Positions 1 through 64,000 of a stretch of DNA of 64,000 bases are shown in pieces. This DNA comes from Candidatus Zymogenaceae bacterium (GTDB taxonomy: Bacteria; Desulfobacterota; Zymogenia; Zymogenales; Zymogenaceae). Under the pieces are notes generated by a model, which did not search any database, was not told where the DNA came from, and saw nothing but the letters and a program-made list of their open reading frames with translations. The stretch spans positions 1 through 64,000 of the forward strand of contig JAFGFE010000012.1 of NCBI GenBank assembly GCA_016931225.1, given 5' to 3'. How positions within the stretch are numbered: the first letter of the stretch is position 1; each line of letters opens with the position of its first letter. The position numbers were made by a program, and so were the translations under genes.

Positions 1-1
1 C

Positions 2-1897
2 CTGGGGATTATGCACCTGGTGGAGGTGGGAGGCACCCCGGGGCTTTCTGAAATGGGTTGGACACCAGGCCAGGAACTTGAAGTGGTCTCCCGGTATCAG
101 ACAGCGAAGCGGCAGCTTGATGAGATTTTTGACCATGCCGGAATCACCGAAGAGGCGCCCGCCATACCGGGCACGTACGAGGTTAATCCCCTTGATGACA
201 TTGATGAACTGGAAGAAAAAATACAGGCCTATCACTCCCAGATACGGTCCATAAACGACGAGATATATACCCTCAGAGACAAACTCAACATCGAGGAGGA
301 CAACCTCAGGCGGCTCGACAACCTGACGCCCGTCGATGTGGATGTTTCCCACATGAGGGATTTGACGATGCTCCGTATGTTTTACGGATATTTTCCCTCC
401 AAGCATGTTCGTCTCCTTGAAGAGGGGATCACCGCGAAATTCACCACATACATTCCCATTCAGACCCGGGGCGACCGGGAGCTGAGCGCGTTTTTCTGTC
501 TCCCTGAAGATGCGGAGACCCTGGAGGATGAGCTCAAAAATATGCTCTTTGAGTTTCTTCCTCTCCCCCAGGATTGCGCCGGGACGCCGGGAGAGGCGAG
601 GCAGCAGATCGAAGGTCGCATCAACGAGCTGAAGGTGCGGATCGGAGAGGGGGAGAACAAGCTGCGAGGATTCGGCTGGACCTATCGAAATGAACTGTTG
701 CGCATCAGGGAACACTTGACCACGAATCTGGATATTCTCGTCTCGGTCAAGTCCATGGGACTTTCCGAGAGTACCGCTCTGATTACCGGCTGGATACCGG
801 CAAAAAGCGTCGATGATTTGAAACGGGTGCTTGCGGAACTTCTGGGGGATCTGTTCTACCTTGAGGTGACACCCGCCGAAGAGGTTGAGGGCGTGAAAAC
901 CGGGAAAGTCAAGGTGCCGGTTATCATGAGAAATCCGAAACTGTTAAAGCCCTTCCAGGCCCTCGTCACCACATACGGCTCTCCCGATTACACCGAAATC
1001 GAGCCGTCGTCGATTATCGGCGTGGCGTTTTTATTGATGTTCGGTGTGATGTTCGGAGATGTGGGCCATGGATTTGTCCTGGCGTTTCTCGGATGGCTTC
1101 TGACCAAAAAAGTGCCCGCCGCCGAGGAAATCGGCGGGATCCTGCTTCGGGCGGGCGTCTCATCGATCTTTTTCGGATTCTGTTTTGGAAGTATTTTCGG
1201 GTACGAGGATGTGATCCCCGCCCTGATCTTCCATCCCATGCACAACATCACGACTCTTATGGCGGTGACGGTGGCGTTCGGGATTCTGTTTCTTTCCATT
1301 GGTCTGGTTATCAACCTGATAAACTCCCTTCGCTCCCGGGATATGGAGCGGGGTATATTTGAAACCCATGGTCTTGCCGGTGCGTTGTTTTACTGGGCGG
1401 CAGTGGCGTTTATGATAAAGTTCATCGCCACAGGCAACCTAGGTGTGCCCCTGTGGGTGTTTTTGACGATCCTCGGCGTTCCGCTCCTGGTGATATTTTT
1501 ACGGGAGCCGCTGTATCACCTTTTCTCGGGAAAGCGACCTTTGATTCACGATCCGATATCATATTTCCTCGGCTCCCTTGTGGAGGTGCTCGATACCTGT
1601 ACCGGATACCTCTCAAACACTATATCGTTTATCAGGGTGGCGGCGTTTTCGCTGGCCCACGCGGCGCTGTTCCTCGGGGTCTTTCAGCTGAAAGCGATGG
1701 TACCGGGCCAGGCGCCGTCGTTTCTGATGGAGCTGGGTGGCAATATTCTCATCGTTGGTCTTGAGGGATTGGTTGTCTCCATTCAGTCCGTCAGGTTGAT
1801 TTACTATGAATTCTTCAGCAAATTCTATTCGGGCAACGGAGAAGCGTTTGTCCCCATGAAAATCGGGACATCGAAAGATACGGATATCACGCGTTAA
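2..1897 (+). CDS. atpI: V/A-type ATP synthase subunit I (5' end outside window)
   Basis: Membrane stator subunit of a V/A-type ATPase, the counterpart of the F-type a subunit; it forms the ion half-channels against the K ring. The frame is open through base 2, before the first ATG at 11, and the translation starts inside the family's N-terminal domain, so roughly 25 residues probably lie left of the window. The first half (to about residue 310) is hydrophilic with coiled-coil stretches. The second half has about seven hydrophobic segments, including FGVMFGDVGHGFVLAFLG and the SNTISFIRVAAFSLAHAAL segment with the conserved channel Arg. It ends 37 bases before the K gene and heads the visible operon. 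Confidence 0.95.
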   Translation: MGIMHLVEVGGTPGLSEMGWTPGQELEVVSRYQTAKRQLDEIFDHAGITEEAPAIPGTYEVNPLDDIDELEEKIQAYHSQIRSINDEIYTLRDKLNIEEDNLRRLDNLTPVDVDVSHMRDLTMLRMFYGYFPSKHVRLLEEGITAKFTTYIPIQTRGDRELSAFFCLPEDAETLEDELKNMLFEFLPLPQDCAGTPGEARQQIEGRINELKVRIGEGENKLRGFGWTYRNELLRIREHLTTNLDILVSVKSMGLSESTALITGWIPAKSVDDLKRVLAELLGDLFYLEVTPAEEVEGVKTGKVKVPVIMRNPKLLKPFQALVTTYGSPDYTEIEPSSIIGVAFLLMFGVMFGDVGHGFVLAFLGWLLTKKVPAAEEIGGILLRAGVSSIFFGFCFGSIFGYEDVIPALIFHPMHNITTLMAVTVAFGILFLSIGLVINLINSLRSRDMERGIFETHGLAGALFYWAAVAFMIKFIATGNLGVPLWVFLTILGVPLLVIFLREPLYHLFSGKRPLIHDPISYFLGSLVEVLDTCTGYLSNTISFIRVAAFSLAHAALFLGVFQLKAMVPGQAPSFLMELGGNILIVGLEGLVVSIQSVRLIYYEFFSKFYSGNGEAFVPMKIGTSKDTDITR

Positions 1898-1934
1898 AAA
1901 AATAAAACAAACATTCCTAAAAGGAGTTTTTGGT

Positions 1935-2324
1935 ATGAAGTTTAAAAAGGTTATTGTTGGATTAATCGCCCTGAACGCCCTCATCTTTTTCACAGCGGCG
2001 GGCGTTGGATTGCTGGTGTCGTTGGTGCCGGATGTGAGTTATGGTTTTCAGGATGGGACCGACACAGGCGGCGGTCACGCGGCCCCGGAATCGGCCCCAT
2101 TGGGAGATTCGGCAGTGGGGTGGGGTTTTGTTGCTGCGGCGCTTTCCACAGGGATCGCCGCCTTGGGCGCAGGAGTTGCGGTGGGAGGCGTCGGATCTGC
2201 GGCGATGGGCGCCATCAGCGAGCGGCCGGAGCTGTTGGGTCGTGCGATGATTTTCGTGGGTCTTGCCGAAGGTATCGCCATCTACGGTTTGATCATTTCG
2301 ATCATGATACTGGGGCAGTTGTAA
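1935..2324 (+). CDS. atpK: V/A-type ATP synthase subunit K (rotor ring proteolipid)
   Basis: Proteolipid of the membrane rotor ring, 129 aa, single-hairpin type. An N-terminal hydrophobic segment (about residues 5-32) is followed by a Gly/Pro-rich linker and two transmembrane helices (about 60-95 and 102-128). The second helix holds the ion-binding Glu in GLAEGIAIYG, and the loop has the family signature SERPELLGRA. I see no Gln in the first helix of the hairpin where Na+-type rings usually have one. This weakly favours H+ coupling, but the residue set is not decisive. An AAAGGAG ribosome-binding site (about 1919-1925) precedes the ATG. Confidence 0.95.
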   Translation: MKFKKVIVGLIALNALIFFTAAGVGLLVSLVPDVSYGFQDGTDTGGGHAAPESAPLGDSAVGWGFVAAALSTGIAALGAGVAVGGVGSAAMGAISERPELLGRAMIFVGLAEGIAIYGLIISIMILGQL

Positions 2325-2405
2325 TCTCGGCCGGTTATGGAAGGCAAAAGCGAATATAACCGGTGGACACATCCAAGGCAATCGTATCACGCCTGAGAGT
2401 AGAAT

Positions 2406-2711
2406 ATGGATTATTTCATCATCGGAGACCACGACACGGTACTCGGTTTTTCCCTGTCCGGGATAGAAGGCCGTGTGGCAAAGGACGATCGGGAAGCATA
2501 CGCCGCCCTGAGGGAGGTGATGGATTCCGGTCGGGTGGGCATTCTTCTGATTACGGAACGATACGCCCAGGCCCTCAGAGATGAACTGGACGACATCATG
2601 ATCAACAGCCGCTATCCTCTGGTGCTGGAGATCCCCGATATGTCCGGGCCTCTGGAGGACAAAATCACAATTTCCGATTTGGTGAAGGCGGCCATAGGCG
2701 TGAAAATTTAA
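2406..2711 (+). CDS. atpF: V/A-type ATP synthase subunit F
   Basis: Small central-stalk subunit, 101 aa, the normal length for NtpF/AtpF. It sits on the D subunit of the rotor shaft. The N-terminus MDYFIIGDHDTVLGFSLSGI matches the usual beta-alpha start (x-x-x-IGD-x-D-x-x-x-GF-x-L-x-G). The middle has the conserved ILLITERYA strand-helix, and PLVLEIPDMSG follows. It lies between K and E. In many bacterial operons F follows C, but no C gene is found here. The 81-base gap to K shows no other gene. Confidence 0.92.
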   Translation: MDYFIIGDHDTVLGFSLSGIEGRVAKDDREAYAALREVMDSGRVGILLITERYAQALRDELDDIMINSRYPLVLEIPDMSGPLEDKITISDLVKAAIGVKI

Positions 2712-2744
2712 AAAGAAACAGTATTCAAAGAAAAAGGTGTGTGT

Positions 2745-3362
2745 ATGGCACCGTTGGAGACCGTTGATAATCTTGGAAAAGTCGTCATCAGTGAATCCGA
2801 GGACAAGGCGGAGTGGATAATCAAGAGCGCCCAGGAGATGTCCAACAAGTACATCGAAGAGGCGACTCAAAAGGCCTCTGAAAATGCCGAAAAAATAATC
2901 ACCCAGGGCAGATACGCCGGAGAGAAAGAGAAACAAAAGATTCTTTCCACCGAAGAGATGGAAGTGAAACGGATGGTTCTCAACTGCAGGGAATCACTTA
3001 TCGACGAGGCGTTCGCCCTGGCCCGGGAGAAGTTCAAGACCTTCAAGAAGACCAAGGAATACACGGACATCCTGCAAAAACACATTATCGCATCCATTGG
3101 GGAGCTTGAAGGGAACTCATTTACGATAGTCGTTTCGAAGCATGATTCATTCAGCCTCACAGATTCCGTCGTCAACAGGATCAAGAAGGAGACGAGAAAA
3201 AAGGGGCTGAAGCTTGAGCTCCAGGAGGTTGACGAGGATATCGGCGGTGTCGTTGTCCGGGAAAAAAACGGCAAGGTCTCCATAGACAACACCTTTGACA
3301 GCATGCTCAACAGAATCAAAAACGAGATTCGAGCGAAAGTATCTGAAATCCTTTTCGATTAA
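2745..3362 (+). CDS. atpE: V/A-type ATP synthase subunit E (peripheral stalk)
   Basis: Peripheral-stalk subunit, 205 aa from the ATG at 2745. An in-frame GTG lies at 2739, but AAGG at 2734-2737 is well spaced for 2745, so I prefer the ATG. Residues about 10-110 are a long charged helix (ISESEDKAEWIIKSAQEM onward), as expected of the stalk coiled coil formed with subunit G. The C-terminal half is a mixed globular domain with VDEDIGGVVVREKNGKVSID, which is conserved in this family. It is followed after 10 bases by the A subunit gene. Confidence 0.92.
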   Translation: MAPLETVDNLGKVVISESEDKAEWIIKSAQEMSNKYIEEATQKASENAEKIITQGRYAGEKEKQKILSTEEMEVKRMVLNCRESLIDEAFALAREKFKTFKKTKEYTDILQKHIIASIGELEGNSFTIVVSKHDSFSLTDSVVNRIKKETRKKGLKLELQEVDEDIGGVVVREKNGKVSIDNTFDSMLNRIKNEIRAKVSEILFD

Positions 3363-3372
3363 AGGAGAAAAG

Positions 3373-5130
3373 ATGGAAGGCAAGGTCGGGTCTGTCATTT
3401 GGATAAGCGGTCCGGTGGTGAAGGCTCGTATTGAAAAAGAGCTGGGGATGATGGAGATGGTCATTGTGGGCGAGGATAAAATCTCCGGGGAGGTTATCGA
3501 ACTTGAGGGCGATATCGCCACCATACAGGTATATGAGGAGACAACCGGCCTCAAACCGGGGGCGGAGGTGGTGGGAACCGGATTTCCCCTGTCGGTCGAA
3601 CTGGGTCCCGGTCTCATCAGCAACATCTACGACGGCGTGCAGCGTCCCCTGGAAGCGATCCTGAAGAGCACCGGTAATTTTATTGAGCGCGGTGTTCAGA
3701 TTTCTCCCCTCTCCCGGGATGTGAAGTGGCATTTTACGCCGGAGGTGTCGGTGGGGGATGAGGTAACGGGCGGCGCGGTGCTGGGCAGCGTTCCAGAGGG
3801 ATTCGTGCTCACCCACAGGGTGCTGCTCCACCCGGCGATTTCCGGAAAGGTAAAATATATCGCCCCCCAGGGCGAGTATACCATCGAGGAGATCATCTGC
3901 GAGGTGGACACGGGACATGGTGTCGAAAAGGTCAAGATGTATCATCGCTGGCCGGTACGGCACGGCAGGCCCTATAAAGAGCGCCTCGCCCCGTCCGTAC
4001 CCCTGGTGACGGGACAGCGCATTATCGACACCTTCTTTCCCATCGCCAAGGGCGGCACCGCTGCGATCCCCGGCGGCTTCGGCACCGGGAAAACCGTCAC
4101 CCAGCATAACCTGGCGAAGTGGTCCGACGCAGACCTGATCGTCTATATCGGGTGCGGCGAGCGGGGCAACGAGATGACCGGCGTGTTGGTGGATTTTCCC
4201 AAGCTCCAGGACCCCCGAAGCGGGAAGCCTCTGATGGAGCGTACGATCCTTATCGCCAATACGTCAAACATGCCGGTGGCGGCCCGTGAGGCCTCGATTT
4301 ACACCGGGATCACCCTGGCGGAATTCTACAGAGATATGGGCTATGACGTGGCCATCATGGCCGACTCCACCTCACGGTGGGCCGAGGCCCTCAGAGAGAT
4401 TTCCGGACGCCTGGAGGAGATGCCGGCGGAGGAGGGTTTCCCGGCGTACCTCGCCACCCGACTGGCGGAGTTTTACGAGCGATCCGGACGGGTGGAGACC
4501 CTCTGCGAGGTTATCGGATCCGTGAGCGCCATCGGCGCCGTTTCGCCCCCGGGCGGCGACTTCTCGGAACCGGTCACCCAGCACACGAAGCGGTTTGTCC
4601 GCTGTTTCTGGGGTCTGGACAAGGAGCTGGCGTATGCCCGGTTCTACCCGGCCATCAATTACATGGACAGTTACAGCGAGTACCTGGACGACGTTGAGGG
4701 ATGGTGGAGGGAGAACGGAGACCGTGACTGGAAGGTTCTCAGGAGCCAGGCCATGGAGATACTCAGAAACGACGACAAGCTGCAACAGATCGTCCGGCTC
4801 GTGGGCGAGGACGCCCTCCCCGACGAGCAGAAATTGATCGTCGACGGCGCGAAACTCATCAAGAACGCCTTTCTGCAACAGAGCGCCTTCGACGATGTGG
4901 ACATGTACTGCATGCCGAAAAAGCAGATAAAGATGCTCATCCTTATCATGCACTTCTTCCAGCGGGCATCGATTATTATCAATCAGGGTGTTCCCATCTA
5001 CAAAATCAGGGAAATGCCGATCCTGAACGAACTCAACCGTATGAAGGGCAAGATCGAAAACTCCAAAATCGAGGATTTCGACGAGCTTGGAAAGCTGATC
5101 GATCAGGAATTCGACGTCCTTGTATCCTGA
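3373..5130 (+). CDS. atpA: V/A-type ATP synthase subunit A (catalytic)
   Basis: Catalytic nucleotide-binding subunit, 585 aa, standard length. The reading frame extends upstream to 3295, but the ATG at 3373 follows AAAGGAG at 3361-3367, and the protein then begins [16 protein letters not shown] as in the family. A beta-barrel N-terminal domain is followed by the non-homologous insertion typical of A subunits (about 115-200). The P-loop GGFGTGKT lies at about residues 234-241. GCGERGNEM and the [26 protein letters not shown] segment follow. It lies between E and B in the conserved order. Confidence 0.98.
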
Positions 5131-5142
5131 TAAGGAGCGTGT

Positions 5143-6531
5143 ATGGCCGTTGTCAAAGAATATGAAGGCTTGCGGAAGATCAAGGGCCCGTTGATCTTCA
5201 TTGAGAACATCAAAAACGTGGGCTTTGAGGAGATGGTGGAGATCACCCACCCGAACGGCGAAAAACGCCACGGGCGGGTGCTGGAGGTGGGAAGCGACAT
5301 CGCCGTCGTGGAGGTGTTCGAGGGGACCTCGGGCCTCAATACCACCACCACCAAGATTCGGTTCCTCGGTGAAGCCCTGCGCCTGCCGGTGACCACCGAC
5401 ATGCTGGGTCGTGTCTTTAACGGCATCGGGCTTCCCATAGACGGCGGGGCCGAGCCGATTACCGACACCCACCGGGACATCAACGGAGCGCCCATCAACC
5501 CGATTATCAGGGAGTATCCCAGAGACTTCATCCAGACCGGGATTTCCTCCATTGATATGATGAATACCCTGGTCAGGGGGCAGAAGCTGCCGATCTTCTC
5601 CGGTTCGGGCCTCCCCCACAACCAGCTTGCGGCGCAGATCGTCCGCCAGGCGAAGATTCTGGGGGAACAGGAGGAGTTCGCCGTGGTCTTCGCCGCCGTC
5701 GGCGTCAAACACGACGTGGCGGAGGTGTTTCGCAAGAGCTTCCAGGAAAGCGGCGCCCTCAAGAACGTGGTCATGTTCCTCAACCTCGCCGACGACCCGT
5801 CCATCGAGCGGTTGGTGACCCCCCGGTGCGCGCTGACGATGGCGGAGTTCATGGCCTTCGACAAGGGCATGCACGTACTGGTTGTCATCACCGACATGAC
5901 CAACTACTGCGAGAGCCTCCGGGAGATATCCACCTCTAAGGGCGAGGTGCCCAGTCGAAAAGGATATCCCGGATACCTCTATTCCGACCTGTCGTCCATC
6001 TTCGAGCGGGCGGGACGCATCAAGGGGCTCAACGGCTCCATCACCCAGATCCCGATCCTCACCATGCCCAACGACGACATCACCCACCCGATTCCGGACC
6101 TGACCGGCTATATCACCGAGGGGCAGATAGTGCTGTCCCGGGACCTGGACAAAAAGGGCATCTATCCGCCGATCAACGTGCTGCCGTCTCTCTCCCGGTT
6201 GATGAACGACGGTATCGGGGAGGGAAAAACCCGAGAGGATCATCCGAACCTCTCAAGCCAGCTCTACTCCGGGTACGCCACCACCAAGCAGGTGGAGATG
6301 TTGGCGTCGGTTATCGGGGAGGAGGAGCTCTCCAAGGTGGACAAGAAATACCTGGAGTTCGGCCAGCAGTTCGAAGACACCTACATCAGGCAGGGCATCA
6401 ACGAGGATAGAAGCATCTACAACAGCATGGATCGAGGATGGGAGTTGCTCTCCGTCCTGCCCCGGGCGGAGCTTGTTCGGGTCAAGGAGGAGCAGATTGA
6501 CAAATATCTCCCTAAGGTCCTGGAAGAATAA
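5143..6531 (+). CDS. atpB: V/A-type ATP synthase subunit B (non-catalytic)
   Basis: Regulatory nucleotide-binding subunit, 462 aa, which alternates with A in the A3B3 head. The ATG at 5143 is 12 bases after the A stop and follows AAGGAG. In place of a Walker A it has [14 protein letters not shown], normal for B subunits. Other family segments are [31 protein letters not shown] and [16 protein letters not shown]. The C-terminal helical domain ends with a Lys/Glu-rich tail. Only three bases separate it from subunit D. Confidence 0.98.
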
Positions 6532-6534
6532 TCG

Positions 6535-7164
6535 ATGGCAAACAAACTAAACGTATCGCCCACGAAGAGTAACCTGATCAAGATCAAGGAGGATCTTGAT
6601 TTCGCCAGAAACGGTTACGAGCTCCTCGATCAGAAGCGAGAAATCCTCGTAATGGAGGTGATGCAGATGATCGAGGACGTGCGCCGGGCGAGGAAAAATA
6701 CCGAGGAGCAGCTTGAGAAGGCGTATCGAGCCTTCAAACAGGCCCTGATGAACATGGGTGTCAACAGGGTGAAGGCGGTTGCGATGGCGGTTTCCCCGGA
6801 CATCAGCGTTTCCTTCACCGAGAGATCGATCATGGGGGTGGTGGTGCCGATCATCGACATCACCACGCGGGAGAAAAAACCATATTATTCCCCCAGCGGC
6901 ACCACCGCCGCACTGGACGAGGCGGTAACGCTCTTTCGCACGGCGCTCAGACAACTGACACAGCTTTCCGAGGTGGAGGTGGCGGTATGGCGGCTGGCGA
7001 TGGAGTTGAAAAAAACCCAGCGTCGGGTCAACGCCCTGGAGAATATCTTTATTCCCCAGTATGAGGAAACGGCCAGATTTCTGGACGATAACCTTGCCGA
7101 GAAAGAGCGAGAGGCGTTCTTTCAGATGAAGCGGGTTAAGGCCAAACTGGAGAAGGAATTATAG
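6535..7164 (+). CDS. atpD: V/A-type ATP synthase subunit D (central shaft)
   Basis: Central rotor shaft, 209 aa, functionally like F-type gamma. It is almost entirely helical: an N-terminal helix (LNVSPTKSNLIKIKEDLDFA) and a long C-terminal helix with QRRVNALENIFIPQYEET, the segments that form the coiled-coil shaft. The middle beta-region (about 75-130) is poorly conserved, as is usual. It is the last ATPase subunit gene before the Usp gene, which begins 17 bases after its stop. Confidence 0.95.
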   Translation: MANKLNVSPTKSNLIKIKEDLDFARNGYELLDQKREILVMEVMQMIEDVRRARKNTEEQLEKAYRAFKQALMNMGVNRVKAVAMAVSPDISVSFTERSIMGVVVPIIDITTREKKPYYSPSGTTAALDEAVTLFRTALRQLTQLSEVEVAVWRLAMELKKTQRRVNALENIFIPQYEETARFLDDNLAEKEREAFFQMKRVKAKLEKEL

Positions 7165-7181
7165 AGGGAGGTATCGGCACT

Positions 7182-7613
7182 ATGTTTAAGAGGATTATGG
7201 TTCCTATTGAGACAAAGGAAAAATCCGAAAACGCCGTGAATCTCGCCTATGAACTGGCACAGGTACATAAGGCGGAACTGATTCTCCTGCACGTGATCAG
7301 CTCCAAGAGCCTGGAGATGGGAGAGGAAGTCACCGATCTGGAGAGGGATGAGCATAGAAAGGTTCTGGAAGAAGACAGCTACAAGATGCTGTATTCCATA
7401 AAGAGATCCGCCCCGGAAGAACGAATGAAGATTTTTATCGACATACGGGACGGACAGCCGGCCTCGGTTATCTGTGAGGCCGCCAGGAAAAACGACGTCA
7501 ACCTCATCATCATGCCCAAATCCGGGAAGATCGGTCCCCGACGGGTGCTGGTGGGGGACATATCCGTCAAGGTCGTGGAGTGTACCGATATACCGGTCAT
7601 GCTGGTCATGTAG
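7182..7613 (+). CDS. UspA-family universal stress protein
   Basis: Single-domain universal stress protein, 143 aa. It begins MFKRIMVPIETKEKSENAV, the usual first strand with a nucleotide-contacting acidic residue, and ends with the last-strand motif IPVMLVM. The ATP-binding G-2X-G-9X-G-(S/T) motif is degenerate. PKSGKIGPRRVLVGD keeps G-9X-G, but the first Gly is Pro and the final Ser/Thr is Asp, so ATP binding is doubtful. It begins 17 bases after atpD with GGGAGG upstream, so it is probably co-transcribed with the ATPase and could link its expression to energy stress (inference). A strong terminator follows. Confidence 0.88.
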   Translation: MFKRIMVPIETKEKSENAVNLAYELAQVHKAELILLHVISSKSLEMGEEVTDLERDEHRKVLEEDSYKMLYSIKRSAPEERMKIFIDIRDGQPASVICEAARKNDVNLIIMPKSGKIGPRRVLVGDISVKVVECTDIPVMLVM

Positions 7614-7660
7614 CCCGGGCCTCCCGTCGTCGATCTTCACCCCTATGAAACATCATATGA

Positions 7661-7687
7661 CCGCCGTCTTAAAAAGACGGCGGTTTT
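7661..7687 (+). terminator. Rho-independent terminator of the ATPase-usp operon
   Basis: A perfect 10-bp stem (CCGCCGTCTT / AAGACGGCGG) closes an AAA loop and is followed by TTTT. It lies 48 bases after the usp stop and ends the V/A-ATPase operon. Confidence 0.9.
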
Positions 7688-7921
7688 CAGTTTGGTCCGC
7701 CGATAAGGGCGGTGTGATTCTGAGGGGAGCGACTTTTCAGTCCGTTTTTACGGGATGCGATGCGACCGGATGGGGGAGATGTGTGTGGGCAAGACGATAA
7801 CGCGACGATCATTTTGGCATTGGATCGGCCTAATGCAAAAAAAGACGCATGAGATCGGCTGCATGGGCGATGCGACGCCGTTTTTTCGGGAAACAGGCGT
7901 CCCGTCGAGATGAAACTCCTC
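7688..7921. other. Intergenic stretch with no recognised gene
   Basis: About 230 bases between the usp terminator and the promoter of the TPR gene. I see no ORF with coding character, no RNA fold and no repeat. Confidence 0.6.
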
Positions 7922-7950
7922 TTGCATTTTGCCCGTTATTTATATATCAT
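7922..7950 (+). promoter_or_regulatory. Candidate sigma-70 promoter for the TPR gene
   Basis: TTGCAT (7922-7927), a 17-base spacer and TATCAT (7945-7950), about 38 bases before the GTG start at 7988, in an AT-rich patch unlike its surroundings. Confidence 0.5.
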
Positions 7951-7987
7951 AATTAGATTAGCATCATACCGAGGGCGGAAGAACGAC

Positions 7988-8626
7988 GTGAAGATAATAA
8001 AGTGGCTCATGCACATCACGCTGGTGTTCGTTATTGTGGGAGCGGTTCTTGGAATGGGCGGCGTTCGGTCCGCACAGGCTGAAGATGAAAAGTCCGTTTG
8101 GGACAAGGCGGACGAGATGCTGGAAGAGGGAGAGTACAAGGAGGCCGTGTCTCTCTATACGATCGCCGTTGAATTGAATCAGGGGCACCCGGATCTCTAC
8201 CTGGCTTATTTTAACAGGGCGCACGCCCTCATTTCCCTGGAGCGGTTTGAAGACGCCGAAAGCGATCTGGATACCACCATTGAGTTGGCCCCAAACTTTC
8301 CGGACGCCTACAAGCTCCAGGGGATTCTCAAGCTGAGTCTTGGGTATTTCGAGGAAGCAATAACCGACTTCGATACCCTCATCGAGTTGACACCCGAGGA
8401 CCCGTACGCGTATGCGAATCGGGGTACGGCGCTGTCGTATCTCGGGTTATTCGATCGGGCACTGGCGGATTTCAATACATCCATAGAGCTCGACGATACG
8501 TGCGCCGAATGCTATTACAACCGGGCACAGCTTCTAATCCTGATGGACAGAGGCGACGACGCACAAAATGATCTCAACCGGGCGGGTGATCTCGACTCCC
8601 GCTATCGTAATCAGGGAGAATACTGA
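7988..8626 (+). CDS. Exported TPR-repeat protein
   Basis: A 212-aa protein of about five tandem tetratricopeptide repeats (about residues 35-205), for example AYANRGTALSYLGLFDRALA. TPRs mediate protein-protein contacts; no catalytic domain is present. The frame is open from an ATG at 7910, but translation from GTG 7988 gives a clean signal peptide (basic start, hydrophobic core, cleavage after AQA near residue 30). The upstream candidate promoter also fits that start. It is followed one base later by a single-TM protein, so the two probably form an operon. The specific function is unknown. Confidence 0.8.
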   Translation: MKIIKWLMHITLVFVIVGAVLGMGGVRSAQAEDEKSVWDKADEMLEEGEYKEAVSLYTIAVELNQGHPDLYLAYFNRAHALISLERFEDAESDLDTTIELAPNFPDAYKLQGILKLSLGYFEEAITDFDTLIELTPEDPYAYANRGTALSYLGLFDRALADFNTSIELDDTCAECYYNRAQLLILMDRGDDAQNDLNRAGDLDSRYRNQGEY

Positions 8627-8627
8627 C

Positions 8628-9158
8628 ATGACACAAGACATCGCCGGCGGACCCATCCAGCCGGAAAAGAAACATTCGCCTCTCGGATTTTTCTGCGCCG
8701 CATGTTCAATCATCCTGCTGGTGACGATACTGATGCTTGTCCTGTTTGGATTCCTCGTGAGCAGGTCATGCGAGAAGACCTTTGAGGTACCGGAGATTTT
8801 CGGGCCGGAAACCCCTACGGTGCCTGACCAGGATCAATCCCGCCCGACTCCCCCGGAGACGATACCCTTCTGGGATCGCGGCTCCGTGCCGGCGCATGTC
8901 ATCCTGGACGAAGGAAAGGATTCCCTGAGCGTGGGGGTGGATGAGGATATTTCACAGAAGGATATCGAAGACCTCAACGAATACCTCGCGGGGACGTACT
9001 TCGCCGGATCGGAGATGTTCAACATCTCCTATGTGAATCGGGACGATCCGGACTCCGGTGAGGTCATCGCCGTGTACAACTTCAACTATTACACCGGCAC
9101 CGACAGGCTGACGGTCCTGGAGCCGGTGCCCGGATCGAGGTATCCGGCACAGGAATAG
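8628..9158 (+). CDS. Hypothetical single-TM protein
   Basis: A 176-aa protein of no family I recognise. It has a short cytoplasmic N-terminus, one strongly hydrophobic helix (about residues 19-46, SIILLVTILMLVLFGFLV), then a Pro-rich linker (about 58-80) and a hydrophilic C-terminal domain of about 95 residues that ends with a beta-rich segment. The topology suggests an inner-membrane protein with a periplasmic domain. The ATG at 8628 lies one base after the TPR stop, so it is probably translationally coupled. The frame extends upstream to 8568 inside the TPR gene, but that start is unlikely. Confidence 0.7.
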   Translation: MTQDIAGGPIQPEKKHSPLGFFCAACSIILLVTILMLVLFGFLVSRSCEKTFEVPEIFGPETPTVPDQDQSRPTPPETIPFWDRGSVPAHVILDEGKDSLSVGVDEDISQKDIEDLNEYLAGTYFAGSEMFNISYVNRDDPDSGEVIAVYNFNYYTGTDRLTVLEPVPGSRYPAQE

Positions 9159-9214
9159 ACACGGCGATCGAGCGCCGCATATACCCCGCTCGACACACAA
9201 TCGAAAGACAAAAA

Positions 9215-9258
9215 CCCGCCGACGGTTGGGAGAAATCTCAGCCCCGGCGGTTTTTTTT
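9215..9258 (+). terminator. Rho-independent terminator
   Basis: CCGCCG (9216-9221) pairs with CGGCGG (9245-9250); the loop contains a weaker inner GAGA...TCTC pairing, and T8 follows. It ends the TPR/single-TM operon. Confidence 0.75.
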
Positions 9259-9487
9259 GTGAGTCGATGGGGAACGCCGAATTGAGAGGATGCCGGAATG
9301 AGATGAGAGATAGGTCGGGGACCTCTCCTGTTTTCGCGTGAAGGAATCCCCGGATGAAAGGACACAGGCCCTTCATGGGGCGGTTTCGCATCGTTGTGAG
9401 ATGTCTGTATGTCGAAAGCGGAGCCGGCGAGGGCATCGGGCGTTGAAGGGGAGGGAAACCGGTATCCGCGGCGCTGAGGGCGGGGCG
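9259..9487. other. Intergenic stretch between convergent genes, nothing recognised
   Basis: With the preceding terminator this makes about 330 bases without a gene. No ORF, RNA fold or repeat is evident. It separates a plus-strand operon from the end of a minus-strand cluster. Confidence 0.55.
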
Positions 9488-9889
9488 CTACGATGTCTCA
9501 TCGGTACCCAGCCCCTCCAGAAGCGGGTAGCAATAGCGCTCGCCCTTTGACGAATTGATGGTGGCGATGGTGGTCAGTACCAGATGGATGACGGCCACCA
9601 CCGGAACGATCAGAAATCCCGCCAGCACCAGGGTCAGTATCCCCCCGATGCTCAGCAGCAGAAGCATAATCGATTGAAACACCAGCGCCTGCAGGGCCTG
9701 GTGATTGACGAAGCCGTTTTTCTTTCCCTCGGTCAGCATGATGAACAACGGGATGAGCAGGTGCAGCCCGTACAAAAAATAGAGGAGAAAGCCGGAGGCG
9801 TGGGCCGCGACGGCCCAATTGATGACACTTCGATCGGGCGTGTCCCGCTCTGGGCCGGAAAGAAGCCGATTTGTGCCCTGTGTGTTCAT
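9488..9889 (-). CDS. DUF4870-family membrane protein (first copy)
   Basis: A 133-aa protein with the DUF4870 pattern: a first hydrophobic helix after a polar N-terminus (AAHASGFLLYFLYGLHLLIPL), the segment FVNHQALQALVFQSIM, then two more helices. Function is unknown for the family. GGAG six bases before the ATG supports the start. A related DUF4870 gene lies 20 bases upstream on the same strand. The two share the NHQA/HHAR-QSLIFQSIM core and a C-terminal G-E-x-Y-x-YPL motif, so they probably arose by duplication. This is the last gene of the minus-strand cluster that starts at 13811. Confidence 0.8.
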   Translation of the reverse strand: MNTQGTNRLLSGPERDTPDRSVINWAVAAHASGFLLYFLYGLHLLIPLFIMLTEGKKNGFVNHQALQALVFQSIMLLLLSIGGILTLVLAGFLIVPVVAVIHLVLTTIATINSSKGERYCYPLLEGLGTDETS

Positions 9890-9909
9890 ACGAGGCTCCG
9901 TGTGTTATA

Positions 9910-10443
9910 TCAGACCCGATCCATCAGGGGGTAGGTATACCATTCTCCCCGTGAGGCGGCGAAGGTGGCGATGATGACGAAGACCACATGGCACACCATC
10001 GTTAAAAGCAGCACCGGGAGGCCGATGAGTACGAAGCTGAGAATAGTAAACAAGATCATCGCGCCGGTCATAATGCTCTGGAAGATCAGAGACTGCCTGG
10101 CGTGGTGGCCGACGAACGCGTCCTCGTTTCCCTTGAGAATCAGAATCAGGCCGGGAATGATGATGTTCAGGCCGGGGGCCGGGTAGAGCAGGACGCCGGC
10201 GAGGTGGGCGATGAGGGCCAGGTTGCGGTCGCCGACCGTATCCTGACCTTCCGGTTTCTTCGGAGCTTCGGGGGCGGCCTTCGGTTTTGTCGCTCGCTTT
10301 GAGCCGCTCGACTTTTTTGTCCCGCCGGATTTCGATGATTTTGAGGAACCGGCGCCGCCCGCGGCGGCGATATCTTCCTTCGCGTCACCGATGAATTCTT
10401 CGGAAGAGGGACGTTCGTCTGAAGGTTTCTTTTCGTCGGTCAT
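9910..10443 (-). CDS. DUF4870-family membrane protein with Lys/Ser/Ala-rich N-terminus (second copy)
   Basis: A 177-aa protein. Residues 1-70 are low complexity (Ser, Lys, Ala, Pro; for example GGTKKSSGSKRATKPKAAP) and probably disordered in the cytoplasm. Residues 72-177 are a DUF4870 domain with three hydrophobic helices and the FVGHHARQSLIFQSIM core. The ATG follows GGAGG closely. It sits 14 bases after ccdA. The basic tail could contact nucleic acid or anionic lipid, but that is speculation. Confidence 0.8.
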   Translation of the reverse strand: MTDEKKPSDERPSSEEFIGDAKEDIAAAGGAGSSKSSKSGGTKKSSGSKRATKPKAAPEAPKKPEGQDTVGDRNLALIAHLAGVLLYPAPGLNIIIPGLILILKGNEDAFVGHHARQSLIFQSIMTGAMILFTILSFVLIGLPVLLLTMVCHVVFVIIATFAASRGEWYTYPLMDRV

Positions 10444-10457
10444 GATACCTCCGTACG

Positions 10458-11249
10458 TTACAGGATATAGGTGAGAATGGCTTCGAAACCGGTGGTGAAG
10501 AGAAAGACTCCCAGTACCACCAGGAGCAAACCGGCGACGATATTCACCGCCGGGATAAAGCGTTTAAAGCGATTGAAGAGGGCCAAAAACGAGTTGAACG
10601 CGAGGGACGCCAGGAGAAAGGGGAGGCCCAGTCCCAGTGAAAAAACAAGGAGCAGGACAACACCGTAGAGGGCGTTGGAGGATTCTCCAATGACCGCGAG
10701 GCTCAGGATCGCCGCCACGATGGGGCCGAGACAGGGAGACCAGCCCGCGGCGAAGGTGATTCCGACCAGAGAGCTTCCGATGAATCCCGCCGGCTTTTGT
10801 TTCAGGTGAACCTTTCGCTCGGTGTCCATCAGGGAGAAGAGCCGTATGAAGAATGAGAGGATCGGCCCCGGCTCCCGTTCCCGTTCGATCATGCCGTATT
10901 GGATCCGAAGCAGCATCATGCGAATCAGGCCGCTGATATATATCCCCAGGACAATAAGAAGCACCGCCCCGATCTTTCGGATGATCTCCTTGTAGGTGAA
11001 GAGCGCCCCCCCCATCAGCCCGAACAGCGCCCCCAAGGCCGTGAAGACGATGGAAAAGCCGATGATAAAGAATATCGAGTGCAGCACCGTTGCCCGGCGC
11101 ACCGATTTTTTATTTTCACCGGTCAGCTCGTCGAAGGACATGCCGGTGATGAAGGTCAGGTAACTGGGCAAAAGCGGCAGCACGCAGGGGGAGATGAAGC
11201 TGACGATGCCGGCCCAGAAGGCGACAAAAATGGAGAGCTGTGTATCCAT
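10458..11249 (-). CDS. ccdA: CcdA-type thiol-disulfide transmembrane transporter
   Basis: A 263-aa polytopic protein of the CcdA/DsbD transmembrane family, which carries electrons from cytoplasmic thioredoxin across the inner membrane to periplasmic thiol proteins (cytochrome c maturation, disulfide reduction). It has about six hydrophobic helices and both redox Cys motifs: SFISPCVLPLLPSY in helix 1 and GWSPCLGPIVAA in helix 4. A longer than usual charged loop (about residues 115-155) separates the two halves. No periplasmic thioredoxin or cytochrome gene is next to it. It starts 13 bases after the outer-membrane barrel gene. Confidence 0.92.
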   Translation of the reverse strand: MDTQLSIFVAFWAGIVSFISPCVLPLLPSYLTFITGMSFDELTGENKKSVRRATVLHSIFFIIGFSIVFTALGALFGLMGGALFTYKEIIRKIGAVLLIVLGIYISGLIRMMLLRIQYGMIEREREPGPILSFFIRLFSLMDTERKVHLKQKPAGFIGSSLVGITFAAGWSPCLGPIVAAILSLAVIGESSNALYGVVLLLVFSLGLGLPFLLASLAFNSFLALFNRFKRFIPAVNIVAGLLLVVLGVFLFTTGFEAILTYIL

Positions 11250-11262
11250 GTCGGTTCAGACC

Positions 11263-13038
11263 TTAAAAATGGTATTTTATCTCAAGAAAAAACTGATCGT
11301 TGTGCTCGAACAGGCCGAAAATCGTGTAGGGATCCCCGTTATAGATATTCGCCCCGAGCGTAAATTCCAGGGTGTCGGTGTATTTATATGTCACCTTGGG
11401 GGTGATATAAAAATCCCCATCAGTAATATTATATGATAGAGTCACTTCAGGAATCAACGTATCATTGAAAAATTTTTTATTCGCGCTCAACGTCAGCATG
11501 TTCTGGACTTCCTCTTCCAACAGGTCGCCGTCGTAGTCGAAGATGATTTTTTGAACGAGCTGGAGGTTGACGTAGAGGTTTTCGCCGAAGATTCGATCCA
11601 CGCCGATGACGTACCTGAGATAGTTTTTCTGCGTGGGGCGTAGGACGTCCGTGTACGTATACGCGCCGAGAAAGAGCGCGCCCTCCCCCCGAATGCCGTA
11701 GGCTCCCCAGGTGGTGGCGAAATCGAGGCCAACCACGTGGAGGCGCTTATGCTCCAGGTAAGCGGATTCGGTCAGTTCATATATCGGCAGGGAGGCGATA
11801 TAACCCGGTATATTTCCGTTTTCGATCGCGTTGTACAGGCCGTCGGAGAAGTAGATCGTGGGGATCTTATCGAAGAGATAAGCGTATGAGACGGAAAAAT
11901 CCCAGCCTTTGAATTTAGACGATATCCGTACCCCCCCTTGGAGGTTTTCCAGGCTGTATGACGGGGGATTGGGCGAGCTGTAGTTTCTGACGACCCAGTC
12001 CAGCACCTCCATGCTTTCGTCGTCGATCACCTCGCTGTAGGGGAGGTAACCGCCGCTGTATTCGGTGACGATGCCGGGCCGGTACAGCGCCCAGTCGCTC
12101 CCCCATAGGGCCATCTCGTGATCCTGGTAGAAGGGGACCAGGCCCAGCTCGAACACCGTGTTCTCCCGGTAATAATCCATCTTGAGGGCGAACACCGGGA
12201 TCCGCCGTTCCTCCGTATCTCCGGTGAGAAAATTGGTCACGTTCAGAGCGTTCAGGTTGTCGGTCGGATTGATGATATCGGTCCTTCCCCAGGCGAACAC
12301 CTGGTTGCCGATCCTGATATCGAATGAACCAAATGAGACGTCAAGATACGCCTCATCGAGTTCCACCTCGTAATCGTAGTGGGTCCGCCCGCCGGTGTAG
12401 ACCTCGTACTGCCCGTGGGCGGATACGAAAAACGATAGGTTATCGCTCACCGGGTGTCTCAGCTTTACGTACGCTTTTGGATGCATCTCGAAGAGATCCT
12501 CACGGGGATTATCCCAGACGATATCGGTGTTACAGCGCATCTTGAGATACCCGCCGAACTCGGTTTCCGGGGCGAAGAGATCGTCCAGTGACGACTGTAT
12601 GCGGGAGAGGTTCATGCGGTCGATGATCACAGGCTTTGGAGACGTGGCGAGTTTTTCCACACTGCGCTCCACATCCCGCACCCGGAGGTCGCCTATCTCG
12701 GCCACGGCGACTGCTATGGTCTCAGACCTGAGCCGTGTGAGCTCCTCCAGCTCATCGACCAGTTCCCGGCGGAGGACCGGGTCGTCTGCCAAGATCAGGG
12801 CGGCGGTAACCCGCTCGATATTTTCATCGATGGACGAAAGCCGGGCCAGGAGGTATTTCCTGACGTCTTCCACCAGGATGCGGATGTCCTCGTGGTGTAT
12901 GGGAGGATTGAGGTAGTCCGCCGTCGGTTCGATCGTCTCGTCCCGGGCGAGGGTGGGGGAGGCGAAAACGGCACAGAAAAAAAAGAACAGCAGGGCCGCC
13001 AGAGATACACCGGCGGCCCCTCGTTGCGCGTTGTTCAC
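11263..13038 (-). CDS. Outer-membrane beta-barrel protein, DUF1302-like
   Basis: A 591-aa protein. A signal peptide (residues 1-32, cleavage after LA) is followed by a predicted coiled-coil helix (about 48-130) and then about 450 residues of alternating beta strands ending LEIKYHF. A terminal Phe is the classical barrel-assembly signal. Segments such as SFGSFDIRIGNQVFAWGRTD resemble DUF1302-like barrels, which often accompany LolA-like and RND/MMPL exporter genes. It starts two bases after the LolA-like gene, so the pair is probably translationally linked. No RND/MMPL transporter is present here. The substrate is unknown. Confidence 0.75.
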   Translation of the reverse strand: MNNAQRGAAGVSLAALLFFFFCAVFASPTLARDETIEPTADYLNPPIHHEDIRILVEDVRKYLLARLSSIDENIERVTAALILADDPVLRRELVDELEELTRLRSETIAVAVAEIGDLRVRDVERSVEKLATSPKPVIIDRMNLSRIQSSLDDLFAPETEFGGYLKMRCNTDIVWDNPREDLFEMHPKAYVKLRHPVSDNLSFFVSAHGQYEVYTGGRTHYDYEVELDEAYLDVSFGSFDIRIGNQVFAWGRTDIINPTDNLNALNVTNFLTGDTEERRIPVFALKMDYYRENTVFELGLVPFYQDHEMALWGSDWALYRPGIVTEYSGGYLPYSEVIDDESMEVLDWVVRNYSSPNPPSYSLENLQGGVRISSKFKGWDFSVSYAYLFDKIPTIYFSDGLYNAIENGNIPGYIASLPIYELTESAYLEHKRLHVVGLDFATTWGAYGIRGEGALFLGAYTYTDVLRPTQKNYLRYVIGVDRIFGENLYVNLQLVQKIIFDYDGDLLEEEVQNMLTLSANKKFFNDTLIPEVTLSYNITDGDFYITPKVTYKYTDTLEFTLGANIYNGDPYTIFGLFEHNDQFFLEIKYHF

Positions 13039-13040
13039 GG

Positions 13041-13811
13041 CTATTCTTTCAAATATCGCTCGGTAAAGTAGTCATCCGGGATATCCAGATTGTACTGGAT
13101 CTCGTTGATCCTGAGTATGGTCTTGCGTCCCTCCTGGACGTTGTCCATCAGGCTCTCGGTGGTCGTCCAGATGCCGTCGATCTCTTTGATCTCCGAGACG
13201 GTCAGTATCTTCAATAGCTCCATGTTTTCGTCATAGAACTCGATGCGTATCGGAATCCAGATATCCGGACGCACCCAGGAGATGAACTTGCCGTACTGGG
13301 ATTCCTCACCCTCCTTGGGGATGCTTTCCACCACGTGGCAGGTGTATCCGTTAAGCTGTTCATCCCGAAGGTATGTATGGGTGTCCTTTTCGACCTTTCT
13401 GTTTTCCATATCCTCATAGGTAAACTCGGTTCCCATGAAGCGGGAGCTCTTTTCCGACGAGGCGATGCGTCTGGGGTCCTGCTTGAGGGCGGGCAGGTAG
13501 AGAAACTGATCGTCGTCTCGGTCGTCGTTCTCCCACACCAGAAAGCCGGTTCCCTTCACGTCAGCGGGGGCCAAAAAGCGTATCATGCTTTTGGACAAAT
13601 CGCCGTAATCCTTGCTGATCATGCGAACGGTTCTCTCCTTTTCCTGTCCCTTGTCGTTGATGAGGATCATGGTGGTTTCGCTGGCGGCGGAGTCACCGTT
13701 GTCCCGGTCATGCACGTTCTGGACGATCTCGGTGCCGGTGATGGCGTATGCGCCGGCCGCGAGCGAAAGGCACAGGATTGTGGCAAGAAGCAATCGAAAT
13801 CCGAATTTCAT
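13041..13811 (-). CDS. LolA-like outer membrane lipoprotein-sorting protein
   Basis: A 256-aa exported protein of the COG2834 / LolA-like group. The start at 13811 is chosen because GGAGG lies just upstream and a good signal peptide (cleavage after GAYA, about residue 23) follows. The longer frame to 13880 begins at the predicted transcription start. The LolA-like half-barrel shows KGTGFLVWEN, DDQFLYLPALKQDPRRI and FMGTEFTYEDMENR, which are typical of the uncharacterised members that pair with DUF1302-like barrels and RND exporters. It is probably periplasmic; the lipid or lipoprotein cargo is unknown. First gene of the minus-strand cluster. Confidence 0.85.
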   Translation of the reverse strand: MKFGFRLLLATILCLSLAAGAYAITGTEIVQNVHDRDNGDSAASETTMILINDKGQEKERTVRMISKDYGDLSKSMIRFLAPADVKGTGFLVWENDDRDDDQFLYLPALKQDPRRIASSEKSSRFMGTEFTYEDMENRKVEKDTHTYLRDEQLNGYTCHVVESIPKEGEESQYGKFISWVRPDIWIPIRIEFYDENMELLKILTVSEIKEIDGIWTTTESLMDNVQEGRKTILRINEIQYNLDIPDDYFTERYLKE

Positions 13812-13886
13812 ATACAAGCCTCCTATTTTGATGTGTATCATCCTATCACACCATGTGGTAAAAGAAAAGGGATGGTTCATGGAGTG

Positions 13887-13915
13887 AGTCTATCAAACGA
13901 TTGATTGATTGTCAA
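13887..13915 (-). promoter_or_regulatory. Sigma-70 promoter for the envelope cluster
   Basis: On the minus strand TTGACA (13915-13910), a 17-base spacer and TAGACT (13892-13887). Transcription would start near 13880, leaving a leader of about 70 nt before the ATG at 13811. Confidence 0.75.
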
Positions 13916-14002
13916 GAACAAATCGCTCCGTATCCGGGAAACGGGTTTTGGGGCGCGGTACGCAGCATTCAGATTCCCGTCCAATTTTTGCGTGCAATTG
14001 AC

Positions 14003-14031
14003 TTGACAAGTGTTGTCGGGATACGTAGTGT
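14003..14031 (+). promoter_or_regulatory. Candidate promoter for the metallophosphoesterase gene
   Basis: TTGACA (14003-14008), a 17-base spacer and TAGTGT (14026-14031), about 109 bases before the ATG at 14140. The 328-base divergent gap 13812-14139 holds this and the minus-strand promoter and no gene. Confidence 0.45.
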
Positions 14032-14139
14032 AAGTTATAAACAAGAATCTCTCCTCGATTTTACGTGTATGCCTTTTTGGTCATACGCGGAATGAACATA
14101 TGAAAACGGTCACAATCTTCATGCGGTGGTGATGCGACG

Positions 14140-14871
14140 ATGAAATATGCGATCATTTCAGATGTACATGGAAACCTGGAGGCCCTGAGTGCTGTGGTCG
14201 AAGATATCGAAAAGGTGGGAGCGGATCGGGTCTTTTTTCTCGGCGACGCGGTGGGATATGCCGCGGATCCCCGGAAATGCATCATGCTTTTGGATTCCGT
14301 GTGCGACGTGCTGATCGCGGGAAATCATGACAAGATCACTGCCACGAGCCTGGGGATGGAAGATCTCGGCCCCGCGGCGCTGGCCTCGCTCCGGTGGACC
14401 ATCGACGCCGTAACCGGAGACGAGGTGCGGTGGCTTCGGCGACTCGTCATGCACCAGGTGGAAAACGGCATGCACCTGGTACACGGCCACCCGGACAGGC
14501 CGCATCTGTGGCGATATACGGAGACGCGCACGGACGCAGAGGACGCGTTTGAGAAATCGGAACACAGGGTACTGCTCGTCGGGCATACCCACAGGCCCGG
14601 GGTGTTTTCTTTGGAAAGGGGGGAGATACGCTGCATCGATCATGAAAAGGGGCCGATTTCTCTTGAAAGGCGATGTCGATACATATTCAATTCTGGCAGT
14701 GTGGGTCAGCCCAGGGACGGTGATCCCCGGGCGTCGTACGGCCTGCTTGATATGACAGAGGGCGTCTTCACCGTTCGCCGGGTTTCCTATGATATCGCAC
14801 GAGCGGCCGAGAAAATCTACGAGTCCGGGCTCCCCCGGGACATGGGGGATCGGCTGTTTCGGGGTGAATGA
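14140..14871 (+). CDS. Calcineurin-like metallophosphoesterase (YfcE/diadenosine tetraphosphatase type)
   Basis: A 243-aa binuclear metal phosphoesterase. All metal-binding motifs are in order: SDVHGN (about residues 8-13), GDAVGY, GNHD, VHGH and GHTHRP, then FNSGSVGQPRDGDPRASYG, which is typical of COG0639/COG2129-like phosphodiesterases. The family hydrolyses phosphodiesters or nucleotides such as Ap4A; the substrate cannot be told from sequence. Length and start are normal (MKYAIISDVHGN). It is monocistronic: a terminator follows at 14933. Confidence 0.88.
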   Translation: MKYAIISDVHGNLEALSAVVEDIEKVGADRVFFLGDAVGYAADPRKCIMLLDSVCDVLIAGNHDKITATSLGMEDLGPAALASLRWTIDAVTGDEVRWLRRLVMHQVENGMHLVHGHPDRPHLWRYTETRTDAEDAFEKSEHRVLLVGHTHRPGVFSLERGEIRCIDHEKGPISLERRCRYIFNSGSVGQPRDGDPRASYGLLDMTEGVFTVRRVSYDIARAAEKIYESGLPRDMGDRLFRGE

Positions 14872-14932
14872 GGGGCACGCACCATTTCTCCGGACGTGAA
14901 AGGCGGAGGGGGAAGGGGCAGTGTGGAGCTTA

Positions 14933-14964
14933 CAGGATACAGGGTTTTGTATCCTGCTTTTTTT
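14933..14964 (+). terminator. Rho-independent terminator of the phosphoesterase gene
   Basis: Stem CAGGATAC (14933-14940) / GTATCCTG (14949-14956), 8-nt loop, then C and T7. It lies just ahead of the acyltransferase start at 14983, so that gene either relies on read-through or has a promoter I cannot place. Confidence 0.8.
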
Positions 14965-14982
14965 GAAGAGGAGTTCTTTTGC

Positions 14983-16113
14983 ATGGAGACGAGACGGTAC
15001 GATATCGACTGGCTCAGGGTCCTGGCCGTTCTAATCCTCTTTCCGTTTCACACCGCCCAGATATTCGTCCCCTGGGACTGGCACCTCAAGAATGAAGAAT
15101 TGAGTGTCGCCGTGGGCGTGTTCGCCCATTTTATTCACCAGTGGCACATGCCGCTCTTTTTCCTCATCTCCGGGGCCGCCAGCTGGTATGCCCTCAGGAG
15201 TAAGACAGGAGGCCGGTATCTTCGCGAACGTGTTACCCGATTGTTTGTTCCGCTGGTGTTCGGGATGCTTGTCGTCTGCCCGCCCCAGCTCTATTTCGAG
15301 CGGTTGCAGGAGGGTCTGTTTTCCGGGGGATATTTCTCGTTTTTCCCGAGATACAGCTTTGACGGCGGTCCCTATCCCGAGGGGAATATAAGCTGGCAGC
15401 ACCTCTGGTTTCTGGCATATCTGTTTCTCTATTCCTTCGTAGCTCTCCCGGTTTTCATATGGCTCAAGAGTGAATCCGGAAAGGCACGCATCCGCCGCCT
15501 GGCTAATTTCTGTGAAAAGCGGGGAGCGATTTTACTCCTGTTCATTCCCCTGGCGATCGTACGGGTGACCCTTGAGCCCTTTTGGCCCCAAACTCATGAC
15601 CTTATCAGCGACTGGATGCTCCACGCCTATTACCAGCTCGTCTTCGCCTACGGATTTATCCTCATGGCGGACGATCGATTCACCGAAATCATCAACCGTC
15701 ACGGACCCCTTGCCCTGGCTGCGGGGGTGGTGTTGATGTCGGTGTACCTCGTTATTCGCTTGACTATCGGAGTCGGGGGGTGGGAGAACCCCGGATGGTG
15801 GGTGATCGTGACGATCGTTCGCACGATCAACACGTGGCTGTGGCTTGTGGCGATCCTGTGGCTGGGAAACCGCTTCCTCGACCGCCCGGGGCCGGCGCTG
15901 ACATACTGCAACGAGGCCGCCCTGCCGGTCTACATACTGCACCAGACGGTAATTGTCGCCATCGGGTATTACGTGGTGCAGGCTGGCTGGAGTATCGGGT
16001 GGAAATTCACCGTCATCGTGACGACCTCGTTTGCCGCCACCATGCTGTTCTATGAGTTCCTGGTCAGGCGGTGGAATCCCGTCAGGGTGCTGTTCGGGAT
16101 GCGTCGGAAATAG
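14983..16113 (+). CDS. Membrane acyltransferase 3 family protein (glucan/OPG C-like)
   Basis: A 376-aa polytopic protein with about ten hydrophobic helices. It belongs to the acyltransferase-3 family, which moves acyl or succinyl groups onto sugars or glucans at the membrane. The N-terminus YDIDWLRVLAVLILFPFHTAQ carries the conserved helix-1 Arg and His, and HQWHMPLFFLISGAASWYAL is the family's second motif. The layout resembles the MdoC/OpgC-like branch. The upstream in-frame GTG at 14896 would place the preceding terminator inside the gene, whereas ATG 14983 has AGAGGAG nine bases before it. The acceptor is unknown. Confidence 0.85.
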   Translation: METRRYDIDWLRVLAVLILFPFHTAQIFVPWDWHLKNEELSVAVGVFAHFIHQWHMPLFFLISGAASWYALRSKTGGRYLRERVTRLFVPLVFGMLVVCPPQLYFERLQEGLFSGGYFSFFPRYSFDGGPYPEGNISWQHLWFLAYLFLYSFVALPVFIWLKSESGKARIRRLANFCEKRGAILLLFIPLAIVRVTLEPFWPQTHDLISDWMLHAYYQLVFAYGFILMADDRFTEIINRHGPLALAAGVVLMSVYLVIRLTIGVGGWENPGWWVIVTIVRTINTWLWLVAILWLGNRFLDRPGPALTYCNEAALPVYILHQTVIVAIGYYVVQAGWSIGWKFTVIVTTSFAATMLFYEFLVRRWNPVRVLFGMRRK

Positions 16114-16140
16114 GGGCGAAAAAGTGTGTTTACAAGACGG

Positions 16141-16179
16141 GCCGGGGGATCGATGTCCATCGATCCCCCGGCTTTTTTT
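16141..16179 (+). terminator. Strong Rho-independent terminator between convergent genes
   Basis: A perfect 15-bp stem (GCCGGGGGATCGATG with its complement, 16141-16155 and 16158-16172) closes on TC and is followed by T7. The T-run is on the plus strand only, so it mainly ends the acyltransferase transcript. The stop codon of the convergent acylase gene begins one base after the T-run. Confidence 0.92.
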
Positions 16180-18573
16180 CTATTTCGGCATAAAAGTGAT
16201 GACGCCCTCGGCGGTGTCCTCGAAGTTTTCCCGGTCCATGTACCAGGGGATGTACGTCCCCTCCAGCAGCATGTCGGCCATGTCCGTCCGGTGGGGGCTT
16301 CCAAGGAACCCGGACTGTCCGGTGGAGAGGACGATCAGCGAGTTCTCCAGGTCGGAGAAGTCGACGATGTAGCGGATGGATGCGGTGATGTTCACGTTGT
16401 ATGGGTTTCGCTGGTCGTACCCGCCCCGGTTGATGGATTGATCGCACCCGGTGAACGGGAAGGGGCCGTAGTTGAAAAAGGGCCGAAGCGGCGCCACCTC
16501 GCCGAAGATGTGGGCGAACTCGATGGGATGCACCCGTCCCCACTGCCAGTTTTCCGGATCGCTTCCGTATTCGTCTGTCAGAAATGCCACAGCCTCACCG
16601 AACGCCTCCGTCACCGCATCAGTGACGGTCTCCGTTTTGTCGGTGGTGATGTCGTCGAACAGGGGGGAATCCTGCTCGATGGTGAGAAGGCGGGTGAGGG
16701 TGCTGACGGCGGTGGATTTGTCTCCCAAAAGTTTATTGAAAAGGTCCTCGCCCAGCTCATCGGCGAAGACCACCTTCAAAAGCGTATTGAAGGTGGTGTG
16801 ATAGAGGGTGGCGCCGACCGAATCGACGGTGGACACGCAATCCCAAGCGGCCAGCTCCTCGATGTATTGTTCGTACCCGTCGGTTGACGTCTCCGTCAGG
16901 ATCTCGACCATGATCGGCACAAGTTCCTGGGCGAGCTTCGATGTCACGTCCATCTGCATTTTTGCCATATCGTCCGTCGTCAGGGGAACTCCTCCCTCGA
17001 TGAGCTCGCCGATGCGGGCGGCCCGGGTGGAGGGCTCCCAGTTGCGGCTGATGAAGACCGAAAAGTCGCTTTCTGGGATCGGCGGATTGTTCGCGGTGGC
17101 GATGTATCCCTTGTCCGGGTTCGAGAGGATCGTCAGCGTCCCGTAGGGGTAAAATCCCCGCCAGTCGTGTCCGCCGTCCCATCCGGGCATCGGGACCATG
17201 CCGATGCTGTTTGTGCGGATTGGGCATTTCCCCGCCGCCACGTACCCGATGGTGCCGTCCACATCCCCATAGACGAAGTGCTGGGGGCCCGCCGCGTATA
17301 TCGCCATCGCCTCGTTGAACTCATCCCAGTTTTTTGCCGAGTTGAGCATGAGAAAGCCTTCAAGCAGGGGCCACGGGGAGGCCCCCATGCGGCAGAGACT
17401 GACGGGCGTCTCCCCCAGATCATCCTCGATATCGTTGATGATGGGACCGTGGGGGGTGATGCGGATTGTCACCGATTCAGTTGTGAATCCGCCCTCGGCG
17501 GCGTCGTCCTTCACCGGGATCGATTCTGTGATGATCTCCATATCCACCCATTCGTTGTCGTACATCACCTGGGTTTCGTCGTCCGGGTTGATTTTCTCCA
17601 GAAACAAATCCTGCACGTCCATGTCGAAGTTCGTCACGCCCCATGAGATGTGACGGTTGCGGCCGAAGATGAAGATCGGGGCGCCTGGGAACATGGCGCC
17701 GGAGACCTCAACATCGGGGCCGGAAAGGTGGGCCAGGTGCCACTGGGTGGGGAGCTCCGGCCCCTCTTCGTGGGAGTCCTCGCAGAGTATCGGCATGCCC
17801 GATTCGGTGAGGTCGCCGGAGACGACCCAGTTGTTGCTGGCCCGATCCCGGATCACGTACATGTCGAGAAATTCCCGGGACGTATCGGAGATCAGGGTGT
17901 CCGGTGATGGGGACGCGGCGTCCGCCGTGATATAGACGGCGTCGTGCTGAATCCGGGGGAGAAACGCCTTTGCCGTCTCCTCGTCCAGCGTCGTGGTGAG
18001 GAGGTAATTGAACATCTCGTTGGCATAGGCCCAGCTTGCGAGCTGAAAGCTGATGAGGTTTCCGATGGCCTGAGAATCGACGGGCGTCCAGGGGGACGGT
18101 TCGTAGCCCAGGATCTTGAACTCCACCGGCAGCGGGTTTTCCTCCATGAACGCGTTGACCCCATCACTGAAGGCGTTGACCGTCTCGGTCAACTCCGGGG
18201 AGAGATGTTCGATCTGCACCTCGGCGGTTCGGCGAAAGCCCATGGTCAACAAATACCGATCGGCGTCCACCAGGTCCGGCCCCAGAACTTCCGCGAGGCG
18301 CCCGTTCGCGGCCCTGCGATAAAAATCCATCTGGAAGAGGCGATCCCTGGCTTGGACGTATCCCAGGGCGAAATAGAGATCGTAGGTGTTGTCCGCATAG
18401 ATATGCGGCACGCCGTATTCATCGATGATGACACTCGCCCCGTCCCTGATCTTTTCAGACACCACCGTACCCGCGGGCGAGGGAACGAGATACTCGATGT
18501 ATCCCCACACGCCGAAGACGACCGCCAGGATTATCAATGAAACAATAATGAGAGCGATCTTGAAAATTTTCAT
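16180..18573 (-). CDS. Penicillin-acylase-family Ntn hydrolase
   Basis: A 797-aa member of the penicillin amidase / acyl-homoserine lactone acylase family, which cleaves amide bonds of N-acyl compounds. One N-terminal hydrophobic helix (about 5-25) exports or anchors it. The alpha-chain region has GVPHIYADNTYDLYFALGYV and RDRLFQMDFYRRAANGRL. The likely autocatalytic nucleophile is Ser246 in RASNNWVVSG, followed by the beta chain with FGRNRHISWGVTNF and YGDVDGTIGYVAAG. Length is normal. The start at 18573 follows GGAG; the frame is open to 18645. The native substrate (AHL, antibiotic, peptide or lipid) is unknown. Confidence 0.9.
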   Translation of the reverse strand: MKIFKIALIIVSLIILAVVFGVWGYIEYLVPSPAGTVVSEKIRDGASVIIDEYGVPHIYADNTYDLYFALGYVQARDRLFQMDFYRRAANGRLAEVLGPDLVDADRYLLTMGFRRTAEVQIEHLSPELTETVNAFSDGVNAFMEENPLPVEFKILGYEPSPWTPVDSQAIGNLISFQLASWAYANEMFNYLLTTTLDEETAKAFLPRIQHDAVYITADAASPSPDTLISDTSREFLDMYVIRDRASNNWVVSGDLTESGMPILCEDSHEEGPELPTQWHLAHLSGPDVEVSGAMFPGAPIFIFGRNRHISWGVTNFDMDVQDLFLEKINPDDETQVMYDNEWVDMEIITESIPVKDDAAEGGFTTESVTIRITPHGPIINDIEDDLGETPVSLCRMGASPWPLLEGFLMLNSAKNWDEFNEAMAIYAAGPQHFVYGDVDGTIGYVAAGKCPIRTNSIGMVPMPGWDGGHDWRGFYPYGTLTILSNPDKGYIATANNPPIPESDFSVFISRNWEPSTRAARIGELIEGGVPLTTDDMAKMQMDVTSKLAQELVPIMVEILTETSTDGYEQYIEELAAWDCVSTVDSVGATLYHTTFNTLLKVVFADELGEDLFNKLLGDKSTAVSTLTRLLTIEQDSPLFDDITTDKTETVTDAVTEAFGEAVAFLTDEYGSDPENWQWGRVHPIEFAHIFGEVAPLRPFFNYGPFPFTGCDQSINRGGYDQRNPYNVNITASIRYIVDFSDLENSLIVLSTGQSGFLGSPHRTDMADMLLEGTYIPWYMDRENFEDTAEGVITFMPK

Positions 18574-18604
18574 AGTCGGCTCCTTATATAATAAAAGCGA
18601 CGAC

Positions 18605-18634
18605 ATGATACCAGAATCCCCCGTCCCATCACAA
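18605..18634 (-). promoter_or_regulatory. Candidate promoter for the penicillin-acylase-like gene
   Basis: Minus strand: TTGTGA (18634-18629), an 18-base spacer and TATCAT (18610-18605), about 32 bases before the ATG at 18573. It is back to back with the hsp20 promoter. Confidence 0.45.
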
Positions 18635-18652
18635 GCCCAAAACAAAAGCCCC

Positions 18653-18680
18653 TTGACAGCGACAAAATCGTGATTATCTT
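18653..18680 (+). promoter_or_regulatory. Sigma-70 promoter for hsp20
   Basis: TTGACA (18653-18658), a 16-base spacer and TATCTT (18675-18680). I see no CIRCE-type inverted repeat or sigma-32-like box around it, so heat regulation, if any, is not visible. Confidence 0.65.
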
Positions 18681-18715
18681 ACCAATAGAAAGAAAAAAAC
18701 AAGGAGGTGCCGAAA

Positions 18716-19159
18716 ATGAAACTGGTTCCATACAGACGATATGAGATGCGGCCCTGGTGGCTTGCCGCCGATCGGAGCTGGATCGATGAATTCTTCGGCG
18801 ATTTTGTGACCGATGACGAAGACCGCAGTCGGTTCGTGCCCAGCGTGGACATCAAGGAGAACAAGAAGAGCCTCGTGGTGAAGGCGGAGATTCCGGGCAT
18901 GGACGCGAAAGACATCGACCTGACGTTGGAGAAGGATATGCTCATCATCTCCGGCGAGCGCACAGACGAAAAGGAAGAAGAAGACGAGAACTACTATCGT
19001 AGAGAGACGTCTTACGGCTCCTTTCGCCGGTCCCTGAAGCTGCCGGTGGAGGTGGAGGCGGACAAGATCAAGGCGGATTACAAAAACGGCGTGCTGACGG
19101 TCAAGCTTCCCAAGGCGGGCGGCAAGGCCGCTAAGGCCATCACCGTCGAAACCCACTGA
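18716..19159 (+). CDS. Small heat shock protein, Hsp20/alpha-crystallin family
   Basis: ATP-independent holdase chaperone, 147 aa. The alpha-crystallin domain spans about residues 42-130 (PSVDIKENKKSLVVKAEIPGM, then YYRRETSYGSFRRSLKLP and DYKNGVLTVKLPK). The short N-terminal region MKLVPYRRYEMRPWW is aromatic and basic, as in other bacterial members. A GTG at 18707 overlaps the AAGGAGG ribosome-binding site, so ATG 18716 is the real start. It is monocistronic with its own promoter and terminator. Confidence 0.95.
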   Translation: MKLVPYRRYEMRPWWLAADRSWIDEFFGDFVTDDEDRSRFVPSVDIKENKKSLVVKAEIPGMDAKDIDLTLEKDMLIISGERTDEKEEEDENYYRRETSYGSFRRSLKLPVEVEADKIKADYKNGVLTVKLPKAGGKAAKAITVETH

Positions 19160-19182
19160 CGGGTTTCGTGAAAATATAAAAA

Positions 19183-19204
19183 GCCCCGAGGATTCCCTCG
19201 GGGC
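19183..19204 (-). terminator. Hairpin downstream of hsp20 with T-run only on the minus strand
   Basis: Stem GCCCCGAGG (19183-19191) / CCTCGGGGC (19196-19204) with an ATTC loop. The plus strand has no T-run after it; read on the minus strand it is followed by TTTTT. It may stop antisense transcription toward hsp20 or act as a 3'-stabilising hairpin. Confidence 0.5.
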
Positions 19205-19243
19205 GCCGCACTCATCCACACTACCTTACATACCAAGCACATC

Positions 19244-19271
19244 CCCCGGGATCCCCACCCGGGGTTTTTTT
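19244..19271 (+). terminator. Rho-independent terminator of hsp20
   Basis: Stem CCCCGGG (19244-19250) / CCCGGGG (19258-19264), a 7-nt loop and T7. Confidence 0.85.
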
Positions 19272-19597
19272 GTGCCGAAGGCCGTATCCTCAGGATTTCG
19301 GCGGCATGCCCTCCGGTTCAGTGAAGCCGCTCGGGATAGAGAGGTTAATTATGGGCTCAGCAACCTCTGAAACGGTTTGCCTCACATCACATATATCCGG
19401 ATGCGATCCCGTCAAACGAGAGCATATCATGCGGTCGTCATTTACACGGGCCGTATCGGGCATCGGGCGGCGGCGTTCCGGCGGTTTCATCCGGGAAAAC
19501 GTCGAAAAAGAACTCCGTTTTCGACCGCCGCACACCCGTACGGTTTCTCAGAAGCGCGTACATATCTATTATCTATGCTCTGGCCTATGCTATTGCG
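19272..19597. other. Intergenic stretch with one inverted repeat
   Basis: About 325 bases between convergent genes. It has no credible ORF. The only structure I see is GTCGAAAA (19501-19508) / TTTTCGAC (19518-19525) with a 9-nt loop. Read on the minus strand this is about 75 bases past the FAD gene stop and is not followed by a long T-run. Confidence 0.5.
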
Positions 19598-20644
19598 TCA
19601 GCGAAACCACTTCAGCGGCTCCCTCTGTTTTCCGGCCAGTTCCTTGTTCCATGTGCACTGGAGCCGCGCCCAGGCGAGGCCCGCCCTGGTCAGAAGCCCT
19701 CTCTTCCAGGCCGGGTATCGGGCGAAGACGTCCCGGCGGACGAGCTTCTTTTTAAATCCGCGGCTGAACGCCGCGTGCTCCCGTGCGGCCCGGTCGGGAT
19801 CGGTCACCGCCGTAGCTGCGAGACGGCCGGAGATCAACGCCCCCACGATGCCGTAGCCCCAGAACGGCTCGATCATCCCCCCCAGGGTGCCCGCGAGGAT
19901 GAGACCGTCTGAAAAGAGCTTCGGCTCCGCCGACACGCACATCTTCACCCGTCGCCACGGCTCGGGATACTCCTTGGACTCCACGGCCCGGAGCACCCGC
20001 TTGTAAGCTGCCATATCTTTTTCCGTTGGGTCGTGGTGGGAGAAGAGGAGGGAATAGTCCAGCCCGTTGACCCGGGCGGTATAGGCGTAATCCTGCGAAA
20101 AGAAGCCCATGTAGACGAAGGCGGTGGAGGAGGGATCGTCCGTCTCCTGATGTGACCAGACGCCGTACAGATCACGATAGGCGACACCGAGTTTTTTGTA
20201 GGCGTCGGGGGCCAGCCCCGTGGCGACGATGGTGCCGGGGGCCAGGTCCGAAAACTCCATCCGCTCTCCGAAGGTAAACGAGACACCGGCCTCTTTCGCC
20301 AGTCGATACAAAAAATGATCGATGGAGCTCGGGCGCGGACCCCGCTCGATGCTGTAGGCGCTGTTGTGGGCGACGTAGGCGGGGAATTTCAGCACTTTTT
20401 TGTTGTAATGAAAGATCGGGTAGGGGTCGCACCGCACGAAATTGTCCGATATGTCGATCCCGATGTATTCGATCAGCTCGGGCAGTTGCGCCGGGGTGGT
20501 GTGCACCGACGGGTGCATGGCCGGGGAGCCGCCGATTTCCTTTTGGGCGTCGAGGATGGTCACCTGATATCCCTCCCGGGCAAGACAGATACCCGCCGTC
20601 ATGCCGGAGAGTCCGGCGCCGATGATTTCAACCGTTCGTGTCAT
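19598..20644 (-). CDS. FAD-dependent oxidoreductase, geranylgeranyl-reductase-like
   Basis: A 348-aa flavoprotein. The Rossmann dinucleotide motif is at the N-terminus (IIGAGLSGMTAGICLAREGYQVTILD: GxGxxG with the acidic residue ending strand 2). A second conserved GTIVATGL lies at about residues 137-144, and a C-terminal GLILAGTLGGMIEPFWGYGIVGAL corresponds to the FAD-binding GD/G-P-x-x-G-x-G region of the geranylgeranyl reductase / NAD(P)-binding group. The substrate is unknown; lipid or isoprenoid double-bond reduction is possible. It is 66 bases downstream of an esterase gene on the same strand and may be in its operon. Confidence 0.75.
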   Translation of the reverse strand: MTRTVEIIGAGLSGMTAGICLAREGYQVTILDAQKEIGGSPAMHPSVHTTPAQLPELIEYIGIDISDNFVRCDPYPIFHYNKKVLKFPAYVAHNSAYSIERGPRPSSIDHFLYRLAKEAGVSFTFGERMEFSDLAPGTIVATGLAPDAYKKLGVAYRDLYGVWSHQETDDPSSTAFVYMGFFSQDYAYTARVNGLDYSLLFSHHDPTEKDMAAYKRVLRAVESKEYPEPWRRVKMCVSAEPKLFSDGLILAGTLGGMIEPFWGYGIVGALISGRLAATAVTDPDRAAREHAAFSRGFKKKLVRRDVFARYPAWKRGLLTRAGLAWARLQCTWNKELAGKQREPLKWFR

Positions 20645-20710
20645 TCGCTTCCTTTCGATGTATTCGTGGTAACAGAGAGTGTTGTGTTCCTTGCCGTATT
20701 TCCCGTGCTG

Positions 20711-21922
20711 CTATCTGATCTCGGATCCAATCCAGCGGACGATGTCATCAATGTGGGCTCGGATGAAGCTTTCATGATGGATGCCGCCGGGGATGACGTT
20801 TTCTTCCGGAAAGACCTCGGCGCCGGCCTCCGTCAAAAGCGGCACCAAAATCGGGATGTGCGAGTTGAAGTTGAAGTCGTCGTCGCCGCCGACGATGATG
20901 TAGTAGCGCTGACCTTCGATGTCATCCCGATCCGGGTCGAGGATTTCCACCGGATTCGCCTCCCTCATCCGCTCCCATACCGGCAGGTCTTCGGCCCAGA
21001 CCTCTCCCGGCTCACGGTCGCTGTCGAAAACGAAATAGTAGATCCACTCCTCGGTTACGCCCAACAGCCCGAACACCGGGGCGTCGTCCACGATGCGGCG
21101 GGGATCGTCGGTATCGATGGGTGCGTAGCCCTCCGGGTCGTAGTCGGCCATTTTATCGCCGTCGATGCCGTAGCGAAGGTCGGCGGCCGGATAGATGGGG
21201 ACCAGGATATGGGAGAAGGAGGGGTGGGTGATTCCATAGTAGAGAACGCCGTAGCCCCCCATAGAGCCGCCGATCATCACCACGCCCTCGGGATCGGTGC
21301 GGACGTTAAACGAGGTGAAGACGAATGTGGCGATCTCCTCGAAGAAGTGATCTTCAAACCTGCCCAGGTTACTGTTGATGTAAAAGGAGCCGCCCCGCTC
21401 ATCGCAGAAGGTCTCCGGGTCGTCCGAGCTGTCGCCCGAGATGGAAAAATCGACGAATACCAGGACAGTGGCGGGCATATCCCCCGATGCGATCGCCCCC
21501 TCAACCGGCTCGATGAGCATGTCGGCCCAGTTCTGGCCCCGGCTGGAAAAACCGTGGAGCGCGAAGACGACCGGATACGGCTCACTCCTCCCCTCGTCGT
21601 ATCCCGGGGGGAGGTAGACCATCAGGGGCCGGTCTTCCCCCAGGATGCGGCTGTAGAGCGGGTCTTTTTTTGTGACCGATTCGCCGGACGGAAAGAGCGG
21701 ATCATCGGCGGACATGTAACAGATCAGCTCGCCGCCGCCGTCGTAGGTCGGTATGGTGTCGGCCCAGGGGGCCATTTTGTTGTTCAGAGGGATGGGGATG
21801 GGGAGAGGACCCGCGATCAGCGCGTACACCGCGCCGCACACGATGACGGCCGCGAAGATAAGCACCACGTACAGCCCGATACGGGCCGGCGAGATACCTC
21901 CGGATGATTTCTGTATGCTCAT
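20711..21922 (-). CDS. Membrane-anchored esterase, FrmB/enterochelin-esterase-like (copy A)
   Basis: A 403-aa alpha/beta-hydrolase of the PF00756 esterase group. An N-terminal helix (about 13-38) anchors or exports it. The catalytic domain shows YLPPGYDE, FALHGFSSRG (oxyanion strand) and the nucleophile elbow GGSMGGYG. The His is probably in IPGGIHHESFI near the C-terminus, and an Asp lies in the DDDFN region. ATG 21922 has GGAG six bases before it and its own promoter upstream; the frame continues to 21934. It is clearly paralogous to the next gene (shared DGDK, IDTDDPRRIV, FGLFGVTEEWIYY-type stretches). The substrate is unknown. Confidence 0.82.
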   Translation of the reverse strand: MSIQKSSGGISPARIGLYVVLIFAAVIVCGAVYALIAGPLPIPIPLNNKMAPWADTIPTYDGGGELICYMSADDPLFPSGESVTKKDPLYSRILGEDRPLMVYLPPGYDEGRSEPYPVVFALHGFSSRGQNWADMLIEPVEGAIASGDMPATVLVFVDFSISGDSSDDPETFCDERGGSFYINSNLGRFEDHFFEEIATFVFTSFNVRTDPEGVVMIGGSMGGYGVLYYGITHPSFSHILVPIYPAADLRYGIDGDKMADYDPEGYAPIDTDDPRRIVDDAPVFGLLGVTEEWIYYFVFDSDREPGEVWAEDLPVWERMREANPVEILDPDRDDIEGQRYYIIVGGDDDFNFNSHIPILVPLLTEAGAEVFPEENVIPGGIHHESFIRAHIDDIVRWIGSEIR

Positions 21923-21943
21923 AATACACTCCACAAATGAGGT

Positions 21944-21972
21944 AGTATAATTAATGATATGCCGATATGCAA
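21944..21972 (-). promoter_or_regulatory. Promoter between the two esterase genes
   Basis: Minus strand: TTGCAT (21972-21967), a 17-base spacer and TATACT (21949-21944), about 22 bases before the copy A ATG. Copy A is therefore probably transcribed independently of copy B. Confidence 0.6.
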
Positions 21973-21981
21973 TACATACCG

Positions 21982-23199
21982 TCAGCCCCGGTCCGTCAGG
22001 AGCATGCTCAGCCAGAGAAAAATCTCGTCCAGGTGTTCGGTGATAAACGCACCGTCGTGACGCCCGCCGGGGATGATGTGTGTCTCCGGATCGACCTCGG
22101 CGCCGGTGGATTCCAAAAGCGGAAGCAGTACCGTGAGGGCGTCGTCGGAGTTGAATTCATCCTCATCGCCGGCGATGATGAAGTAGCGCTGGCCGGAAAG
22201 ATCGGGGGGGGCGTCCCGAAGGATATCGACCGGATTGTGATCTTTCAGGCGTTTCCAAACCGGCAGGTCCTCGGTCCATACCTCCCCCGGCTCGGTGTCG
22301 CTGTCGAACACGGCGTAGTATATCCACTCCTCGGTGACGCCGAAGAGGCCGAAAAGCGGCGCCCCGTTGACGATGCGACGGGGATCGTCGGTGTCGATGG
22401 GGCGGTACGATGCGGGATCGTAGGGGGCGATCTTGTCGCCGTCGATGCCGTATCGCATGTCGGCGGTGGGGTAGATGGGCACGAGTACGTGGGAAAAGTC
22501 GGGCTCCGTTAGGGCGTAGTAGAGCACGCCGAATCCTCCCATGGAATTTCCCATCAGCACAACGCCGTCGGGATCGGTGCGGACATGGTAGGTCTCAAAG
22601 ACGAAGGGGACGATCTCTTCAAAAAAATGATCCCTGAAACGGCCCCGGTTGCTGTTGATGTACCGTGCTCCCCTGCGGTCATCGAAGGGGGTATCGGGGT
22701 CGTCTCTCCCGTTGCCGGAGATGGAATAATCCCCCGACGCCACCACCACCGGCGGCACCGTTCCCGCCTCGATGGCGTCTTCCAGGGGGCCGATGAGCAG
22801 GTTGATCCACGTGTGCGTCCTGCCGTTGGAGCCGTGGAGGGTGAAGATGACCGGGTATGGATCATTCCGCTCCTCATCGTATCCGGGGGGGAGGTAGATC
22901 AACAGGGGACGCTCCTCTTTCAGGATGTCGCTTGTCAGCGGCTCCTCGATGACCACGCCGGGGCCCTCCGGGAGGGCGGGGTCTCCCCGGCCGATGTGGG
23001 CGATCAGAGCGCCGTCGCCGTCGTAGAAGGGATTCGGCTCCTTGCCCAAGGCGGCGTTATCCACCACCGACGGCGGCAGGGGGAGCGGCCCGAAGAGGAC
23101 CGCATATGCTATAAAGAGGGCGAAGGCGAAGATGAGCCCCGCAAACACATATAAAAAAATTTTTAATATAACGCGAAAGCGGGGGGAGGATGCGGTCAT
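21982..23199 (-). CDS. Membrane-anchored esterase, FrmB/enterochelin-esterase-like (copy B)
   Basis: A 405-aa paralogue of the downstream gene, collinear over its whole length. It has an N-terminal anchor helix (about 10-36), YLPPGYDEERNDPYPVIFTLHG, the nucleophile elbow GNSMGGFGVLYYA, and a C-terminal IIPGGRHDGAFI with the likely catalytic His. AAGGTGG precedes the ATG. Relative to copy A it differs mainly in the anchor and in the loop after the lid, as expected of an old tandem duplication. It probably acts in the periplasm on an unknown ester. Confidence 0.82.
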   Translation of the reverse strand: MTASSPRFRVILKIFLYVFAGLIFAFALFIAYAVLFGPLPLPPSVVDNAALGKEPNPFYDGDGALIAHIGRGDPALPEGPGVVIEEPLTSDILKEERPLLIYLPPGYDEERNDPYPVIFTLHGSNGRTHTWINLLIGPLEDAIEAGTVPPVVVASGDYSISGNGRDDPDTPFDDRRGARYINSNRGRFRDHFFEEIVPFVFETYHVRTDPDGVVLMGNSMGGFGVLYYALTEPDFSHVLVPIYPTADMRYGIDGDKIAPYDPASYRPIDTDDPRRIVNGAPLFGLFGVTEEWIYYAVFDSDTEPGEVWTEDLPVWKRLKDHNPVDILRDAPPDLSGQRYFIIAGDEDEFNSDDALTVLLPLLESTGAEVDPETHIIPGGRHDGAFITEHLDEIFLWLSMLLTDRG

Positions 23200-23260
23200 A
23201 ACGCCACCTTTTCACATGCAGTTTGAAACAGTGATGAGTAACACGGGAGAGTATGGTAAC

Positions 23261-23288
23261 AGCTTACACAAGCCGGGGAAAAAGTCAA
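23261..23288 (-). promoter_or_regulatory. Candidate promoter for esterase copy B
   Basis: Minus strand: TTGACT (23288-23283), a 16-base spacer and TAAGCT (23266-23261), about 60 bases before the ATG at 23199. Confidence 0.4.
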
Positions 23289-23431
23289 GACGGAACCGAC
23301 GGGTGATACTTCTCTCTCAACGGAAGGGTGCAATACATCCACGAGGCGTCGGGAAAAGTCCTTGCGTCCCGATGCCGGTCTGTGCGATGATACTCAGTGT
23401 TATATTTCGTCATACGACAGGAGACATTGCC

Positions 23432-24298
23432 ATGATAATCGATATGCATACCCACCCCTTCTGCAAGGAGACGACGATCGTTCCCGGCTACAACGAAGCG
23501 GCGGAGCGCTTGTATGGTTCCATGATCGATCAGGAGCGTTTCAAGAACATCACCGCCATGCTGGAATATATATTCACCCAGCGAAGCGTTTCGGATATCA
23601 TCGCGGACATGGACGCGGCATCGGTGGACAAGGCGGTCATTGTTGCGGCGGATTATACCACGGCCTTCGGCGTCATCGCCGTCACGAATGAAGACGTCGC
23701 CACCCTCGCCGGCGATTATCCCGATCGCTTTATCCCCTTCGCCAGCGTGGATCCCAGCATGGGACGCTCCGCGGTGGATCGGCTCATTCACGCCGTAAGG
23801 CACCTGGGCTGCCGGGGATTGAAGCTGGTCCCCCCCATGCAGCTTTTTGATTTTTCCGATCCGAAGTTCGATCCGCTGTGGGAGACGGCGATCGATCTCG
23901 ACATTATCGTCTGGACCCACGTGGCCCACCAGCTTTCCACCCCCGGCTCCGACGCCCGGCTGGGACACCCCCTGCTCATCGAGCCGGTGGCGCTGAAGTA
24001 TCCGCACATGAAGATCGTCATGGGGCACTGCGGCTTCCCCTGGATGATGGAGGCGGCGTCCCTGGTGGCGCGCCACCCGAACGTCTATATCGATATTTCC
24101 GCCTACCCGGACCTCTACCACTATTTCCCCTGGGATGTGTATAGTAAGTTCAACGTTGAGCACAAGGTGCTGTTCGCCACCGACAATCCGCTGCTCACCT
24201 TTGCCGAGACCCTTGAGGCGCTCGATAAAGTCGATATCAGCTATGAATTCAAGAAGAACATACTGGGCGAAAACGCGCGGCGCCTTTTGGGTCTGTAA
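23432..24298 (+). CDS. Amidohydrolase-family protein (COG2159)
   Basis: A 288-aa TIM-barrel metal hydrolase or decarboxylase of the amidohydrolase-2 group. It begins MIIDMHTHPF, the HxH metal motif of strand 1. VWTHVAHQ and KIVMGHCGFPWMMEAA supply the later His residues, and LFATDNPLLTF the final strand Asp. ATG 23432 follows AGGAG by eight bases; the frame upstream to 23042 lies antisense to the esterase gene and is not coding. Members act on small aromatic or cyclic acids; the substrate here is unknown. It is monocistronic. Confidence 0.85.
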   Translation: MIIDMHTHPFCKETTIVPGYNEAAERLYGSMIDQERFKNITAMLEYIFTQRSVSDIIADMDAASVDKAVIVAADYTTAFGVIAVTNEDVATLAGDYPDRFIPFASVDPSMGRSAVDRLIHAVRHLGCRGLKLVPPMQLFDFSDPKFDPLWETAIDLDIIVWTHVAHQLSTPGSDARLGHPLLIEPVALKYPHMKIVMGHCGFPWMMEAASLVARHPNVYIDISAYPDLYHYFPWDVYSKFNVEHKVLFATDNPLLTFAETLEALDKVDISYEFKKNILGENARRLLGL

Positions 24299-24303
24299 GA
24301 GAA

Positions 24304-24339
24304 TAAAAAAACGGCCGGGAGCACCCCGGCCGTTTTTAT
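24304..24339. terminator. Bidirectional terminator between convergent genes
   Basis: Stem ACGGCCGGG (24311-24319) / CCCGGCCGT (24325-24333) flanked by A7 and T5. It can serve both the amidohydrolase and the minus-strand FnIII protein gene. Confidence 0.85.
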
Positions 24340-24365
24340 AATAACTTTATTGAATCGAAGGAATG

Positions 24366-27300
24366 TCAATCGATCAGCGCCAAAAGACCGTTGATGAGCA
24401 CCTTCAATTGCAGTGATATCGGAAGTCTCATACCGCCGCCTTCGACGGCCGCCTTGGAGACAAAGCTGATCTCTTCGGTGGGTCCCTTTTCCATCCCGTC
24501 GGCATAGACCGACGCCACGGACGTGTAGTAGGTTTTTCCCGCCGTTAGGTCATCGAGGACCACGGTCGTTTCATCGGTCTCAAATACCTCGTCCCGGACG
24601 CCGCTTTCACTTCCGAGATACACCTTGTACGACACGGGATTCCCGGGTGCCTTCTCCCACATGATGTAATCGACCTTCCCGTCCGAGCCGCTCACCAGCC
24701 CCGTGGGCGCCGCGGATTTCTCCACGTACGAATCAGACTGGATGGGAATCATCCGTCCACCGGTCACGATAATGGGGGGGGCGGAAAAGGCGATCATATC
24801 CGACTGTACATCCTCAGGCAGCACGTCCCCGTCGAAAAAGGCCACCATGAGAGAGAAGCTGGATCGCTTTCCGTTGTAGGTGGGGGCGGGGCTCTTGTAT
24901 TGCTGGCCGGACAGCAGGGCCACCTCAAATCCCGCCTGGTCGCCCCATGTGGGATAATAGTATTGATCGCCGAAGTAGGCGCCGAAGGGATTCATCGAGA
25001 GGGTGAAGGTTTTTAGGTCTTCGTCGTATGTCATCTTCATGGGGCAGAAGGCGAAATCCGCCAGAATCGATGTATCCATGGCCACCGCCACACCTCCGTT
25101 GTCTCCCGCCGCCGCAACGTAGGAGCCGGTGATGTGGTTGTTGACGTTCGCCAGGTTGAGGTTTTTGTTCGAATGCTTGAAATAGTCCAGTTCGTACCCG
25201 GCGTCCACCCCCAGGAGATTTCGCTTGATGATTTTAAACGGTGACGCCTCGGTGGCCGTTGAGGTCAAAAACAGCTCCGCCGGCGCCGTCTCGTACCAGC
25301 CGCTGTCCAGCTTCCTCAGAAGCATCGGCGTGTTCGGGCCGCCCATGAGGTCTTCCCGGGGGGTTTCGGGGTAGAATATCTCGCCCTCGAGAAAGACATA
25401 CGGCAGGCCGTCGATGACCGTCAGGGTATAGTTAATATAGCCGGATTCGCTCCCCTTGACCTCCGGCAGGTTGAAATCGCCGGAAAGATTGACCCGGGCG
25501 ACGCCATCTGTCCCGTCGTTTTCGACCGTCGCCGTCAGCCTTCCGGGACGCAGGGACAGCTCCCGATCCTCCTTCAGGTAGGAGAGACGCGGTGTCAGGC
25601 TGTATCGGTCGAGCCGCTTGATGTCGTCCAGAAAAACCGCTTCAATTATCCCGTCTTTGGATATTTCAATCGTAATCGAATCGTTTTTGAGCACGGTCTT
25701 CCCCGCCGTGGTTGAAGGTTTCTCCACAGGGATTAGGCCTTTCGGACCGACGAAGAGAAAGTAGGGGGTATTCATTGAAAGCCCCGTGACCATGACGACG
25801 GCTTCGCCGGCCGTACCATTGCTGTTTTCGGTCGTGTCGAGAAGACGTGTCGGCTCGACATTCCCCCCTTCGTCCACGATATAAAACGCCTCAGGTGTGA
25901 GGTTCAGGCCCGAAATATCGAACCGGAGAAGCATATATCGCCTGGCGGCGGGATTGTGTTCGTCGGAAAGGAGCATGAAGCCGTCGACAAAGGTGAGCCC
26001 CTCCACGCTCGGCTCAGGTACGGGCGCGCTTGTCAGACGATCGACCAGGAGGGCTTTCGCCGACTCCCAGGCCTCGCCGGAGAGGGACAGCATGTCTTCT
26101 ATAATGTTTTCGGCGACGTTCTCCCGGTTCTTCGCCAACAACGGCGCGGCCAGGCCGAAGTTTGTGGTGGAGAGGAGCCGGAGCCTCAGCTCGTAGGAGT
26201 GGCTCAGGAGCGTTTTCGTCTGGGGCGGGATGTTGCCCTGGCCGAGGAGGTCGTAAACCGCCTCAACGCCCTCGTGGTAGCGCCTGTCCTTTACCACCGC
26301 GGTATAGTGGGTGTGGCTGTTGTGCTTTTCGGACCAGGAGCTCAGGCCGCTGAAGTTGCCGTCCGCCGTGTCCTGTCCGAAGGATATTTCACCCACCGGT
26401 TCATGGGTATCCAGGTACTCCTGAAGGGTGGTGAACTCCGCGTACTCCAGGGCGTCCACCTCTTCGATGATCTGTTCGATGCCTCCGGTGTTGGGAAGCC
26501 ATGAGAGATACGGGGGGAAGTCATACCCGTACCAGTATTCATCATCGGCGTCCAGGTTGATGAAGATGAGCACATCCCCCCTGATTTTTCCCCGGAGCTG
26601 CAGCCGGTGCAGGTCCCGGGCCCACTTGGTGATGGAGACGTTTTCGGCCATGTCGCCGTGGTTATAGGTGGGGATGACGATTATCTCCTCGCCGGTATCG
26701 TCGTTTTTATAGAGCAAGGGGTTGTGCGCCTCCTCGGAGGTGAGGGGGTCCAGGAACACCCTCAGGGCGTCGAATGGGATCGCGCTGTAATAGAGGCATA
26801 TGGTATTGACGCCCAGGTCTCTGTATCGCTGAAATTCGCCGGGGGAGGACATCATCTCCTGGGGTCTCACGATGGGAGAATACATCCCGAAGATGTCCCG
26901 TACCCCGCTGCCTGAGGGATTGGTGATGGCCCTGTTGACGGAATCGAGGAACTCCTTTTCGGTCATCGCCGACGGAAGGCCGTTGTTATAGGACATCAGG
27001 ATGATTTCATCCCGCCCCTCCTCGACCCGGCGTTTGATGTCCTCGATAATATCCGGGGCGTACTCCGGGAGGGTCTCCTCCAGGGTGAAGAGGTTTTCGA
27101 TATCCCACACGCCAGAAACGTTGGAGCCGGCCTTGTTATGGGCGTCCATGACATCGATGATGTGCCGGATGATGCGGATGTCTTTGCCGAAGCCGGCCTC
27201 GTCGTTTGTATCGATGCGGTAGGAGTGATAGAGGTTCATATGATACCCCAGGGCGACGTAGACCTTGCTCTCGGTGCTTTTCCCGATGAGCGGTATTCTG

Positions 27301-27377
27301 GGGATCAGTGACACCTTGATGAAAAAAACAGCGACGATGATGAGCGTGAGCCATAGGAGAACGTTCACGCAACTCAT
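24366..27377 (-). CDS. Large membrane-anchored protein with possible GH38/GH57-like barrel and FnIII domain
   Basis: A 1003-aa protein. An N-terminal hydrophobic helix (about 5-24) anchors it to the membrane. Residues about 40-370 look like a beta/alpha-barrel glycoside hydrolase/deacetylase N-terminal domain (YVALGYHMNLYHSYRIDT, GVWDIENLF, DVLIFINLDADDEYWYGYDFP). The rest is mostly beta-sandwich-like, as in alpha-mannosidase-type enzymes, and residues about 885-970 form a fibronectin type III domain. The family assignment is by fold pattern only and is uncertain; catalytic acids are not identified. The start at 27377 is chosen because the upstream frame runs into rnpB; AGGA lies about nine bases before it. 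Confidence 0.6.
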   Translation of the reverse strand: MSCVNVLLWLTLIIVAVFFIKVSLIPRIPLIGKSTESKVYVALGYHMNLYHSYRIDTNDEAGFGKDIRIIRHIIDVMDAHNKAGSNVSGVWDIENLFTLEETLPEYAPDIIEDIKRRVEEGRDEIILMSYNNGLPSAMTEKEFLDSVNRAITNPSGSGVRDIFGMYSPIVRPQEMMSSPGEFQRYRDLGVNTICLYYSAIPFDALRVFLDPLTSEEAHNPLLYKNDDTGEEIIVIPTYNHGDMAENVSITKWARDLHRLQLRGKIRGDVLIFINLDADDEYWYGYDFPPYLSWLPNTGGIEQIIEEVDALEYAEFTTLQEYLDTHEPVGEISFGQDTADGNFSGLSSWSEKHNSHTHYTAVVKDRRYHEGVEAVYDLLGQGNIPPQTKTLLSHSYELRLRLLSTTNFGLAAPLLAKNRENVAENIIEDMLSLSGEAWESAKALLVDRLTSAPVPEPSVEGLTFVDGFMLLSDEHNPAARRYMLLRFDISGLNLTPEAFYIVDEGGNVEPTRLLDTTENSNGTAGEAVVMVTGLSMNTPYFLFVGPKGLIPVEKPSTTAGKTVLKNDSITIEISKDGIIEAVFLDDIKRLDRYSLTPRLSYLKEDRELSLRPGRLTATVENDGTDGVARVNLSGDFNLPEVKGSESGYINYTLTVIDGLPYVFLEGEIFYPETPREDLMGGPNTPMLLRKLDSGWYETAPAELFLTSTATEASPFKIIKRNLLGVDAGYELDYFKHSNKNLNLANVNNHITGSYVAAAGDNGGVAVAMDTSILADFAFCPMKMTYDEDLKTFTLSMNPFGAYFGDQYYYPTWGDQAGFEVALLSGQQYKSPAPTYNGKRSSFSLMVAFFDGDVLPEDVQSDMIAFSAPPIIVTGGRMIPIQSDSYVEKSAAPTGLVSGSDGKVDYIMWEKAPGNPVSYKVYLGSESGVRDEVFETDETTVVLDDLTAGKTYYTSVASVYADGMEKGPTEEISFVSKAAVEGGGMRLPISLQLKVLINGLLALID

Positions 27378-27436
27378 AATGCATCCTCTCTTTTTTTTCG
27401 TTTCCCCGGACGTCATGTGATTTCTCCCGAAAAAAA

Positions 27437-27837
27437 GTCGGAGACAGGCAGTAAGCCGAGTTCTGTTCCCCCCGCCTTTCGGTCGGGGGGCGGCGATCAT
27501 TTATCTAGGACCACGGTTACCCGGGGTCTCAAGCGACCTACCCGAAGACTCGGGCGGGCAGCCCTCCAGTCCCCCCGAAGGAGGACAGCGCCTTCCTATT
27601 TGGTCTTGCTCCGGGTGGGGTTTACCGTGCCGGTTCGGTCGCCCGAACCGCGGTGAGCTCTTACCTCGCCATTTCACCCTTACCGGAAACGAATTCCGGC
27701 GGTGTATTTTCTGTGGCACTTTCCTTGGGGTCTCCCCCACTGGGCGTTACCCAGCACCCTGCCCTGTGGAGCTCGGACTTTCCTCCCGCGAATCGACTGT
27801 TAGGCCGCTTCGCCGGCGATCACCTTGCCTGCTCCGA
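27437..27837 (-). ncRNA. rnpB: RNase P RNA, bacterial class A
   Basis: Catalytic RNA that matures tRNA 5' ends. On the minus strand the P1 helix pairs CGGAGCAGGC at the 5' end (27836-27827) with GCCUGUCUCCG at the 3' end. The conserved GAGGAAAGUCCGAGCUCC core (near 27785-27765) and a GGGUGCUGGGUAACGCCCAGU stretch follow. The CACAGAAAAUACACCGCC segment and GGGUGAAAUGGCGAGGUAAGAGC come next. P1 is followed directly by T7 (27436-27430), so P1 plus this run act as the terminator. Exact ends are estimates. Protein-like frames here are spurious. Confidence 0.95.
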
Positions 27838-27932
27838 TTCTCGTATTTTTGTATCGTGTGGTCGTGCGTCTCTTCTCCCTGTAAGATTGAGAGATTGTTC
27901 GCGAATGAAATAGTGGAGTACCGATACCTGTT

Positions 27933-28457
27933 TCAGCTGATCATCTTAATGACAATGATGATGATCACGACGAGGACAATACCCCCCACAACCGCACCGC
28001 CGCAGCAGCCGCGTTTCTTCTTTCCCGTGGGCTCATCGGTTGTTGTGGTGGTTTCCACATAGGTGTCTCTCGTGCCGCCGGGCTGTCCGCCGCCGCCCAA
28101 CTGAGATCCCGTGGTCTGCCCGCCGGAGGGCTGTTGGTCCCTCCCGGCGGTCGGAGTCCGCCCGCCGCCCGCCCCCTGTCCGGCAGAGGACGGCTGTCCC
28201 CGATCGGCATCGGGCCGGCTCGTATCGCGTGTGCCCCTGCTCTGCCCGCCGGCCTTAGTTTGACCGCCGGTCCCTCCCTGTCCACCGGAGGACGGTTGTC
28301 CCCGATCGGCATCGGGCCGGCTCGTACCGCGTGCGCCCCTGCTCTGTCCGCCGGCCTTGCCCTGGCCGCCCGATCTTCCCTGTCCACCGGTTCTGCCCTG
28401 GCCGCCGCCTCCTCCTCTCCGGCTCCCGCCGGAGCCGCCGCTTTGCTGTGCAGACAT
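27933..28457 (-). CDS. Gly/Gln-rich low-complexity protein with C-terminal membrane anchor
   Basis: A 174-aa protein with no recognisable domain. Residues 1-130 are Gly, Gln, Ser, Arg and Asp rich and probably disordered. They contain a repeated block of about 34 residues (SRPDADRGQPSS twice), encoded by a 102-base DNA repeat. The C-terminus is KKKRGCCGGAVVGGIVLVVIIIIVIKMIS, a basic, two-Cys, tail-anchor-like transmembrane helix. AAGGAGG seven bases before the ATG shows the gene is really translated. It lies between rnpB and the RNase H gene. Function unknown. Confidence 0.65.
   Translation of the reverse strand: MSAQQSGGSGGSRRGGGGGQGRTGGQGRSGGQGKAGGQSRGARGTSRPDADRGQPSSGGQGGTGGQTKAGGQSRGTRDTSRPDADRGQPSSAGQGAGGGRTPTAGRDQQPSGGQTTGSQLGGGGQPGGTRDTYVETTTTTDEPTGKKKRGCCGGAVVGGIVLVVIIIIVIKMIS
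28191..28358 (-). repeat. Two direct repeats of about 66 bases, 102-base period
   Basis: Bases 28191-28256 and 28293-28358 are near-identical (a few substitutions) and encode the duplicated block of the Gly-rich protein. Confidence 0.85.
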
Positions 28458-28627
28458 ATAATATCCTCCTTGTGTATAGAATTAATATAAGAGAGAACAA
28501 TGAAACATTATATGTCAAATAGGCGATAAGATAAACAGGAAAGTATCGAATGATCGGGAGGGGGAACGGCAGGGCGGACTCAATGTCCTCAATTGGAACA
28601 CAGGTGAGACGCGGTTCGTTCTTCAGC

Positions 28628-29218
28628 CTACCTCTCGGCGGCCCGCTTTGCCAGGCGATCGGCCAAGCGGTTCTTTTCCCTGCCGATGTGGGTGATTTCA
28701 AACGACGAAAAGCGATCGATGATGTCCCGAAGCGTACGGTTGAGCTCTCTCAGCTTTTCATCCTTGATCTTCCAATCGCCGGTCGTCTGGCGCTGGAGAA
28801 GCTGGGAGTCGGTGAATACCCGGACATGTTCGGCTCCCAGGTTCCTCAGACGACCCAGGGCATGGATGAGGGCGCGGTATTCGGCGACGTTGTTTGTAGC
28901 GGCGCCGATATGCTCGGAAAACCGCTCCAGTTCATCGCCGTTCTCATCATACAGCACCCCACCGATGCCCGACGGGCCCGGATTGCCGCTGGACGCTCCG
29001 TCGACATAGGCGGAAAACGCGGCTTTTCCGGGTGTCGTTCTCACGGCATCACTCGTGGGGAACGATGCCTCGAGGCTCTCCGCCGCCCGTCCGAGCAACT
29101 CGGACGTGCGCTCACACTCGGTGTTTCCCAGAAACTCCGAAATAATTCGGGCGGCGTCGTCTTTGGCGAGACGCTTCAGAAGCGCTACGGCTTCCCGATG
29201 TATATCGCGGTCGCCCAT
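28628..29218 (-). CDS. RNase H type I family protein with extra N-terminal region
   Basis: A 196-aa protein. The C-terminal domain (about residues 65-196) is an RNase HI fold that hydrolyses RNA in RNA-DNA hybrids. It has the first acidic residue in AYVDGASSGNPGPSGIG, Glu in NNVAEYRALIHAL, Asp in VFTDSQLLQRQ, and the last Asp in REKNRLADRLAKRA. The first 60 residues are a helical region not found in standard RnhA. The start is uncertain: GGAGG at about 29235-29239 is 12 bases from ATG 29218 but only three from ATG 29227. It follows the zinc-ribbon gene closely on the same strand. Confidence 0.85.
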   Translation of the reverse strand: MGDRDIHREAVALLKRLAKDDAARIISEFLGNTECERTSELLGRAAESLEASFPTSDAVRTTPGKAAFSAYVDGASSGNPGPSGIGGVLYDENGDELERFSEHIGAATNNVAEYRALIHALGRLRNLGAEHVRVFTDSQLLQRQTTGDWKIKDEKLRELNRTLRDIIDRFSSFEITHIGREKNRLADRLAKRAAER

Positions 29219-29240
29219 CGGTATCATCGACCTCCATTGG

Positions 29241-29978
29241 TTATACGGCCTCTTCTCCCTCGTCATTCTGGAAATAGATCATCCGGCTGCAGTTGGGGCA
29301 GGTTTTCAGGTCGCGGTCTCTCATTAATTCGTTAAAGAGCTGGGGTGGGAGATTTATATGGCATCCTGAACAAATTCCCTTTTCCACCCGGACGACCACC
29401 GGGCCGTGGGTTCTGGTGATCATCAGTTCGTATCGTCTCAACTCATCACGAGAAAGATGCTTCGCGAAGGTTTCCCTTTCACCCTGCAGAACCTGCATTT
29501 TGCCGAATAAATCTTCATTCTCCCGTGTCAGACTCTCGATCTGTTCCGTATTCTCTGAGGTTTTCTCCGAAAGGAGCCCCTGATTATCCTCTATTTCCTT
29601 TCTCAATGTGTCGAGCTGGTCCATGAGTGACAACAGTGAGTCTTCCAGGGCGGAATTTTTCTTTCTGTGATCGGTGATCTCCTTCAGGGCCGCCTCATAT
29701 TCCTTGTTTGTCTTGACCACGAGGAGTTTCTCCTCGGCCAGCTTGATACTTTCCTCCTCTTCCTTCAGCTTCAGCTCGCGAACCTTGTGTTCAATTTCAA
29801 GCTCCTTGATCTGCTCCTGGAGACCCGTAATCAGACCCTGAATCGTTTTCAGTTCCTGTTTGAGGGAGGCAATGATGTTCGGCAGCTCCTCGATTCTCGT
29901 TCGATATGTGGATATCTCACTATCGAGATCCTGCAGACCCTTGAGCAATGCGACCTTTTCTTGCAGGCTTGTTTCCAC
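29241..29978 (-). CDS. Coiled-coil protein with C4 zinc ribbon (COG1579)
   Basis: A 245-aa protein of the DUF164/COG1579 family. Residues about 5-180 are a long antiparallel coiled coil rich in Glu, Lys and Leu. The C-terminus has a four-Cys zinc ribbon, CSGCHINLPP and CPNCSRMIYF. The family is often encoded near rpoD, Nif3 and rnpB, and a nucleic-acid role is suspected. The frame is open to 30068, but GGAGGG precedes GTG 29978, and this start clears the upstream Nif3 gene by 76 bases. Confidence 0.85.
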   Translation of the reverse strand: METSLQEKVALLKGLQDLDSEISTYRTRIEELPNIIASLKQELKTIQGLITGLQEQIKELEIEHKVRELKLKEEEESIKLAEEKLLVVKTNKEYEAALKEITDHRKKNSALEDSLLSLMDQLDTLRKEIEDNQGLLSEKTSENTEQIESLTRENEDLFGKMQVLQGERETFAKHLSRDELRRYELMITRTHGPVVVRVEKGICSGCHINLPPQLFNELMRDRDLKTCPNCSRMIYFQNDEGEEAV

Positions 29979-30054
29979 GATATATATTCCCTCCTCTTTT
30001 GTTTCGTCGTTCGCCGAAAAAAACATGAGTTCGGCGAGCGGTGCATGTTTCGCG

Positions 30055-30858
30055 CTATATCGAGACAAAGGGGGAGGGTGCTGAAACGATTTCTACATCG
30101 ATTGTAAAATCGTTTCGCTCCGCTCCCTCCCTGATGATTTTCTCCAAAAGGGGCACCGTGCACCATTCGGTGTGGTAGTGCCCCGCCTCAACAATGTGTA
30201 TATTCGTATCCAGGGCCGCCAACGCCTGGTGATGTCTGACTTCTCCAGTGACAAACACATCGGCCCCGCGCTCTCTCGCCCGGTCGATACAATCACCGCC
30301 GCTCCCGCCGCAAACGGCGATGACGTACACCTGGCTCGCTCCGTCGCCCGTATAGCGCACGCTCGTCGCCCCGAGGGTGTCCCTGACGTATTGTGCGAAC
30401 GACGCCAGGGGCATAGGGCGTTTCAGCGTTCCGGTAAAGACGATGCCGTCGGCCGCCTCCGCGTCCAATCGCCGGGGCAGCGGCGCCGGGTCGAGAAGCC
30501 TCAGCGTTTGCGAAAGGGCGAGGTTCGTGCCCTGGGGGGAGTGATCCAGCGGGGTGTGGGAGGAGTAAATGGAAAGATCGTGTGTAAAGGCCCAGGCGAC
30601 GGCGGCGCCGAAAGCACTGCCGCGATCGATATGCGTGATGTGGGGAAAGATCAAGGGGTGATGCGTTATCAAAAGATCGGCGCCCTGTGATACGGCACTG
30701 CGGATGACGGTCGGGGTGGCGTCGAGTGACAGTGCGACTTTTTTCACCTGTGCGCTTCTCTCTCCCAGTTGGAATCCGGAGTTGTCCCAGGATTCCGCGG
30801 TGAAAAGAGGCGCGATGCTTTCTACGATCGTTATAATGTCCTGTACAGTCGGTTCCAT
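30055..30858 (-). CDS. Nif3-like dinuclear metal-centre protein
   Basis: A 267-aa protein of the Nif3/YbgI family (often annotated GTP cyclohydrolase I type 2-like; true activity uncertain). Metal ligands are visible in SWDNSGFQLGE, LLITHHPLIF (paired His) and the C-terminal IVEAGHYHTEW. Length matches the short bacterial form without the PII-like insert. I see no Shine-Dalgarno sequence: the bases before the ATG are a hairpin plus T-run. It is next to the coiled-coil zinc-ribbon gene, a conserved neighbour. Confidence 0.9.
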   Translation of the reverse strand: MEPTVQDIITIVESIAPLFTAESWDNSGFQLGERSAQVKKVALSLDATPTVIRSAVSQGADLLITHHPLIFPHITHIDRGSAFGAAVAWAFTHDLSIYSSHTPLDHSPQGTNLALSQTLRLLDPAPLPRRLDAEAADGIVFTGTLKRPMPLASFAQYVRDTLGATSVRYTGDGASQVYVIAVCGGSGGDCIDRARERGADVFVTGEVRHHQALAALDTNIHIVEAGHYHTEWCTVPLLEKIIREGAERNDFTIDVEIVSAPSPFVSI

Positions 30859-30861
30859 TTC

Positions 30862-30889
30862 ATAAAAAAAGGTGCTTTTGAAAGCACCT
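30862..30889 (-). terminator. Terminator-like hairpin abutting the nif3-like start
   Basis: On the minus strand, stem AGGTGCTT / AAGCACCT with a 4-nt loop is followed by a seven-T run that ends four bases before the ATG at 30858. It probably ends transcripts from the rpoD-tRNA side. Confidence 0.7.
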
Positions 30890-31140
30890 CTTCATCTATT
30901 GTCGCCGCGGGCTCGTTTCAGAGGATGCGGCGTTGTATGTGTTGACAGCCATTGCGTGTGATTTCACTTCGGGCATCGTCCGTTTTTCACGATGCTGGTA
31001 TGTCTGTACGCCCGGTTTTTTCATGGTTCCTTTTGGCTATGTACGCTGATCCGGCCCTCGGGCAACGGTACATCCGCCGACGAGTCTTCCGTTGAGGCCC
31101 ACCCTCCCTCCTCCAGAGTGGACTCCGATTTAAATGTGGA

Positions 31141-31216
31141 TGGTGGGCCCACCAGGATTCGAACCTGGGACCGACCGGTTATGAGCCGGTGGCTCTACCA
31201 ACTGAGCTATGGGCCC
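31141..31216 (-). tRNA. tRNA with anticodon CAT (Met; Ile2 possible)
   Basis: A 76-nt cloverleaf. The acceptor stem pairs GGGCCCA with TGGGCCC, followed by encoded CCA. The D arm is GCTCAGTTGGTAGAGC, the anticodon arm ACCGG-CTCATAA-CCGGT and the T arm CCAGG-TTCGAAT-CCTGG. The CAT anticodon fits elongator Met, or Ile2 if C34 is lysidinylated; sequence alone does not settle this. It is not an initiator tRNA, because the first pair is G-C rather than a mismatch. It lies 73 bases after rpoD, same strand. Confidence 0.95.
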
Positions 31217-31289
31217 CCGCATAAATAAACATGTTATCTCAATCATCAGTATGAGTCAAGCCAAAAAATTCCTCTATGCTGAAATAGGC

Positions 31290-33053
31290 TCATCCCTCGA
31301 TGAAGCTTTTGAGCTTTTTGCTCCGCGAGGGGTGCCTGAGCTTTCTAAGGGCCTTGGCCTCGATCTGCCTGATGCGCTCCCGGGTGACGTCGAAATCCTG
31401 TCCCACCTCCTCGAGGGTATGATCCGATTTCTCGCCGATGCCGAAGCGCTTTCTGAGCACTTTTTCCTCCCGGGGAGTAAGGGTGGCCAACACTTTTCTG
31501 GTCTGTTCGGACAGGTTGATGTTGATGATCGCCTCGCTGGGAGAGAGAATCTTCTTGTCCTCGATGAAGTCGCCCAGGTGGCTGTCCTCCTCCTCCCCAA
31601 TGGGCGTCTCCAGCGAAATCGGCTCTTTGGCTATCTTCAGGACCTTGCGCACCTTTTCCAGGGGAAGCTCCATCTTCTCGGCGATTTCCTCCGGCGTGGG
31701 CTCTCTTCCCATCTCCTGGACGAGGTAGCGGGAGGTGCGGATCAGCTTGTTGATGGTCTCGATCATGTGTACCGGGATGCGGATGGTGCGGGCCTGGTCC
31801 GCGATGGCCCGGGTGATGGCCTGGCGAATCCACCAGGTGGCGTAGGTGGAGAACTTGTATCCCCGCTGGTATTCGAACTTGTCCACCGCCTTCATCAGGC
31901 CCACATTCCCCTCCTGGATCAGGTCCAGAAACTGAAGACCCCGATTGGTATATTTTTTGGCGATGCTGACGACCAGTCGCAGGTTCGCCTTGACCAGCTC
32001 GTTTTTCGCCACCTGTTCGAGATGCTCGCCCTCTTCGATTTTTTTGACGGTCTGCCTGATCTGGTGGGCCGTCATATCGGTATCCTGTTCAATGCGTCGG
32101 ATTTTTCGCTGGATGTTCTGGATCGTTTTATCCAGTTCATCCACGTCGGAGGATCTCATCTTCAAAGAACGTGCGAGCTTCGTCCGTTCCTTTTTATCCT
32201 TGGTGGAATTTCTGATCCTTCGCTTCAGCTCGGTAATCGAGATTCCGTATTGATCCTCTATGACCTGTAATTCCCGATCGGCGGCGTTCAGGCGGTCCTT
32301 GGCGGTTTTAAGCCTGTTTGCAAATCGGTTGACCTGTTTTTTCTCCAGCTCAAGCTTATTGATCTGATTGAAGAGCTGCGTCTGGGACTGTTCGATGTTC
32401 TTTTTGATCTTTTCCCTGTCTTCGGTCCCAGAGAGGCTCTTTTTATATTTCTTAATGCGATCGTCGATCTTTTTGATCTTCTCAATGGATGAGATGAAGT
32501 TATCCTTGAACTCCTTCTCGTCCTGCTTGTTGAGGGTGTACTCGTCGTTGAGATCCTTCACCACGTCCTTGATCTTGATCTTGTCTTTTCCGAGCCGTTC
32601 TCCCAAAAGGAGGATTTCCTTTATGGCCAGCGGTGTTTTCAGGATTTCGTCCCGGGCGATGAGTCCCCCCCCCTCGATGCGCTTGGCGATCTCAACCTCT
32701 CCCTCCCGGGTGAGCAGGGCGATGGAGCCCATTTCCCGAAGGTACATCCTGACCGGATCATTGGTCTTGCCGATTTGGCCGGGAAGGTATTCCACATCCT
32801 CCTGGTCGGAATCGTCATCGTCGTCATCGTCCGAGGACGAATCGCTCCCCTTGGGCTTGACGACCTTGGCCTTTTTGGACGAATCGACGATGTCGATATC
32901 CATCTCGCCGAACATGTTCATGATGTCGTCCAGCTGGTCGGGATAGAGGTCCGCGGGAAGCACGTCGTTGACCTCGTCGTAGGTGAGATATCCCTTTTCT
33001 TTCCCCAAATCGATGAGCTGCTTGACCTCATCAATTCCGGAAGTCTTTGCCAT
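31290..33053 (-). CDS. rpoD: RNA polymerase primary sigma factor (sigma-70)
   Basis: Housekeeping sigma factor, 587 aa. Region 1.1 is at the N-terminus ([23 protein letters not shown]), followed by a strongly acidic linker (about residues 72-86, seven consecutive Asp). Region 1.2 is [22 protein letters not shown] charged non-conserved region fills about residues 150-340. Region 2 is [20 protein letters not shown] through the -10-binding [13 protein letters not shown]. Region 3 follows, and region 4 with the -35-binding helix is [26 protein letters not shown] precedes the ATG. It is 18 bases after dnaG, the usual order. Confidence 0.98.
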
Positions 33054-33071
33054 TCGATCACCCCTCAGTAG

Positions 33072-34880
33072 TTATGTTTGTCTAATAATTTTATTCTTCC
33101 GTTCCAGCAGTTCCTGCTGTCTTTTCTCGTCTGTTTCTTCCTTCAATTGGACGTCGATCCGCCTGATGTCCCGCCTTTTCTTCTGACGATCCAGCGTTCG
33201 AACACATCCCAGAAGCATCGAGAGCGCCGTCTCCTCGTCCGGGATTTCGTTCTTTTCCCGATCTATGGCGGCGATATTCACCAGGATTTCCGTGTGTTCC
33301 GGGGGCGTGTCTCCCGGAATCAAGGACGACACGTTGATCGCGTTGCCCGTCTTCTCGTCATCCAGGAGACGAAAAAGCACCGATTTGATCGCCTCCGTCT
33401 CCAAAAGCTCCAGATGTTCGTGTGTCAGCCCGGCCCGATCGATGAGGTGCGGGTAGTTGACCGCCACCTTGAATATATCCCGCTCGATGCGGGACGGCGT
33501 GAGGGAGTCCGGTTTTCCTTCGGCGTCCGCTTCACTCCGGGCTTCGTGTTGTCTTTGTTGTCCGGGCCTCGCGTGACGCATCTGAGTAAGCCGTGTCAGC
33601 ACCGATTCCGGCCTCACGCCTAATCGATCCGCAACGCGGTTAATGTAATAATCTCGCTCATGCTTTTGGTGCTTGACGGCGATGATCGGCACCGCTTCTT
33701 CCAACACTGCCGATTGTCCCCGGACGGTATCAATATCGTGCCGAGCAAACACACGATCGAGGCAGAAAGTAAATAGTTCCGGTGCCTCGTCGACCAGTTT
33801 CATGAAGGTCTCCCGGCCGCCCTTTCTGATGAGGCTGTCCGGGTCTTCGCCGTCCGGGAGTACCGCAACCGTGGCGTATATTGAGCCCTCCCCGAAGAGG
33901 GGGAGTGTGCGCTCCGCGGCCCGGGCCCCCGCCTCGTCGGCGTCGAACACCAGTGTCACGTCCTTCGTGTATCGCTTCAGCTCCCCCAGGTGGTCCGATG
34001 TCAGCGCCGTGCCCAGGGTCGCCGCGACGTTCTCTACGCCCCCCTGGTAGAGGGCGATCAGGTCCATGTAGCCCTCAACGATCACAGCCCATCCCTGTCT
34101 CTGTCTTCTCTGTCCCTCCCTCCGAATAGCGGAGCCAGTCACATCCAAGCCATACAGGATTTTCCCCTTGTGATACACCGGGGTTTCGGGGCTGTTCATA
34201 TATTTCGGCTCGCCGGTGTCGATGACCCGCCCGCCGAATCCGACCGTTTCCCCCCGACGGTTTTTGATCGGGAAGATGATCCGATCCCGGAACCTGTCGT
34301 AGGGTCCCCGATCCCCCTGTATGGCGAGGCCCGCGTCGATCAGAAGCCGGGCGTCAACCCCCCGCTTCTTGAAATATTCCACCAGGTTTTCCCAGCCGCC
34401 GGGGGCGTATCCGAGGGAAAACAGCGCCGCAGTCTTTCCCTCGATGTCCCGGGACTTGAGATAGTCCACCGCCCGCCGTCCCCTGTCCCCCTTGAGCTGT
34501 TCATAGAAAAACGCCTGGGCGTCTCGGTTTATCTCAAGGAGGCGGGTGAACTTTTTATCTTTTTTTGCGGAGCCGGACGATTCCGTCTCCACCGGGATCC
34601 CGTATCGTGCGGCCAGGTCGGTCACCGCCTCCACGAAGCTCATCCCCTCGAGATCCATCAAAAATCCGATGACGTCTCCCGCCTTGCCGCAGCCGAAACA
34701 CTTATAGAATCCCTTGTCCCGATATACGGTGAAGGAGGGGGTTTTTTCCCGGTGAAAGGGGCACAGGCCGACGTAATTGACCCCCGCTTTTTTCATGGGA
34801 ACATACCGGGAGATCACCTCAAGAATGTCGGCCCGCTCCTTGATCGTCTCGATGGTGCGATCCGGTATGATTCCCGCCAC
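33072..34880 (-). CDS. dnaG: DNA primase
   Basis: Synthesises RNA primers at the replication fork; 602 aa. The CHC2 zinc-binding domain is at the N-terminus (CPFHREKTPSFTVYRD, then CFGCGKAGD). Next is the catalytic core with the Toprim fold (IVEGYMDLIALYQGG, DADEAGARAA). The C-terminal helicase-binding domain (about 440-602) is weakly conserved, as expected. It starts with GTG at 34880 behind a G-rich ribosome-binding site. It lies between mutS2 and rpoD. Confidence 0.97.
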   Translation of the reverse strand: MAGIIPDRTIETIKERADILEVISRYVPMKKAGVNYVGLCPFHREKTPSFTVYRDKGFYKCFGCGKAGDVIGFLMDLEGMSFVEAVTDLAARYGIPVETESSGSAKKDKKFTRLLEINRDAQAFFYEQLKGDRGRRAVDYLKSRDIEGKTAALFSLGYAPGGWENLVEYFKKRGVDARLLIDAGLAIQGDRGPYDRFRDRIIFPIKNRRGETVGFGGRVIDTGEPKYMNSPETPVYHKGKILYGLDVTGSAIRREGQRRQRQGWAVIVEGYMDLIALYQGGVENVAATLGTALTSDHLGELKRYTKDVTLVFDADEAGARAAERTLPLFGEGSIYATVAVLPDGEDPDSLIRKGGRETFMKLVDEAPELFTFCLDRVFARHDIDTVRGQSAVLEEAVPIIAVKHQKHERDYYINRVADRLGVRPESVLTRLTQMRHARPGQQRQHEARSEADAEGKPDSLTPSRIERDIFKVAVNYPHLIDRAGLTHEHLELLETEAIKSVLFRLLDDEKTGNAINVSSLIPGDTPPEHTEILVNIAAIDREKNEIPDEETALSMLLGCVRTLDRQKKRRDIRRIDVQLKEETDEKRQQELLERKNKIIRQT

Positions 34881-35072
34881 GAATATCCCCCGTGGATTGT
34901 TCAGTTTTTTATTCTAAAGGGGGCGACGACTCGCTCCCTGTTCGCTCTCGTATATGGATGCCATGAGAGAGATCGAAAAGGTCATCTTCTCCCCCCGGAC
35001 CGAAACGGGTATCCCGCCGCCCCGGGCCGTAATGAGCGTGCCGCTCTTTTTCCCTCTTTCCACTCCTTCGTT

Positions 35073-37415
35073 TCACCGAAGCTCCACGGTGGTCACCCCG
35101 GCGTTTGCCTCCACATGCCTGACGTCGCTGACGTGCATGTGTTCCTTCACATGTTCCCTGATGGCTTTTTTGAGTCGGCCGGTGCCGATGCCGTGTATGA
35201 TGTCTATCTGGTTCATGCCGGAGAGCAGCGCGTTGTCGATGGCCTTATCCACCACCGGGATGGCCTCCTCCACGCGCATGCCGATGATATTCACCTCCGT
35301 CACCGGATCGGACGTCACGTCGTAATGGGCCGCGCCCCGGCGCCGGGGGGTTTTCAGGGATCTGACCAGCTGATGAACGTCGACGATGACCTTCCTTCCG
35401 TCCATATCCACCTCGGCCCTGTCGTCCGTGATGCTCAAGACTTTTCCGACGGTGGAGAGTCCCCTGAGGGTGACATCGTCCCCCTGTGTGATGTTTAAAT
35501 CGTCGGATCGCGGTGTTTCCGTCCGCGGTACCGACTCGAGAAGTTCCCGCTTCGTATGATAAAACTCGTTATGGACCTCGCCCTTTTTGACCGCGGCCGA
35601 GTCCATTTTACTGAAAAGCTCCCTGAATCGCTCCTCGTACCCGTGTACGGTTTGAGAAAGTTTCTCGGAAAATGAGTCGAGAATGTCGGTTCGTGAGCGG
35701 TCGAGGACCTCGAAGAGCTCCCGGGATTTTTTCTCCAGCGTTTCCAGTTGATGTTTGATGGCGCTCAGCGTCTCCCGTTCCTTCAGGACCTGCAGGCGCT
35801 CCTGCTCGATATCAGCGATCAGATCGCCCAGGCGCTTGCCTTCTTCCGTCAAAAGCCCCAGGGCTGTGTTGATCACGTCTGTGGGCATGCCCAGACCCTG
35901 GGCCACCAGGATGGCGTTACTCCCGGCGGGCGAGCCGTAGTGGAGCCGATACAGGGGACTGTGGGTGATTTCGTCAAACACAACCGACACGTTGACGGCA
36001 TCCTCCCGATTCAGGGCATACGCCTTCACTGAGTTTAGATGCGTTGTAACGAGAGTCGTTGCATCTTTTTTACTTAAATATTCCAGGGACGCCAGGGCCA
36101 GGGCGCCTCCCTGCTCCGGATCGGTCCCCGACATGATCTCGTCGAGAAGCACAAGAGAGCCCTTTCCCGCCCGGTTGAGGATGTCGTTGAGCCTGAGGAG
36201 CTTGGCGGAAAAGGTGGAGAGCTTCCCCTCGATGTCCTGCTCGTCGCCGATATCCGCGTATATGGATTGAAACACGACGGCCTTACTTCCCTCCGCCACC
36301 GGAATGGGGATGCCGGTCATGAACATCAGGGAAAGAAGCCCCAGGGTTTTCAGTGCCGCGGTCTTGCCGCCGGTGTTTGCGCCGGAGAGGATGACGGTGC
36401 GGATGGCACCACTGATGGATATATCGATGGGGACCACGGTGTCGCTGTTGAATCGATGCCGTATCCCCTCCCGGCCGCTGTGGGCCAGAAGCGGATGCCT
36501 GGCCGACTGAAAAAGAACGCTGCCGTCGTCCGATATTTCCGGGGCGATCCCCCCGAGGGCCCGCCCCATTTCCGCCCGGGCCAGCATGCCGTCGACGATC
36601 GCCGCGTGCCGCTGGTTTTCCCTGATGTCGTATACAAAATCCGCGATTTCACCGGAAAGGCGCTTGAGCACCTTGATCTCTTCGTCGGCCTCTTCCTTGA
36701 TGAGAAACGACAGCTCGTTGTTGTCCTCCATGATGTCCAGCGGTTCGACGAAGAAAGTCGCGCCGCTCTGGGACCTATCGTGTATGATGCCGGGAATTTT
36801 CCCCTTGGACTCCGCCTTGACGGGGATAACGAAGCGACCGTTCCTGGTGGTGATAATGTCGTCCTGGAGGACGCCTGTGGACGATGCGGAGCCGATGAGG
36901 GCGTTCAAAATTCTCTGGAGCTTGTCCCGTTTTTGACGAATCCCCTTTCGTGTCTCCCTGAGACGGTTGCTTGCGGTATCGAGGATTTCCCCCCGGTTTC
37001 CGATGGACTCCTCGATTCTTTTTTCGAGATCGGGGGTTGTCACGATCGGCTCCGCAGTGCTCCAGGCCAGGGGGTAGTTTTCGGAGAGCTTCTTCAGAAA
37101 GGACGATATCCGCCGGTAGGCCGCCAGGTTGGAGAGGACATCCAGGATTTCATGGGACGACAGATACGCCCCCTCCACCGAGAGCTGATCGAGAAGATGC
37201 CCGATATCGCTGACGCCGCCCATTGGAACATTTCCCTCGACCGATGTCAGCTCCTGAAACTCCGAAACCGTTTTCAGGAGCCTGGAGAGGTCGATCGAAT
37301 CCGTGAGGGGCTCACAATTGAGACACAGCTCCGTACCCGGACCGGTGGCGGCGAAATCCGAAAGGATCATCTTTATTTTCGGGTATTCGAGTACCTCTTT
37401 TGTGCGTTCGTCCAT
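35073..37415 (-). CDS. mutS2: Endonuclease MutS2
   Basis: A 780-aa MutS paralogue involved in suppressing recombination or in rescue of collided ribosomes, depending on species. It has no mismatch-recognition domain. It has a lever/clamp region, the ATPase P-loop ILSGANTGGKTAALKTLG and a DEIMSGTDPEQGGALALA Walker B/signature, then a long coiled coil (about 520-630). The C-terminal Smr nuclease domain has EVNIIGMRVEEAIPVVDKAI and the DIIHGIGTGRLKKAI motif. The start at 37415 (family-like MDERTKEVLEYPKI) is preferred to the open frame at 37469. It sits between yqeY and dnaG, unlike the commonest order. Confidence 0.95.
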   Translation of the reverse strand: MDERTKEVLEYPKIKMILSDFAATGPGTELCLNCEPLTDSIDLSRLLKTVSEFQELTSVEGNVPMGGVSDIGHLLDQLSVEGAYLSSHEILDVLSNLAAYRRISSFLKKLSENYPLAWSTAEPIVTTPDLEKRIEESIGNRGEILDTASNRLRETRKGIRQKRDKLQRILNALIGSASSTGVLQDDIITTRNGRFVIPVKAESKGKIPGIIHDRSQSGATFFVEPLDIMEDNNELSFLIKEEADEEIKVLKRLSGEIADFVYDIRENQRHAAIVDGMLARAEMGRALGGIAPEISDDGSVLFQSARHPLLAHSGREGIRHRFNSDTVVPIDISISGAIRTVILSGANTGGKTAALKTLGLLSLMFMTGIPIPVAEGSKAVVFQSIYADIGDEQDIEGKLSTFSAKLLRLNDILNRAGKGSLVLLDEIMSGTDPEQGGALALASLEYLSKKDATTLVTTHLNSVKAYALNREDAVNVSVVFDEITHSPLYRLHYGSPAGSNAILVAQGLGMPTDVINTALGLLTEEGKRLGDLIADIEQERLQVLKERETLSAIKHQLETLEKKSRELFEVLDRSRTDILDSFSEKLSQTVHGYEERFRELFSKMDSAAVKKGEVHNEFYHTKRELLESVPRTETPRSDDLNITQGDDVTLRGLSTVGKVLSITDDRAEVDMDGRKVIVDVHQLVRSLKTPRRRGAAHYDVTSDPVTEVNIIGMRVEEAIPVVDKAIDNALLSGMNQIDIIHGIGTGRLKKAIREHVKEHMHVSDVRHVEANAGVTTVELR

Positions 37416-37520
37416 AGTGGTACACCGAACCGTGGAGATACGGATAAAAGCAACACCGCCCGTTCGCATCCTTACGGACGGGATTCAAAACGTACATGCA
37501 TATCAACCGGGAAGAGGGGA

Positions 37521-37970
37521 CTACAGGCCGGCCAGCTTTTCCTTGACCTTCTGGCTGACGGTTTTCCCGTCGGCCCGGCCGGTGACGTGGGGCATCAGGG
37601 CCTTCATGACCGCCCCCATGTCTTTGGGGCCCGCGGCGCCGGTTTCACTGACGGCGTTGTCGACAAGCGTATCCAGCTCTTCGGGAGTAAGCTGATCGGG
37701 GAGATATGCCTCCAGAATTTTCAGCTCCGTTTGCTCTTTGTCGGCAAGTTCGTCTCGACCGGCCTTCTTGTATTCCTCAATGGCCTCCTTTCGGGCCTTA
37801 ACCTGTGAATTGACCGCCTGGAGAAGCTCCTGATCGGTCAACTCCCCTTTTTTCTCCACCTCACGGTTCTTTATGACCGTCTTGAGCATGCGTATGGTGT
37901 TCATTCGAATTGAGTCGCGGCTTTTTTGGGCTTCCTTGAGATCTGTATCAAGCTGTTCTTTGAGGGACAT
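37521..37970 (-). CDS. yqeY: GatB/YqeY-domain protein
   Basis: A 149-aa stand-alone YqeY-domain protein related to the tail of the GatB amidotransferase subunit, which contacts tRNA. It has the typical start MSLKEQLDTDLKEAQKSRDS, the middle EEYKKAGRDELADKEQ and ILEAYLPDQLTPEEL, and the end of the family GRADGKTVSQKVKEKL. GGGAGG precedes the ATG. First gene of the minus-strand replication/transcription operon; rpsU, which often precedes it, is absent. Confidence 0.95.
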   Translation of the reverse strand: MSLKEQLDTDLKEAQKSRDSIRMNTIRMLKTVIKNREVEKKGELTDQELLQAVNSQVKARKEAIEEYKKAGRDELADKEQTELKILEAYLPDQLTPEELDTLVDNAVSETGAAGPKDMGAVMKALMPHVTGRADGKTVSQKVKEKLAGL

Positions 37971-38014
37971 GGCGGCCTCCCAGTGGTGAGGTAATGTGCA
38001 AGATAAACTTATAA

Positions 38015-38042
38015 ATTATACCGTTATATATCAATATGTCAA
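38015..38042 (-). promoter_or_regulatory. Consensus sigma-70 promoter of the yqeY-mutS2-dnaG-rpoD operon
   Basis: Minus strand: TTGACA (38042-38037), a 16-base spacer and TATAAT (38020-38015); both hexamers match the consensus exactly. Transcription would start near 38008, giving a leader of about 38 nt. Confidence 0.85.
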
Positions 38043-38051
38043 CTATTTAAT

Positions 38052-38081
38052 TTGACAAATGAAGTCGGGCTGTATTAGTAT
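38052..38081 (+). promoter_or_regulatory. Sigma-70 promoter for the pfkB-queD-folE2 operon
   Basis: TTGACA (38052-38057), an 18-base spacer and TAGTAT (38076-38081), about 78 bases before the GTG at 38160. Its -35 box lies only nine bases from the -35 box of the divergent promoter. Confidence 0.65.
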
Positions 38082-38159
38082 GATTTCGTCGCGCTGTGTT
38101 AAGATAAACGAAACCATGGATGGGATACGTCACAGACGACATGGAAGGAAGTGGATCCG

Positions 38160-39095
38160 GTGTCTATGATATATACCGTAACGCTGAACCCCGCCCTCGA
38201 CCGGGCGCTTGAGGTGGACGAGCTGGTCCCGGACGACGCAAACCGCATCCGGCATGAGCACAGCTACGCCGGGGGCAAGGGGATCGATGCGTCGCGGGTC
38301 GTCAAGGTGCTGGGGGGAGAGAGCGTGGCCCTCGGTTTTATGGGGGGATTCCACGGCATGGAGCTGGAACAGCGGCTGTTGCGCCAGGGTGTGCGGTGCG
38401 ATTTTGTGGAGACCAGGGGCGAAACCCGAACGAATATCCTGATATTCGAAAAAAACAAGAAGACCCACACGTCGCTGAACGCCTCGGGCCAGAGGGTCAA
38501 CGAGGTGGAGATCGGGGAACTTCTGGACAAGATTCGACAGGTGGAGGACCCCGGTTATTTCATCGTGTCCGGGAGCGTGCCGGAGGGCGTGCCCGTTGAT
38601 ATATACGCACAAATCGTCGCCATCGCCCGGGAGCGGGGCTCCCTGGTGGCCCTGGATGCCGACGGCGAGGTGATGCGTCGGGGGGTCGACGCGCATCCCG
38701 ACTTTATTAAGCCGAACATGCACGAACTGGGGCGCCTGGTGGATCGGCGGCTTTCGTCCGTCGAGGACGCCCTCGGAGCGGCACAGATCGTTCAGGGGTG
38801 GGGGGTCAAGACGATTCTCGTCTCCATGGGGGAGAGCGGGGCGCTTCTTATCTCGGACGGGGTGCGGCTTCTCGGGATTCCACCCCGGGTAGAGGTGGAC
38901 AGTACCGTGGGGTCGGGCGATTCGTTCCTGGCGGGATTCGTCCTGGCCCATTCCCGGGGGGAGGCGGGTGAGTCGTGCCTTCGCCTTGCAGTGGCGGCGG
39001 GGGCGGCGGCGGCCATGACGCCGGGGACGGAGCTGGCTCGAAAAGAAGATGTGGAGGCCATTCTTCCCCGGGTGACCATCGAGAATGTGAAGTGA
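38160..39095 (+). CDS. PfkB-family sugar kinase, 1-phosphofructokinase-like
   Basis: A 311-aa ribokinase-fold kinase of the 1-phosphofructokinase / tagatose-6-phosphate kinase branch. The N-terminus MIYTVTLNPALDRALEVDEL and SYAGGKGIDASRVVKVLGG are the family substrate-binding motifs, and DSTVGSGDSFLAGFVLA holds the anion hole and catalytic Asp. Three in-frame starts exist: GTG 38151, GTG 38160 and ATG 38166. AAGGA at 38145-38149 fits 38160 best. The phosphate acceptor is uncertain. No PTS gene is adjacent, so fructose-1-phosphate as substrate is not assured. It is followed 13 bases later by queD. Confidence 0.85.
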   Translation: MSMIYTVTLNPALDRALEVDELVPDDANRIRHEHSYAGGKGIDASRVVKVLGGESVALGFMGGFHGMELEQRLLRQGVRCDFVETRGETRTNILIFEKNKKTHTSLNASGQRVNEVEIGELLDKIRQVEDPGYFIVSGSVPEGVPVDIYAQIVAIARERGSLVALDADGEVMRRGVDAHPDFIKPNMHELGRLVDRRLSSVEDALGAAQIVQGWGVKTILVSMGESGALLISDGVRLLGIPPRVEVDSTVGSGDSFLAGFVLAHSRGEAGESCLRLAVAAGAAAAMTPGTELARKEDVEAILPRVTIENVK

Positions 39096-39108
39096 TGGGG
39101 GGGACGAC

Positions 39109-39480
39109 ATGTATGAAGTATCCGTAAAAGATCATTTCTCTGCGGCCCACCAACTCACCGAGGTGGGAGGCGGCTGTGAAAAGCTTCACGGCCATAATTT
39201 CACCGTGGAGGTGTTTGTCCGATCCGAAACCCTCACCGATGGAGGGACGGTCATCGATTTTCGAGTCCTTAAAACGGTCCTCGCGGAGGTCCTGACTATC
39301 CTGGACCACACATTTCTCAACGACCTGGATGCCTTTCAGAACATCGGCCCCTCATCGGAGCGATTGGCCCGATTTATACACGGGGAGTTATCCACCCGCC
39401 TGGCCGGCAAGGGTCATCCCACACCCTTTCGGGTGGATGTGTGGGAATCGGAAAACTCCCGGGCGTCGTATATGGAATAG
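39109..39480 (+). CDS. queD: 6-carboxy-5,6,7,8-tetrahydropterin synthase (QueD)
   Basis: A 123-aa enzyme of the QueD/PTPS family. It converts dihydroneopterin triphosphate to 6-carboxytetrahydropterin on the path to preQ0 and queuosine. Zinc His residues are in HFSAAHQL (His14) and KLHGHNF (His27, His29), with catalytic Cys23 just before. The second catalytic pair is in LDHTFLND, and a Glu lies in VWESENSRASY. Its position next to folE2, which makes its substrate, supports this role over biopterin synthesis. queC and queE are not nearby. Confidence 0.92.
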   Translation: MYEVSVKDHFSAAHQLTEVGGGCEKLHGHNFTVEVFVRSETLTDGGTVIDFRVLKTVLAEVLTILDHTFLNDLDAFQNIGPSSERLARFIHGELSTRLAGKGHPTPFRVDVWESENSRASYME

Positions 39481-39483
39481 ACC

Positions 39484-40269
39484 ATGAAGGATGTTCAGAA
39501 TCAGCAGGGACCGTATCACCTCGACATCGACAAGGTGGGCGTTCGGGATATCAGCTATCCCATCGTGGTTCTGGACAAGGCCAGGGGCACCCAGCATACC
39601 GTCGCTACGTGCAATATGTTCGTGAATCTCCCCCGGCGTTTTAAGGGCACCCACATGAGCCGGTTCATCGAGATTCTGAACGAATATCGGGAGAAAATCG
39701 ACGTCAGGTACGTCAATGAGATCCTTCATAAAATGAAGGAGCGCCTGAGCGCCCAGTCCGCCCATATTGATATCACGTTTCCCTATTTCATAGAAAAGAT
39801 GGCGCCGGTCTCCAATGAGCTTGGGTTGATGGAATATACCTGCAGCTATCACGGATACAGCGGCGAGGATGACGAGTTCATCGTCGGCATTCGGGTCCCG
39901 GTGACGACATTGTGCCCCTGTTCCCGGGAAATCGCGGACGTCGGCGCCCACAACCAGCGGGGCTACGTCCACGTGCGCCTTTTGTACGAAAAGTTCTTCT
40001 GGATCGAGGACATCATAACACTGATCGAGGGATCGGCAAGCGCCGGGGTGTATTCCCTGCTCAAACGGGTGGACGAGAAGCACCTGACGGAGCTGGCCTA
40101 CCGGAACCCGATGTTCGTGGAGGACGTGGTTCGAAAGACCGCCGACGGATTGATGGAGCTTGGGCTGTTTCGGTGGTTTTCGGTGTCGGCGGAGAATATC
40201 GAGAGTATTCACAACCACAGCGCCTATGCGTATCTGGAATGGGGAGAGCCACCCGAAGTGTGTAGATGA
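39484..40269 (+). CDS. folE2: GTP cyclohydrolase FolE2
   Basis: A 261-aa type IB GTP cyclohydrolase, which makes 7,8-dihydroneopterin triphosphate from GTP for folate and 7-deazaguanine synthesis. It is a family distinct from FolE and works with metals other than zinc. Diagnostic segments are VGVRDISYPIVV near the start, VTTLCPCSREIADVGAHNQRG with the metal Cys, and the C-terminal SVSAENIESIHNHSAYA. Three bases separate it from queD. Its stop overlaps the start of the next gene by four bases (ATGA), indicating translational coupling. Confidence 0.95.
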   Translation: MKDVQNQQGPYHLDIDKVGVRDISYPIVVLDKARGTQHTVATCNMFVNLPRRFKGTHMSRFIEILNEYREKIDVRYVNEILHKMKERLSAQSAHIDITFPYFIEKMAPVSNELGLMEYTCSYHGYSGEDDEFIVGIRVPVTTLCPCSREIADVGAHNQRGYVHVRLLYEKFFWIEDIITLIEGSASAGVYSLLKRVDEKHLTELAYRNPMFVEDVVRKTADGLMELGLFRWFSVSAENIESIHNHSAYAYLEWGEPPEVCR

Positions 40270-40879
40270 TGCGGGCGGATGACGTCCGATCGGGACGTTA
40301 TAGAAAGGCCGCATACAGGAAGGAAATTATCGTAATAGATGATCTGACCGGGGAGAAGAAAGAGGGTTTCGACTTCGCCTATCTGGGGGATGTGCCCCGG
40401 AAGGAGGAGGTGGTGGGCGATCGATACAAGCCCCCCGGCTTCGGCCTGGCGGCCCAGCTCTTTTCAGCCACCGCCAAGGTCGTCATGGAAAAGCTGGGGC
40501 GGGAGGAGGGAAGAAGGTGCTGAAGGAGGCGATAGAACGCTTCGGCTTCAAGCGGGGGCGGCGCATCGCCGAAAATGTGAAAGGACTGGGACTTCCCCTG
40601 ACGTTCAAGAACCGGCGGATTTGCTCCGACTTGGACTCCTCGAAAAACCTCCAGCCGATCCCGGACATCCAGGACGACGACCTGGTGGTAAAGGTGAGTC
40701 ACTGCACCTTCTACAACGCGGAGAAAACCTGGGGTCTGGGGGAATACGCCCATATCTACTGCAAGTACGTCGATTACAAGATACTGGAGGGATACAGCCA
40801 GGACGTAAAGATGGAGCTTTTTCAGCGACAGACCACAGGAGAGGATTTCTGCCTCTTTCGCTATCGGATGAAGGAATAG
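40266..40879 (+). pseudogene. ATC-hydrolase-like gene split by a -1 frameshift
   Basis: Two overlapping frames look like one gene: 40266-40523 (85 aa) and 40517-40879 (120 aa from GTG). The first ends MEKLGREEGRRC; adding one base (or a -1 slip) at about 40515-40518 gives LGREEGRRVLKEAIERFGFK, joining the frames without loss. The fused product of about 204 aa then has the layout of L-2-amino-thiazoline-4-carboxylic acid hydrolase-like proteins (PF14196). Its tail has Cys residues in VSHCTFYN and YIYCKYVDY and ends TTGEDFCLFRY. It could be a sequencing error, decay, or two coupled genes, each with a fair ribosome-binding site. Confidence 0.6.
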
Positions 40880-40914
40880 CGGATAGAGACGATATGTATA
40901 TAGGGAGATATATC

Positions 40915-41634
40915 ATGAAATATCGCATTTTATCATACGTTGTTCTTATCGGCCTGTTACTGTTTCCCGTTGCGGCCGGTGCCGAGACCGCCGATGAGTG
41001 GGTCGCCCGAGGGATTGAGCACTACTATGCCCAAGAGTATGACGAGGCGATTGAATGTTTCACAGCAGCCATAGAAATCGATCCGACGAATGCAATCGCC
41101 CATAACGGTTTGGGGGTCTCCCACAAGTCGTTGGGTCGGTATGACGAGGCGATCTCGGACTTCACCAGATCCATTGAGCTTGATCCAGAATACGCAAAAC
41201 CGTACTACAACCGGGGGGACGCCTACGATCTGCTGGAACGATATGACGAGGCGATCTCGGACTTCACGAGGGTCTATGAGATCGATCCCGACAAGGCGTA
41301 TGGCGTCAACAGCAGGGGGTGGATATATTACGAAATGGGCGATTATGACCGGGCCCTGGAGGACGTTACCGTTGCCCTCGGCCTCGAGCCGGATGATCCA
41401 TCGTCCCTCGACACCCGTGCGAATATCTACCGCGAGCTGGGGAGATACGACGAGGCGCTGGCGGACATAAATCGGGCGATTGAGCTGATGCCGGACTATT
41501 CCTGGGCGTACTACACCCGGGGCCTGATTTACCGGGAAATGGGGGAGGAAGAAAAGGCGCGGGCCGATATGATAAAGGCGTATGATATGGGCGAAGAAGA
41601 GGCGTATGACGCCCTGGAAGATATGGGGGAGTAG
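40915..41634 (+). CDS. Exported TPR-repeat protein
   Basis: A 239-aa protein: a signal peptide (residues 1-23, cleavage after AAGA) and then about six tetratricopeptide repeats, several almost identical (RYDEAISDFTRSIELDPEY and RYDEAISDFTRVYEIDPDK). It is probably a periplasmic scaffold for protein contacts; no enzyme domain. GGGAG sits eight bases before ATG 40915; the same frame is open far upstream across the ATC-hydrolase-like gene but is not coding there. It is similar in style to the TPR protein at 7988 and ends at a bidirectional terminator. Confidence 0.82.
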   Translation: MKYRILSYVVLIGLLLFPVAAGAETADEWVARGIEHYYAQEYDEAIECFTAAIEIDPTNAIAHNGLGVSHKSLGRYDEAISDFTRSIELDPEYAKPYYNRGDAYDLLERYDEAISDFTRVYEIDPDKAYGVNSRGWIYYEMGDYDRALEDVTVALGLEPDDPSSLDTRANIYRELGRYDEALADINRAIELMPDYSWAYYTRGLIYREMGEEEKARADMIKAYDMGEEEAYDALEDMGE

Positions 41635-41674
41635 TTCCGGAGGATCGGGCGGTGTCGCCACAGGAATAAATGTG

Positions 41675-41708
41675 AAGGCCGGCATGATGCCGGCCTTTAT
41701 TATATTTA
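41675..41708. terminator. Bidirectional terminator between TPR and HEAT-repeat genes
   Basis: An 11-bp inverted repeat (AAGGCCGGCAT and its complement, 41675-41697, centred on one G) with an AT-rich T tract after it on the plus strand. Confidence 0.75.
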
Positions 41709-41741
41709 GGAGCGGAGTAACAAAATCCTGGAAATGACCGG

Positions 41742-43895
41742 TCAATCCGCCTCAATCACCTCGAGAGCATGATCGATGGCCGCCAGGACATTTTTCTTAT
41801 ACCTGTTTCGAGGATCCGACTGGGCTTCCGTGAGAGCCTCGAAAGCCCGGGGATCGCCGATCATCCCCAGTGCGGAAGCCGCGGCCGCTCGAACTTCTCT
41901 CCTTCCGTCCTTTAACGCATCGATAAGAGCCTCAACCGCCCGGGGATCGCCGATCTCCCCAAGAGATATGGCCGCGGTATCTCTGATATACCAGTATTCA
42001 TCATCCAGGGCCGTGATGAGCGATTCCACGGCCCGGGGATCACCGATCTTTCCCAGGGCTTCGGTTGCAAACATTCGAACATGTCTACCATCATATTCAT
42101 CCCTCGATACCTTGATAAGCGAATCTACGGCCCGGGGATCGCCGAGTTCACCCAGAGTTATGGCTGCAGTCTCTCGATCACTGGTACGACTATTTTTATC
42201 TTCGAACAGGGCAATGATTGGTTCGACGGCCTGGGGATCTCCGGTTTTTCCCAGCGCTTCGATGGCATCTTCACAAAATGCCCCCCGTTTTTCTTTCTGC
42301 AATAGCTCGATGAGCGGCTCGACCGCCCGGGGATCGCCCAGAAATCCGAGGGCGACCAGTTCCCAGAATTTTTCATCTTTATCTAAATCCTCCTTCAGGA
42401 TATCAATTGATGCCGGGTCGCCGATTTCCCCCAGGGCTCGAGCCGCAGAAATCCGAATCCAAACATCATCATTCTTCAGCGTCTCAATGAGAGGCTTCGC
42501 GGCCCTGGCGTCGCCGATCTTCCCCAGCGCCCAGGCTGCAGTGTATCGGACACCAACTTCTTTATCATCCTGCAACAACATCATCAGCGGCTCGACCGCC
42601 CGGGGATCGCCGAGCTTTCCCAGGGCCTCGGCGGATTTCTCTCGAACATACATATCTTCATCACGTAACGTCTCTATAAGCGGCTCGACCGCTCCCGGCT
42701 CACCGATGTTTCCCAGTACCCAGGCCGCAGTATCTCTCACATCCGGACTTCCATCCTTTAATGCGCCGATGAGTGCTTCGGCGGCCCTGGGATCATCGTT
42801 TTTCATCAGGGCTATAACCGCACCGGAGCGCACATATGCATCTTTATCCTCCAGCGCACCGATGAGCAGGTCCACGACCCGGGGATCGTCGATCTTTCCT
42901 AAAGCCCAGGTCGTATACTGACGAATATCCGGTACATTATCCTGCAGCATCTCAACGAGCGGATTGATGGCCCGGGGATCACCGATTTTACCCAGGGCTT
43001 CGATTGCGTATATTCTTACGTCAATATCTTTATCCTGCAACGTCTCGATGAGCGGCTCGACCGCGAGAGGATCGCCGATTTCGCCAAGGGCGATGGACGC
43101 CGCCAATCGCACCAATCCCACTTCATCTTTTAACGCCTCGATGAGATGCTCCACGGCAAGAGAACTGCCGATGCCACCCAGAGTAATGGCGGCGGCCTCT
43201 CTGATATAGTCGTTACGATCTGCAAGCGCGACGGTAAGGGGCATGATTGCAGGATCGCTTATATGTATCAGTTCATGAGATACGGTTTCTCTTACGGTGG
43301 CATGCGGATCATCCAAAGCCCACAAGAGAACACAGAAGGGTTCACGTGACATGGAATCATTGACGTATTCTGACACCTCGGTTCCGGGCTTGGTGAGATT
43401 GAAACTGGGACCTCTGAGCATTGATATTAGCGCTTCTATCGCCCGGGGATCGCCGAGCTTTCCCAGGGCTTTCGCGGCGGCCTTTCGAACTTCGACAGTC
43501 TCATCCTGTAACAGCTCTATGATGGGCTCCGTGGCCCTGGAGTCGCCGATTTTCCCCAGGGCTAATACGGCAGTGCGTCTAATATTATCATTGTCATCCT
43601 GTAACATCAGGATGAGCGGGTCCACGGCCCGGGGATCGCCGATCTCTCCCAGGGCCCAGACTGCATACATACGAACGTCATCATTCTTATCTTCCAGCGC
43701 ACAGATGAGCGGTTCTGTGGCAAGAGGATCGCCCAATTCCCCCAATGTCCGAGTCGCTTCGATTCTTTTCTGTGGATTCATGCTGTCAAGCATTCGGATG
43801 GCGTTGTCATCCGTCACGTCCAGCTCGCACGAGGAGATGAACACTGCCGTGCATATGAGAATCACCGTGACGGTAACAATGCATTTCTTTTTCAT
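41742..43895 (-). CDS. HEAT-repeat (PBS-lyase type) lipoprotein
   Basis: A 717-aa protein. A lipoprotein signal peptide with lipobox ISSC (Cys near residue 23) anchors it in a membrane. The rest is about 21 HEAT/PBS-lyase-like repeats of about 31 residues with the consensus DxxVRxxAAxALGxIGDPRAVEPLIxxL. One irregular stretch (about residues 170-205, with EVSEYVNDSMSREPF) breaks the array near the N-terminus. Such solenoids bind proteins; no enzymatic residue set is seen. ATG 43895 follows AGGAG; the frame is open to 43928. Partner unknown. Confidence 0.85.
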   Translation of the reverse strand: MKKKCIVTVTVILICTAVFISSCELDVTDDNAIRMLDSMNPQKRIEATRTLGELGDPLATEPLICALEDKNDDVRMYAVWALGEIGDPRAVDPLILMLQDDNDNIRRTAVLALGKIGDSRATEPIIELLQDETVEVRKAAAKALGKLGDPRAIEALISMLRGPSFNLTKPGTEVSEYVNDSMSREPFCVLLWALDDPHATVRETVSHELIHISDPAIMPLTVALADRNDYIREAAAITLGGIGSSLAVEHLIEALKDEVGLVRLAASIALGEIGDPLAVEPLIETLQDKDIDVRIYAIEALGKIGDPRAINPLVEMLQDNVPDIRQYTTWALGKIDDPRVVDLLIGALEDKDAYVRSGAVIALMKNDDPRAAEALIGALKDGSPDVRDTAAWVLGNIGEPGAVEPLIETLRDEDMYVREKSAEALGKLGDPRAVEPLMMLLQDDKEVGVRYTAAWALGKIGDARAAKPLIETLKNDDVWIRISAARALGEIGDPASIDILKEDLDKDEKFWELVALGFLGDPRAVEPLIELLQKEKRGAFCEDAIEALGKTGDPQAVEPIIALFEDKNSRTSDRETAAITLGELGDPRAVDSLIKVSRDEYDGRHVRMFATEALGKIGDPRAVESLITALDDEYWYIRDTAAISLGEIGDPRAVEALIDALKDGRREVRAAAASALGMIGDPRAFEALTEAQSDPRNRYKKNVLAAIDHALEVIEAD

Positions 43896-43939
43896 GATGT
43901 GCTCCTGATTGAAAAAATTGGCACTCATCCTGTTGAAAG

Positions 43940-43968
43940 AATGTATCCCAAATGTGAAGAAAATTCAA
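43940..43968 (-). promoter_or_regulatory. Candidate promoter for the HEAT lipoprotein gene
   Basis: Minus strand: TTGAAT (43968-43963), a 17-base spacer and TACATT (43945-43940), about 44 bases before the ATG, in an AT-rich region. Confidence 0.55.
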
Positions 43969-44069
43969 TAACAACTATAGTAGTTTTTTAAATATTTAAA
44001 GATATAAAGCGGGAGTAAAAAATATTCGCCCCGACATTTTATTTTCATTGCGTAGCAGAGAATTTATCC

Positions 44070-44098
44070 TTGACGGTGGAGCGTAACTCGTATAAAGT
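44070..44098 (+). promoter_or_regulatory. Candidate promoter for the second ATC-hydrolase-like gene
   Basis: TTGACG (44070-44075), a 17-base spacer and TAAAGT (44093-44098); TATAAA at 44091 is an alternative -10 with a short spacer. It is about 77 bases before ATG 44176. Confidence 0.5.
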
Positions 44099-44175
44099 TA
44101 GGCACAACTAACTAAGTGGATAAGAGTATCTTTCTGATAGAGAGTGTTTTGCGAAATCCAGGAGGGAATTGGGAC

Positions 44176-44835
44176 ATGAAAGAAGTAAGAGATACGTTTT
44201 ATTCCAAAAAGAAGATGCTGCGGCTTTTCAACAAGCAGGCTCGTCACTGGCGGAAGGTTCTGCAAGGCCGCTTTAGTGGGGGAGACGTCTCGGATATCAT
44301 CGATCGCGCCGAGAGAGAGTTCCTCTCGATAGCGTCCCGGCTTCCTGATATCGGCGGCAAATCGAATTTTCTTACCTTTCACATTATCGAGTCCGCCGTG
44401 ATATTGGCTTACTATAAGGCACTTAAAGCACGAAATATGAATGTGGAGGAGATCGGGGGCATCACCCATGATGTCATCAGGGAGCGCGTTCTTTCCTACC
44501 CGTCATTCATGCTCAGATTACGGGGCGCATACCTGATGTCCGGGTACTGCCAGAAACGGAGAAAACAGCAGGCGGAGAGATCACAACGGAAGACATACCC
44601 CGGAGACTGGGTCTATCGTTTCGTGGAGGGGGACGGGAAAACATTTCATTACGGGATAGATTACACGGAATGTGGGATATGCACGCTCTATGAGTCTGAA
44701 AACGCCCGGGAGTTTACCCCGTTTCTCTGTGACATCGACTATATAACCTTTGACGCGTTCGGGATAGGTTTGCATCGTGCAAAAACACTGGGAAAGGGCG
44801 ATGATCTGTGCAATTTTCGCTTCATGATGAAATAG
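44176..44835 (+). CDS. L-2-amino-thiazoline-4-carboxylic acid hydrolase-like protein
   Basis: A 219-aa intact member of the PF14196-like family. Named members open the thiazoline ring of ATC to give cysteine, but most members are uncharacterised. The helical N-terminal half includes IIESAVILAYYKALKARNMN. The C-terminal half has the Cys-rich signature YTECGICTLYESENAREFTP, LCDIDYITFDAFGIGLHRAK and TLGKGDDLCNFRFMMK. The frame is open from GTG 44116, but AGGAGGG at 44160-44166 selects ATG 44176. It is a distant relative of the split gene at 40266. Monocistronic. Confidence 0.75.
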   Translation: MKEVRDTFYSKKKMLRLFNKQARHWRKVLQGRFSGGDVSDIIDRAEREFLSIASRLPDIGGKSNFLTFHIIESAVILAYYKALKARNMNVEEIGGITHDVIRERVLSYPSFMLRLRGAYLMSGYCQKRRKQQAERSQRKTYPGDWVYRFVEGDGKTFHYGIDYTECGICTLYESENAREFTPFLCDIDYITFDAFGIGLHRAKTLGKGDDLCNFRFMMK

Positions 44836-45049
44836 CCGGCACATGCGCGATGCTCGGGTGATAGGGTGATGTGAACACGGTTAAAACAGTCGAGGCGATG
44901 CGACGTCGTCCATCGGTGGCGGGGAAGGGGGGAGCGCCGCTTCGGACGTACCGGATGGATCGGGAACCGCAATATTGTATTAAATTGTAGTAAATACTCT
45001 CGGAGCTACGCAAAAAAGTTGTCTGAAAAGACGACACGGGTTTGGAAGG

Positions 45050-45076
45050 GAGAGGCGGTCAGCCTCTCTTTTTTTT
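45050..45076 (+). terminator. Rho-independent terminator
   Basis: Stem GAGAGGC (45050-45056) / GCCTCTC (45062-45068), a 5-nt loop and T8. It is about 215 bases after the ATC-hydrolase-like stop. The gap holds no ORF; a small GTTGTC/GACGAC hairpin (about 45019-45036) precedes it. Confidence 0.85.
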
Positions 45077-45111
45077 ATAAGGGTATGATATTGAAAAGGT
45101 GGACGGGGTGG

Positions 45112-46416
45112 CTATTCTGTGGAGTCTTTTTTGATGCGCAACTCGACCGCCCGGGCGTGGGCACTCAATCCCTCCAGCCGGGCGAAGTCCCGGGAAATCC
45201 TCCCAACGGCGTTGACGCCCTTCTCGCTCATTTCGATGACGCTCATGCGGGTGACGAAGTCATACACCCCCAAAGGCGAGGAAAATCGGGCGGTCCCCCC
45301 GGTGGGGAGCACGTGATTGGGTCCGGCGGCGTAGTCCCCCACCGTCTCCGGGGTGTGGTGCCCCAGAAAGATTGAGCCCGCCGCGGTGATGTGCTTGAGG
45401 AGATCGTCGGGATCTTCGACCATTAGCTCCAGGTGCTCCGGGGCGATGTCGTTGGAGACGGCCGCCGCCTCAATGAGGTCCCCGGCCACGATCAGCGCGC
45501 CGTAGGAGGCGAGGGATTGCCGGGCGATCTTTTCTCTCTCAAGCGCGGCAAGCTGGGACGAGAGTTCCTCGGCCACGCGGTGGGCGAAGGATTCGTCCGT
45601 TGTGATGAGGATCGCCGCCGCCAGGGGGTCGTGCTCCGCCTGGGAAAGGAGGTCCGCCGCCGCCCAGGCAGGGTTCCCGGTGCCGTCTGCGATGATGAGT
45701 ATCTCCGACGGCCCCGCGATCATGTCGATGTTCACTATACCGAAGAGCTGTTTCTTCGCCGTGGCAACAAAGATGTTCCCCGGTCCCACGATGACGTCCG
45801 CCCGGGGGACGGGATCGACTCCGAAGGCCAGGGCCGCCACAGCCTGAGCGCCGCCGATTCTGAACATCCGGTCGACCCCCGCCTCCAGGGCGGCGGCCAT
45901 GACCGCCGGGTTCAGCATGCCGTCGGGTGTGGGGTGGACGGCGACGATTTCCTCGACGCCGGCGATCCGGGCGGGGATGACGTTCATGAGCAGCGTGGAA
46001 GGGTAGGGCGCCCGGCCTCCGGGGACGTACACCCCCGCGCGCTTCACCGGGCGGACGATCTGCCCCAGACGATTGCCCAGAGCGTCTGTGTATTCGAATC
46101 CCTCAAACTTCTGCTTTTCGTGAAAGGACCGGATACGGTCCGCAGCGGCTGAGATGATGTCCCTCGCCTCTTTCGGGAGCGTATCGGCGGATTTTTTCAT
46201 GTCGGCGGGAGCGATCTCCATCGTCTCTGGCGTCAGGAGAACGCCGTCGAATTGCTCGGTGTACCTGATGACCGCGCTAACGCCCGTGGTTCTGACGTCC
46301 TTGATGATGGTCGCCACGCCCGCCTCGATCTCCGGCGGGATCGTCTCCCCCCGGCGGACGATGGCGGCGATCTTCCGGGGAAAATCGGCGTCCGATGTCC
46401 TGATGATCTCAATCAT
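45112..46416 (-). CDS. hisD: Histidinol dehydrogenase
   Basis: A 434-aa zinc enzyme that oxidises histidinol to histidine in two NAD steps, the last step of histidine synthesis. Family segments are YVPGGRAPYPSTLLMNVIPA, GPGNIFVATAKKQLFG (NAD/substrate binding), SQAEHDPLAAAILIT (with catalytic Glu/His near) and PTGGTARFSSPLGVYDF. The open frame extends to 46530 inside murA, but ATG 46416 gives the family N-terminus and overlaps the murA stop by eight bases. hisG, usually between murA and hisD in related clusters, is absent. Confidence 0.95.
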   Translation of the reverse strand: MIEIIRTSDADFPRKIAAIVRRGETIPPEIEAGVATIIKDVRTTGVSAVIRYTEQFDGVLLTPETMEIAPADMKKSADTLPKEARDIISAAADRIRSFHEKQKFEGFEYTDALGNRLGQIVRPVKRAGVYVPGGRAPYPSTLLMNVIPARIAGVEEIVAVHPTPDGMLNPAVMAAALEAGVDRMFRIGGAQAVAALAFGVDPVPRADVIVGPGNIFVATAKKQLFGIVNIDMIAGPSEILIIADGTGNPAWAAADLLSQAEHDPLAAAILITTDESFAHRVAEELSSQLAALEREKIARQSLASYGALIVAGDLIEAAAVSNDIAPEHLELMVEDPDDLLKHITAAGSIFLGHHTPETVGDYAAGPNHVLPTGGTARFSSPLGVYDFVTRMSVIEMSEKGVNAVGRISRDFARLEGLSAHARAVELRIKKDSTE

Positions 46417-47671
46417 CCTGTCTGGTCCGTTCGATGTCCGCGCCCATGGAAGAAAGCTTTTTTTCGATCCGCTCGTATCCCCTGTCGAGGTGATAAATCC
46501 GGTAGACCTCGGTGGTGTTTTCCGCGGCAAGCCCGGCGAGGATCAGGGCCGCGCTGTTTCTGAGGTCGGACGACATCACTTTCGCGCCCGAGAGCTTTTT
46601 CACGCCCCGGATGACCGCCGTGCGCCCGTCGATGGAGATGTCGGCCCCCAGTCGGACGAGCTCGGGAATATGGGCGAAACGCTGTTCAAAGATGTTTTCG
46701 GTGATGATGCTGGTGCCCGACGCCAGGGAGAGAAACGATGTAAACGGCGCCTGGAGATCCGTGGGAAAGCCGGGATAGGGGAGGGTCTGAAAATCCGTAC
46801 TCTGGGGGCGCCTGGGTCCGGAAACCCTCATGCCCTCAGGCGACTCCTTGAGCTTCACCCCGCACTCCTTCAATTTTTCCTCCACCGCCGTCAGGATGCC
46901 GAAGGGGTAGTTATAAATCTGCGCGTCCCCGCCGGTGATCGCCGCGGCGAGGAGAAAGGTGCCCGCCTCGATGCGGTCCGGGATAATGGTGTGATCGATG
47001 GGTGAGAGGGATTCGACACCCTGGATGTGAATGGTCTCATCGCCGGCGCCCTCTATGACCGCCCCCATGTTGGAGAGCGCTCGAGCCAGGTCGATGATCT
47101 CCGGCTCCCGGGCGGCGTTTTCGATCACCGTCTCGCCCTTCGCGGCGGCGGCGGCCATCATGACGTTTTCGGTGGCCCCCACCGTGGGGAAGTCGAAGAC
47201 GACGCGGTTTCCCCTGAGGCGTTTCGCCTCGGCGATGACGATGCCGTGTTCCTCGGTAATGGAGACCCCCAGGGCGGTGAAGCCCTTCAGGTGCTGATCC
47301 ACCGGCCTGACGCCCAGCATGCACCCGCCGGGAAGCGAGACCCGCGCCTGCCGAAACCGGGCGATAAGGGCACCCATGACCAGAAACGACGCCCGCATCT
47401 TTCTGACCAGCTCCCAGGACGCCTCGTGGCTCGTGATGGGCCCGCTGTCCACCGCCAGAGCGTCTGCATCCTCGCGTACATCCGCCCCCAGCGCCTCAAG
47501 CAGGCTTTTTGTGGTGTGAATATCCATCAGGTCCGGGACCGACCGATAAAGAGATGTCCCCGGCGCCATGATCGAGGAGATAATGACCGGTAAAGCGGCG
47601 TTTTTCGAGCCGCTGATGGTGACGCTGCCCGTAAGGGGCGTTCCCCCGCGGATAACCATTTTTTCCAGCAT
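46409..47671 (-). CDS. murA: UDP-N-acetylglucosamine 1-carboxyvinyltransferase
   Basis: First committed enzyme of peptidoglycan synthesis, 420 aa: transfers enolpyruvate from PEP to UDP-GlcNAc. It begins MLEKMVIRGGTPLTGSVTISG with the ISGSKNAALP motif. The active-site loop LPGGCMLGVRPVDQH keeps the Cys (Cys117) that fosfomycin alkylates, so sensitivity is expected; the residues after the Cys (MLGV) differ from the usual AIGA. It sits 13 bases after prmC and overlaps hisD. Confidence 0.96.
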   Translation of the reverse strand: MLEKMVIRGGTPLTGSVTISGSKNAALPVIISSIMAPGTSLYRSVPDLMDIHTTKSLLEALGADVREDADALAVDSGPITSHEASWELVRKMRASFLVMGALIARFRQARVSLPGGCMLGVRPVDQHLKGFTALGVSITEEHGIVIAEAKRLRGNRVVFDFPTVGATENVMMAAAAAKGETVIENAAREPEIIDLARALSNMGAVIEGAGDETIHIQGVESLSPIDHTIIPDRIEAGTFLLAAAITGGDAQIYNYPFGILTAVEEKLKECGVKLKESPEGMRVSGPRRPQSTDFQTLPYPGFPTDLQAPFTSFLSLASGTSIITENIFEQRFAHIPELVRLGADISIDGRTAVIRGVKKLSGAKVMSSDLRNSAALILAGLAAENTTEVYRIYHLDRGYERIEKKLSSMGADIERTRQDD

Positions 47672-47684
47672 ACGGTGTCCCTTT

Positions 47685-48632
47685 CTATACCCGCCGCGCT
47701 ACCACAACCCTGGGGTGACCGGCGTAATCCTGTGTTACGTGGCTTACCTCCATGTGTTCGACCTCATCACAGAGTCGAATCACCGCTTCCTTTTGTGCGG
47801 CGCCGATTTCAATGATGAGACACCCGTTTTCACGCAAATGTTCCGGCGCGCCGGCGACCAGAGGCGCGATAACGCCAAGCCCGTCGGGGCCGCCGGCCAG
47901 GGCGACGCGAGGCTCGTTCTTGACCTCCGGGGGGAGCAGCTCCATTTCGGTATCGGTCAGATAGGGCGGATTGGAGACGATCAGATCGAATGTGTGTCCC
48001 GCGACGGGCTCGTACAGGTCTCCCCGCCTGAGCGTCACCCGTCTGAAGACGTCATGCAATTCACAGTTCTTCCTCGTCACCTTCAGCGCATCCTCCGATA
48101 CGTCGGTTGCGATGATATCACCGGCATCGAGGGATGAGGCGAGGGTGACGGCCACGGCCCCGGACCCGGTCCCGATTTCAAGAATGGAGGGTTCTGTAAG
48201 GTTCTTCATGCGAATATCCATGAGTGATTCGCTTACGAGAAACTCCGTTTCGGGGCGGGGAATGAGCACCGATTCGTTCACGATGAAGTTGAGCGAGTGA
48301 AACTCTTTGATCCCCGTAATGTAGGCGGCCGGGACGCCCGATCCGCGACGGAGGATCGGGGTGACGATGGTTTTATATTCTTTTCCGGTCAGGGGACGAT
48401 CATGGTTGAGGTAGAGATCGAGGCGTCGGTATCCCAGGACATGGGCGATAAGGATTTCCGCATCAAGACGCGGCGACGGGACATTGCAGGAGTGGAGGTG
48501 CTGAGTCGCCCGGATGATCGCCTCTTTGAGGGTTTTGGGCAATCGCCGGGCGTCGGGAGTGTCGTCGCCGTGTGCTTCCATCGATTCGGCGGCGATATCC
48601 GGTTTCTCGGCCGGGAAAGGGGGTGTTGTCAT
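47685..48632 (-). CDS. prmC: Release factor glutamine methyltransferase
   Basis: A 315-aa SAM-dependent enzyme that methylates the Gln of the GGQ motif of peptide release factors. The N-terminal helical domain (about 25-110) is followed by a Rossmann methyltransferase domain with [16 protein letters not shown] (motif I) and the substrate-binding VSNPPYL. The first 20 or so residues are not conserved, so a slightly later start is possible. Its start overlaps the prfA stop by four bases, as expected for a modifier next to its substrate. Confidence 0.95.
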
Positions 48633-49696
48633 GATGCCTGGCTCTTGAGGGCCTCCGCCTGATAATAGGTGGTCAGGGCGTCGATGAGTTCATCGATGTA
48701 ACCGAGGAGTATCGAATCGAGCTTGTGCATGGTCAGGCCGATCCGGTGATCCGTTACCCGTCCCTGGGGGTAATTATATGTCCTGATTCTTTCAGACCGG
48801 TCCCCCGTCCCGACCTGACTTTTTCTCGCCTCGGATATTTCGTTCTGCTGTTTCTGGGTTTCAAGGTCGAGGAGCCTCGCCTTGAGGACCCGGAGCGCCT
48901 TCGTCTTGTTTTTGTGCTGGGACTTTTCATCCTGGCAGGTGACCACCAGTCCCGTAGGGATGTGCGTAATGCGCACGGCGCTGTCCGTGGTGTTGACCGA
49001 TTGGCCGCCGTGACCGGTGGACCGGTAGGTGTCGATGCGTAAATCGTTGGAATCGATATCCACCTCGATATCGTCGGCTTCGGGAAGAATCGCCACGGTG
49101 ACGGTGGAGGTGTGAATGCGCCCCTGGGCCTCGGTTTCCGGCACCCGCTGAACCCGATGTACGCCGCTCTCGTATTTCAGGCGGCTGTAGGCACCGTTCC
49201 CTTGGATGGATGCGATAACCTCCTTGAATCCCCCCACGCCGGTGCTGTTTTCGCTGATGATCTCCACCTTCCACCTGTTGTTCTCGGCGTAGCGGCTGTA
49301 CATGCGGAAGAGGTCGGCGGCGAACAGGGCCGCCTCGTCGCCCCCCGCGCCGCCCCGGATTTCCAGGAATATATTCTTGGTGTCGTTGGGGTCCGTGGGG
49401 AGTAAAAGGAGCTTGAGTTTTTGCTCGCTCGCATCCTTTTCCGATTCAAGGCGTATAAGCTCCTCCTTGGCCATGGCAACGATGTCGTCGTCGTCATCGG
49501 AAAAGAGGGTTTTATTGTCATCGATCTGGCGCGTGATATCCCGATAGCGTCGAAATTCCTCCACGATCGGCTCCAGGTCGGCGTGTTCCTTGGTGAGTGA
49601 TACGTACCGTTCCTGATCGGAAATGGTATCGGGATCGGATATCAGCCGTACCACTTCCTCGTAGCGATGTTCGATATCGTCAAGTTTACTGAACAT
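48629..49696 (-). CDS. prfA: Peptide chain release factor 1
   Basis: A 355-aa class I release factor for UAA and UAG. The peptidyl-hydrolase GGQ motif is in [19 protein letters not shown]. The N-terminal helical domain and [22 protein letters not shown] are typical. The codon-recognition loop is the [16 protein letters not shown] region. C-terminal [15 protein letters not shown] is family-diagnostic. It overlaps the DUF1385 gene by 11 bases and prmC by four. Confidence 0.97.
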
Positions 49697-50663
49697 GATC
49701 CGTGCCGTCCGTGCATGATGGGGCCGCCCCGGTGCCGTTTTGTCGTTCTTCCATCAAAAGAGCCGTGCTCAGGGCCGCCAGGGCCACCTCCAGCTGATCG
49801 TCGGAGGGCTCCCGGGTGGTGATGCGCTGGAGCCAGACTCCGGGAAGGGACATGGCCTGAAGCAGCCGGTTGTCCCTTTTCTCACCGGCCAGGCGGATCA
49901 TCTCGTATGAGATGCCGGCGATGGGTATGAGGAGCGGGATCTTGATGAGCACATAAATCAGGTTCTTGACGAGCTTGGAGAGATTCTGAAGCTCGGGCAT
50001 CAGGGGAAAGATCACGGCGAACATCACGATGCTGACCAGGAGCACAATCAGGATGAAAGACGTGCCGCAGCGGGGATGTTTCGTGGTATATTTTCTTGCG
50101 TTGTCCACGGTCAGCTCTTCTCCCGCCTCGTAGGCGAAGATGGATTTGTGCTCGGCGCCGTGGTACATGAATACCCTTCGAATATCCGGCATCAGGGAGA
50201 TGACCATCAAGTAGATGACGAATATCATAACCTTGATGACGCCGTCTATCAGGTGAAACCAGAAGCTCTCGATGCCGATTTCCAGGGGTATGATTCGATC
50301 CATGTACGCGGTTGCGAGATGGGGAAGCACCACGAACAGAAACACGCCGAAGGCTAAAGAAAAGACGATGGTCAGCGCCATCATCCACGGTGATATGTCC
50401 CCATCGCCGTCCTCTTCCTCTGCGGCCTCGTTGGCGGAGTACGTCAGGGCCGTCATGCCGTGTACCAGGGATTCAAAGAGAATCACCACACCGCGAAACA
50501 GCGGTTTTTTGAGTACCGGGAAGGTCTCGGCGATGGAATTGACCGGATCTTCCTTGACCTTGATGCTTCCGTCGGACTTGCGCACCGCAACCGTCAGACT
50601 CTTCGGGGCGCGCATCATCACGCCCTCGATCACCGCCTGACCGCCCACTCTGATTTTATCCAT
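49686..50663 (-). CDS. DUF1385 (YqhQ-like) membrane protein
   Basis: A 325-aa protein of the DUF1385 family, commonly encoded between rpmE and prfA. It begins [24 protein letters not shown], the family signature. Several hydrophobic segments (about 95-120, 140-165, 205-260) indicate a polytopic membrane protein. [22 protein letters not shown] is another conserved motif. Function is unknown. It begins six bases after the rpmE stop. Confidence 0.92.
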
Positions 50664-50669
50664 AGGTGG

Positions 50670-50888
50670 TTACTGCTTTTTCTGGGTCTGTACGTTTGCG
50701 TATTTCTTTCGGAATTTTTCAACGCGTCCCGCCGTGTCGACCATCTTCTGCTTTCCGGTGAAGAAGGGGTGGCACTGGGAGCAGATTTCCACATGGATCT
50801 TCGGCTTGGTGGACCTGGTCTTGATCTCGCTGCCGCAGGCACACGTGATGACCGCGTCGGTATATTCGGGATGGATGTCCTTTTTCAT
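50670..50888 (-). CDS. rpmE: 50S ribosomal protein L31
   Basis: A 72-aa ribosomal protein of the zinc-binding (C+) type. It starts [19 protein letters not shown] and has zinc Cys in CACGSEI and [12 protein letters not shown]. This form is often replaced by a Cys-free paralogue under zinc limitation; none is seen here. It lies 100 bases after rho with a terminator between them. Confidence 0.97.
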
Positions 50889-50934
50889 GGTCTGTTCGCT
50901 CCGTTGGATTGAGTTTGCCGTTGTATCGCCTACG

Positions 50935-50959
50935 AAAAACCCCCTGTTTTCATCGGGGG
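50935..50959 (-). terminator. Terminator or attenuator between rho and rpmE
   Basis: Minus strand: CCCCC (50959-50955), a 10-nt loop and GGGGG (50944-50940), followed by T5. It may set rho apart from the downstream translation genes. Confidence 0.65.
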
Positions 50960-50988
50960 CGTAACGCAGTTATCTCTATATTATAACT

Positions 50989-52284
50989 CTATTGATTCAT
51001 ATTTGCCAGAAAATCCGCATTAGATTCCGCGCCCTGGATTTTATCGAGGATAAACTCCATGGAGTCGATGGGGCTCAGCGGAGACAGGAGCTTTCTGAGT
51101 ATCCACATGCGGTTGAGGGTCGCCTGGTCCATCAGGAGTTCCTCTTTCCTGGTGCCGGATCGGTTGATATCCATGGCCGGGAAGACCCGCTTGTCGGCGA
51201 GCTTTCTGTCGAGGTGGATTTCCATGTTGCCGGTACCCTTGAATTCCTCGAAGATGACCTCGTCCATGCGGCTGCCGGTGTCGATGAGAGCGGTTGCCAT
51301 GATGGTCAGGCTTCCGCCGAACTCGATGTTCCGGGCTGCGCCGAAGAACCGCTTGGGTTTGTGCAGGGCGTTGGAATCGACGCCGCCGGAGAGGATCTTG
51401 CCGCTGGGGGGCACCACGGTGTTGTACGCCCTGGCGAGCCGGGTGATGGAATCCAGGAGGATCACCACATCCCGCTTATACTCCACCAGGCGTTTGGCCT
51501 TTTCGATGACCATCTCGGCCACCTGGACGTGCCGGGACGCCGGTTCGTCGAACGTGGAGCTGACCACCTCACCCTTGACGGATCGCTCCATGTCTGTGAC
51601 CTCTTCCGGGCGCTCATCGATGAGGAGCACGATGAGGATGATGTCCGGATGGTTCGTGGTGATGGAGTTCGCCATCTCCTGAAGCAGCATGGTTTTCCCG
51701 GTCCGGGGCGGGGAGACGATCAGGCCCCGCTGTCCCTTGCCGATCGGGGTGAAGATATCCATGATGCGCGTCGAGTACCGGTTCTTTTCGTATTCCAGGT
51801 TGATTCGCTCTTCCGGGTAAAGGGGAGTGAGGTTGTCGAACATAATCCTGTCCCGGGAGTGATCCGGGGATTCAGCATTGACCTGTTCCACCTTTAAGAG
51901 GGCGAAGTAACGTTCAGATTCCTTGGGAGACCTGATCTGTCCCGAGATGGTATCGCCGGTGCGCAGGGAGAAGCGGCGAATCTGCGACGGCGATACGTAG
52001 ATGTCGTCCGGGCCGGGCAGATAGTTATAGTCCGGCGCCCGGAGAAATCCGAAACCGTCCGGGAGGGTCTCCAGGACGCCCTCGGCATACACCACGCCGT
52101 TCTGCTCCGAGTGAGCCTGCAGGAGGCTGAAGATCAGTTCCTGGCGGGTCATACCGCTGGCGCCCTCGATCTCCAGCTCCTTGGCCATTGTGTGCAGGCC
52201 GCTGATGTCCTTTTTCTTCAGGTCGACCAGATTTATGATGTCGCTCTGTTCAGTTTCTACAGTAGTGGTGTCGGTTCCGTCCAT
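50989..52284 (-). CDS. rho: Transcription termination factor Rho
   Basis: Hexameric RNA helicase that ends untranslated transcripts; 431 aa. A helical SAP-like N-terminal domain (about 15-65) is followed by the cold-shock RNA-binding domain ([21 protein letters not shown]). The RecA-like motor has Walker [13 protein letters not shown], Walker [12 protein letters not shown] and the [15 protein letters not shown]-loop region. ATG 52284 follows AGAAGG; the longer frame to 52338 is unlikely. It heads the minus-strand cluster and lies behind a leader of about 330 nt. Confidence 0.97.
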
Positions 52285-52618
52285 GAAAAACCTTCTCGAT
52301 TTGTGTTGGTACGCCGAGGCGCCGCGCGTGCGGTACATCGGAATCAGGGTGTTCCGTCGGCGTGTATTTTAATCTCGATCCGTGGATGGGGATTTCGGAT
52401 TCGGCGCCGACATGGCAATTTATATGTTATTTAGTATAATGGCACACAAGGTATAAGTAGGAATGATGTTGCAGGTCCTTTTAACGTAACGTGGGTGAGA
52501 GTATAGGATTTATCGGGAGTTTTATCGTTATATACACACAACTATATGAAAACTGAAAAGCATACTGGGTACGGGCGGCTGTTCCGAAACCGCTTTTGAG
52601 GTGTGTTCCTCAAGAGGT
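52285..52618 (-). promoter_or_regulatory. Long 5' leader of rho
   Basis: About 334 nt between the predicted transcription start (near 52618) and the rho ATG, with no convincing ORF. Near its 5' end are small inverted repeats (TTGAGG/CCTCAA at 52596-52613; GCGG/CCGC at 52575-52593), and an AT-rich tract follows (52412-52460). rho leaders are known sites of autogenous attenuation; that function here is inference. Confidence 0.55.
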
Positions 52619-52624
52619 GTATGC

Positions 52625-52653
52625 ACTATAATGTATTTTCCGTATCCTGTCAA
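52625..52653 (-). promoter_or_regulatory. Sigma-70 promoter of rho
   Basis: Minus strand: TTGACA (52653-52648), a 17-base spacer and TATAGT (52630-52625). It is immediately after the stop of the secreted-protein gene. Confidence 0.75.
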
Positions 52654-52674
52654 GCATTTTTCATCATCGTCGAA

Positions 52675-53109
52675 TTACATTTCATTGGCGGGGGGGGTGG
52701 CATCGTCGTCGGCGTCCTCTTCAGGTAACGTTGTCGGCTCGATGGTCACCTCCCAGCACCCGCTGCCCCACTTTGAATAGATGGTTATATAATATATTCC
52801 CGGTCCGGCGAGGGTGAGCAGGTCCCCGTCCGCCAGGGGCTGGTCGATCAAAAGTTCCTCCGGCTCGTCTCCATACCCCTTGACCCGGAAATCGACGATG
52901 CCCTGGGGCCAGTCGAAATCGAGGGCGACGGCTTCGGTATCTACGAACACTTCGAACGTCGCGGAGGCGCCGCCGCCCCACAGATAGCCGGAGTGACCGC
53001 ATCCGTTTTCCTGAGAGAGAGCGGGCATTCCTGCGAGGGAGAGCACAAGCGCACAGAACAGGATCGCCAGGGCCTGTCCGACAGGGTCGCCGAAACGGTA
53101 TCGATTCAT
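52675..53109 (-). CDS. Small secreted protein of unknown function
   Basis: A 144-aa protein I do not recognise. Signal peptide (about residues 1-32; ALSQ before the likely cleavage), then about 90 residues rich in aromatic, Gly and Asp residues predicted as beta strands (ATFEVFVDTEAVALDFDWPQ, GPGIYYITIYSKWGSGCWEV). One Cys near the mature N-terminus (CGHSGY) and one in GSGCWEV could form a disulfide. It ends in an acidic tail (EEDADDD). ATG 53109 follows GAGG. It has its own promoter and lies between rho and yceD. Confidence 0.7.
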   Translation of the reverse strand: MNRYRFGDPVGQALAILFCALVLSLAGMPALSQENGCGHSGYLWGGGASATFEVFVDTEAVALDFDWPQGIVDFRVKGYGDEPEELLIDQPLADGDLLTLAGPGIYYITIYSKWGSGCWEVTIEPTTLPEEDADDDATPPANEM

Positions 53110-53166
53110 TTTCGCCTCAAAAAAAGGATACAACGGATGTGAAATAATGCTTGATTCAACCAAATA

Positions 53167-53195
53167 ATTATGAGAAAATTATTCATTTAAGTCAA
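53167..53195 (-). promoter_or_regulatory. Sigma-70 promoter of the small secreted protein gene
   Basis: Minus strand: TTGACT (53195-53190), a 17-base spacer and CATAAT (53172-53167), about 58 bases before the ATG at 53109. Confidence 0.65.
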
Positions 53196-53227
53196 GGAGT
53201 TTCCGCACTTTTCCTCATGCAATTTTC

Positions 53228-53256
53228 TTGACATCGAAAAGGGCATTGGGTATAAA
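53228..53256 (+). promoter_or_regulatory. Sigma-70 promoter of the yceD-rpmF-fab-rib operon
   Basis: TTGACA (53228-53233), a 17-base spacer and TATAAA (53251-53256); near-perfect. The leader to the yceD ATG is about 130 nt. Confidence 0.85.
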
Positions 53257-53393
53257 CGAATCAAGACAGACACCGGGATCGGGGACATGTCTGATTTCAC
53301 GGGGGGGGGCGGATATGAGGGGAAGGATAAACGCAGCGTGTATTGTGACGCAGGTGCGGTATTACATTAAACCGCGCGGGATGTGGGGTCGGA

Positions 53394-54002
53394 ATGGATT
53401 CGCTCAGGATACATATATCTGAAATCCCGGTAGAACCCGACGGAGGTTATTCCGTCGCCTTTCCCGGGGAGGGGAGGTTTGCCGAGTGGCGGGAGAATTT
53501 TACTCCCCTCGCGGTTCACACGGTGATTCCCGGAACGGACTGGCAGGCGAAGACGCTCTCGGATATTGTTGAATCGGGGCTTTCGTTTCCCCACGGTTTT
53601 GAGGGTGCGATCACCCTCGTTACATCGGGGAATGATATATTCGTATCGGGCAGGATTCAGCTTTTGGTGGTTCGCGAATGCGGCCGATGTCTCGAAAGTT
53701 TTGAGGCGATATTGGACGTTCCGTTTTCATATATCATCACCAGGATGAATGTTCAAGAAAGGGAGCATGAGCTCTCCGTCGATGAACTGGAGCAGTCGTT
53801 TCTCCACGGGGATGAGGTGGATATCGCACAGATCATCGAGGAACAGGTGGCGCTGGCGCTCCCGATGCGTCCTCTCTGCAGCGAATTATGCAGTGGGCTC
53901 TGCCCGCAATGCGGCGGTAATCTCAATAAGAAACAATGTGATTGTGATCAGGACGTCGTTGACGTTCGGTTTGAGAAATTGAAGGATTTTCAGGTTAAAT
54001 AA
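53394..54002 (+). CDS. yceD: YceD-family (DUF177) protein
   Basis: A 202-aa DUF177 protein; the family is encoded just upstream of rpmF in many bacteria and is implicated in 23S rRNA or large-subunit maturation. The central [17 protein letters not shown] and the later zinc-like cluster [20 protein letters not shown] with CDCDQ are typical. The N-terminal third is divergent. It ends 14 bases before rpmF. Confidence 0.9.
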
Positions 54003-54016
54003 ACAGGTTTTTTGTT

Positions 54017-54199
54017 ATGGCGGTTCCGAAACGTAAACATTCCAGATCCCGAAAGGGGAAGCGGCGGTCTCACCAGGGACTTGTCACACCCCCTCGGTCG
54101 ATTTGTCCCCAGTGTACCGAAGTGAAGATGCCTCATGTGGTGTGCCCCCATTGCGGCTATTACAAGGGCCGGGAGGTCGTTCAGATCGAGGAAGTGTAG
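54017..54199 (+). CDS. rpmF: 50S ribosomal protein L32
   Basis: A 60-aa ribosomal protein with the diagnostic start [20 protein letters not shown] and a four-Cys zinc ribbon (ICPQC and [14 protein letters not shown]). Its stop directly abuts the TTG start of fabK. Confidence 0.98.
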
Positions 54200-55162
54200 T
54201 TGATCGAATCGAGATTATGCACGCTTCTTGATATATCCCACCCGATTTTTCAGGGTGGCATGGCCTGGGTGTCCCGAGCGGAGCTGGCCGCAGCGGTAAG
54301 CGAGGCCGGAGCCCTGGGAATAATCGGCGCGGGATTGATGACCCCCGATGAGCTTCAGGCTGAAATCAGGCGCACGAAGTCTCTTACCGCAAGCCCCTTC
54401 GGTGTTAATGTTATCCTCGTCGCTCCCCATGTCATGGAATTGATCGATGTGGTTCTCGATGAGGGGGTGCATGTACTTACCACCGGTGCGGGGAATCCCG
54501 GAACAATACTCGGTCGAATCGCGGGGCTTCCCCCAGGGAAGCAGCCGATCGTGATACCGGTGGCGGCGTCGGTTCCGCTGGCGGTGCGGTCTGAAAGGAT
54601 GGGGGCGAAGGCCGTCATCGTCGAAGGATACGAAGCCGGCGGCCACATCGGTGAGTTGACCACCATGACCCTGACCGCGATGACGACCAAGAAGGTCTCC
54701 ATCCCGGTCGTCGCCGCGGGCGGCATCGCGGACGGCAGGACTATGGCGGCGGCTTTTGCCCTGGGCGCCGAGGGGGTGCAGATGGGCACCGCCTTTCTGA
54801 CCGCGAATGAATGCCCGATCTGTGCGGCCTGGAAGGAGAGGGTGCTGAATGCAGGGGATCGGGACACGGTGGTCACCGGGCGATCCACCGGCCATCCGGT
54901 GAGAATGCTCAAGAATCGGCTCTCCCGCACGATCCTGGATATGGAAAAGCAGGGGGCGTTGCCGGAAGAAATATTTTCTCTGGGGGAGGGTCGGCTCAGG
55001 GCCGCCGTGGACGGAGATGTGGCGATGGGCTCCATCATGAGCGGACAGATCGCCGGACTCCTCGAATCACCCCGCTCGGCGCGGGAGATTGTCGAGGATA
55101 CCGTTCGAGAAGCAGCCGAAACGGTAGAGCATCTTTGTGGGATAGTTTCACATCCGAGATAA
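54200..55162 (+). CDS. fabK: Enoyl-ACP reductase FabK (FMN type)
   Basis: A 320-aa FMN-dependent enoyl-ACP reductase of the nitronate-monooxygenase fold, which reduces enoyl-ACP in the last step of each fatty-acid elongation cycle. Strong family segments: HPIFQGGMAWVSRAELAAAV, GVHVLTTGAGNPG, EGYEAGGHIGELTTM (with the catalytic His), VVAAGGIADGRT and MSGQIAGLL. It starts with TTG directly after the rpmF stop behind GAGG. It takes the position where plsX-fabH usually stand. FabK enzymes resist triclosan, unlike FabI. Confidence 0.93.
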   Translation: MIESRLCTLLDISHPIFQGGMAWVSRAELAAAVSEAGALGIIGAGLMTPDELQAEIRRTKSLTASPFGVNVILVAPHVMELIDVVLDEGVHVLTTGAGNPGTILGRIAGLPPGKQPIVIPVAASVPLAVRSERMGAKAVIVEGYEAGGHIGELTTMTLTAMTTKKVSIPVVAAGGIADGRTMAAAFALGAEGVQMGTAFLTANECPICAAWKERVLNAGDRDTVVTGRSTGHPVRMLKNRLSRTILDMEKQGALPEEIFSLGEGRLRAAVDGDVAMGSIMSGQIAGLLESPRSAREIVEDTVREAAETVEHLCGIVSHPR

Positions 55163-55175
55163 GCCTGGAGGTGTC

Positions 55176-56135
55176 GTGACGCGCATCGCATATCTTTTCC
55201 CCGGCCAGGGTTCTCAGTATGTCGGCATGGGAAAGGACATTCATGATAATTTCCAGTCCGCGCGGCTGATATTCGAGGAGGCCTCGGATATCCTGTCGAT
55301 GGATGTCAAAAAGCTCGCCTTCCACGGTCCGGAATCGGAGCTGAATAAGACGGAACAGACACAGCCGGTACTGCTGACGGTATCAGCAAGCATCTACGCG
55401 GTGCTCGAAGATACCGGTTTTCTTTCATCCCACGAGCCGGCCGCCGCGGCGGGACACAGCCTGGGCGAATACGCGGCCCTCAAGGCGGCGGAATCATTCT
55501 CCCTGGCACAGACCGTCTCCCTGGTCAGGACCCGGGGGGCCCTGATGCAGCGTGCGGTGCCCGAGGGAGTCGGCGCGATGGCGGCGGTCCTGGGCGTGGA
55601 TCGGGAGACAATAGACGCCGTCACGAGTGATGTCTCCCGGGATGATTCAATAGTTGTCGGCGCCAATTACAACAGCCCGGGACAGATCGTCATCTCCGGG
55701 CATAAAGACGCCGTCGAACGGGCGGGGGCGATGCTGGAAGAGGCGGGGGCGAAAAAGGTCATCATCCTGGCGGTCAGCGTGCCGTCTCATTCCCCGCTCA
55801 TGGCCGAGGCCTCACAAAATCTGGATGCAGAGATACAGGCCCTCGGCCCCGAATCGCCGAAGGCCCCGAAGTTCCCGGTGATTTCCAATGTGACGGCGGA
55901 CGACCACCCGGACGACACGGGCGGGATCAGAAAGCTCCTCACAGACCAGCTTATCAGGCCGGTGCTCTGGGAGGACTCCATCCGGCGTCTTATCGACAGA
56001 GAGATCACCACCTTTGTGGAGGTGGGTCCCAAAAACGTCCTGACCGGGCTGATACGGCGTATCGACCGGAAGGTATCGTGTGAGGCCGTCGGAGATATGG
56101 AGACGCTCAAGGCACTGGAGAAAAAGTTCGGATAG
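55176..56135 (+). CDS. fabD: Malonyl-CoA:ACP transacylase
   Basis: A 319-aa enzyme that loads malonyl groups onto ACP. It begins MTRIAYLFPGQGSQYVGMGKD. The nucleophile is in AAGHSLGEYAAL, the Arg in SLVRTRGALMQ, and the catalytic His in SVPSHSPLM. GTG start 13 bases after fabK with GGAGGTG overlapping the start region. Normal length. Confidence 0.97.
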   Translation: MTRIAYLFPGQGSQYVGMGKDIHDNFQSARLIFEEASDILSMDVKKLAFHGPESELNKTEQTQPVLLTVSASIYAVLEDTGFLSSHEPAAAAGHSLGEYAALKAAESFSLAQTVSLVRTRGALMQRAVPEGVGAMAAVLGVDRETIDAVTSDVSRDDSIVVGANYNSPGQIVISGHKDAVERAGAMLEEAGAKKVIILAVSVPSHSPLMAEASQNLDAEIQALGPESPKAPKFPVISNVTADDHPDDTGGIRKLLTDQLIRPVLWEDSIRRLIDREITTFVEVGPKNVLTGLIRRIDRKVSCEAVGDMETLKALEKKFG

Positions 56136-56251
56136 AAAGCAACGGGCGGCGGCGAACGGGATCCGGACATGCACCGCGGGCTTGTATGGATTGACAGAAG
56201 GGCGGTCGTGTAGAGATCGCATTTCACATCATCACCGAAGAGGGAGAGACG

Positions 56252-56995
56252 ATGTCCCTTTCTGGCAGAGTTGCACTGGTGACCGGGGCGTCCCGGGGAA
56301 TCGGCCGGGCGGTGGCCCAGGCGCTGGCCGAAGAGGGGGTCGAAGTATATATAAATTATCGATCCCAGACGGATGCGGCCGAAGAGACCAAAAAAGATAT
56401 CGAGGCGAGGGGCGGCACGGCGAAACTCGCCCCCTTCGATGTGTCGAATCCGGATGAGGTGAAGGACGGCGTCAAGGCGCTCCTGGATCAATCCGGCCGC
56501 CTGGATATCCTGATCAACAACGCGGGCATCACGAAGGACAACCTCGTCCCCCTCATGAAGCAGTCCCAGTGGGATGAGGTCATTCAGACCAATCTGACAG
56601 GAACATTCCTGTTGACAAAAGCCGCGGTGCGGCCTATGATGAAGGCCCGTTTCGGCAGGATCGTCAATATGACATCGGTCGCGGGGCAGTACGGCAATCC
56701 CGGTCAGTCCAATTACTCCGCGGCGAAGGCCGGTATTATCGGATTTACCCGATCGGTTGCCCGCGAGTTGGCGGATCGCAATATCACCGCCAACGCGGTC
56801 TCTCCCGGATTGATCGATACGGATATGTCCGAGGGCATTTCTCTGGACATACGAAACGGTATTATTCAGAGGATTCCCCTGGGAAGGATCGGCGCGCCGG
56901 GGGAAGTCGCCGACGCCGTGCTTTTTCTTGTGTCGGACCATGCGCGCTACATCACCGGTCAGGTGATCGGCGTCAATGGTGGGCTTTACATGTAA
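56252..56995 (+). CDS. fabG: 3-oxoacyl-ACP reductase
   Basis: A 247-aa NADPH-dependent short-chain dehydrogenase that reduces 3-oxoacyl-ACP. It has the cofactor motif TGASRGIG, the structural NNAGI, catalytic Ser in NMTSVAGQ and Tyr/Lys in NYSAAKAG, and the C-terminal GRIGAPGEVADAVLFLVSD. Genome context (fabD before, acpP after) supports FabG over other SDRs. A 116-base gap separates it from fabD, with no gene or clear promoter. Confidence 0.97.
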   Translation: MSLSGRVALVTGASRGIGRAVAQALAEEGVEVYINYRSQTDAAEETKKDIEARGGTAKLAPFDVSNPDEVKDGVKALLDQSGRLDILINNAGITKDNLVPLMKQSQWDEVIQTNLTGTFLLTKAAVRPMMKARFGRIVNMTSVAGQYGNPGQSNYSAAKAGIIGFTRSVARELADRNITANAVSPGLIDTDMSEGISLDIRNGIIQRIPLGRIGAPGEVADAVLFLVSDHARYITGQVIGVNGGLYM

Positions 56996-57060
56996 CGGAA
57001 ACAGTTAATGAGTAACTGATTCAATGATAAAACAGAATATTTATTCAGGAGGTTAGTAAC

Positions 57061-57294
57061 ATGGCTTCTGTTGAGGAAAGAGTCAAGGAAATCATCGCTG
57101 AGCAGCTGGGACTGGAAAAAGATGATATTCAACTGGACGCATCCTTTATCGATGATCTGGGTGCGGACTCGCTGGATATTGTCGAGATGATTATGACCAT
57201 CGAGGATGAATATGATGTGGAGATCTCCGACGATGACGCGGAAAAGATTTCCACCGTCCAGGATGCCATTAACTATATCAAGGAAAAGATGTAA
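57061..57294 (+). CDS. acpP: Acyl carrier protein
   Basis: A 77-aa acidic carrier; the phosphopantetheine attachment Ser is in [19 protein letters not shown] before the ATG is a strong ribosome-binding site, fitting high expression. The next gene is rpiB, five bases on; fabF, which normally follows acpP, is missing here. Confidence 0.98.
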
Positions 57295-57299
57295 TCGGT

Positions 57300-57761
57300 A
57301 TGTCTCTGAAGGTGGCCATTGGATCGGATCACGGAGGCCTGGACCTTAAAGTCTGTTTGGTTGACGTACTCAAAAAGGCCGGAGTGGACGTAACAGACGT
57401 GGGGGTCTCCCAGCCCGGCTCGGTGGACTATCCCGATATCGCCCTGAAGGTGACGGATCTGGTGTGTGCCGGAACGGTCGATTTTGGTGTGTTGTTGTGC
57501 GGGACCGGCATCGGCATGAGCATAGCGGCCAACAAGGTGCCCGGAATACGGGCGGCGCTGGCGTGGGATATCTTCACCGCCAGGATGAGCCGCTGGCATA
57601 ATGACGCGAATGTACTCACCATAGGGGCGCGGGTGACCGGCCCGGAGTTGGCGCGAGAGATTCTCATGACGTTCCTGGAAGAGCCATTCGATGGGGGGAG
57701 ACATCAGCGGCGCGTTGATAAAATAGGCGAAATAGAAAAAAGAGGAGTAGGAAAAGGGTGA
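57300..57761 (+). CDS. rpiB: Ribose-5-phosphate isomerase B
   Basis: A 153-aa RpiB/LacAB-family isomerase interconverting ribose-5-phosphate and ribulose-5-phosphate. It has the start [14 protein letters not shown], the phosphate-binding [21 protein letters not shown] with the catalytic Cys, and [13 protein letters not shown]. Its stop overlaps the glyA GTG start by four bases (GTGA). It supplies pentose for the ribulose-5-phosphate-dependent riboflavin genes downstream. Confidence 0.95.
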
Positions 57762-59053
57762 GTTTGTTTGAAACAGACAGAGAGATATTTGACGCTATAC
57801 ATGACGAAACGGATCGTCAGGAATCCCAGATAATACTGATTGCCTCGGAAAATTACGTCAGCGAGGCCGTGCTGGAGGCGTCCGGTTCGGTCATGACAAA
57901 CAAATATGCCGAGGGGTACCCGGGAAAGCGATATTACGAGGGGTGTGAAAACGTCGATCGCGCCGAGACCCTGGCCATCGATCGGGCAAAGAAGCTCTTC
58001 AATGCGGACTTTGCGAACGTCCAGCCTCATTCGGGCGCCCAGGCCAATATGGCGGTGATGCTCTCGGTACTGGATCACGGCGATACGGTGCTGAGCATGG
58101 AGCTGTCCCACGGGGGACATCTCAGCCACGGGAGCCCGGTGAATTTTTCCGGGAAGTATTTCAATATCGTTTCCTACGGCGTCGATGAAAAGACGGAATG
58201 CATCGATTACGACGAAGTATCGCGACTGGCCAGGGAGCACCGGCCGAAAATGATCATCACCGGGGCAAGTTCTTATCCCCGGCATATCGATTTTGACCGT
58301 TTCGGCGAGATCGGTGCGGACGTGGACGCCGTCGTCATGGCGGATATCGCTCATATCGGCGGGCTGGTGGTAGCAAAACTTCACTGCGATCCGATACCAT
58401 CCTGCCAGGTGACCACCTGCACCACCCACAAGACCCTGCGGGGACCCAGGGGAGGGCTCATCCTCAGCGGGGAGGAGTTCGCCAAGACCATCAACTCCCG
58501 GGTATTCCCCGGCACCCAGGGAGGTCCCCTGATGAATACCATCGCTGCGAAGGCGGTGGCGTTCAAAGAGGCGATGACGGACGATTTCAAAGAGTACCAG
58601 AGACAGATCGTTGCCAACGCCGCTACGATGGCGGATGTGCTGCTCTCACGGGGCTTTCGGCTCGTCGGCGGCGGTACCGACAATCATCTTTTCCTGGTGG
58701 ATGTCGGGATCGCAGGCCTCACCGGGGCCGATGCGGCCCAGGCGCTGTATCGCGCCGGTATCTGTGCGAACAAGAACGGCATCCCGTTCGACGCCCGCCC
58801 GCCCCGCGTCACCAGCGGGGTTCGTTTCGGCACCCCGGCGATCACCACACGGGGACTGAAAGAGGGTGACGCGGCGGTGGTTGCGAACCTGATCGCCGAT
58901 ATCCTCGATGACATCGGCAATGAGGACAAGATCGTAAAAACCAGGCAATACGTGCGGGAATTCCTGGAGGATTTTCCTCTCTATCGTCACCGTATCGATA
59001 CAGAACGGGTTTCGTTTGAAGAAGGCGATTATTCCAAACGACAGGGCGTCTGA
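57758..59053 (+). CDS. glyA: Serine hydroxymethyltransferase
   Basis: A 431-aa PLP enzyme interconverting serine and glycine with one-carbon transfer to tetrahydrofolate. The PLP Lys is in [15 protein letters not shown]. Other family segments are [34 protein letters not shown] and [12 protein letters not shown] start overlapping rpiB. Its 3' end overlaps the dCMP deaminase start by 38 bases. Confidence 0.98.
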
Positions 59054-59510
59054 ACGTCCCGGCTGGGACGAATACTTCATGGACATTACGGACCTGGTGG
59101 CCCAGCGCTCCACGTGCCTGCGCAGGCAGGTTGGGGCGGTGCTGGTGAAAGACAGAAACATCCTCTCCACCGGATACAACGGCGCACCCCGGGGGCTTGC
59201 TCACTGCATTGAGGTGGGGTGCCTGAGGGAACAGCAGAACGTCCCCTCGGGTGAAAAACATGAACTCTGTCGCGGCCTGCACGCGGAACAAAACGCCATC
59301 ATTCAGGCCGCCTATCACGGCGTTTCCATCCGGGGCGCCACCCTCTACTGTACCACGCTCCCCTGCATTATCTGTACGAAAATGCTCATCAACGCCGGCA
59401 TACAGAAGATTGTATATCGGGAAGGATACGCAGATCCGCTTTCCCGCTCGATGCTCGATGAGGCGGGAATTGACACGAAACAGATCGACCGAGGAGATAA
59501 AAACCGGTGA
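59016..59510 (+). CDS. comEB: dCMP deaminase family protein
   Basis: A 164-aa zinc cytidine/deoxycytidylate deaminase feeding dUMP synthesis. Zinc and catalytic motifs are [12 protein letters not shown] (His and Glu) and [13 protein letters not shown] (two Cys); [14 protein letters not shown] is typical of dCMP deaminases. The N-terminus needs the TTG at 59016, inside glyA, to include the conserved [17 protein letters not shown] 59079 would cut it. The ribosome-binding site is weak. Its stop overlaps the nrdR GTG by four bases. Confidence 0.92.
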
Positions 59511-59971
59511 AGTGTCCCTTTTGTGCGTTTATAGATAATAAGGTCATCGATTCCCGCCTGACGAAGGACGGCGATGTCATCCGCAGGCGGCGGGAGTGTC
59601 TGGACTGCGGACGGCGTTTCACCACCTATGAGCGGGTGGAGGAAATGCTGCCGCTGGTAGTCAAAAAGGACGGGAGGCGGGAGGCCTTTGACCGCAACAA
59701 GATTCTCATCGGCATCAAAAAGGCTTGCGAAAAGCGCCCCATCAGCATTACCGTCATCGAAAAGACCGTGGATTCCATCGAGGCGAGCTTCACCGACGTG
59801 GGAGAGCGGGAGGTCGACTGCTCCATGGTCGGCGAAAAGGTGATGGAGCACCTCAAGGATCTGGACGAGGTTGCATACGTCAGGTTCGCCTCGGTGTACC
59901 GGTCGTTTAAGGACATCAACGAGTTTATGGCGGAGCTCAAGGAGCTTCTGGACGATAAGGACAGGATGTGA
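59507..59971 (+). CDS. nrdR: Transcriptional repressor NrdR
   Basis: A 154-aa regulator of ribonucleotide reductase genes. An N-terminal zinc ribbon (CPFC, then [12 protein letters not shown]) is followed by an ATP-cone (about residues 49-139; [20 protein letters not shown]). It binds NrdR boxes upstream of nrd operons; no ribonucleotide reductase is in this window. GTG start coupled to the upstream deaminase, a functionally related dNTP gene. Confidence 0.97.
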
Positions 59972-59978
59972 CAGTCGA

Positions 59979-61088
59979 ATGAATCTTCGGTTCATGAGAC
60001 GGGCCCTGACGCTGGCGCGGCGGTTTGAGGGCCGAACGAGCCCCAATCCCCCGGTTGGGGCTGTCGTCGTTTCTGAGGGAAACGTCGTGGGGGAGGGGTT
60101 TCACCGGGGACCGGGAACACCCCACGCGGAGGTGGTGGCCATTGCCGACGCCGGGGAGAGGGCCCGCGGGGCGGATATCTACGTCACCCTGGAGCCCTGC
60201 TGCCACCACGGGCGCACCCCCCCCTGTACCGATGCAATCATTAATGCGGGCATCGGACGCGTCTTCTTTGGGATGTGTGATCCGAATCCCTGCGTCCCGG
60301 GTGACGGGGCGGGTGTATTGTCCCGGGTGGGCATCGAGGTTGTCTGTGATGTGATGGGAGATGAAATCACCCGGTTCTACGAGGCGTATCGCCGTTTCGT
60401 GGTCTCCGGCCTTCCCTTCGTCACCCTCAAGGCCGCCATGACTTTAGACGGCAGACTGGCCGCCGCCGGCGGAGATTCCAAGTGGATTACCTCCATCGAC
60501 GCCAGGCGGTACGCTCACCGCCTTAGGGCCGTGTCCGACGGAATACTGGTGGGCGTGGGCACCGTTCTGGCCGACGACCCGGAGCTGACCGTTCGCCTGG
60601 TTCGAGGAACAGATCCTGTGAGGGTGATTATCGATCCAGACGCCCGGACCCCGATTACCGCCCGAGTTCTGGCGGGAGGGGGGGCGGCCGCTATCATCGC
60701 CGTGGACGAGACCGGGAATGCCGAGATGCAGTCGAGGATGAGGGCGCTGGAGGCCGCCGGGGCGGAGGTGATCGGGCTCCCCAGGGACGCCGGCGACCTG
60801 ATGGACCTTTCGTACCTCCTTTTACTCCTCGGCAAGCGGGGTATGATGCGTCTTCTCGTCGAGGGTGGCGCAAACGTGTTTACTTACTTTTTGAAACATG
60901 CTATATTTGATAAAATAATGTTCATGTACGCCCCCAAGATTCTTACCGGGGACGATACCCTGGGCCTCACGGTCGGGCCGGGTCCCCGGCGTATCGCGGA
61001 CGCAATAAAGCTGGGGGGGCTGACCGTTCGCCGGGCGGGGCCGGATATTATCGTGGAGGCGTATCCCTCCGTACGTGACGGAGGATAA
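59979..61088 (+). CDS. ribD: Bifunctional riboflavin deaminase/reductase
   Basis: A 369-aa enzyme for steps 2 and 3 of riboflavin synthesis. The N-terminal zinc deaminase has GTPHAEVVAIADAG and LEPCCHHGRTPPCTDAI. The C-terminal reductase (about 145-365) has LKAAMTLDGRLAAAGGDSKWIT and LLVEGGANVFTYFL. The open frame extends upstream to 59871 inside nrdR, but ATG 59979 gives the family start (MRRALTLARRFEGRTSPNP), seven bases after nrdR. Confidence 0.97.
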   Translation: MNLRFMRRALTLARRFEGRTSPNPPVGAVVVSEGNVVGEGFHRGPGTPHAEVVAIADAGERARGADIYVTLEPCCHHGRTPPCTDAIINAGIGRVFFGMCDPNPCVPGDGAGVLSRVGIEVVCDVMGDEITRFYEAYRRFVVSGLPFVTLKAAMTLDGRLAAAGGDSKWITSIDARRYAHRLRAVSDGILVGVGTVLADDPELTVRLVRGTDPVRVIIDPDARTPITARVLAGGGAAAIIAVDETGNAEMQSRMRALEAAGAEVIGLPRDAGDLMDLSYLLLLLGKRGMMRLLVEGGANVFTYFLKHAIFDKIMFMYAPKILTGDDTLGLTVGPGPRRIADAIKLGGLTVRRAGPDIIVEAYPSVRDGG

Positions 61089-61204
61089 GCAATTTCAAGG
61101 GTATGCTCATCGTCTCATTATGATGATGTCCGGGAGTGCGGATAGGGGGCGTCGTTGCCTGTGTGTATGAAGCCCGTGCCGGCCGAGGAAGAGAGGTCCT
61201 TTCG

Positions 61205-61852
61205 ATGTTTACCGGTATCATCGAGGATGTGGGAACAATCCGGAACATACGTTTTGCCGGAAATATCTCCATCCTGGCCATCGAGACGAGCATGGATCTT
61301 GCGGATACCCGTATCGGGGACTCCATCAGCGTGGACGGCGTCTGCCTGACGGCGGTGGAAGTAGGGTCCGGCTCTTTCAGTGTCGAGGCGTCGCCGGAGA
61401 CGCTTTCCCGTTGTACCCTGGACAACGCGAACCGGGGGAGGCGCGTCAACCTTGAGCGCGCCCTCAGGGTGGGGGATCGACTGGGCGGTCACTTCGTGGC
61501 GGGCCATGTGGACGGCGTGGGAAAGGTTGCAACGGTGGAGAGAAGTCCGGACAGCCTCATTATCGGCGTTACGGCTCCTGTGGGAGTCCGGCGATATATC
61601 GTCGATAAGGGGTCGGTGGCCGTCGACGGCGTCAGCCTGACGATCAATTCGTTGTCCGATGACGTATTTACCGTTAATATCATCCGGCACACCGCTCAGG
61701 AGACGATCCTGGACGGCAGAAAGCCGGGGGACCGGGTGAATTTGGAAGCGGACCTGATCGGCAAATATGTCGAGCGGTTTCTGCTTCAGAATCGAGAGTC
61801 GCCTTCCGGGGGGGTAACCCTTGAGAAGCTTGCGGAAGAGGGATATGTATAG
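61205..61852 (+). CDS. ribE: Riboflavin synthase alpha subunit
   Basis: A 215-aa enzyme that dismutates two 6,7-dimethyl-8-ribityllumazine molecules to riboflavin. It has two repeated lumazine-binding domains: MFTGIIEDVGTI with GDSISVDGVCLTAV, and HFVAGHVDGVGKV with GVSLTINSLSDDVFTVNIIRHT. ATG 61205 matches the invariant MFTGIIE start. The 116-base gap after ribD shows no FMN riboswitch. Confidence 0.96.
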   Translation: MFTGIIEDVGTIRNIRFAGNISILAIETSMDLADTRIGDSISVDGVCLTAVEVGSGSFSVEASPETLSRCTLDNANRGRRVNLERALRVGDRLGGHFVAGHVDGVGKVATVERSPDSLIIGVTAPVGVRRYIVDKGSVAVDGVSLTINSLSDDVFTVNIIRHTAQETILDGRKPGDRVNLEADLIGKYVERFLLQNRESPSGGVTLEKLAEEGYV

Positions 61853-61887
61853 ATAGTTGAACGATCTTTCCGAGGAGTGCATTGAAT

Positions 61888-63093
61888 ATGGCTGTTTCAT
61901 CAATACCGGAAGTTCTTGAAGACATAAAAGCGGGGAAGATGATCATCCTGGTGGATGATGAGGATCGTGAAAACGAGGGCGATCTGTGCTTGGCCGCCGA
62001 GAAGTCGACGCCGGAATCCATCAATTTTATGGCCAGGTACGGTCGCGGCCTGATCTGTCTCTCTCTGACCGAGAAGAAGGCCCGTTCCCTGAACCTGCCC
62101 TTGATGGTTCAGGAAAACCGTTCCCGGTTCGGCACCGCCTTCACCGTTTCCATAGAGGCACGGAAGGGCGTTACCACCGGCATCTCCGCCTATGACCGGC
62201 ACACCACCGTACAGGCCGCCGTGGCCGACGACGCCGTTCCGGACGACCTGGTGAAGCCGGGACACATCTTTCCCCTGATCGCCAAGAACGGGGGGGTGCT
62301 GGTCCGGACGGGACAGACCGAGGGGTCGGTGGATTTGGCGAGGTTGGCGGGATTGAGACCCGCGGGTGTCATCTGTGAGGTCATGAAGGACGACGGCACC
62401 ATGGCCCGGATGCCGGACCTGGAAATTTTCGCCGAGGAGCATAATCTCAAGATCGCCACCATCAGGGATCTCATCGAGTACCGAATGAAGACAGAGTCGC
62501 TGGTGCACCGCGTGGCTGAGACCATCATCCCGACCAAGCTGGGGGGGGAATTTCATGCCATCGGCTACGAGAACGACGTGGACACGTTCGAACACCTCGC
62601 CCTCGTGATGGGAGAGATCGGCCCCGATGACGAGGTGCTGGTGCGGGTGCACAGTGCTTGCCTCACCGGTGATGTTCTTGGCTCGCTCAGGTGTGACTGC
62701 GGAGACCAGCTCCAGACCGCCCTCAGGATGATCAGCGAGGAGGGAAAGGGCGCGCTGGTGTACATGAACCAGGAGGGAAGGGGCATCGGTCTGTTGAACA
62801 AGATCAAGGCGTATCAGCTCCAGGACGAGGGATACGATACCGTGGAGGCCAACGAAAAGCTCGGGTTCGATGCGGACCTTCGGGACTACGGCATCGGCGC
62901 CCAGATACTGGTGGATCTGGGAATCAAGAAGATCAGGTTGCTCACCAACAACCCGAAGAAGATCGTGGGGCTTGACGGGTACGGCCTGGAGGTGGTCGGC
63001 GTCGTGCCCATAGAGATGGAACCGAACCAGTTCAACAGGCCCTATATGACGACGAAAAAGGAAAAAATGGGCCACATTCTCAACAAGGTGTAG
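61888..63093 (+). CDS. ribBA: Bifunctional DHBP synthase / GTP cyclohydrolase II
   Basis: A 401-aa fusion for both branches entering riboflavin synthesis. The N-terminal RibB domain (about 1-200) has [12 protein letters not shown] and the [12 protein letters not shown] region. The C-terminal RibA domain (about 205-401) has [23 protein letters not shown] with the zinc Cys, [20 protein letters not shown] and [12 protein letters not shown] 61888 is preferred to TTG 61882 from spacing to GAGGAG. GTP cyclohydrolase II here and FolE2 at 39.5 kb are separate GTP-opening enzymes. Confidence 0.97.
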
Positions 63094-63102
63094 GAGCGAT
63101 AT

Positions 63103-63576
63103 ATGCCGAAACATATCGAGGGCTCATTGACGGCGAAGGGTTTGACGTTCGCCATCGTGCTGTCCCGTTTTAATAATTTCATCGGGGAGCGGCTCCTGGA
63201 CGGGGCTGTGGACGCCATCGTCCGCCACGGCGGCGCGGACGACGCCATCCATGTGTATCGGGTACCCGGTGCGTTCGAAATTCCCCAAATCGCCCGGCGT
63301 CTGGCCACCTCCAAGAAACACAGCGCAGTCATTTGCCTCGGGGCGGTTATCAGAGGAGCTACTCCGCACTTCGAGTACATCGCATCCGAATCCGCAAAGG
63401 GGGTGGCGAAGATATCCCTCGAAAGCGATATCCCCATCAGCTACGGTATCATCACCACCGATACCATCGAACAGGCCATAGAGCGCGCCGGATCGAAATC
63501 GGGCAATAAGGGATACGACGCCGCCGTCACCGCCATCGAGATGGCGAACCTGGTCGGACAGATCGACAAGGGGTGA
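63103..63576 (+). CDS. ribH: 6,7-dimethyl-8-ribityllumazine synthase
   Basis: A 157-aa enzyme condensing the RibD and RibB products. It has the substrate segments [48 protein letters not shown] and the end [15 protein letters not shown]. Normal length. It is nine bases after ribBA and completes the pathway with ribD, ribE and ribBA; only the phosphatase step is not represented. Confidence 0.97.
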
Positions 63577-63804
63577 CAGGTCGACAGGGTCGACAGCCAT
63601 TATAGCGGTGGAGTGAAACAATCGGGGCGTCGGTGGATGAGGGCGGACGAGGGAGACCATCGGAGTGGCGGTGATGGAAGGTTCACTGTCCCGCCTCATG
63701 CAATTCGGGCTACCGCTATCCTATATGTTACATTCTGCCGCCTCGAACCACCACTATCTCGGCCGCTGGCACTGCCAGTCGGCCCGACACATGGAATAGA
63801 TATC

Positions 63805-64000
63805 GTGGGAAAGAGAAGACGGGCCAGGGAACTCGCCCTTCAGTTTTTATATCAGTGCGACATGAATCCACCGCCCTCGTCCGAAAGCGGGGAGGGCGGA
63901 TCGGTTGCCGTATACGACGGATCCGATGCACCCCGGATGCAGGACGCGGAGGCGGTCGACACGGATGGGCGTGCGTCGGTATCCCGCGATCGTATCGAAG
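63805..64000 (+). CDS. nusB: Transcription antitermination factor NusB (3' end outside window)
   Basis: Read by hand: GTG at 63805 opens a frame that runs off the window edge, beginning MGKRRRARELALQFLYQCDMN, the canonical NusB N-terminal helix that binds boxA RNA with NusE. After this the frame gives about 45 residues rich in Pro, Ser, Gly and Asp, unlike most NusB proteins, before the window ends. ribH-nusB is the usual order. The 228-base gap 63577-63804 holds no clear gene or promoter. Confidence 0.85.
   Translation, partial: MGKRRRARELALQFLYQCDMNPPPSSESGEGGSVAVYDGSDAPRMQDAEAVDTDGRASVSRDRIE

Follow-up and report, generated by a model that had tools for sequence, protein, structure and literature searches.

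A cluster of five genes on the minus strand of the window (the whole 64,000-nucleotide stretch of Candidatus Zymogenaceae DNA analysed here) raises the question of what a LolA-like carrier and a DUF1302 barrel are doing next to CcdA and two DUF4870 proteins, which follow the pair in place of a pump. The initial annotation had suggested a redox-linked outer-membrane transport or maturation function. We favour instead, with a probability of roughly 60%, a family-level operon of two functionally separate halves, namely a pump-unlinked AmeABCD-like carrier/barrel pair and a system II CcdA accompanied by HOTT proteins. The parts are ordinary and the arrangement is unusual; among openly licensed papers, none on Zymogenia or Zymogenaceae was found.

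Layout and conservation of the cluster

From the Pfam matches, it is clear that all five genes are present and belong to the families initially assigned to them (Table 1). In the order LolA-like, barrel, CcdA, DUF4870a and DUF4870b, the intergenic gaps are 2, 13, 14 and 20 bases, and the 13–20 base spacing given earlier is correct for the last three. The single promoter that had also been claimed is made plausible by an extended −10 type site ahead of the first gene, but the number of such sites is at chance level (four in the region, against 3.1 ± 2.0 in shuffled sequence). The five genes are presumably transcribed together, with looser spacing in the relatives (a barrel–CcdA gap of 158 bases in family genome G001 and a CcdA–DUF4870 gap of 163 bases in family genome G002).

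Table 1. Features of the cluster, in window coordinates
Feature	Position	Strand	Details
LolA-like periplasmic carrier	13041..13811	-	256 aa; PF17131 (LolA_like) E 3.7e-69; apparent signal peptide by eye
DUF1302 outer-membrane beta barrel	11263..13038	-	591 aa, GTG start; PF06980 E 1.8e-15
N-terminal two-helix hairpin of barrel (codons 50-131)	12646..12891	-	structure model and search with residues 41-145
CcdA	10458..11249	-	263 aa; DsbD_TM PF02683 E 8.5e-18; cysteines in SPCVLP and GWSPCLGP
DUF4870 (HOTT) protein a	9910..10443	-	177 aa; PF09685 E 1.8e-23, 83.0 bits (cut-off 25)
DUF4870 (HOTT) protein b	9488..9889	-	133 aa; PF09685 E 9.8e-22, 77.4 bits (cut-off 25)
Promoter-like site TTGACA-17-TAGACT, TG before second hexamer	13887..13915	-	about 75 bases ahead of LolA-like start

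The LolA–barrel–CcdA–DUF4870 order is intact in two family genomes and broken by contig ends in a third (G002), and the arrangement spans three genera, one of them across that break. In G002 the two contig ends have no common overlap or 20-mer, and we infer the barrel–CcdA adjacency from the closeness of both genes to the ends of their contigs (196 and 139 bases). Across these genomes the LolA-like protein, barrel and CcdA are 45–66% identical (46% for the barrel and its G001 counterpart), and a linkage kept despite such divergence hints at a functional tie that the split-function reading leaves unexplained. In the fourth family genome, G003, neither a barrel nor CcdA passed the search cut-offs; at 88% completeness and 550 contigs, loss and gap are indistinguishable there. 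Beyond the family, a CcdA gene accompanies none of the 25 barrel loci. The operon is seen in one family, presumably Ca. Zymogenaceae, and, like the hairpin of its barrel, looks family-specific in this sample.

A carrier and barrel without a linked pump

The LolA-like carrier is related to the solved structures 9tp6 (E 3.1e-56), 3bk5, 4z48 and 3buu. A paralogous LolA_like protein on contig C19 of the same genome adjoins an FtsX-like permease and a winged-helix regulator, and weaker LolA-like matches lie on contigs C40, C39 and C5; since DUF1302 is matched only once in this genome, none of these has a barrel.

The premise that LolA-like/DUF1302 pairs usually accompany an MMPL exporter was borne out by reading every one of the 25 barrel loci that the barrel search gave beyond the family: a LolA-like gene accompanies the barrel in 17 clusters, and an MMPL pump is also present in 14 of these. 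By contrast, a linked MMPL gene was found in none of the three family genomes that carry the pair. Contig C12 gave no MMPL match, and a profile built for the purpose detected none in the window or in the stretches read of G001 (16.0 kb) and G002 (14.0 kb).

Such a contrast would be expected if the pair had dropped its pump altogether and used a passive or otherwise powered route, in which the barrel hairpin reaches into the periplasm and holds the LolA-like carrier. The N-terminal coiled coil proposed in the initial annotation is supported in part by the structure model, which has helices at residues 50–83 and 87–131; this is the only part of the barrel modelled with fair confidence (pLDDT 68–81 over residues 51–110, against 34.1 for the whole barrel, from a two-row alignment), but confidence drops to 55 and then 43 over residues 111–130. 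Also in keeping with a pump-free route, the hairpin (residues 41–145 as query) was matched in 3 of the 297 genomes of the phylum sample, the same three family genomes that carry the pair. However, its sequence identity is weak even inside the family (29–33%), and it is absent from the barrel of G014, which has no partner within the 9.2 kb examined (963 bases on one side). Moreover, all four family genomes hold MMPL genes akin to the barrel-linked pumps. We consider the loss of the pump an unlikely explanation.

The absence of an exporter holds locally, but related, unlinked MMPL genes lie on other contigs of the same genome. Among four MMPL proteins of this genome, that of C31 was the best match of two of the four queries, those of G019 (36% identity over 758 aa) and G005 (where the C10 protein scores nearly the same). 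In the tree, the C31 and C10 pump types fall in one clade (support 95/96) together with five barrel-linked pumps, although some linked pumps sit on long branches and several lie outside this clade. The C45 protein is remote from the barrel-linked pumps and was rejected as a partner. A C10-type pump occurs in all four family genomes (the G003 gene carries an internal TGA) and the C31 type in two; the latter cannot be the general partner, since neither G001 (89% complete) nor G003 yielded a C31-type gene. From these sequence relationships, the partner is most likely a pump either of the C10 type, shared by all four genomes, or of the C31 type, closest to the barrel-linked pumps.

Under the favoured split-function reading, the LolA-like protein and the barrel would serve an AmeABCD-like (HAE3/MMPL) system for hydrophobic molecules, one as its periplasmic carrier and the other as its outer-membrane part: the unlinked C10- or C31-type pump would lift the substrate from the inner membrane, the LolA-like cup would ferry it through the periplasm, and the barrel would let it cross the outer membrane.

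CcdA and the DUF4870 proteins

The other half of the cluster begins with CcdA, which has a solved relative in 5vkv (presumably from Thermus). Both conserved membrane cysteines are present in all five aligned sequences. CcsA genes were found in all four family genomes, each beside a gene of ResB length (confirmed as ResB by Pfam in the window's own genome and in G002, the two scanned), and contig C20 of the own genome encodes two tandem TlpA-like proteins with WCxxC motifs and, by eye, export signals. Since no DsbD_TM gene other than this CcdA was found in the genome, and ResB, CcsA and TlpA-like proteins are encoded elsewhere in it, the protein is most simply read as a system II cytochrome c CcdA. 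As the only transmembrane thiol-electron carrier found, it would feed periplasmic TlpA/CcsX-like thioredoxins, an electron flow that may chiefly serve system II cytochrome c maturation by ResB-CcsA. A search for possible clients covered a single c-type cytochrome family, PF02335, and detected it in none of the four family genomes.

The function put forward initially, in which CcdA reduces the LolA-like protein or the barrel as part of a redox-linked outer-membrane system, draws on the close gene spacing in the window and on the CcdA order kept in G001 and, across the contig break, in G002. A lone cysteine of the LolA-like protein is also common to five of the seven aligned sequences (window, G002, G019, G034 and G005), but it is likewise present where CcdA is unlinked (G019, G034 and G005). 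The LolA-like protein of G001 and the barrel of G002 have no cysteine at all, and the barrel of the window and that of G001 carry their cysteines at different positions. Thus, among the positions compared, neither carrier nor barrel has a cysteine common to all three family genomes, which weakens the proposal; with the ordinary system II partners encoded elsewhere for the only CcdA found, we judge it highly improbable.

The two DUF4870 genes had been described as a duplicated pair. Two adjacent copies are indeed real, but the proteins are 37% identical and are therefore not the product of a recent duplication. DUF4870 has been published as the HOTT family, relatives of Tic20, which includes MamF-like proteins (PMC11628618). 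In the model of DUF4870a (pLDDT 61.1), a charged N-terminal tail of low confidence precedes helices at residues 70–85, 92–104, 109–139 and 142–164; the two short helices lead through a charged turn into two long ones, an order resembling the description in that paper. Foldseek returned no significant match for the model, and the VIA rows, which reach a Z of 8, consist mostly of helices from ligand-gated channels and do not list Tic20; we take these matches to reflect a common helix arrangement.

To see how far CcdA and DUF4870 go together, all frames were read at the loci examined. The adjacency, whose recurrence in other genomes the initial annotation had treated as decisive, is found again in G001 and G002, but beyond the family in no locus read. 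DUF4870 was matched in 14 of the 297 genomes, three of them family members, and at the 11 loci outside the family no CcdA was found in the 1.9–3.4 kb examined around each. Conversely, of eight CcdA loci, one is that of G001 (L020), five have CcdA without DUF4870 (L015–L019), and two (L021 and L022) match over 39 residues only and hold no CcdA by profile; G172 (L069) likewise has CcdA and lacks DUF4870. A common CcdA–DUF4870 pair was accordingly rejected, the pairing being confined to the family among the loci read.

These small membrane proteins may aid membrane-protein insertion or localisation. A definite version, in which they are insertion or sorting factors for the membrane proteins of the operon (CcdA, and perhaps the unlinked pump), gains from the pairing in three genera, from the modelled helix order and from the magnetosome MamF-like branch, which acts in the targeting of some membrane proteins (PMC11628618). 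Its difficulties are the 11 outside loci without CcdA, the fold comparison without a significant match, and the description of the family outside that branch as uncharacterised in the same paper; we hold it to be very unlikely. Scarcely credible is a combination of a pump-free carrier/hairpin-barrel route with HOTT-assisted assembly, in which CcdA would sit in the operon because envelope redox state controls assembly or output.

Taken together, the cluster offers a natural case in which the carrier and barrel of a little-understood type of hydrophobe transporter are unlinked from their pump, with candidate pumps named in the same genome. It also places a HOTT protein, of a family whose role in bacteria has scarcely been described beyond magnetosomes, beside CcdA, a defined membrane protein, in three genera, a pairing that can be tested.

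Comparison with known systems

System II includes ResB-CcsA and associated components (PMC4222556). The window shares with it a CcdA-type protein with both membrane cysteines, and the genome also encodes ResB-CcsA and TlpA-like proteins; the window differs in that the gene sits inside an outer-membrane transport operon and in an insertion of about 24 aa, missing from four aligned relatives. With the published HOTT family, both DUF4870 proteins share the PF09685 match, and the modelled helix order resembles the described one. Unlike in the other two family genomes with the stretch examined (G001 and G002), where no second copy was seen beside the first, they form a tandem pair.

For the transport half, the closest parallel is AmeABCD of Castellaniella defragrans, in which the DUF1302 protein AmeA, the DUF1329/LolA-superfamily protein AmeB, AmeC and the HAE3-type RND pump AmeD act in hydrophobe export (PMC6394551). 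Here too a DUF1302 barrel adjoins a LolA-superfamily periplasmic protein and related MMPL/RND pumps exist in the genome. However, no pump lies in the cassette or beside the pair in G001 or G002, no AmeC-like gene is among the five (they match no further families), the carrier fits PF17131 far better than DUF1329 (E 8.7e-11), the barrel has an extra helical hairpin, and CcdA and DUF4870 come after. In benzene-degrading Desulfobacterota, a ‘Nanopod’ cluster combines DUF1329, porin-like and MMPL genes (PMC13101534).

In Pseudomonas putida, PP_0765 (DUF1302) and PP_0766 (DUF1329) are phenotypically linked with the periplasmic protein and efflux transporter PP_2018/PP_2019 (PMC10866462). The link was drawn there from shared growth phenotypes and co-folding, whereas here it is drawn from MMPL sequence relation alone. 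In both cases the barrel and carrier are encoded apart from the transporter (for P. putida, judging by locus numbers), and that system thus provides a precedent for an unlinked pump.

A conserved cluster of known parts

The five genes of the cluster are separated by only 2, 13, 14 and 20 bases in gene order. The frames that flank it most closely are unrelated to it and lie on the opposite strand: at 14140 a calcineurin-like phosphoesterase, and at 8568 a small frame with no Pfam match. A promoter-like site is present 5′ of the first gene, which encodes the LolA-like carrier, such sites being about as numerous as expected by chance. The window is the beginning of contig C12, and the genome comprises 3.73 Mb in 46 contigs. 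Close to the cluster there is a TPR-repeat protein, and the related genome G001 has another just after its copy of the cluster, their orientations relative to the operon being different. Within the barrel gene, the codons for the signal peptide include a GC-rich stem and, directly after it, a T run; together they make a terminator-like pattern, which may simply mirror a run of Phe codons.

Locations of the features discussed in the text
Feature	Location	Strand	Remark
LolA_like, DUF1302 barrel, CcdA, DUF4870, DUF4870	window 13811..9488	minus	clear Pfam matches for all five
CcdA	window 10458-11249		
Stem and T run	window 12979-13020		
TPR-repeat protein	window 7910-8626		
851-aa protein	G034 C3, L064 8145-10700		
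C10-type MMPL gene	G003 C22:458-2743 (L123)		
Second LolA_like protein	own genome C19, L065 1732-4296		
AhpC-TSA frame with TGA	own genome C14:9697-10095 (L102)		
AhpC-TSA frame with TGA	G003 C21:4090-4488 (L099)		
AhpC-TSA frame with TGA	G002 C88:15011-15409 (L100)		

Within Ca. Zymogenaceae, G001 has the order LolA-like, barrel, CcdA and a single DUF4870. In G002, contig C25 has the LolA-like and barrel genes, ending 196 bases from its start, and contig C7 has CcdA and then DUF4870, starting 139 bases from its end; since these contig ends do not overlap, the adjacency of barrel and CcdA in this genome is only probable. Spacing is looser in the relatives (barrel to CcdA, 158 bases in G001; CcdA to DUF4870, 163 in G002), and neither barrel nor CcdA was detected in G003 (88% complete, 550 contigs) at the search cut-offs used. 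The second DUF4870 was seen in the window's genome alone; it shares 37% identity with the first, which in turn is 49% identical to the G001 protein, and thus it is not a fresh copy. The cluster is real, was correctly described by the initial annotation, is conserved within one family and is built of known parts.

The barrel carries a predicted two-helix hairpin at residues 50-131, the sole part modelled with fair confidence. When residues 41-145 were used as query, matches came from only three of 297 genomes, those of the family that have the cluster, and the region is wholly or almost wholly absent from five of six aligned barrels outside the family; in the sixth, from G019, the frame is extended upstream and this stretch is not usable for the comparison. 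As a speculation, the hairpin might hold the carrier or an unlinked pump.

The missing pump

From a search of 39 genomes, the window's own among them, barrel matches were obtained in 18, three of which belong to the family, and each of the 25 barrel loci in non-family genomes was read in a stretch of 3.3 to 16.0 kb. A LolA-like gene is in the cluster at 17 of these loci, and 14 of the 17 also have, on the same strand, a gene for an MMPL (RND-type inner-membrane) pump, as judged by a profile built from four proteins of the window's genome and three linked ones, the latter three matching by construction. These counts bear out the premise that LolA-like/DUF1302 pairs usually go with an MMPL exporter, to which the family is an exception. 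Of the three clusters lacking a pump gene, one is on G034 C3, where the usual MMPL position is taken by an 851-aa protein that matches only PD40, and weakly; the other two are on short contigs of G006, and their carriers match DUF1329 as well. Three further barrels adjoin an MMPL gene but no carrier (for one of them, on G004 C347, a weak LolA-like match at a distance of 3.2 kb was left uncounted), and five have neither, most of these near contig ends. Neither CcdA nor DUF4870 was found in any of the 25 stretches.

MMPL matches occur on eight other contigs of the window's genome and none on C12. The proteins from C31, C45, C10 and C20 were compared with the large proteins next to the barrel in four genomes; matches were obtained for three, the fourth (G034) not being an MMPL. 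C31 is the best own match of the linked pump of G019 (36% identity over 758 aa) and, barely ahead of C10, of that of G005; the G011 protein is matched best by C20. A tree of 27 proteins places the C31 type (G000, which is the window's genome, and G002) and the C10 type (present in all four family genomes) in one clade (95/96) with the linked pumps of G005, G013, G017, G019 and G038. With weaker support (82/73), the C20 type is placed close to a different group of linked pumps, and the remaining linked pumps are placed elsewhere, several branches being long. One internal TGA breaks the C10-type gene of G003; the other three copies are single uninterrupted frames. C10 is taken as the most general candidate for the pump, and C31 as the candidate nearest in sequence.

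Away from the cluster, a second LolA_like protein of the window's genome adjoins an FtsX-like permease and a winged-helix regulator, a setting that differs from that of the barrel-linked carrier. Separately, three of the four family genomes have a peroxiredoxin-like AhpC-TSA frame with one in-frame TGA, a candidate selenoprotein.

CcdA, HOTT proteins and the overall reading

The window CcdA, the only DsbD_TM gene found in its 99%-complete genome, retains both cysteines in the alignment and resembles the solved CcdA 5vkv. It has a mid-protein insertion of about 24 aa, absent in four aligned relatives. System II cytochrome c maturation consists, according to PMC4222556, of CcsA, CcsB, CcsX and either CcdA or DsbD. 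CcsA is present in all four family genomes, each time preceded by a ResB-length gene (ResB confirmed in both genomes scanned), and C20 encodes two tandem TlpA-like proteins with WCxxC. For the related CcdA genes of L015 and G172, a thioredoxin-like gene lies immediately before or one gene before. On a plain reading, CcdA serves periplasmic thiol reduction generally and cytochrome c particularly, although PF02335, the one cytochrome family searched, gave no match in the four family genomes, which counts against this reading.

The initial annotation had also raised a redox-linked transport or maturation function as possible. Cysteine is absent from the G001 LolA-like protein and from the G002 barrel, and the window and G001 barrels carry theirs at different positions. 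One LolA-like cysteine is common to the window, G002, G019, G034 and G005, the last three without a linked CcdA. This pattern makes it unlikely that carrier or barrel has a conserved thiol function linked with CcdA, such a function being still conceivable for the window's own proteins.

PMC11628618 gives the DUF4870 family the new name HOTT, relates it to Tic20 and reports that its magnetosome branch acts in the targeting of a subset of membrane proteins. The model of DUF4870 protein a, with two short helices, a charged turn and two long helices, has a predicted helix order resembling the HOTT description in that paper, but no significant match emerged when its fold was compared with known structures.

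Taken together, the LolA-like protein and the barrel would most likely form the outer-membrane arm of a system like the AmeABCD hydrophobe exporter, with its pump encoded elsewhere, and the genes of this arm would lie in one operon with those for HOTT proteins and an ordinary CcdA. In P. putida, the pump is apparently also encoded apart from barrel and carrier (PMC10866462), which provides a precedent for such an arrangement.
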